NCBI GenBank assembly: GCA_947073895.1
Contig: CAMTNN010000005.1
Span: forward strand, 1-22,363
DNA from: an uncultured cyanobacterium
Lineage (GTDB): Bacteria > Cyanobacteriota > Vampirovibrionia > Gastranaerophilales > Gastranaerophilaceae
Length of the DNA stretch: 22,363 nucleotides
Reading direction: 5' to 3'
Shown: positions 1 to 22,363 of the stretch, piece after piece
Layout: every line of letters starts with the position of its first letter
Position numbering within the stretch: the stretch's first letter is position 1
Translations under genes and position numbers: made by a program
Notes under the pieces: model-generated
Seen by the model: only the letters and a program-made list of their open reading frames with translations
What the model was told of the DNA's origin: nothing
Database searches by the model: none

Positions 1-1329
1 ATCGTTCCTGTTACCTGCGGTACAGCGTTCAAAAACAAAGGTGTTCAGTTGTTGTTAGACTCTATCGTTGAGTTGATGCCTTCTCCTATCGACGTTAAAG
101 CTATCGAAGGTGAATTGGAAGACGGTACAAAAACAGAACGTCACTCTTCTGATGACGAACCATTCTCAGCTCTCGCGTTCAAAGTTATGACTGACCCATT
201 CGTAGGTCGTTTAACATTCTTACGTGTTTACTCCGGTAAATTAACTTCTGGTTCTTATGTACTTAACGCTACAAACGGCAAAAAAGAACGTATTTCACGT
301 ATCGTTCGTATGTACGCAGACCAAAGACAGGAAGAAGAAGAAGTTTGCGCAGGCGATATCTGTGCAGCAGTTGGTTTGAAAGACACTACAACAGGTGACA
401 CATTGTGCGACGAAAAAGCTCCTATCATCTTAGAAAGAATGAGCTTCCCTGAACCGGTTATCTCTGTTGCTATCGAACCAAAAACAAAAGCTGACCAAGA
501 TAAAATGGGTATCGCTCTTCAAAAATTGGCTGAAGAAGATCCGTCATTCAGAGTTAAATCTGATTCAGAAACAGGTCAAACAATCATTTCTGGTATGGGT
601 GAACTTCACTTAGACATCATCGTAGACCGTATGCTTAGAGAATTCAAAGTTGAAGCTAACATCGGTAAACCACAAGTTGCATACCGTGAAACAATCCGCG
701 GCAACGCTGACCAAGAATCTAAATTCGCACGTCAATCAGGTGGTAAAGGTCAATACGGTCACGTTAAAGTTAGAATTTCTCCAGCTGGTGAAAACGAAGG
801 TTTTGTATTCGAAAACAAAATCGTCGGTGGTGCTATTCCGAAAGAATACATCGAACCTGCAAGAAAAGGTATGGAAGAAGCGCTTGAAGGCGGTATCTTA
901 GCAGGATTCCCTATGATTGACGTTAAAGTTGAACTTTATGATGGTTCTTACCACGAAGTTGACTCTTCTGAAATGGCGTTCAAGATTGCTGGTTCTATGG
1001 CAATCAAAGAAGGTACAAGAAAAGCTCAACCTTGTATCCTTGAACCTATGATGAAGGTTGAAATCGAAATTCCTGATGAATTCACAGGTACAATTATCGG
1101 TGATATTTCAAGAAGACGTGGACGTGTTGAAGGTCAAGAACCTCAAGGTAATACTGGTAACGTAATCGTTAGAGCAATTGTTCCGCTTGCTAACATGTTC
1201 GGTTATGCAACTGACTTGAGATCTAATACTCAAGGTCGTGGTACATTCTCTATGGAATTCCAAAAATACGAACAAGTTCCTGCAAACGTTGAAAAAGAAA
1301 TCATCGAAAAATCAGGCGCTAACAAGTAA
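1..1329 (+). CDS. fusA: Elongation factor G, C-terminal part (5' end outside window)
   Basis: This is the last 442 codons of translation elongation factor G, the GTPase that drives ribosomal translocation and, with RRF, ribosome recycling in the cytoplasm. The frame is open from base 1, so the G domain (about 250 residues) lies upstream of the window. What remains is the end of the G domain (residues 1-31, including a [15 protein letters not shown] block), then the beta-barrel domain II with the [14 protein letters not shown] segment, and domains III-V ([40 protein letters not shown]). Codon use is C-rich at third positions (AAC, TTC, ATC, GAC) compared with most genes in the window but like tuf, as expected for very highly expressed genes. 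A strong terminator follows directly, so tuf is not read through from here, unlike the usual fusA-tuf arrangement. The identification is secure. Confidence 0.97.
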
Positions 1330-1345
1330 TTGTTGGATATATAGT

Positions 1346-1377
1346 AAAAAGGTGCGTCATTTGGCGCACCTTTTTTT
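1346..1377. terminator. Bidirectional intrinsic terminator after fusA
   Basis: GGTGCG (1351-1356) pairs with CGCACC (1365-1370) and is followed by seven T (1371-1377). Five A precede the stem, so it can also act on the minus strand. It ends the fusA transcript and overlaps the 3' end of the convergent hypothetical gene. Confidence 0.9.
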
Positions 1378-1692
1378 GTTGATATATGAAAGCATATTGT
1401 TATATTCATCTAGTGCTATATTTAGATATAAACAAATTTTTTCCAGTTTATTAGATACAATATTAATTTGTTTAATATCAACTTCTGAATAATGCTTTTT
1501 ATAGTTGATTTTTACATCCGCTAAACATTTAAGCAGTATCTCAAATCTAAAGTATGGGTATGCGATTTTTTTAAATATTTTCTCTGAAGACTTAAATAGA
1601 TAGTCGTCAACTTTTTTGTGACTTCTAAGCTTTTGAATTTCGTTTTGAGTTATTTTGTCCAAATAATTTAATAAATCTTTCCAATCTTTCAT
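1357..1692 (-). CDS. Hypothetical helical protein, 111 aa
   Basis: The family is not recognised. The protein is 111 residues, rich in K, I, N and Y, and looks fully alpha-helical (repeated patterns such as DIKQINIVSNKLEKICLYL), with no signal peptide or membrane segment. The gene is believable because a clear ribosome binding site (AGGAGA) sits eight bases before the ATG. It is divergent from the XRE gene at 1779, with an 86-bp shared upstream region. Oddly, its last six codons and stop (KKRCAK-stop) are encoded inside the fusA terminator hairpin, so the two convergent units share that terminator. Its AT-rich composition and place between fusA and tuf suggest an acquired accessory gene. Function unknown. 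Confidence 0.6.
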   Translation of the reverse strand: MKDWKDLLNYLDKITQNEIQKLRSHKKVDDYLFKSSEKIFKKIAYPYFRFEILLKCLADVKINYKKHYSEVDIKQINIVSNKLEKICLYLNIALDEYNNMLSYINKKRCAK

Positions 1693-1778
1693 GATAACTT
1701 CTCCTAATTTCTTCTATAAAACAATAAATACGATTGTAAACTATCGCATAATTATTGTCAAGGATATAAAATTAAACT

Positions 1779-1997
1779 ATGGACGAACAAAAGATATTAG
1801 AAAATTTTGGAATAAATCTCAAGCACTACAGAAATAAGGCAAAAATGTCTCAGGATGATGTAGTGGAAATTACAGGTTTTAGCAAGTCATATATTAGCAA
1901 TGTGGAAAATGCTAAGCATGATATTTCGCTTGTAAATGCTCTAAAATTTGCTAACGTATTTAATAAAACCATCGAAGAAATGATACAAGACCTATAA
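1779..1997 (+). CDS. Small XRE-family HTH regulator
   Basis: A 72-residue protein that is almost entirely one Cro/C1-type helix-turn-helix domain (residues about 10-66: LKHYRNKAKMSQDDVVEITG, then SKSYISNVENAKHD, then the LVNALKFANVF helix). Such one-domain proteins bind DNA as dimers and often repress their own promoter. There is no Shine-Dalgarno before the ATG. Instead a TATAAA box (1765-1770) lies eight bases upstream, as if the mRNA were leaderless. Its stop codon directly abuts the structured repeat at 1998. Target and partner are unknown. A second XRE gene of the same size follows at 2322. Confidence 0.85.
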   Translation: MDEQKILENFGINLKHYRNKAKMSQDDVVEITGFSKSYISNVENAKHDISLVNALKFANVFNKTIEEMIQDL

Positions 1998-2109
1998 CTT
2001 CAACCAACGTGGACCCGCTTGAAGTATGTTCCAAAGGAGCACGGACGAGCAGATTATAAAAACCGGTAGTTTTAACTAATGTGCTTCCGTCCCTTGTCTA
2101 CGTGCGTAG
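1998..2109 (+). repeat. Structured repeat element, copy A1
   Basis: First of five related intergenic elements. It has a 5' hairpin CTTCAA (1998-2003)/TTGAAG (2019-2024). The long-range family stem is GGAGCAC (2036-2042) with GTGCTTCC (2081-2088, one extra T). UGUUC (2027-2031) can pair with GGACG (2043-2047), giving an H-type pseudoknot with a 4-nt first loop as in copies A2 and A3. The long loop has AAAACCGGTAGTTTT (2059-2073), which can form its own small hairpin. A near-palindrome CTACGTGCGTAG (2098-2109) closes it. No coding gene with a ribosome binding site follows directly, unlike A2 and A3. Confidence 0.7.
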
Positions 2110-2112
2110 CAC

Positions 2113-2136
2113 AAAAAAATAGGGCGCGAACGCCCT
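2113..2136 (-). terminator. Intrinsic terminator, minus strand
   Basis: Read on the minus strand: AGGGCG, TTCG tetraloop, CGCCCT, then AT and a seven-T run. UUCG loops with a GC stem are typical of strong terminators. No annotated minus-strand gene lies upstream except the micro-ORF at 2173-2244, so it marks a short minus-strand transcript. Confidence 0.75.
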
Positions 2137-2172
2137 GTTGGAATTAAGAATAGCTGGAAGTATGAAAAAGAT

Positions 2173-2244
2173 TTAATAATTATATTTAACTTGAAGTACA
2201 CTTTTTTCGCTATCCCATAAGTGGCTAATGTTTGTTTTTACCAT
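2173..2244 (-). CDS. Possible 23-aa micro-ORF or small RNA on the minus strand
   Basis: A 23-codon ORF (begins MVKTNISHLW) sits between a TATAAT box on the minus strand (2259-2254) and the terminator at 2136-2113. AAAGG occurs just before the ATG but only one base away, too close for normal use, so the transcript may be a regulatory RNA rather than an mRNA. The length of the implied transcript is about 130 nt. It is divergent from the XRE gene at 2322 and its promoter overlaps a perfect palindrome, so it is a plausible target of that regulator. Nothing in the peptide itself is recognisable. Confidence 0.3.
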   Translation of the reverse strand: MVKTNISHLWDSEKSVLQVKYNY

Positions 2245-2254
2245 GCCTTTGTAA

Positions 2255-2274
2255 TTATAGTGATAATACTATAA
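2255..2274. promoter_or_regulatory. Palindromic operator upstream of XRE gene
   Basis: Perfect inverted repeat TTATAGT-N6-ACTATAA. It overlaps the minus-strand TATAAT box (2259-2254) and lies 47 bp before the XRE start at 2322. The size and symmetry fit an XRE-dimer operator. The link to that regulator is inference from position. Confidence 0.55.
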
Positions 2275-2321
2275 CTATTGTTTATGGAAAAATAGTTTAT
2301 ATTGTTTTTAAAATATATATT

Positions 2322-2540
2322 ATGAACAAAGATATTAGATTAAAAACATTGGGCTTAAATATTAAAATTGAGCGATTGAAAAAAGGGTTTTCGCAAGAAG
2401 AACTAGCAAAATTGGCTGGAGTTTGTACTAATTATGTCAGCCAGATTGAAAATGGGAAACCAAATCCGACAATTTTAAAAGTGATTGATATAGCAAAAGC
2501 TCTGGATATTGATATGAACCAAATTTCAAAGAGCGTGTAA
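2322..2540 (+). CDS. Small XRE-family HTH regulator
   Basis: A 72-residue Cro/C1-type helix-turn-helix protein, start chosen at the ATG giving MNKDIRLKTLGLNIK. The HTH runs over about residues 11-68, with KGFSQEELAKLAGVCTNYVSQIENG covering helices 1-3. An in-frame extension to 2232 adds 30 residues of unlikely composition and is rejected. There is no Shine-Dalgarno. TAAAAT (2309-2314) lies seven bases before the ATG, the same spacing seen at several other genes here, suggesting a leaderless transcript. A palindrome at 2255-2274 upstream is a candidate autoregulatory operator also covering a divergent minus-strand promoter. It is not closely similar to the XRE protein at 1779. Targets are unknown. 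Confidence 0.85.
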   Translation: MNKDIRLKTLGLNIKIERLKKGFSQEELAKLAGVCTNYVSQIENGKPNPTILKVIDIAKALDIDMNQISKSV

Positions 2541-2570
2541 TCTGCTATATAAAGGCGAATTGAACAGAGA

Positions 2571-2598
2571 TTGACAATAATTCTTTAGATACTAAAAT
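2571..2598 (+). promoter_or_regulatory. tuf promoter
   Basis: TTGACA (2571-2576), 16-bp spacer, TAAAAT (2593-2598), about 65 bp before the tuf start. A consensus -35 is unusual in this window and fits strong, independent expression of EF-Tu. Confidence 0.8.
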
Positions 2599-2662
2599 AG
2601 ATTATAGAACTTAGTATAGTAAGTTAACGTAGTATATTTAATCAAAGAAGGAGATTAATCTC

Positions 2663-3871
2663 ATGGCACGTGAAAAGTATGAACGTACGAAGCCGCACGT
2701 TAACGTAGGTACAGTAGGCCACGTTGACCACGGTAAAACAACATTAACTGCTGCAATCACAGGTTGTATGGCAGCTGCTGGTAAAGCACAAGCAAGAAAA
2801 TTCGATGAAATCGATGCTGCTCCAGAAGAAAAAGCAAGAGGTATAACCATCTCTACTGCTCACGTAGAATACGAAACAGATGCTAGACACTATGCACACG
2901 TTGACTGCCCAGGCCACGCTGACTATGTTAAAAACATGATCACTGGTGCTGCTCAGATGGACGGTGCTATCCTTGTAGTTGCTGCTACAGACGGTGCAAT
3001 GCCTCAGACTCGTGAACACATCCTACTTGCAAGACAAGTTGGTGTTCCTAACCTAGTTGTATTCTTAAACAAATGTGATATGGTTGACGATCCAGAATTA
3101 TTAGAATTAGTTGAAATGGAAGTTAGAGAACTTCTTTCTTCATACGAATTCGATGGTGACAACATTCCATTCATCCACGGTTCAGCTCTTAAAGCTTTAG
3201 AAGCTGTTCAAGCTAACAACAATGTTCAACGTGGCGAAGACAAATGGGTTGACAAAATTTGGGAATTGATGGATGCTATCGATTCTTACTTCCCAACTCC
3301 AGAACGTGACTTAGACAAACCATTCTTGATGCCAGTAGAAGACGTATTCTCTATCACAGGTCGTGGTACAGTTGCTACAGGTAGAGTAGAACGTGGTATT
3401 GTTAAAGTTGGTGATGAAGTTGAATTAGTTGGTTTAGGCGAAACTAAGAAAACAACTGTAACAGGTGTTGAAATGTTCAGAAAATCACTTGACCAAGGTC
3501 AAGCTGGTGACAACGTTGGTGCTTTGTTACGTGGTGTTGATAAAACTGAAATTCAAAGAGGTCAAGTTCTTTGTAAACCAGGTTCAATCAAACCTCACAC
3601 AAAATTCACTGCTAACGTTTACGTTCTAACAAAAGATGAAGGTGGACGTCACACTCCATTCTTCCCTGGTTACAGACCACAATTCTATATCAGAACAACT
3701 GACGTTACTGGTTCAATCAAATTCGAAGGCGAAATGGTAATGCCTGGCGATAACGTAGTTATGGAAGTTGAACTTATCAACCCAGTAGCTATCGAAGAAG
3801 GTATGAGATTCGCTATCCGTGAAGGTGGTAGAACAGTTGGTGCTGGTGTTGTTGACAAAATTATTGAATAA
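2663..3871 (+). CDS. tuf: Elongation factor Tu
   Basis: Full-length EF-Tu (402 residues; usual 393-409), the GTPase that delivers aminoacyl-tRNA to the ribosomal A site. The P-loop GHVDHGKT is at residues 19-26, followed by the switch region ARGITIS, the G3 motif DCPGH, the G4 motif NKCD, and beta-barrel domains II and III ([48 protein letters not shown]). AAGGAG nine bases before the ATG decides the start. It is transcribed from its own TTGACA promoter and closed by a strong terminator, so it is a single-gene unit. Codon choice is biased toward C-ending codons as in fusA. The identification is certain. Separation from fusA by an accessory segment is the only oddity. Confidence 0.99.
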
Positions 3872-3896
3872 TAATATTGGCAAACGATAGTTATAG

Positions 3897-3928
3897 AAAG
3901 AGCTAGTCATCTGATTAGCTCTTTTTTT
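3897..3928 (+). terminator. tuf terminator
   Basis: AAAGAGCTAGTC pairs with GATTAGCTCTTT (12 bp, one G-T) around an ATCT loop, followed by a T run to 3928. Confidence 0.9.
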
Positions 3929-3957
3929 ATAATCTACTTATTAAAGGGGATTATGAT

Positions 3958-4418
3958 ATGCGTATCCAGTCAATTTCAACAAATAATAATTTATATAATA
4001 CAAATTTTCAAAAATTAAAATTAGATAATCCGCATAAATGGGATGTTGATGTTATGAAAGCTGTTGTTGATAACCAATCTGTAAAAGATTTGACTAAACA
4101 ATTGGCTGAAAAGGGTAAAGATGTTGAGCTTTCTGCTGCATTGAAACCACTTCCTATTTTGATGAAAAATGGAACGTTATTATATCCGGTATTTATAAAA
4201 AACAAGAGTTTCTTGATGGTATAGCAACATTCAACTTTCAAGAATGGTTTTTAAAATTTGAGTCTGAAAAACAAGCTTTAAAACCAGAGCAAGCTAAGCG
4301 AGATGAAATTCTTGCTCAGGTTGATGAATTTAATAAACAATTTGAGCTGCCGTCTCAAGATACTGAGCAACCGAAAGAAAGAACTTTTTTTCAGTGTTTA
4401 TTTGGGCTAAATAAGTAA
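3958..4418 (+). pseudogene. Unknown gene split over two frames (frameshift or -1 recoding)
   Basis: The family is not recognised. A good ribosome binding site (AAAGGGG) precedes the ATG at 3958. The first frame gives 88 residues (MRIQSISTNNNLYNTNFQKL...) and stops at 4224. The -1 frame is open from 4128 to a stop at 4416-4418 and encodes a protein-like tail (KKQEFLDGIATFNFQEWF, then a charged helix ending FFQCLFGLNK). Joining them gives about 153 residues. The join can be anywhere in 4128-4203. One option is a lost base near 4139 (mutation or sequencing error). Another is programmed -1 slippage at A AAA AAC (4197-4203), which is in the correct phase and followed, after 6 nt, by a 7-bp hairpin (4210-4216 with 4238-4244). 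The sequence alone cannot decide. The protein has no membrane segment or signal peptide. Confidence 0.6.
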
Positions 4419-4559
4419 ATAATTTTGTTCTGTGTTTTGAACAAATGTTTTTTTGTAACTCTCAGGAATGGTAATTTTTACGTATTCTTCCTTTTTCCTT
4501 AGTCCGCTTAAGCCTATAATTAGATTGTCATGGTTGAAGAAGTTTTTGATAAAGTTCAT
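4407..4559 (-). CDS. Small hypothetical protein, 50 aa
   Basis: A 50-codon ORF beginning MNFIKNFFNHDNLIIGLSGL with AAAGG eight bases before the ATG. It is convergent with, and overlaps by 12 bases, the tail of the split gene at 3958-4418, and is divergent from the DUF1858 gene. The middle (RKKEEYVKITIPESYKKTFV) looks like a beta strand plus helix, with no recognisable family. The start signal and sensible codon use support it, but its small size keeps confidence low. Confidence 0.4.
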   Translation of the reverse strand: MNFIKNFFNHDNLIIGLSGLRKKEEYVKITIPESYKKTFVQNTEQNYLLI

Positions 4560-4560
4560 G

Positions 4561-4589
4561 TTTTAAACCTTTCGATTGTGTGGTATAAT
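4561..4589 (+). promoter_or_regulatory. Extended -10 promoter for DUF1858 gene
   Basis: TGGTATAAT gives a consensus TATAAT (4584-4589) with the extended TGn element. The -35 (TTTTAA at 4561-4566, 17-bp spacer) is poor, as is common for extended -10 promoters. Confidence 0.65.
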
Positions 4590-4633
4590 TTGTTTAAGGA
4601 ATTATATGTAGAAGTCAAGGGAGATTTTAAATT

Positions 4634-4837
4634 ATGGCAAAAGTAACAAAAGATATGGGTATTTTGGATATTGTTCAGCAGCATCCTGAAGCGATTGAAG
4701 TTTTTCAAAAATACGGCATGGGTTGTTTAGGTTGTGCAGCTGCAAGGTTTGAAAACTTGGAAGCTGGTGCAAAAGTTCACGGTTTTGACCCTGAGCAGAT
4801 GGTTGCTGATATTAATGCTTTGATAGGTGAGGAATAA
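4634..4837 (+). CDS. DUF1858 / hybrid-cluster-protein-associated redox disulfide protein
   Basis: A 67-residue protein matching the DUF1858 domain seen in small proteins near hybrid cluster (prismane) proteins and at the N terminus of ScdA/RIC-type iron-sulfur repair proteins. It shows the typical start (ITKDMxI-like VTKDMGILDIVQQHPEAIEVF), then GMGCLGCAAARFE at about residues 28-40 with the CxxC pair (C31, C34), then a helix ending in a hydrophobic DINALI. The CxxC is thought to be redox-active or to take part in metal or NO handling; that role is family knowledge, not shown here. The extended -10 promoter at 4584-4589 precedes it. No hybrid cluster gene is in the window. Confidence 0.88.
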   Translation: MAKVTKDMGILDIVQQHPEAIEVFQKYGMGCLGCAAARFENLEAGAKVHGFDPEQMVADINALIGEE

Positions 4838-4869
4838 ATCTTCACCGCTGTTAGTTAAAGGAGAGTTTT

Positions 4870-5298
4870 ATGCATTTGTGGGAACTATTAGGTATTATTG
4901 GAATTGCATTTCTTATATTAGAAATGTTTACTCCGAGCATGTTCTTTTTGAATTTTTCTTTAGCTGCTTTTATTACAGCAGGGGTTTCTGTATTTACTAA
5001 GGAACCTTATGCGTTAGTAATTATTTTCGTTGTATTGTCTTTTGCAAGTTTTGTATTTTTACGTCCTATTCTTGTTAAGCGTTTTTGTAAGAGCAAGGAA
5101 ACAGGAATGGAAAGCAAATACATCGGGCAAATTGCAAAGGCAGAAGAGGATATTACGGAATCTGGCGGTGTAATTACTATTTATGGCGAAAGATGGGACG
5201 CAAGGTCAGAAGACGGTAATTTTATCGCTAAGGGCAGTGAAGTTAAAATTGTTAGGAACGAAAGTATTATAATGTACGTAAAAGAGAGGGAGGAATAG
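4870..5298 (+). CDS. NfeD-like membrane protein (short form)
   Basis: A 142-residue short NfeD-family protein without the N-terminal ClpP-like protease domain. Residues 1-70 carry about three hydrophobic segments (LLGIIGIAFLILEMF; FFLNFSLAAFITAGVSVF; LVIIFVVLSFASFVFL). Residues about 80-142 form the OB-fold tail with the family signature YGERWDARSE followed by IAKGSEVKIV. These proteins usually pair with SPFH/stomatin proteins in membrane microdomains. Here the stop TAG is followed with no gap by the ATG of the SPFH gene, a classic NfeD-SPFH operon. AAAGGAG decides the start. The exact membrane function is not settled for the family. Confidence 0.9.
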   Translation: MHLWELLGIIGIAFLILEMFTPSMFFLNFSLAAFITAGVSVFTKEPYALVIIFVVLSFASFVFLRPILVKRFCKSKETGMESKYIGQIAKAEEDITESGGVITIYGERWDARSEDGNFIAKGSEVKIVRNESIIMYVKEREE

Positions 5299-6270
5299 AT
5301 GCCGTTTTTCTTATTATTTTTAGTTGTTTTAGCATTGGTTTTTGTTGCTAAAGGTGTTATTATTGTTCAACAGGCAGAAGTTGTTATTGTTGAAAGATTA
5401 GGTAAGTTTGACAGAGTTCTTCAATCAGGGTTCAATTTTATAGTTCCTATTATTGAAGCTCCTCGTGCAATTGATTGGAAAACTGTTCAAAGAGGGTTTG
5501 ACGGTTCAACTTATTCTATTGTTCAAAAGAAGACAAAAATTGACTTGAGAGAAGCTGTTTATGATTTCCCTCGTCAGAATGTAATTACTAAGGATAACGT
5601 TTCAATTAGCATTAACGCTTTATTGTATTTCCAGATTGTTGATCCAAAATCAGCAGTTTATGAGATTCAGAATTTGCCGGAAGCGATTGAAAAGCTTACT
5701 CAAACAAACTTAAGAAACCTTGTTGGTCAGCTTGATTTGGATGAATCTTTGGTTTCAAGAGACAAAATCAACCATGAATTAAGAGCGATCTTGGACGATG
5801 CTACTAATAAGTGGGGTGTAAAGGTTAACCGTGTTGAATTGCAGGATATTATTCCTCCTCAAGATATTCAGTCAGCGATGGAAAAACAAATGAAAGCTGA
5901 ACGTGACAGACGTGCTGCTATTTTGGAAGCTGAAGGTTTGAAAAAATCTGCTGTACTTAAGGCAGAAGGTGAAAAAGAAGCCGCAATTAACAGAGCAGAA
6001 GGTAATAAACAGGCTAATATCTTACGCGCAGAAGGTGTTGCTCAAGCTAGAATTCTTGAAGCAGATGGTGAAAAGGAAGCTATTCAAAGAATTATTGGAG
6101 CTCTTTCTGATAAAGGTCAACCTGATAAATACTTAATTGCAATGAAATACCTTGAAACAATGAAAGAAATTACAAGCGGTAAAGACAACAAAGTTGTTTA
6201 TATGCCTTATGAAGCAACAGGAATATTAAGTTCTGTTGACGGTATTAAACAAATGTTTGATAAGCAATAA
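5299..6270 (+). CDS. SPFH/band-7 (stomatin, QmcA-like) membrane protein
   Basis: A 323-residue SPFH-domain protein. It has an N-terminal membrane anchor (residues 1-22), the band-7 domain (about 22-190: AEVVIVERLGKFDRVLQSG ... IVPIIEAPRAIDWK ... DNVSISINALLYFQIVDPKSAVYEI), the conserved DIIPPQDIQSAMEKQM block, and a long coiled coil of A-E-G repeats (about 205-265). It probably oligomerises at the inner membrane as a scaffold controlling proteolysis or membrane order. It is translationally coupled to the nfeD-like gene (0-bp gap). The assignment to the QmcA/paraslipin branch comes from overall sequence look. Stability control through FtsH-type proteases is known for relatives but not shown here. 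Confidence 0.93.
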   Translation: MPFFLLFLVVLALVFVAKGVIIVQQAEVVIVERLGKFDRVLQSGFNFIVPIIEAPRAIDWKTVQRGFDGSTYSIVQKKTKIDLREAVYDFPRQNVITKDNVSISINALLYFQIVDPKSAVYEIQNLPEAIEKLTQTNLRNLVGQLDLDESLVSRDKINHELRAILDDATNKWGVKVNRVELQDIIPPQDIQSAMEKQMKAERDRRAAILEAEGLKKSAVLKAEGEKEAAINRAEGNKQANILRAEGVAQARILEADGEKEAIQRIIGALSDKGQPDKYLIAMKYLETMKEITSGKDNKVVYMPYEATGILSSVDGIKQMFDKQ

Positions 6271-6286
6271 AAGGTTGTGCTATAAT
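6257..6286 (+). promoter_or_regulatory. Promoter for small exported protein
   Basis: TTGATA (6257-6262), 18-bp spacer, TATAAT (6281-6286) with an extended TGC before it. The -35 lies inside the last codons of the SPFH gene. Confidence 0.7.
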
Positions 6287-6310
6287 AAGCCTAAAAGGAA
6301 AGGGTATGTT

Positions 6311-6667
6311 ATGAAAAAAGGAATATGTTTAGCTTTAATGCTTATCAGCACAGCTGTAGCAGCGTTTGCTTATAACTATGATACAAACTTGCCGTTGCCG
6401 GGTAAATCAATTGCTGATACAAAATTGCAGCAGGATTCACTGTTTACGGTTTATATGTTTGGACATAGAATTGCAGCGCCTGATTGTCAGAATTTCTCAA
6501 TCACTGATACTAAGGTATCTAAAGCAAAGGTTGATAATAAGTGGCAAGAGGTTTGGACTGTTCAAGCATGTTCGAAATCTGCAAATATTCCGATTAATTT
6601 TGAATTAAAACCTGAGGGGGCGACTTATGCAATCGACCCGATGGGAGTTCGAGTTATTAGTAAATAG
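6311..6667 (+). CDS. Small exported protein of unknown function, 118 aa
   Basis: The family is not recognised. The start at the ATG giving MKKGICLALMLISTAVAAFA yields a textbook Sec signal peptide: two lysines, a hydrophobic core and an AFA-Y signal peptidase I site after residue 20. The mature protein is about 98 residues, probably beta-rich, with two cysteines (C59, C87) that could form a disulfide. It lacks an obvious lipobox, so it is probably periplasmic or secreted rather than a lipoprotein. It has its own promoter inside the end of the SPFH gene and its own terminator, so it is a monocistronic unit. An in-frame extension back to 6236 would overlap the SPFH gene and destroy the signal peptide, so it is rejected. 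Confidence 0.75.
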   Translation: MKKGICLALMLISTAVAAFAYNYDTNLPLPGKSIADTKLQQDSLFTVYMFGHRIAAPDCQNFSITDTKVSKAKVDNKWQEVWTVQACSKSANIPINFELKPEGATYAIDPMGVRVISK

Positions 6668-6672
6668 TAACG

Positions 6673-6700
6673 AAAGCGGGTTTTCAAACCCGCTTTTTTT
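6673..6700 (+). terminator. Intrinsic terminator
   Basis: AAAGCGGGTTT pairs with AAACCCGCTTT and is followed by a T run to 6700. It separates the exported-protein gene from the phosphohexomutase gene. Confidence 0.9.
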
Positions 6701-6714
6701 AGGAGAGAATTAGG

Positions 6715-8067
6715 ATGATTAAGTTTGGTACAGACGGTTGGAGAGCAGTTTTAGATAAAGATTTTACTGCGAAGCAGGTAGAGCGTGTCACATTAGCAAT
6801 TGGAAAATATGTTGCTGAGACTTTTGGGTTTGAAAAACCAATAATTATCGGCTATGACCCTCGCAGAAAGGCAGATGAATATGCTGAGCTTACAGCAAAT
6901 CTTCTTTATCAAAAAGGATTTAAAGTAAAATTGTCTGAACGGGTTGTGCCAACGCCCGTCCTTGCATATAATGCTAAGCATTTGAATGCTTGCGCAATTA
7001 TGTTTACTGCATCACACAATCCTCCTGAATATCTTGGAATGAAGTTTATTCCTGATTATGCGGGGCCTGCAACATCTGAAATTACAGATAAGATTGTTGC
7101 TAATCTTGATTTAGAATATGGCTTTGGAGATTCAGGAAGTTTAGAAAAAGTTAACTTTATGCCAGACTATTATGAACATTTAAAAACTCTTGTTGATTTT
7201 GATAAAATAAAAGGAGTAAATGTAATTTTTGACGGTCTGTACTCTGCATCTATAGGCTATTTTGACTATATTTTAAAAGATAATAATATTCCTTTTGAAA
7301 GTTTGCATATGGAGCATGATGTGAATTTCGGAGGCGGAATGCCTGACCCTAAGCCAAAGTATTTGAAAGAGTTGATTGAGAAGGTTGAAGAAACTCCTGG
7401 TTCAATAGGGCTTGCTAATGACGGGGATGCTGACAGATTTGGGGTAATTAATGAAAATGGTGAATATGTTTCTCCGAATGAAATTATTGCAATTCTTCTA
7501 AAATATTTACAGTCAAAAGGTTTAGAAGGTGCTGTTGTTAAAACTGTCGGTTCAAGTCTTTTGATTGATAATGTTGCAAAAAAACTCGGAGTGGATGTCA
7601 TTGAAACTGCAGTTGGATTTAAGCATGTCGGCGAAGCAATGCGTTTGAATAAAGTTATAATAGGTGGAGAAGAGTCCGGTGGTTTGAGTATTTTAGGACA
7701 TATTCCCGAAAAAGACGGTTTGATTGCAAATCTCCTTGTGATGGAAGTCATGGCTGCTACAGGAAAGTCGTTGGTTGAGCTTCAAGAAGAAATTTATGAA
7801 CTTGCAGGGTGCAAATTCTATACTGACAGGATAGATTTAAAGACAGAAAATGTTCAACCTGTGCTTGAAAAATTTAAGGGACTGAAAGAAGTTGGAGGAT
7901 TTGAAGTTACGGATATTGATTTGAAAGACGGAGTAAAGCTTATGCTTGGTGAGAAAACTAAGATTCTTGTGCGTCCGAGCGGTACGGAGCCTCTTCTAAG
8001 AATTTATTTTGAAACAGACTGTCCGGAAAAGCTTGAAGCCTTGAAATTGACAGTAGAACAAAAATAG
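6715..8067 (+). CDS. Alpha-D-phosphohexomutase (phosphoglucomutase/phosphomannomutase family)
   Basis: A 450-residue cytoplasmic enzyme that moves a phosphate between C1 and C6 of a hexose, feeding glycogen, nucleotide-sugar and envelope glycan synthesis. All four family landmarks are present: the phosphoserine loop TASHNP (98-103, S100 phosphorylated), the Mg site DGDADR (236-241), the sugar-specificity loop GGEESGG (317-323) and the C-terminal phosphate-binding loop RPSGTEP (near residue 425). GEESGG is closer to glucose-specific enzymes than the GEMSGH of many mannose/glucose bifunctional enzymes, so phosphoglucomutase is the favoured reading. Length is normal. The start follows AGGAGAG and comes right after a terminator, so it likely begins a unit running into the next genes. 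Confidence 0.92.
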   Translation: MIKFGTDGWRAVLDKDFTAKQVERVTLAIGKYVAETFGFEKPIIIGYDPRRKADEYAELTANLLYQKGFKVKLSERVVPTPVLAYNAKHLNACAIMFTASHNPPEYLGMKFIPDYAGPATSEITDKIVANLDLEYGFGDSGSLEKVNFMPDYYEHLKTLVDFDKIKGVNVIFDGLYSASIGYFDYILKDNNIPFESLHMEHDVNFGGGMPDPKPKYLKELIEKVEETPGSIGLANDGDADRFGVINENGEYVSPNEIIAILLKYLQSKGLEGAVVKTVGSSLLIDNVAKKLGVDVIETAVGFKHVGEAMRLNKVIIGGEESGGLSILGHIPEKDGLIANLLVMEVMAATGKSLVELQEEIYELAGCKFYTDRIDLKTENVQPVLEKFKGLKEVGGFEVTDIDLKDGVKLMLGEKTKILVRPSGTEPLLRIYFETDCPEKLEALKLTVEQK

Positions 8068-8102
8068 TTTAAAATTAAATATGTATTAAGAGAGGATAGC
8101 AT

Positions 8103-8447
8103 ATGCCAAATACAGATTCAATGCCGGTTGAGGTAATTATTTTAACAGAGAATAACGATATTAAAGGAACTGTTTATGTTTCAAAAAGTATTGCTGAAAA
8201 TAGACAGTTAACAGAGCTTTTGAATAATAAAGATCGTAGATTCTTAGCTGTGACTAATGTAGAAATCTACGCTAAAAATTCTAATCAGCCACCTAAGAGA
8301 TATGAATTTTTGGAAATTCACATGGATTCAATTTTAATGATTCATCCTACATCTCAAGCATTGTTTAAAGAAACTCCAAAAACTCAGGAAGACATTGCTC
8401 GCTTTAGAGAATTGAGAGCAAAATTGAATCAGACAAAACCGTTCTAA
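8103..8447 (+). CDS. Hypothetical 114-aa protein next to PilZ gene
   Basis: No firm family. The N-terminal 80 residues alternate beta-type stretches (VEVIILTENNDIKGTVYVS; DRRFLAVTNVEIYAK; RYEFLEIHMDSILMIHP), suggesting a small beta-barrel. The pattern resembles small DUF6812-type proteins, which is only an impression. The C terminus is a charged helix (TQEDIARFRELRAKLNQ). GAGAGGA precedes the ATG. The PilZ gene follows after 21 bp, so the two are probably co-transcribed, hinting at a surface or motility-linked role. There is no signal peptide or membrane segment. Confidence 0.75.
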   Translation: MPNTDSMPVEVIILTENNDIKGTVYVSKSIAENRQLTELLNNKDRRFLAVTNVEIYAKNSNQPPKRYEFLEIHMDSILMIHPTSQALFKETPKTQEDIARFRELRAKLNQTKPF

Positions 8448-8468
8448 GTTATTGAAAGTGAGCTAAAG

Positions 8469-9119
8469 ATGCAAAATAATATTCTAAGAGATTCTAATAT
8501 TACTAAAATTTATTTAATTTATCTTGATCCTAAGGGATTAAAGAAAAAGGTGAATGTAAAGCTTCGCTATATGGGTGATAAAGAGTGTTATTTTGCAGGG
8601 GATGTTGTTCCGAATTTTAATAAGCCTAAGCGTAAATCCCCTGTTGAGATTTTTGTTTATACTACAGATGGTATTTATAAGGCAACGGTAAAGCTTCTTG
8701 ATGCCAATTTGAGTCTTAAAGAGATTATGTATCAAGTTGAAATTCCTAAACAATGGAACTTTACACAGCTAAGACAAGGTAGCAGAAAGGCTGTGGCTCT
8801 TCCGGGTTCTTTAAAATTTAATGATGGTCATGAAATATCATTTACAACATATGACATATCTGTAGGTGGTTTTTCGTTTTTATCGGAAGAAGCAATTTCA
8901 ATAATTTACCAGAGATTCTCAAGTATTTGTACATTGGAATTTCCTCAAGGATTGTTAATGAATTATCCTGATAGAAAACTTGTTACAGAAGTAAAATTTG
9001 TTCGTAATAAGGAAAATATTGAAGGTGAATTCGGAAAAATTTTCTATGCGTTGAAATTTGTTAAATTAACAGATGACGAAGCGATGATTTTGAAAAATTA
9101 TTTATTAGGTCTTGAATAA
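8469..9119 (+). CDS. PilZ-domain protein (c-di-GMP receptor)
   Basis: A 216-residue protein with an N-terminal beta-rich YcgR-like region (1-95) and a C-terminal PilZ domain (about 100-215). Both c-di-GMP contacts are intact: RQGSR (RxxxR, 102-106) and DISVGG (D/NxSxxG, 129-134). It should therefore bind cyclic di-GMP and change the behaviour of a partner in motility, adhesion or polysaccharide secretion. Such two-domain proteins often act on the flagellar motor, but no flagellar gene is in the window. It lies between two small unknown proteins (8103 and 9177) on the same strand. The Shine-Dalgarno is weak; the ATG is chosen because it gives the shortest gap to the upstream gene. Confidence 0.88.
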   Translation: MQNNILRDSNITKIYLIYLDPKGLKKKVNVKLRYMGDKECYFAGDVVPNFNKPKRKSPVEIFVYTTDGIYKATVKLLDANLSLKEIMYQVEIPKQWNFTQLRQGSRKAVALPGSLKFNDGHEISFTTYDISVGGFSFLSEEAISIIYQRFSSICTLEFPQGLLMNYPDRKLVTEVKFVRNKENIEGEFGKIFYALKFVKLTDDEAMILKNYLLGLE

Positions 9120-9120
9120 T

Positions 9121-9149
9121 TTGACTTTAAATAAAAAAGAACTAATAAT
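9121..9149 (+). promoter_or_regulatory. Probable promoter for 82-aa gene
   Basis: TTGACT (9121-9126) with an AT-rich -10 region (AATAAT, 9144-9149; 17-bp spacer) just after the PilZ stop codon. Confidence 0.5.
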
Positions 9150-9176
9150 ATTATATACATAGTCGAAGGTGTATAA

Positions 9177-9425
9177 ATGAAACTTATTAACAGAATGAAA
9201 GTATTTGAACAAAAATATGTGTTTTTGAGATGGGCAACAGGAGCAGAATACGGAAAAGTTGTTTATGTCGGGGATGATTATATTGAGTTTAATATTATCG
9301 ACATAGATACAATGGAGTATCGTGAAACTGTTATTATAAATTCTCAATTGATTTTAGAAGCTGTATTTGGCGGCCCTGATATATCAAGAATTATTGCAGA
9401 AATCTCTTCAATGATTGAAGGCTAG
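9177..9425 (+). CDS. Hypothetical 82-aa protein, possible small beta-barrel
   Basis: No recognised family. AAGGTG lies six bases before the ATG. The middle (residues 14-65) is a run of short beta-strand-like segments with a conserved-looking core GKVVYVGDDYIEFNIIDIDTM, ending ILEAVFGGPD, followed by a C-terminal helix. The pattern of a strand, GxV turn, D-Y-I-E-F strand and I-x-x-V ending recalls Sm/LSm-like folds, but no Hfq signature residue is seen, so this is only a structural guess. It is a separate unit between the PilZ gene and comM. Confidence 0.7.
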   Translation: MKLINRMKVFEQKYVFLRWATGAEYGKVVYVGDDYIEFNIIDIDTMEYRETVIINSQLILEAVFGGPDISRIIAEISSMIEG

Positions 9426-9444
9426 GGGTAAATTAAAAGATATT

Positions 9445-9473
9445 TTGTAATGCCTCTTGTTTTGTAGTATAAT
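9445..9473 (+). promoter_or_regulatory. comM promoter, predicts leaderless mRNA
   Basis: TTGTAA (9445-9450), 17-bp spacer, consensus TATAAT (9468-9473). Normal spacing puts +1 at 9480, the A of the comM ATG. No Shine-Dalgarno is present. Confidence 0.75.
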
Positions 9474-9479
9474 CAGCGT

Positions 9480-10994
9480 ATGGTAACTAAAGCTGTCACA
9501 GCTACAACTGTTGGAATTAATTCTTATAAGATTGAAGTGGAAGTTGATGTAGTTAATTCGCTCCCAAATATTAGTATTGTAGGGTTGCCTGATAGTGCAG
9601 TTAATGAGGCTCGTGAAAGGGTTCGTTCTGCTATCAAGAATTCCGGTTTTTCTTTTCCTCTGGGAAGAGTTGTTGTTAATCTTGCGCCTGCTGATATCAA
9701 GAAAGAGGGAACAAACTTTGATTTGCCGATTGCAGTCGGGATTTTAAAAGAACAGGGTGTAAATATTCCTGATAGTGATGAGACAGCGTTTTTAGGAGAG
9801 CTTTCTCTTGATGGTTCTTTGAGGCATATTAATGGCGTGTTGCCTTTAGTTGCCGGATTAAAGGAGCAGGGAATTACTAAAGTTTTTGTCCCTGAACATA
9901 ATGCTAAAGAAGCTGCGCTTGTTCAGGGAGTGCATGTTTATGGAGTAAAACATCTTGGTGATTTAGTTGCACATTTTGCGGATAATCCTATAAAAGAAAC
10001 AGTGGTTGATATTAATAAATATCTTGCTGAGCAGGCAGATGAAGATTATGTTTTTGATTTTAAAGATGTAAAAGGGCAGCAGAAGGCTAAACGCGCTTTA
10101 GAAATTGCAGCTGCAGGCGGACATAATATTCTTATGTCAGGCTCTCCGGGGTCCGGTAAAACAATGATGGCAAAGTGTATGGCATCTATTCTTCCGCCAC
10201 TCGAGCTCAAGGAAGCTATGGAGCTTACTAAGATTTATAGTATAAGCGGACTTTTGAGCTCAGATAAACCTCTTATGACAAAACGGCCATATAGGGCAGT
10301 GCATCACACAGCTTCTGCTGTTGGTATTATAGGTGGCGGGTCAAGTCCTAAACCCGGAGAGATTACTCTTGCACATAGAGGGGTTTTGTTTTTGGATGAA
10401 ATGGTTGAGTTTCCGCGTCAGGTTCTTGAAGTTTTGAGACAGCCGCTTGAAGATGGAGAAGTAACAATTTCAAGAACAAAAACTTCTTTAAAATATCCGT
10501 GTAATTTTATTCTTTTAGGTGCAATGAATCCTTGTCCTTGTGGTTACTTGGGTGATAGAGAGAAACAATGCACTTGTACGGATGTTCAAGTTCAGCGATA
10601 TAGAGCAAAACTTTCAGGGCCACTGCTGGATAGGATTGATTTGATAATTGAAGTGCCAAGATTAACAACAGAAGAATTGATGAATGCGAAAGTGGAATCA
10701 GAGCCTTCCGTAAAAATCAGAGAACGTGTTGTTGACGCAAGAAAACTTCAATCCGAGCGTTATAAAGATGAAGGTATTCTTACAAATTCAGAACTTTCTG
10801 CAAAAATGATTAAAAAATATTGTGTTTTAGATGAAAAATCTGAGCAGATTTTAAAAATGGCTGCTCAGAAATATCAACTTTCCGGAAGAAAGTATAACAG
10901 GATTTTGAAAATAGCAAGAACAATTGCTGATTTGGCTAAATCAGCTGATATAAAGGCTGAACATCTGACTCAAGCGTTGCAATATCGCGGTTAG
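9480..10994 (+). CDS. comM: ComM/YifB family Mg-chelatase-like AAA+ ATPase
   Basis: A 504-residue AAA+ protein. In naturally transformable bacteria ComM is a helicase that extends recombination branches during DNA uptake; it also occurs widely in non-competent bacteria. The N-terminal ChlI-like (Lon-type fold) domain covers about 1-170 (GLPDSAVNEARERVRSA). The AAA+ core has Walker A GSPGSGKT (221-228), Walker B GVLFLDE (301-307), a cysteine-rich stretch PCPCGYLGDREKQCTC (about 352-367) and sensor/arginine region SGPLLDRIDL. The C-terminal Mg_chelatase_C domain follows. The ATG at 9480 has no ribosome binding site and coincides with the predicted transcription start. Length is normal. Convergent with the XRE gene at 11004. 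Confidence 0.95.
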   Translation: MVTKAVTATTVGINSYKIEVEVDVVNSLPNISIVGLPDSAVNEARERVRSAIKNSGFSFPLGRVVVNLAPADIKKEGTNFDLPIAVGILKEQGVNIPDSDETAFLGELSLDGSLRHINGVLPLVAGLKEQGITKVFVPEHNAKEAALVQGVHVYGVKHLGDLVAHFADNPIKETVVDINKYLAEQADEDYVFDFKDVKGQQKAKRALEIAAAGGHNILMSGSPGSGKTMMAKCMASILPPLELKEAMELTKIYSISGLLSSDKPLMTKRPYRAVHHTASAVGIIGGGSSPKPGEITLAHRGVLFLDEMVEFPRQVLEVLRQPLEDGEVTISRTKTSLKYPCNFILLGAMNPCPCGYLGDREKQCTCTDVQVQRYRAKLSGPLLDRIDLIIEVPRLTTEELMNAKVESEPSVKIRERVVDARKLQSERYKDEGILTNSELSAKMIKKYCVLDEKSEQILKMAAQKYQLSGRKYNRILKIARTIADLAKSADIKAEHLTQALQYRG

Positions 10995-11003
10995 ATGCAA
11001 GAA

Positions 11004-11279
11004 TTACTTGTCAATTAAAGAGAACCCTTTTGGCAGTTGTTCTTCTAATTTTAAAAATAATTTTGATGGTGACAGTCCCAATGCTTCTCCTATTTTTAGT
11101 AATGAAATCAATTTTGGTTCATTTTGCCCTTTTTCAATTCTAGATAATAATGAGCGTTGAAGTTCATATTCGTCAGCTAAGAGTCGCTGAGATTTATTTT
11201 GTTTTATACGTTCTTCTCTAATTATTTTTGCAAGGCAATTTATAATTACTTTATTATTTTCTAATTCTATGGGTTGCAT
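11004..11279 (-). CDS. XRE-family regulator, first of a paralogous pair
   Basis: A 91-residue Cro/C1-type HTH protein. The HTH spans about residues 18-72 (IIREERIKQNKSQRLLADEY, then LQRSLLSRIEKGQNEP). It ends LPKGFSLIDK. It is a clear paralogue of the protein at 11680-11955, which shares IIREER.KQNKSQR.LADE and ends LPEGFSLLEK. The start at 11279 is chosen over an in-frame ATG at 11306 because it aligns residue for residue with the paralogue, and the identical bases TTCTATATATGCAA surround both starts. There is no Shine-Dalgarno; TAAAAT (11292-11287) is seven bases upstream. A 21-bp palindrome overlaps that box, suggesting autorepression. Divergent from the HAD-like gene, convergent with comM. 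Confidence 0.85.
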   Translation of the reverse strand: MQPIELENNKVIINCLAKIIREERIKQNKSQRLLADEYELQRSLLSRIEKGQNEPKLISLLKIGEALGLSPSKLFLKLEEQLPKGFSLIDK

Positions 11280-11288
11280 ATATAGAAT

Positions 11289-11309
11289 TTTATGCAATAA
11301 TTGCATAAA
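11289..11309. promoter_or_regulatory. Palindromic operator between XRE and HAD genes
   Basis: TTTATGCAAT-A-ATTGCATAAA, a perfect 10-bp inverted repeat around one base. It overlaps the -10 of the minus-strand XRE gene and lies 26 bp before the plus-strand HAD-like gene, so one bound regulator could control both. Confidence 0.65.
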
Positions 11310-11335
11310 GGGTGTCTATGTATAGAATTTGAGGT

Positions 11336-11677
11336 ATGTTTGTGCAGCTAAAAAAGACTATATTAATTGATTTAGATGGTGTATTAAATGAATATGTAGG
11401 TGATTTTGAGCCTAATCTTATACCAAGGGTGCGAATAGGAGCTAAAGAATTTTTGGAAGAGATATCGCAAAAATTTAATATTATTTTGTTTACGAATCGT
11501 AATAAACTTCTTGCTTCAAAATGGCTTATAGAGAATGGGTTAGATAAATATATAATTGATGTAACCGGTAAAAAACAATTATCTTGGTTATTTGTTGACG
11601 ATCGTTGTGTGAGATTTAATGGCAATTATGAAGTTTTAAAAGAAGAGATATTAAACTTTAAGCCTTGGTATAAATAA
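11336..11677 (+). CDS. Small HAD-superfamily phosphatase-like protein (BT0820-like)
   Basis: A 113-residue single-domain HAD-like protein. Motif I is DLDGVLN (residues about 12-18, nucleophile D12 and D14), motif II is FTNR (about 52-55), and the third motif is FVDDR (about 90-95) followed by VRFNGNY. DDRxxRFxGxW is typical of the short BT0820-like hydrolases, which have no large cap and are common in phages and mobile regions. A Lys of motif III is not obvious beyond GKKQ (near 83). Substrate unknown. It stands between two paralogous XRE genes transcribed the other way. TAGAAT (11323-11328) lies seven bases before the ATG, and GAGG is too close to the ATG to serve, so the mRNA may be leaderless. 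Confidence 0.8.
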   Translation: MFVQLKKTILIDLDGVLNEYVGDFEPNLIPRVRIGAKEFLEEISQKFNIILFTNRNKLLASKWLIENGLDKYIIDVTGKKQLSWLFVDDRCVRFNGNYEVLKEEILNFKPWYK

Positions 11678-11679
11678 TA

Positions 11680-11955
11680 CTATTTCTCTAGTAATGAAAA
11701 CCCTTCGGGAAGGTATTTTTCTAATCTGCGTGCAAATTCTGAAAATGTTATGCCCAGAGCTTCACATATAACAAACACAGACAAAAACATTGGTGGATTT
11801 TTTGCATTTTCTAAACGACTTACAATTGATTTTGGAATATCAAATTCGTCTGCAAGTATTCTTTGTGATTTATTTTGTTTTTCACGTTCTTCGCGAATAA
11901 TATTTGCAATTGCCTCAAATACTATGTCTGCATTTTTGGAAAATTTTTGTTGCAT
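11680..11955 (-). CDS. XRE-family regulator, second of a paralogous pair
   Basis: A 91-residue Cro/C1-type HTH protein, HTH about residues 18-72 (IIREEREKQNKSQRILADEF, then IPKSIVSRLENAKNPP), ending LPEGFSLLEK. It is the same length as the protein at 11004-11279 once starts are aligned, so the two are probably a duplication around the HAD-like gene. The start sits in TTCTATATATGCAA as in the paralogue, without a Shine-Dalgarno. TTATAT (11968-11963) is seven bases upstream. A near-palindrome GATTCT-N8-AGAATC at 11986-12005 lies close upstream. Its stop is two bases from the end of the HAD-like gene (convergent). Role unknown; cross-regulation is inferred. Confidence 0.85.
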   Translation of the reverse strand: MQQKFSKNADIVFEAIANIIREEREKQNKSQRILADEFDIPKSIVSRLENAKNPPMFLSVFVICEALGITFSEFARRLEKYLPEGFSLLEK

Positions 11956-11985
11956 ATATAGAATATAACTAATTTGATTAATTTG

Positions 11986-12005
11986 GATTCTCTATATATA
12001 GAATC
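11986..12005. promoter_or_regulatory. Palindrome upstream of second XRE gene
   Basis: GATTCT-N8-AGAATC with an internal TATATA run. It lies 18-37 bp beyond the -10 of the minus-strand XRE gene at 11680. The sequence differs from the operator at 11289, so the two paralogues may have distinct sites. Confidence 0.45.
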
Positions 12006-12013
12006 ATGTTTAA

Positions 12014-12056
12014 ATTAATGGATCATAATTATATATGACCCATTAATCTTTTGTTT
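12014..12056 (-). terminator. Hairpin after ferritin gene, likely terminator
   Basis: ATTAATGG (12014-12021) pairs with CCATTAAT (12040-12047), and TCATA with TATGA inside, giving a long AT-rich hairpin. T-rich tracts follow on the plus strand (CTTTTGTTTTT); on the minus strand the tail is only weakly T-rich, so it may act in both directions. Confidence 0.5.
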
Positions 12057-12548
12057 TTAGACTGTTCGTTCGGCAAGTTCTTTATCCATAAGATAAAGTG
12101 CTACTTTATCGTCACCGAATAATTCAAGTCGTTTAATAATATTTTTAACTGTTTCTTCTTCTTCAACCTGTTCTGAGATGTACCAGTCAATAAAGTTGAG
12201 GGTTGTTCTGTCGCATTCTTCTTCTGCGTGTTTTGCAACTGTCATAATTGCACGGGTGATACATTGTTCGTGCTCGTAAATATTGTTAAAAATTGATAAA
12301 ATTCCTTGAAATTCAAATTCAGGAGTGCGAATTTGTTTAAGAGTTACAAAGCTGTTGCAGTTTATCAGGTAATCAAAGATTTTTAGTCCGTGTTCGACTT
12401 CTTCTCTTGCCTGATGTTTCATCCATGAAGCAAATCCGTTTAGTCCGAGTTCTTTCAAGTATGCTGACATTGAAAGATAAAGGTAGCCTGAGTAGAATTC
12501 TTTATTAATTTGTTCGTTTAAAATTTCGTTAATTCTTTCACTAATCAT
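12057..12548 (-). CDS. ftnA: Non-haem ferritin
   Basis: A 163-residue FtnA-type ferritin that oxidises Fe(II) and stores it as ferric mineral in a 24-subunit shell. The ferroxidase residues match the bacterial pattern: E17, E50, H53, E94, Q127, E130. The four-helix bundle is complete (EFYSGYLYLSMSAYL; AREEVEHGLKIFDYL; AIMTVAKHAEEE; NFIDWYISEQVEEEE). Its ATG follows the stop of the superoxide reductase gene without a gap (TAAATG), with GGGGGA as ribosome binding site, so the two are co-translated. Pairing iron storage with superoxide reduction makes sense: less free iron for Fenton chemistry during oxygen stress in an anaerobe. Confidence 0.95.
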   Translation of the reverse strand: MISERINEILNEQINKEFYSGYLYLSMSAYLKELGLNGFASWMKHQAREEVEHGLKIFDYLINCNSFVTLKQIRTPEFEFQGILSIFNNIYEHEQCITRAIMTVAKHAEEECDRTTLNFIDWYISEQVEEEETVKNIIKRLELFGDDKVALYLMDKELAERTV

Positions 12549-12935
12549 TTATTCCCCCTTTTCCCACAGTCCGTGGATATTGCATAATTCTAATGCGTTA
12601 ATATCTTTGTCAAGACAAGTTATGTCGAATTCTGCTTTTTCACCGGGGTTGAAGTATTTTAGGTGCAGACAAGACTTATCCTTTTTATAAACTTCGATAA
12701 ATTGAATATAATGTTCGTTTTCCATAGGGTGATGTTTTAGTGTAACATAGCGTTTGCCTTCTATTTCTTCAATTTCAGGAGTGTGTTTTTCTGCAAGTTC
12801 ATTATTTTCTTCTCTATGCGGTACAAGATGTTCCATTGGCTGGCCGCAGCAAACAAGTTCGCCTTCTCCTGATAAAATAACCTGTACAAGATTTCCGCAA
12901 ATATGGCATTTGTATAATTCTAGTTTTTCAGTCAT
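12549..12935 (-). CDS. dfx: Desulfoferrodoxin (superoxide reductase, two-iron type)
   Basis: A 128-residue 2Fe superoxide reductase, converting superoxide to peroxide without making oxygen, typical of anaerobes. The N-terminal desulforedoxin domain has the four Fe ligands C10, C13 and C29, C30. The catalytic centre II ligands are H51, H69, H75, C118 and H121, in EKHTPE, KHHPMENEHYI and LCNIHGLW; the K50 beside H51 is the usual lysine that attracts superoxide. AGGAAGGG lies upstream of the ATG at a rather long distance (about 12 bases). It heads the dfx-ftnA operon and is divergent from the YkgJ-type gene, with 92 bp between starts. A regulator is not evident; no clear Fur or PerR box was recognised. 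Confidence 0.96.
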   Translation of the reverse strand: MTEKLELYKCHICGNLVQVILSGEGELVCCGQPMEHLVPHREENNELAEKHTPEIEEIEGKRYVTLKHHPMENEHYIQFIEVYKKDKSCLHLKYFNPGEKAEFDITCLDKDINALELCNIHGLWEKGE

Positions 12936-12991
12936 AATAAAATTTAACCCTTCCTTTCTGCTTCATATTAACATTTACTCTGAAGAGTTCA

Positions 12992-13020
12992 TTGTACCAA
13001 CGGGCAATTTATGCTACTAT
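12992..13020 (+). promoter_or_regulatory. Promoter of YkgJ-type gene, predicts leaderless mRNA
   Basis: TTGTAC (12992-12997), 17-bp spacer, TACTAT (13015-13020) with an extended TGC. The ATG is at 13028, eight bases after the box end, at the expected +1. No Shine-Dalgarno is present. Confidence 0.7.
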
Positions 13021-13027
13021 TTGTAGT

Positions 13028-13768
13028 ATGACAAACTTTTTTAATAATTCACAAAGTCCTTTTGCAAAACCGATTGAGACTCAGTATGATGATTTGAAAT
13101 CTAATTACAAGCAGATTTTTATGCTTGCTGCTGATCAAATCCGTGCAGAAGTAGATAAATTTAAACCGGAAAATCCTTGTGCGCATTGTCCGATTAAAGA
13201 TTGCAAAATTGAAACAAAAGATGTGTTTACGGATTATCCTGCCGGGTGTAAGTATCGCGATTGGCAAATGCAAATTATTACCTTTTTGACTGGTGATTAC
13301 AGACAAAAATTAAAACAAGATTATAAAGCTATTATGGATAAAAAATCCGAATGCGAGTGTTCAAGATGTGGGAACTGTTGTCGTTTAGCGACAAGCGAGC
13401 ATTCTTATGACCAGCTTAAGCAAAGAGCGATGAGAGGAGATAAGTTCGCGAGAAGTTTTGTTTCTGTTTTTGTACCATATAAAACGGAAGAAGAAGCTAA
13501 GCTCGCTAATCCTGAGTTTTTTAAGCTTTTAGAAGACACAATGGAAGATCAGAAAGTGTATTATTACTATTGTCCAAAACTTAAAGGGAATGAGTGTTCA
13601 GATTATGAAAACAGACCCGATGTTTGCAAAGATTTTCCGCATAATCCGCTTAAGCTCTTGCCTTCAACTTGTGCGTTCAATGCTTGGAAAAACGCGGTTG
13701 CAAAACAATCAATGCTTCTGAAAGCGAAAACGGATATTATAGAATTTTATAAAAACAAATTAGGTTAG
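13028..13768 (+). CDS. YkgJ-family cysteine-cluster protein
   Basis: A 246-residue protein of the YkgJ (UPF0153) family, proposed to bind zinc or iron. The family core is CECSRCGNCCRL (C109, C111, C114, C117, C118) followed by YYYCPKLKGNECSDYENRPDVC and the FPHNP segment. An extra N-terminal cysteine group CAHCPIKDC (C51, C54, C59) is present, so up to two metal sites are possible. Start at 13028 because the promoter's expected +1 falls there; the in-frame extension to 12992 uses a TTG inside the -35. The next gene, rlmN, follows after 37 bp. Biochemical function is unknown for the family. Confidence 0.85.
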   Translation: MTNFFNNSQSPFAKPIETQYDDLKSNYKQIFMLAADQIRAEVDKFKPENPCAHCPIKDCKIETKDVFTDYPAGCKYRDWQMQIITFLTGDYRQKLKQDYKAIMDKKSECECSRCGNCCRLATSEHSYDQLKQRAMRGDKFARSFVSVFVPYKTEEEAKLANPEFFKLLEDTMEDQKVYYYYCPKLKGNECSDYENRPDVCKDFPHNPLKLLPSTCAFNAWKNAVAKQSMLLKAKTDIIEFYKNKLG

Positions 13769-13805
13769 GGGTAAATATATTCTGGCTTTTAGTAATTGTT
13801 ACAAG

Positions 13806-14846
13806 ATGGATGTGAAAATGTTAACTTTATCAGGATTAAAATTAGAAGAATTAGAAAATTTAATGGAAGAGTTTGGTGCGACAAAGTTTCGTGCGAAACA
13901 GATTCATAACTGGATTTATACAAAGTCAGTTTCAACAATTGATGAGATGACTAACTTGTCTAAAGATTTCAGAGAAGAGTTGAAACAAAAAGCTGTTGTA
14001 ACTAATACAAAAATTAAAGTAAAACAGGTAAGCTCAGACGGTACAATTAAGTATTTAATTGAATATCCTGATGGTGAATGTGTTGAGACTGTTTTGATGA
14101 GATTTGATAATAGAGCTAATTTAACAGCGTGTGTCAGCTCACAGGTTGGTTGTGCTGTAAATTGTTCTTTCTGCGCAACAGGTAAACGCGGATTTATCAG
14201 AAACCTTACTTATGCTGAAATCATTGAACAGGTTTTAACTATTCAGCGCGATACGGGTTTAAAGGTTACAAATGTTGTCTTTATGGGGCAGGGCGAACCT
14301 TTATTGAATCTTAAAAATGTTCTAAAAGCATTAGAGATTTTTAATGATGATTTCCAAATCGGTGCAAGAAGAATTACTATTTCGACAAGCGGAATCGTTC
14401 CTAAGATTAACGAACTAGCTGAGTCTGAACTTCAATCAACTCTTGCAATATCTTTGCATGCACCTAATCATAAATTGAGAGCGGAATTGATGCCGATTGA
14501 GAATAAATATCCTATTGATGAGCTTAAAAAAGCACTTTTAAATTATGTGGAAAAGACAGGACGCAGAATTACTGTTGAGTATATTCTAATACATGGTTTT
14601 AATGATACTGCTCAGGCTGCAAAAGAGCTTGCTATGCTTTTAAGAGATTTAAAATGTAATATCAATTTGATACCGTATAACTCTGTAGATGAAACTAAAT
14701 ACAAAAAGTCTACTAATAATGATATTATGCAATTCAAATATTTAATGGAACACTCTGGCAAAAAAGTTACTGTAAGATTAGAACGTGGCGCTGATATAGA
14801 TGCTGCTTGCGGACAATTACGGGGAAAAGTTACTTCTAATGAATAA
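13806..14846 (+). CDS. rlmN: 23S rRNA (A2503)-C2 / tRNA (A37)-C2 methyltransferase RlmN
   Basis: A 346-residue radical-SAM enzyme that methylates C2 of adenosine 2503 in 23S rRNA and A37 in some tRNAs, tuning translation accuracy. The 4Fe-4S motif is CAVNCSFC (C116, C120, C123). The SAM-binding MGQGEPLLN and the conserved RRITISTSGIVPKI and LAISLHAPN blocks follow. The second catalytic cysteine is C335 in ACGQLRG. The N-terminal RlmN domain has the expected FRAKQIHNWIY. The start is the ATG at 13806; a second ATG at 13818 is possible because neither has a strong ribosome binding site. Its stop overlaps the start of the DUF115 gene by eight bases (ATGAATAA), indicating coupled translation. The closely related Cfr is excluded by the genomic setting and the N-terminal features. 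Confidence 0.95.
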   Translation: MDVKMLTLSGLKLEELENLMEEFGATKFRAKQIHNWIYTKSVSTIDEMTNLSKDFREELKQKAVVTNTKIKVKQVSSDGTIKYLIEYPDGECVETVLMRFDNRANLTACVSSQVGCAVNCSFCATGKRGFIRNLTYAEIIEQVLTIQRDTGLKVTNVVFMGQGEPLLNLKNVLKALEIFNDDFQIGARRITISTSGIVPKINELAESELQSTLAISLHAPNHKLRAELMPIENKYPIDELKKALLNYVEKTGRRITVEYILIHGFNDTAQAAKELAMLLRDLKCNINLIPYNSVDETKYKKSTNNDIMQFKYLMEHSGKKVTVRLERGADIDAACGQLRGKVTSNE

Positions 14847-16710
14847 TGTTTTTCAAAAGAATATTGCAGCGCTTGGAGCTAAAAACCATAAACTCGCATT
14901 AAAACTGCAAGTTCATATTCCTGATGCAGTACCACAATTAATACAGACAAACGGGTATAATCTTTTATACAAAAATAAAGTTCTTCATAATGAACAAAAC
15001 CCTTTAGGGGAAGCGCATAGTATTTTTTCTTATGCAAAAAATGAGCCTGTTTCTATCCATCTTGTTTATGGATTGGGGCTGGGATATTTGTTTCAGGTAA
15101 CTTCAATGAAATCAAAAGGAACTGTTATTCTTTATGAACCTGATTTGAATATTTTGAAAATCGTTCTAAGCCTTGTTGATTTTTCTAATGATTTTTTAAA
15201 GCCGAATGTGTTTGTATGCAGTGAGTACGACGAAGTCGCTTATATAATTCATCAAAAATCCGGCATGAAAAATTCTCCTGAAATGCTCACATTGCCTTCA
15301 AGAATGCAGGAAGAAGGTTTTGCGGATTTGGTCAAAAAACTGCAGAACATGGTTGGAGCTTATGATTTGGATTTAAGATATACAAAAGAAAGATTTTATC
15401 CTTCTTTAAAAATGCTGCTTAAAAATATTCTTTATCTTTTTGATGAAACTCCGCTTGCACACTTTAAAGATGTTTATAAGGGTAAAACTGCTGTTATTGT
15501 TTCAGCCGGCCCTACTTTAGACAGAAATATTGAAACTCTAAAAAAATATCGTGATAAATATGTGTTGTTTACAGTAGGTACTGCTTTAAAAACACTTATT
15601 GCAAACGGAATTAAACCGGATTTCCTATCTGTAATTGAAACTTATGATTCATCAAAACAGTTAGCAGGGGTTGATGTAAGTGATATTTATTTTATAACGG
15701 AACCTTATTCAAATCCAAACTTAAGAAGCTTTGAATTTAAGCGCAGATTTTCTCATATAGCATCAAATGTTCCTATAAATCAATTTTGGGCCGAGGTTTG
15801 CGGAGAAAATATTGAAGAGTATTTTTCTAAAGGTACTGTTTCATATACAGCCTTGAATTCAGCTCGAATATTAGGATGTTCAAAAATTATTCTTGTTGGT
15901 CAGGATTTGGCATATATCGGCGGACAGTGTTACAGCAAAGATTCTGCTTATAAAGATTTGGTTTGTGCTAAGAATAGCGAAACAGGTAAGTGGGAAATTA
16001 CTGCTAAAAACTTTGAAGAGTTTGCAGATGCACTTTCAAATTCTTCTGATTCCGAAATTAGGAGACAAACTGCAAAAAGACGTTTGACTAACTTAAATAA
16101 TTCCTTACATTTTGTAAAAGGAATTAGCGGTGATATGATTCCGACAGAAGCTGTTTATGCAGCGTTTGTTTCCCCGCTTCAAGAGTTTGCAGTTAAATTC
16201 GGAGATAGAACTTATATTAATACGTCCTTGGTTGGAGCTCAGTTAGACGGGTATGAAAACTTACCGCTTGAGGAAGCTTTGAAAGATGCTGAGACTGTTG
16301 GCAATATTAGTTTAGATACAACATTCGACTATGATAAAGAGTTTGTTTTATCCAATTTAGATTCAAAACTTGCAGAATTAAATACTGCTAAAGTTATGAT
16401 TGAAGAAGGCAAGCGTTTTGCTAAAGCTTTAAATAATGATTTAAAGCGGTATAGAAATGCAACGGTTGAGGTTTTGAAAAGCCTAAGAAAGCTATCGGAA
16501 AACTATATTTCATTATGTACGTTTGCAGAAAAATCAAAACTTTTTGATTTCATTACGACATCGGATAGAATTGATTTGGATTATGAGATGAAAATGATTC
16601 AGAAGTTTGATGTTGAAACAGTTACAAATATAATGAATAAGATTTCTAAATATCATGCGAATTCAGAAAAAAGGATAAAAGAAGTTGAAAGTATTAATAC
16701 AAAGGGTTAA
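14839..16710 (+). CDS. DUF115 / MptE-like protein (motility accessory factor-like)
   Basis: A 623-residue protein. It has a first Rossmann-like part with YGLGLGYLF (77-85) and VILYEPD (96-102), and a central DUF115 domain with the signature AVIVSAGPTLDRNIETL (218-234), IKPDFLSVIETYD (258-270) and VGQDLAYIGG (353-362). The family includes archaeal MptE and the Maf proteins of flagellated bacteria that glycosylate flagellin with nonulosonic acids. The length and two-part build fit the Maf-like group. The C-terminal 150 residues are helical and coiled-coil-like. The gene overlaps rlmN by eight bases and dtd by 26, so it is deep in one operon. No flagellin gene is visible here, so the substrate is unknown. 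A longer start at 14800 is rejected, as it lies inside rlmN. Confidence 0.85.
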   Translation: MNNVFQKNIAALGAKNHKLALKLQVHIPDAVPQLIQTNGYNLLYKNKVLHNEQNPLGEAHSIFSYAKNEPVSIHLVYGLGLGYLFQVTSMKSKGTVILYEPDLNILKIVLSLVDFSNDFLKPNVFVCSEYDEVAYIIHQKSGMKNSPEMLTLPSRMQEEGFADLVKKLQNMVGAYDLDLRYTKERFYPSLKMLLKNILYLFDETPLAHFKDVYKGKTAVIVSAGPTLDRNIETLKKYRDKYVLFTVGTALKTLIANGIKPDFLSVIETYDSSKQLAGVDVSDIYFITEPYSNPNLRSFEFKRRFSHIASNVPINQFWAEVCGENIEEYFSKGTVSYTALNSARILGCSKIILVGQDLAYIGGQCYSKDSAYKDLVCAKNSETGKWEITAKNFEEFADALSNSSDSEIRRQTAKRRLTNLNNSLHFVKGISGDMIPTEAVYAAFVSPLQEFAVKFGDRTYINTSLVGAQLDGYENLPLEEALKDAETVGNISLDTTFDYDKEFVLSNLDSKLAELNTAKVMIEEGKRFAKALNNDLKRYRNATVEVLKSLRKLSENYISLCTFAEKSKLFDFITTSDRIDLDYEMKMIQKFDVETVTNIMNKISKYHANSEKRIKEVESINTKG

Positions 16711-17122
16711 ACGGGCATCGGTTACTATCGGAGGTGAATTATTTTCTTCGATTGAATCAGGAATTTTGGCGCTTGTTGGAATAGAAAAAGGCGATACAAT
16801 TGAGCAGGTTCAGAAAGCTGCTAAAAAGATTACAGGTCTAAGAATTTTTTCAGACGAAAATGGAAAAATGAATCGTTCTTTGATTGATGTAAACGGAGAA
16901 ATGCTTATTGTTTCTCAATTTACTCTTTGCGGTGATTGTAAAAAAGGCACCCGTCCGAGTTTTGACAAATCTGCAGAACCCCAAATTGCGAATGAATTAT
17001 ATGAAAAGTTTATAGATGAAGTTTCATCATATGGTATAAAAACTGCTCATGGTCAATTTGCGGCTATGATGGATGTTGAATTAATAAACGACGGTCCTGT
17101 AACATTTATGATTGAAATTTAA
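16685..17122 (+). CDS. dtd: D-aminoacyl-tRNA deacylase
   Basis: A 145-residue DTD that hydrolyses D-aminoacyl-tRNA (and mischarged glycyl-tRNA), protecting translation. Both active-site motifs are present: SQFTL (77-81) and NDGPVTF (135-141) carrying the Gly-cisPro. Full family length. The start is a TTG at 16685, which gives the conserved N terminus KVLIQRVKRASVTI at exactly the usual distance. The AAAAAAGG / AGAAG region just upstream can serve as ribosome binding site. The gene overlaps the DUF115 gene by 26 bases, so the start lies inside it. It ends the rlmN-DUF115-dtd unit and is convergent with the grcA-like gene. Confidence 0.95.
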   Translation: MKVLIQRVKRASVTIGGELFSSIESGILALVGIEKGDTIEQVQKAAKKITGLRIFSDENGKMNRSLIDVNGEMLIVSQFTLCGDCKKGTRPSFDKSAEPQIANELYEKFIDEVSSYGIKTAHGQFAAMMDVELINDGPVTFMIEI

Positions 17123-17146
17123 AAAGGGTGTACTCAATGTACACCC
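17121..17146 (-). terminator. Terminator of grcA-like gene
   Basis: GGGTGTAC (17126-17133) and GTACACCC (17139-17146) form an 8-bp stem with a TCAAT loop. On the minus strand it is followed by TTTTT, so it ends the grcA-like transcript. On the plus strand there is no T run, so dtd termination is weaker. Confidence 0.85.
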
Positions 17147-17174
17147 CGTATATTACCTCATATCCCGTTAAATT

Positions 17175-17417
17175 TTACGCTCCCAGTCCGGCATGGAATG
17201 TTCTCGAAATGACATCATCTTGTTGTTCTTTTGTTAATTTGATAAAGTTTACTGCGTAGCCTGAAACTCTTACGGTAAGCTGTGGATATTTTTCAGGATG
17301 TGCTTGAGCATCTAACAATGTATCTCTGTTAAATACGTTAACATTCAAATGGTGTCCGCCTTTTTCAACATATCCGTCTAATAAGTTGATTAAGTTTTCT
17401 TCTTGTTGTGTTGTCAT
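17175..17417 (-). CDS. grcA: Stand-alone glycyl-radical domain (GrcA-like, PFL C-terminal)
   Basis: An 80-residue protein matching the extreme C terminus of pyruvate formate-lyase: [13 protein letters not shown], then [18 protein letters not shown] with the radical glycine G53 in RVSGYAV (50-56), ending [14 protein letters not shown]. In E. coli the equivalent GrcA/YfiD (127 aa) replaces the damaged C terminus of oxygen-cleaved PFL. This version is much shorter but has its own strong ribosome binding site (AAGGAG), promoter and terminator, so it is not a broken pfl fragment. Activation requires a PFL-activating enzyme and a PFL core encoded elsewhere; neither is here. A palindrome at about -41.5 of its promoter and a divergent Crp/Fnr gene suggest oxygen or redox control. 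Confidence 0.85.
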
Positions 17418-17455
17418 ATTAAGTTCTCCTTATGTCTTTCGCTTTTTACATTTTT

Positions 17456-17499
17456 ATTATATACTATGTTTAACAACATTTCTGTTGTTTTTACAACAG
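17456..17499 (-). promoter_or_regulatory. grcA-like promoter with Crp/Fnr-type operator
   Basis: Minus-strand TATAAT at 17461-17456 predicts +1 near 17449. CTGTTGT-TTTT-ACAACAG (17482-17499) is a perfect 7-bp inverted repeat centred at 17490.5, i.e. about -41.5, the classic class II activator position for Crp/Fnr proteins. No good -35 is present, as expected for an activated promoter. A second overlapping palindrome AACAACA-TTTC-TGTTGTT spans 17472-17489. Assigning the site to the adjacent regulator is inference. Confidence 0.65.
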
Positions 17500-17501
17500 C
17501 A

Positions 17502-17612
17502 CTACGTGCGTAGACATGGGTCGGACAACATTGGTGAGGTTACAAGAGTGGCGTTGGATTACGGGTTGTCCTCGAGAGTGGGGCTACTAGGTGGTTCGAG
17601 TTGGTTGAGAGG
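17502..17612 (-). repeat. Structured repeat element, copy B4 (in crp leader)
   Basis: Fourth family copy, minus orientation relative to A1-A3. The family stem is GGACAAC (plus 17523-17529) with GTTGTCC (17565-17571), loop 35 nt. A flanking stem CTCGAG-type pairing joins 17571-17576 and 17595-17600. CTACGTGCGTAG is at 17502-17513. It aligns well to the reverse complement of A1: both have GTAGACA-GGG-CGG, then CATT, and end with TTGGTTGA. On the plus strand it forms the 5' leader of the Crp/Fnr gene, ending at its Shine-Dalgarno. Confidence 0.65.
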
Positions 17613-17620
17613 TGAAATTT

Positions 17621-18283
17621 ATGGAAAAGTATTTTAATCAAATAAAAAATTCTAATTTGTTTTTTGGAATGAGTGATGAAGAATTAAAAGGAATTCTTGA
17701 GTGTTTTAATGCTCATGTAAAATCTTATAAAAAAGATGAAATTGTAATTCGTCAAGGAGATGTTATTAAAAGTCTTTACCTTATATTGGAAGGAAATATT
17801 AATATAGAAAAAGACACTTACTGGGGCAGAAGAATAATTATTTCCAAGCTTTCAGCGAATGACAATATCGCACTTTCTTTTGTTGCATCAAAGTCTATGA
17901 AATCAACTATTGATGTCATGACGACCGAAGATACAAAGCTTCTTGTGCTTAATTATGAAAAATGTACTTCAATGTGTCAAAATGCCTGCACAAGACACAA
18001 GGTTTTAATAAGTAATATGTTTGAAATCTTGGCGAAGGAGAATTTAGAGCTTTTGCAAAAAATTGAGAATATTTCGCAAAAAACTATTCGAGATAAGCTT
18101 TTAACCTATCTTTCCAATGAAGCAAAAAAGAATAAAAATAATTCTTTTGAAATTGCTTTTAACAGACAAGATTTGGCTGATTATCTGAATATCGATCGTT
18201 CAGCCATGAGCTTTGAATTATCAAAGCTTCAAAAAGAAGGATTACTTCAATACGATAGAAATAAGTTTATTTTGAAAAGTTGA
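17621..18283 (+). CDS. Crp/Fnr-family transcriptional regulator
   Basis: A 220-residue regulator with an N-terminal cyclic-nucleotide-type sensor domain (about 10-115: FFGMSDEEL; YKKDEIVIRQGDVIKSLYLILEG), a dimer helix (about 128-150) and a C-terminal winged HTH (about 155-218: FNRQDLADYLNIDRSAMSFELSKLQKEGLL, recognition helix RSAMSFEL). The cAMP pocket residues of true Crp (RxS after GExxGE) are not evident. Three spaced cysteines C115, C119, C123 (CxxxCxxxC) lie before the dimer helix, a common feature of clostridial-type members; an Fnr-style N-terminal Cys set is absent, so redox sensing is possible but unproven. The start at 17621 has TGAGAGG eight bases upstream; a GTG at 17612 is rejected. 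Divergent from grcA, and directly before the ATP synthase promoter. Confidence 0.88.
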   Translation: MEKYFNQIKNSNLFFGMSDEELKGILECFNAHVKSYKKDEIVIRQGDVIKSLYLILEGNINIEKDTYWGRRIIISKLSANDNIALSFVASKSMKSTIDVMTTEDTKLLVLNYEKCTSMCQNACTRHKVLISNMFEILAKENLELLQKIENISQKTIRDKLLTYLSNEAKKNKNNSFEIAFNRQDLADYLNIDRSAMSFELSKLQKEGLLQYDRNKFILKS

Positions 18284-18292
18284 ATGTAATCG

Positions 18293-18321
18293 TTGCAAAA
18301 CTTTACAATTTATGATAGTAT
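18293..18321 (+). promoter_or_regulatory. ATP synthase operon promoter
   Basis: TTGCAA (18293-18298), 17-bp spacer, TAGTAT (18316-18321) with extended TGA. It lies in the 93-bp gap between the Crp/Fnr gene and atpB; the leader would be about 49 nt. Confidence 0.65.
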
Positions 18322-18376
18322 TTGAAAAGAGAGAGAGGGGTTTAAATAAGCTCCGTTTTAGAAGAGGATGGGTTCA

Positions 18377-19072
18377 ATGAGCGAAGGACATTGGATTGTA
18401 GAGAAAGTAATACTTGGGCATAATATGTCTTTCAATATGGATACGCTTGTGACAATGTGGGCGGCAATGGCATTTTTGCTCATTGTTTCTTTTATTGCAA
18501 CAAGAAAGTTGTCTATTTTCCCGTCTAAATTACAATTGGTGTTTGAATCAATTCTGGGATATTTTGATAATCTTGTTAACGGAATGATTCATGAAGGTGG
18601 AAGAAAACACTTTCCGCTTATTGCATCATTATTTTTGTTTATTGTAACAGCAAACCTTATGGGACAGTTGCCATTGAAAATGATTGAATTAAAACATGGT
18701 GAAATGGCATCTCCTACTAATGATATCAATTTGACAGCAGGTTTAGCTGTAATTGTACTGGTATATTATGTTATTGCAGGTGTTATTAAGAAAAAAGGCA
18801 AGTTCTTATTGCATGAATTCTCATTTGTGGGCATAATTTCAATGCTTGTTGAAATTTTGGAATTAGTAACAAGACCTCTGACTCTTGCATTACGTTTATT
18901 TGGTAATATTTTGGCAGGTGAAATCCTTATCACAGCTTTGTTGGGCTTGTGTGCTTGGGGGTTGCCTTTGCCGATAATGTTTTTTGAAATATTGGTTGCT
19001 TGCGTACAAGCACTGGTGTTTACAATGTTGACAACTGTGTATATCGCAACAGCTGTTAATGAGAATCACTAA
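18377..19072 (+). CDS. atpB: ATP synthase Fo subunit a
   Basis: A 231-residue integral membrane subunit with five or six helices that forms the two proton half-channels. The stator arginine is R173 in LTLALRLFGNILAGE; the next conserved helix is LPLPIMFFEILVACVQALVFTMLTTVYIATA. The N-terminal start is the ATG at 18377, because GAAGAGG directly abuts the earlier in-frame ATG (18368) but sits nine bases from this one. First gene of the operon; no atpI is found upstream, where cyanobacteria usually have one. Downstream is the structured element A2 and atpE. Confidence 0.95.
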   Translation: MSEGHWIVEKVILGHNMSFNMDTLVTMWAAMAFLLIVSFIATRKLSIFPSKLQLVFESILGYFDNLVNGMIHEGGRKHFPLIASLFLFIVTANLMGQLPLKMIELKHGEMASPTNDINLTAGLAVIVLVYYVIAGVIKKKGKFLLHEFSFVGIISMLVEILELVTRPLTLALRLFGNILAGEILITALLGLCAWGLPLPIMFFEILVACVQALVFTMLTTVYIATAVNENH

Positions 19073-19073
19073 A

Positions 19074-19162
19074 ACGCGAACCAGCGCGGAGTCTGTTCAA
19101 GAGGCGCACGGACGGATAATAAAATAAACTGGTAAGGTTACATAATGTGCGCCGACCAAAGG
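19074..19162 (+). repeat. Structured RNA element, copy A2 (leader of atpE)
   Basis: It fills the 99-bp gap between atpB and atpE. A small 5' hairpin CGCG-AACCAG-CGCG (19075-19088) is followed by a possible H-type pseudoknot. Stem 1 is GTCTGTTC (19091-19098) with GGACGGAT (19110-19117). Stem 2 is GGCGCAC (19103-19109) with GTGCGCC (19147-19153). Loop 1 is 4 nt, loop 3 is 29 nt and contains AAACTGGTA (19127-19135). The Shine-Dalgarno AAAGG (19158-19162) begins four bases after stem 2, and ACCA next to it can pair with TGGT in the loop. The stem triplet CGC/GCG differs from A1 and A3 with compensation. Confidence 0.75.
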
Positions 19163-19171
19163 ATGAAAAAT

Positions 19172-19417
19172 ATGGAAGAAGTAAAAACAATTTCTGATTT
19201 AGCACAATTAGGTGCAGGTATTGCAATGGGTTTTGGTGCAATCGGTGCCGGACTTGGTATTGGTTTTGCAACAAAAGGTTTGATGGATGCTATTTCTAGA
19301 CAGCCTGAAATCGCAGGTAAAGCAGTTGGTTTCTTCCTTGTTGGTGCTGCTCTTGCTGAAGCTTGTGCGATTTATGCTTTAGTTATCGCAATGAAACTAT
19401 CAGGAATGATGGGCTAG
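19172..19417 (+). CDS. atpE: ATP synthase Fo subunit c
   Basis: An 81-residue two-helix proteolipid that forms the rotor ring; 81 is the usual cyanobacterial length. Helix 1 is glycine-rich (GAGIAMGFGAIGAGLGIGFA, residues 14-33), the polar loop is RQP (43-45), and the ion-binding carboxylate is E63 in GAALAEACAIYALV. Na+-binding rings have Gln in helix 1 and EST or ETT at the carboxylate; here the positions are I30 and EAC, so proton coupling is expected. The ATG at 19172 is chosen over 19163 and 19145, because AAAGG abuts 19163 and is nine bases from 19172. Its start is controlled, in all likelihood, by element A2. Confidence 0.96.
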   Translation: MEEVKTISDLAQLGAGIAMGFGAIGAGLGIGFATKGLMDAISRQPEIAGKAVGFFLVGAALAEACAIYALVIAMKLSGMMG

Positions 19418-19418
19418 G

Positions 19419-19510
19419 TGCTACGCACGTAGATATATTGTCGGTTGACATAAGTTGTGACTACAGGCTAGGATTGTAGTGACAGGTCAACCTCAAAGTG
19501 AGACTACAAG
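19419..19510 (-). repeat. Structured repeat element, copy B5
   Basis: Minus-orientation copy in the atpE-b' gap. Family stem GGTTGAC (plus 19443-19449) with GTCAACC (19486-19492), loop 36 nt, triplet TTG/CAA. CTACGCACGTAG is at 19421-19432. TTGTAGT (19474-19480) can pair either with ACTACA (19460-19465) or with ACTACAA (19503-19509), so two exclusive folds are possible. It sits back to back with copy A3, giving an inverted pair of about 190 bp. Confidence 0.65.
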
Positions 19511-19515
19511 TTCAG

Positions 19516-19608
19516 CCGGTTTGGACAAGCCGGTCGTCTGTTCAGAAGGAGCACGGACAAGACGGAAAATTAAATTGGTAGTTAGGTGGAATGTGCTCCG
19601 CCAAAAGG
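19516..19608 (+). repeat. Structured RNA element, copy A3 (leader of b' gene)
   Basis: A 5' hairpin CCGGTTT-GGAC-AAGCCGG (19516-19533) is followed by the pseudoknot. Stem 1 is GTCTGTTC (19536-19543) with GGACAAGAC (19555-19563, one bulged A). Stem 2 is GGAGCAC (19548-19554) with GTGCTCC (19593-19599). Loop 1 is 4 nt and loop 3 is 29 nt, exactly as in A2. The loop holds AAATTGGTA (19573-19581). The Shine-Dalgarno AAAAGG (19603-19608) follows four bases after stem 2, and CCAA beside it can pair with TTGG of the loop. Confidence 0.75.
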
Positions 19609-19615
19609 TTAGAAT

Positions 19616-20086
19616 ATGGAGTTTAATGCTACCTTTATAGTTACAATAATATCATTTATAGTGTTTGTCTTTTTGATGAACAAGATTTTGTATGCGCCTG
19701 TCTTAGAGATTATGGAAGAGCGTAAGAATTTTGTTGATGGAAATTATAATTCTGCAAGTGAAAATGATGCAAAATCAGAAGAACTTATAAATCAAAAAGA
19801 AGAAAAACTGGCAGGTGCAAAAGATGACGCTCGTGGTAAATATGTTGAAGCATTAAACGAGTATAAATCTCAAAAATCAGATATGGTTGCAAGTGCTCAA
19901 AATTCTGCTAAAGATGAAATTGAACAGGCAAGAGCTGATTTGCAGAGGTTATCTGATGATGTGAAAAACGGACTAAAGGGTTCTATGACAGATTTAGCAA
20001 ATGATATTGTCGAAAAAGTTATCGGATACAGAAGTGAAGTCAACGGGTTTGACGACGAGACGGTAAATAAGGTTTTATGGAGCTAG
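19616..20086 (+). CDS. atpF': ATP synthase Fo subunit b' (second b-type stator)
   Basis: A 156-residue peripheral-stalk subunit: an N-terminal membrane helix (residues 6-25, FIVTIISFIVFVFLMNKILY), APVLEIMEERK, then a long coiled coil of K, E, A and D. Separate b and b' subunits as a heterodimer are a mark of photosynthetic bacteria and cyanobacterial relatives. It is called b' because it precedes b, as in the cyanobacterial operon, and keeps the APVLxxMxxR block usual for b'. AAAAGG lies seven bases before the ATG, at the 3' edge of element A3. The 198-bp gap before it, filled by copies B5 and A3, is unusually long for an ATP synthase operon. Confidence 0.9.
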   Translation: MEFNATFIVTIISFIVFVFLMNKILYAPVLEIMEERKNFVDGNYNSASENDAKSEELINQKEEKLAGAKDDARGKYVEALNEYKSQKSDMVASAQNSAKDEIEQARADLQRLSDDVKNGLKGSMTDLANDIVEKVIGYRSEVNGFDDETVNKVLWS

Positions 20087-20092
20087 ATTCAA

Positions 20093-20596
20093 GTGTTTGA
20101 TGAAATTATTAGTTATATAGCAAGAACAAATTTATTTAACTTCATAATCTTTGCGGCGATTATAATTTATCTTGCTGTTAAAATGGACGTTAAAGGTAAA
20201 TTAGAAGCTTCAAAAACGAATGTTAAAAATGCTATTGATGAATCTTTGAATGTCAAAGTTGAGTCACAAACTCGTTTGAGTTCTATTAAAGAGAGCATGG
20301 CTCATATTGAAGAAGAAATTGAAGCAATTTTAGCTAAATCAGAAGAGAATGCAAAACTTGTCGGTGAGAAAATTGTTCAAGATGCTCAAAAAAATGTGCT
20401 TGTGATTAGAGATAATGCAGAAAAAGCAATTGAAAACAGTCATAATATATTGAAGAATGATTTAATAAAAAGAGCGACTTTTGCTTCTGTTGAGGTTGCA
20501 AAATTTCATATTTTGAATGAATTAAATAATAATCAAGGATTGCATGACCAATTGATTGAAGAAAGTATTAACGCAATAGAAGGAGTTCAACTATGA
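20093..20596 (+). CDS. atpF: ATP synthase Fo subunit b
   Basis: A 167-residue stator subunit: membrane helix at about residues 13-29 (LFNFIIFAAIIIYLAVKM), then a long charged coiled coil that reaches F1 and binds delta. The start is a GTG (20093); GGAG 10 bases upstream, inside the end of the b' gene, can serve as ribosome binding site, and no upstream ATG exists in frame after the b' stop. The 3' end overlaps atpH by four bases (ATGA), so delta is translationally coupled. The low-efficiency start could help set the amount of b relative to b'. Confidence 0.9.
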   Translation: MFDEIISYIARTNLFNFIIFAAIIIYLAVKMDVKGKLEASKTNVKNAIDESLNVKVESQTRLSSIKESMAHIEEEIEAILAKSEENAKLVGEKIVQDAQKNVLVIRDNAEKAIENSHNILKNDLIKRATFASVEVAKFHILNELNNNQGLHDQLIEESINAIEGVQL

Positions 20597-21147
20597 AGAC
20601 ACAAAATTGCGAACTCGTTTCTAAAAGATGGGCATTAGCTTTGATGGAGCTTGCTAATGAAGATGAAAATATTTCTAAGGAAGAGATTTTAGCAGATTTA
20701 AAAGAAATTGCTGAGACTATTAATGCTTCTGAAGATTTATCCAATGTTATAAACAATCCGTCTGTTTCAGTTGAAGAAAAACAGATTGTTTTATGCAAGA
20801 TATTCCAAAATAGTATTTTGCCGATTGTTTATAATTTTTTGTATGCGCTTAACTTGAGAAAACGTGTGGATGTTATTTCGCAAATTGCAGATGAGTTTGA
20901 AAAAGAGCTTGAACGTATTAAAAATATTGCTCGAGTTAAGGTAATTTCTGCTATAGATTTAGCGGATGAGCGCAAAAATGATATTAAAAATAAAATTGCA
21001 GAAAAATTAAACAAGGATGTTGTTGTTGACTGGAGTGTGGACAACGAAATTATTGCTGGTTTAATTTTCAATATTGACGAAACAATTATTGATAACAGTA
21101 TTCGTCATAAACTGGATGATTTAAGTAAGAATATAATAAAAGGGTAG
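20593..21147 (+). CDS. atpH: ATP synthase F1 subunit delta
   Basis: A 184-residue OSCP-type delta subunit that links the b/b' stalk to the top of F1. The N-terminal helical bundle begins [21 protein letters not shown]; the conserved C-terminal part is the [32 protein letters not shown] block, matching the family's DxxlIGGxxxxxGxxxxDxSxxxkL pattern. GGAG lies eight to nine bases before the ATG. Overlaps atpF by four bases and is followed by atpA after 8 bp. Confidence 0.92.
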
Positions 21148-21155
21148 GGAGAAAT

Positions 21156-22363
21156 ATGGCAGTAATAAATCCTGATGAAATCAGCTCTATATTAAAAGAG
21201 AATATCAGAAACTATGAAGCTAAAGCAGAAGTTTCCAATGTTGGAAGTGTGCTTGAAGTAGGTGATGGTATTGCGCGTATTTACGGGCTTAGAAATGTTA
21301 TGTCAAACGAGCTTGTAGAGTTTGTTGATGGCAAGGGTACTTTAGGTATTACATTGAACCTTGAGGAAGACAATGTCGGGGTTGTAATCCTTGGTGAATA
21401 TACTCACATCAAAGAAGGTATGGTAGTTAAAACAACAGGCCGTATTGCTTCTGTTCCTGTAGGTGATGCTTTGATTGGCAGAATCGTAAGCCCTACTGGT
21501 GCTCCGTTAGACGGTAAGGGTGAAATTATTACCGATAAAACCCGTCCTATTGAAAGAGTAGCTCCGGGGATTGTTGCCAGAAAATCAGTTCATGAACCGC
21601 TTCAAACAGGTTTAACTTCAATTGATGCTTTGACTCCGATTGGTCGCGGACAACGTGAGTTGATTATCGGGGATAGACAAACCGGTAAGACTGCTATTGC
21701 AATTGACACAATTTTGAACCAAAAAGGCGGAGATGTAATTTGTATCTATGTTGCAGTTGGTCAAAAGGCTTCAACAGTTGCACAGCTTGCTAAAACTCTT
21801 GAAAAACATGGGGCAATGGATTATTCAATTATTGTATCAGCGACTGCTAATGAAGCTGCTCCTTTGCAATATATTGCGCCGTTTGCAGGTGTTGCAATGG
21901 CAGAAGAGTTTATGGAACAAGGAAAACACGTTCTAATCGTTTACGATGATTTGACAAAACACGCTCAGGCTTATCGTGCGATGTCACTTCTTCTTAAAAG
22001 ACCACCTGGACGTGAAGCGTACCCTGGGGATGTATTCTATCTTCACTCAAGATTATTGGAACGTGCAGCAAAAGTGAGTGATGAACTTGGAGCTGGTTCG
22101 CTTACTGCATTGCCAATTATTGAAACACAAGCGGGAGATGTGGCGGCGTATATTCCAACAAATGTTATTTCTATTACAGATGGTCAAATTTTTCTAGAAA
22201 CAGATTTGTTTAACTCTGGAATTCGTCCTGCAATCAATGTCGGTTTATCTGTTTCACGCGTAGGCGGTGCAGCACAGATTAAAGCAACAAAACAAGTTTC
22301 AGGAACTTTAAGACTTGATTTGGCTCAATATCGTGAATTGCAAGCATTTGCGCAGTTCGCTTC
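21156..22363 (+). CDS. atpA: ATP synthase F1 subunit alpha, N-terminal 402 residues (runs off window)
   Basis: The gene starts at 21156 ([17 protein letters not shown]) after AGGGAG and continues, without a stop, to the last base of the window. About 402 of the usual 500-510 residues are present. The N-terminal beta-barrel ends near residue 95 ([23 protein letters not shown]). The nucleotide-binding domain has the P-loop GDRQTGKT (172-179), [20 protein letters not shown] before it, and [17 protein letters not shown] (Walker B). The alpha-type non-catalytic site is intact, and the alpha-specific [10 protein letters not shown] arginine-finger region is present near residue 370. Gamma, beta and epsilon are outside the window. 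Confidence 0.96.

Follow-up and report, generated by a model that had tools for sequence, protein, structure and literature searches.

A dispersed structured repeat with a covarying interrupted stem at gene borders in one genus of Gastranaerophilales

The window (the whole stretch of DNA analysed, 22,363 nucleotides) corresponds to contig C5 in a draft genome of 1.52 Mb, which is 83.6% complete and consists of 210 contigs. Pfam profiles place atpB, atpE, the genes for two b-type subunits and the delta-subunit gene on this contig, and the start of atpA was read there by eye. Five copies of a structured element lie in the window, two of a leader type (B and C) and three of a trailer type (A, D and E). 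Searches used two covariance models, R1, built from six copies with the interrupted stem P3 as its sole structure, and R2, built from 89 aligned matches including duplicates.

Element B (19071..19158, plus strand; R2 E 5.8e-20) is of the leader type and occupies the whole gap between atpB and atpE. The blind stem scan described below places its P3 arms, GGCGCAC and GTGCGCC, at 19103..19109 and 19147..19153. A second helix, P2, would pair GTCTGTTC (19091..19098) with GGACGGAT (19110..19117) across P3. A Shine-Dalgarno-like AAAGG stands at the 3’ end (19158..19162), and the ATG of atpE follows at 19172. Element C (19514..19604, plus strand; R2 E 3.3e-18), also of the leader type, lies 5’ of the first b-type subunit gene (atpF’, PF00430), with P3 arms GGAGCAC/GTGCTCC at 19548-19554 and 19593-19599, AAAGG at 19604..19608 and the ATG at 19616. 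Head-to-head with C, and antisense in the operon, is trailer-type element E (19438..19521, minus strand; R2 E 1.0e-6), which has P3 arms GGTTGAC/GTCAACC at 19443-19449 and 19486-19492 and a palindrome at 19421..19432; on the plus strand GTGCTACGCACGTAG starts at 19418 at this element, immediately past the atpE stop codon TAG (19415-19417).

The other two copies, both trailers, lie outside the operon. Element D (17518..17606, minus strand; R2 E 6.4e-7) sits between a stand-alone glycyl-radical domain gene (17175-17417, minus strand) and a Crp-type regulator gene (17633-18283, plus strand), both named by Pfam. Its P3 arms, GGACAAC/GTTGTCC, are at 17523-17529 and 17565-17571, and its palindrome, at 17502..17513, reads CTACGTGCGTAG on the plus strand and CTACGCACGTAG on the minus strand. 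Element A (2002..2093, plus strand) is matched by both models and begins 4 nt past the stop codon of an HTH gene (1779-1997; PF01381, HTH_3). Its 5’ P3 arm, GGAGCAC (2036..2042), is followed by a 38-nt loop and by the 3’ arm GTGCTTCC (2081..2088), which has one T too many, so that A lacks a clean 7-bp stem and the blind scan reports no perfect stem here. The palindrome CTACGTGCGTAG follows at 2098..2109, and past it an A-run forms the T-run of a terminator-like hairpin on the opposite strand. Next to element A, the minus strand (about 2110-2240) may encode a small RNA that has a terminator of its own; this region had no Rfam match in a scan of the window, and its letters GGAATTAAGAATAGCTGGAAGTATGAAAAAG... 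recur beside a trailer-type array in genome G014 (L054, reverse strand).

A blind scan of the window for GGnnnAC-N28-45-GTn’n’n’CC found exactly four perfect stems, those of B, C, D and E; 200 dinucleotide shuffles averaged 0.01 and never gave more than one. Their loops measure 37, 38, 35 and 36 nt and their central triplets are CGC, AGC, ACA and TTG, respectively. An earlier, sequence-only reading of this DNA had proposed five intergenic elements with a common 7-bp stem. All five are real and are among the 53 matches of R2 in the genome at E<0.01; the perfect stem holds for B, C, D and E but not for A, with its extra T. The short AAT or TAT before the 3’ arm and the G(N)C after it are present in all five by inspection, and the count of four different stems was also right, five being reduced to four because A and C both have AGC. 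The elements exceed that description in extent: the model has 91 positions plus a tail, GTAG motifs are conserved, and the 3’ ends are of two kinds or more.

The core of the element is the interrupted stem P3, 7 bp closing a loop of about 36 nt and kept by compensatory change. In an alignment made by MAFFT without structural information, the three central column pairs of P3 outranked all others after APC correction (G 128.7, 93.8 and 83.9) and consisted of 98% standard pairs over the 53 rows kept of 72 at less than 80% identity, rows shorter than 75 nt having been left out beforehand. Pairing was scored on 82 of 150 unique copies (11 lacked clean arms and the remainder were redundant at 80%). 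Among these 82 there are 22 different central triplets, and P3 pairs at all seven positions, G.U included, in 75, a fraction biased upward because both models score P3 and so favour paired copies. Arms taken from the same copy gave -10.6 kcal/mol, compared with -4.4 when arms were dealt among copies (z -21, 0/300); the copies are related, so these shuffle z-values are inflated and are not probabilities. P3 is kept equally, at z -14.4, in leader copies and in copies without a Shine-Dalgarno sequence or start codon, among them the antisense D and E. Of 574 cells, nine are G.U, four A.C and six other mismatches, and the excess of G.U over A.C weakly favours the sense strand. Paired exchange on this scale is hard to reach without selection on pairing, and the selection for folding that had been proposed from the window is well supported by the column pairs and the dealt arms.

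Other parts of the fold vary less clearly together. P2 gave z -3.6 over the copies (0/300), weak support for a helix that crosses P3 as a pseudoknot; GTAG is common about 10-13 nt 5’ of P3, abutting P2. A third helix, Pa, is weakly supported in leader-like copies only (z -2.6, against +1.1 in the other copies). A 3’ hairpin around the Shine-Dalgarno sequence, P4, was rejected, as it showed no covariation (z +1.4). At their 3’ ends, the copies at 1501 in L024 and L034 carry TTTCAACTTTTG/CAAAAGTTGAAA, a 12-bp inverted repeat that surrounds the 3’ arm of P3 and by eye would form a fold competing with P3.

The family is large in its own genome. With element B as BLAST query three more clear copies were found there; R1 gave 53 matches at E<=10, and R2 gave 64 at E<=10, of which 53 had E<0.01. 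The sequence-only reading had placed the concentration of elements in the ATP synthase operon. This describes the window, where three of the five (B, C and E) are found, but not the genome: among the 53 copies, those placed at atp genes are B, C, E and one before atpG (C160), many neighbours of trailer copies having no gene name, and the motif is not tied to ATP synthase.

The covariance search of related genomes found further covarying copies. Within the genus 26 of 38 genomes, the present one included, match R2 at E<=0.01. In a separate set of 57 genomes, R1 matched 14 at E<=0.1. Across the order (117 genomes) matches are confined to one of 37 genera, and across the phylum (146 genomes) they comprise this genome and one weak match outside the genus (G215, E 0.006), which among so many genomes we take as chance; filters were stricter in the 57-, 117- and 146-genome searches (76, 37 and 29 candidates scored per genome), so that faint or divergent copies in other genera could have escaped them. 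In these searches the family is restricted to one genus, with nothing convincing outside. An exact pattern scan of GTDB contigs returned six stretches, all matched by R2; the title of five is Candidatus Gastranaerophilales and that of the sixth ‘uncultured bacterium’. The same kind of pattern had no match in viral contigs; the 15-mer CTACGTGCGTAGCAC had 14, at none of which R2 finds an element, and a viral origin was dropped.

The copies end in several ways. By script, the 3’ tails of the 53 copies fall into 18 Shine-Dalgarno-like, 21 CTTGTT-like, 11 palindromic and three others, with some palindrome-ended copies (e.g. C21:13759) put in the CTTGTT class. In relatives a further, T-rich 3’ end, mostly TTCTTTTCTTTTTGGTTA-like, replaces AAAGG or the palindrome (L060, L100-L102, L105, L107 and L137). 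Under one rule for both sides, 17 of the 53 copies have an open reading frame of 50 codons or more that starts, in sense, 8-20 nt past the 3’ end, and two have one at the mirror position at the 5’ end; with at least 100 codons the counts are 14 and one. After three of the 17 (C34:1284, C22 and C21) were set aside, 14 were taken as gene starts, with spacings of 11-18 nt; they include one nested copy (C142) and a 56-codon frame on C17 that matches no family. AAAGG is found in 12 of these 14 leader copies, the usual order being AAAGG, an A-rich spacer and the ATG of one of a set of unrelated genes.

Profiles name the genes behind the leaders of this genome as ATP synthase subunits, DnaJ, FliG, S18, BioY, ExbD/TolR, an MgtE-like protein, an amino-acid permease, a methyltransferase and a CDP-alcohol phosphatidyltransferase whose score is below the pgsA cut-off and which we call pgsA-like; PyrG, ObgE, TrmL and others are added in relatives. 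One downstream gene was named rpsR (not clpX) and one TM1266-like (not ilvN). We saw no common pathway among the named downstream genes of this genome and its relatives, nor a ligand-linked gene set in this genome.

Trailer copies lie 3’ of stop codons, or abut opposite-strand stops and T-runs through the CTACGTGCGTAG palindrome. Ten of the 32 copies with a palindrome or CTTGTT end start 1-11 nt past a sense stop. Among the 18 genus junctions listed with GTGCTACGCACGTAG (17 sites, since L119 is L163), an opposite-strand stop lies within 6 nt in seven and a T-run is present at seven. Three junction stops are split after TA, the element supplying the G.

Comparison of genomes shows tandem growth, nesting and patchy presence at fixed sites. 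Between atpE and atpF’, arrays of 101-nt units are present in G018, G028 and G032 (3.3, 5.2 and 5.2 copies by TRF), and tandem units are also found there in G076 and G077; G009 has four units 5’ of the epsilon-subunit gene, and two copies of the window’s own genome sit within another copy. The atpB-atpE gap holds the element in G000 and G018 and a plain AAGGAG-type leader in G028, G003 and G009. The atpE-atpF’ gap measures 4-16 nt in 13 of the 51 loci parsed (of 52), at least ten short-gap loci being mis-parsed so that the gap as printed takes in the last part of atpE; it measures 96-658 nt in ten loci with an element and 25-173 nt in several other species with no recognisable element. Letters resembling AAAGGTTA still close several of the element-free gaps and may be what decay has left. 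A spreading repeat of the REP or BOX kind is the reading suggested by these tandem and nested copies and by the uneven occupation of fixed sites.

Of 30 loci with the pgsA-like gene, ten match R2 in the leader at E<0.001 (G000, G022, G069, G032, G067, G074, G075, G006, G068 and G070), and G010 does so weakly (E 0.017). Six different paired stems occur at this leader (GGTGCAC, GGAGCAC, GGAAGAC, GGCACAC, GGGATAC and GGCGCAC). Different paired stems in the same leader of different species suggest, short of proof, an RNA role in place. In the array of G076, GGGTGAC/GTCACCC units stand beside units changed on one side only (GGGAGAC/GTCACCC), and G077, the sister of G076 in the pgsA tree, has GGGAGAC/GTCTCCC. 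Before atpF’, with the same flanks, we read by eye GGGAGA/TCTCCC in G078 and GAGAGA/TCTCTC in G065 and G021; there R2 gives E 0.42 for G078 and no match for G065 and G021, in which the script favours another stem. R2 had no match in the leaders of G073, G026 and G001, and since the stem scripts find 5-10-bp stems in element-free leaders too, P3 in copies so strongly decayed was read by eye and proves nothing alone. Outside P3, identity among 39 leader copies was 0.628 at the same locus, 0.613 in the same genome and 0.569 for neither, so that descent and copying both seem to be at work; change in place at fixed leaders may instead be replacement by new copies.

Rfam gave nothing at E<=5 at the elements of the window. 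At E<=1, a search of 14 loci gave a pair of matches below cut-off, one of them to RT-17 (28.3 bits against a cut-off of 40.4), which shares 11 nt with an element end. No gathering cut-off was reached by any model, the atpC motif and ribozymes included, in agreement with the sequence-only reading, which had recognised no standard riboswitch class and had named a significant match to a known family as what would count against it. Riboswitches of the preQ1 type, built on an H-type pseudoknot, have a ligand pocket and a common downstream pathway; the element resembles them in having a putative pseudoknot immediately 5’ of the Shine-Dalgarno sequence but differs in that no common pathway is seen. 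The attC sites of integrons carry the boxes RYYYAAC/GTTRRRY, no pair of which was seen by eye, and this candidate was dropped.

The nearest known kinds are BOX elements and GTAG REPs. Passages on the BOX elements of Streptococcus pneumoniae describe small interspersed repeats with predicted RNA folds and a modular A-B(n)-C structure in which the B module varies in number, with module amplification, insertion of repeat into repeat, co-transcription as 5’ and 3’ extensions and, in 36 cases, supply of a gene’s stop codon (PMC3049150). Our element likewise has many extragenic folded copies, tandem amplification, nesting, patchy orthologous sites and stop codons completed at three junctions, and as a kind it fits a BOX-like dispersed structured repeat. 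It is set apart from BOX by description: whole units of about 101 nt repeat here and leader copies with a terminal Shine-Dalgarno sequence are prominent, and the string ‘Compensat’ occurs 0 times in the main text of the BOX paper (PMC3049150). GTAG REPs are described as palindromes of 20-40 bp with GTAG at one end that flank RAYT genes (PMC3733652), and selection for complementary mutations has been suggested for REPs in a passage of PMC2817692. The element shares with GTAG REPs an extragenic position near gene ends, GTAG motifs, palindromes and clustering, but it is 91 nt or more in length, P3 is interrupted by about 36 nt and GTAG abuts the weakly supported P2 rather than P3. Membership among REPs fails on size and on the absence of a RAYT link. 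In marine Beggiatoaceae, many sets of TAACTGA direct repeats likewise stand within nucleotides of the start codons of functionally unrelated genes, with a suggested translational role, but they are heptamers, and the abstract and section headings of that paper describe no covarying stem (PMC4679880). Searches of open-licence PMC text for Gastranaerophilales riboswitches and for repetitive extragenic elements of Melainabacteria returned no paper, and this family is named in no title listed by other searches of that text. We file the element as a new variety of dispersed structured repeat.

Y1 genes (PF01797) are present in 15 of 28 genomes, and 0 of 30 Y1/RAYT loci carry a copy, the lone R2 match there having E 1.4; mobilisation by a RAYT, as for REPs, is thus not supported. 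Several genomes of the genus have RAYT-like Y1 genes of about 180 aa (L166-L168, L174, L176 and L179), some beside short palindromes of their own, e.g. GTAGGATGTGGTAAATC...GATTTACC in L174 and L179, which look like ordinary REP/RAYT systems unrelated to the element. A fragment of an IS200-type TnpA gene at a contig edge (L165, G000:C2:1-330) has a flank that looks richer in GC than the window, and our impression is that it may be contamination of the MAG.

The account that we favour, with moderate confidence, is that of a genus-restricted repeat which spreads to gene borders and whose P3 domain joins, as RNA, in the translation of some genes. The elements would be copies of one dispersed extragenic repeat of about 95-110 nt, spreading within genomes as single copies, by tandem amplification and by nesting, and settling at gene borders. 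When co-transcribed as a leader, the P3 fold 5’ of the Shine-Dalgarno sequence would act as a small cis-acting RNA domain that shields the ribosome-binding site from upstream sequence. We propose that arrival in tight operon gaps is tolerated because the ribosome-binding site is kept free, and that the gene then becomes dependent on the element. Trailer copies, by analogy with REP and BOX, would serve as folded 3’ UTRs or as spacers between converging genes. The RNA fold probably matters in leaders. Against the account, no transposase, target-site duplication or terminal inverted repeat was found, the last two, which would mark a MITE, being sought by eye in the aligned copies and their flanks, and the Y1 loci lack copies.

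The leaders could also be a dedicated cis-regulatory RNA, riboswitch-like or a protein-bound translational switch, whose fold near the Shine-Dalgarno sequence responds to a signal and controls a regulon and from which the trailer copies derive. Leader copies are in sense and 11-18 nt from a start codon, P2 would cross P3, and leaders recur at the same genes across species (pgsA-like, atpF’, atpE, atpG, atpC, obg, pyrG, fliG and rpsR), which could mean regulation. We nevertheless hold this to be rather unlikely: the named genes share no pathway, related species differ in whether a given locus has a copy, a start codon at 8-20 nt is missing from 36 of the 53 copies, and antisense, nested and five-unit tandem copies would be odd for a switch. 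It also seems improbable that the element is a DNA-level mobile palindrome of the IS200/IS605, REP or attC kind, in which P3 is kept because the folded strand is a recombinase substrate and RNA effects are incidental. The equal maintenance of P3 in copies without Shine-Dalgarno sequence or start codon fits that reading, as do the nested and tandem copies, GTAG motifs like those of GTAG-type REPs (PMC3733652), and the 14 occurrences of CTACGTGCGTAG in the genome against 0 for its reversed control; but the Y1/RAYT loci are empty, no autonomous version was seen and the strong gene-start bias of AAAGG-ended copies is left unexplained. Chance resemblance or an assembly artefact, which a draft MAG in 210 contigs might invite, is hardly credible given the near absence of stems from shuffled windows, the presence of copies in named GTDB records and in 26 of the 38 genomes of the genus, and the column covariation of P3, which refutes it too.

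Within the favoured account, that of a spreading repeat whose fold takes part in translation, we offer tentatively a bolder and less likely version in which the repeat is a mobile ribosome-binding-site cassette, its working Shine-Dalgarno 3’ end guarded by a covarying pseudoknotted RNA, that rewires translation. Such a cassette would enter gaps of a few nucleotides in essential operons (atpE-atpF’, pgsA-like and obg) and amplify there in tandem.

Most dispersed repeats that fold are short palindromes, and their folding could be put down to the DNA level. In this genus a genome can carry as many as dozens of copies, the stem that closes a long loop shows compensatory exchange, and several copies stand at leaders common to different species. 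The family thus offers a natural experiment on whether selection for the RNA fold maintains a spreading repeat, and on how the operon gaps of small gut Gastranaerophilales genomes gain new ribosome-binding sites.
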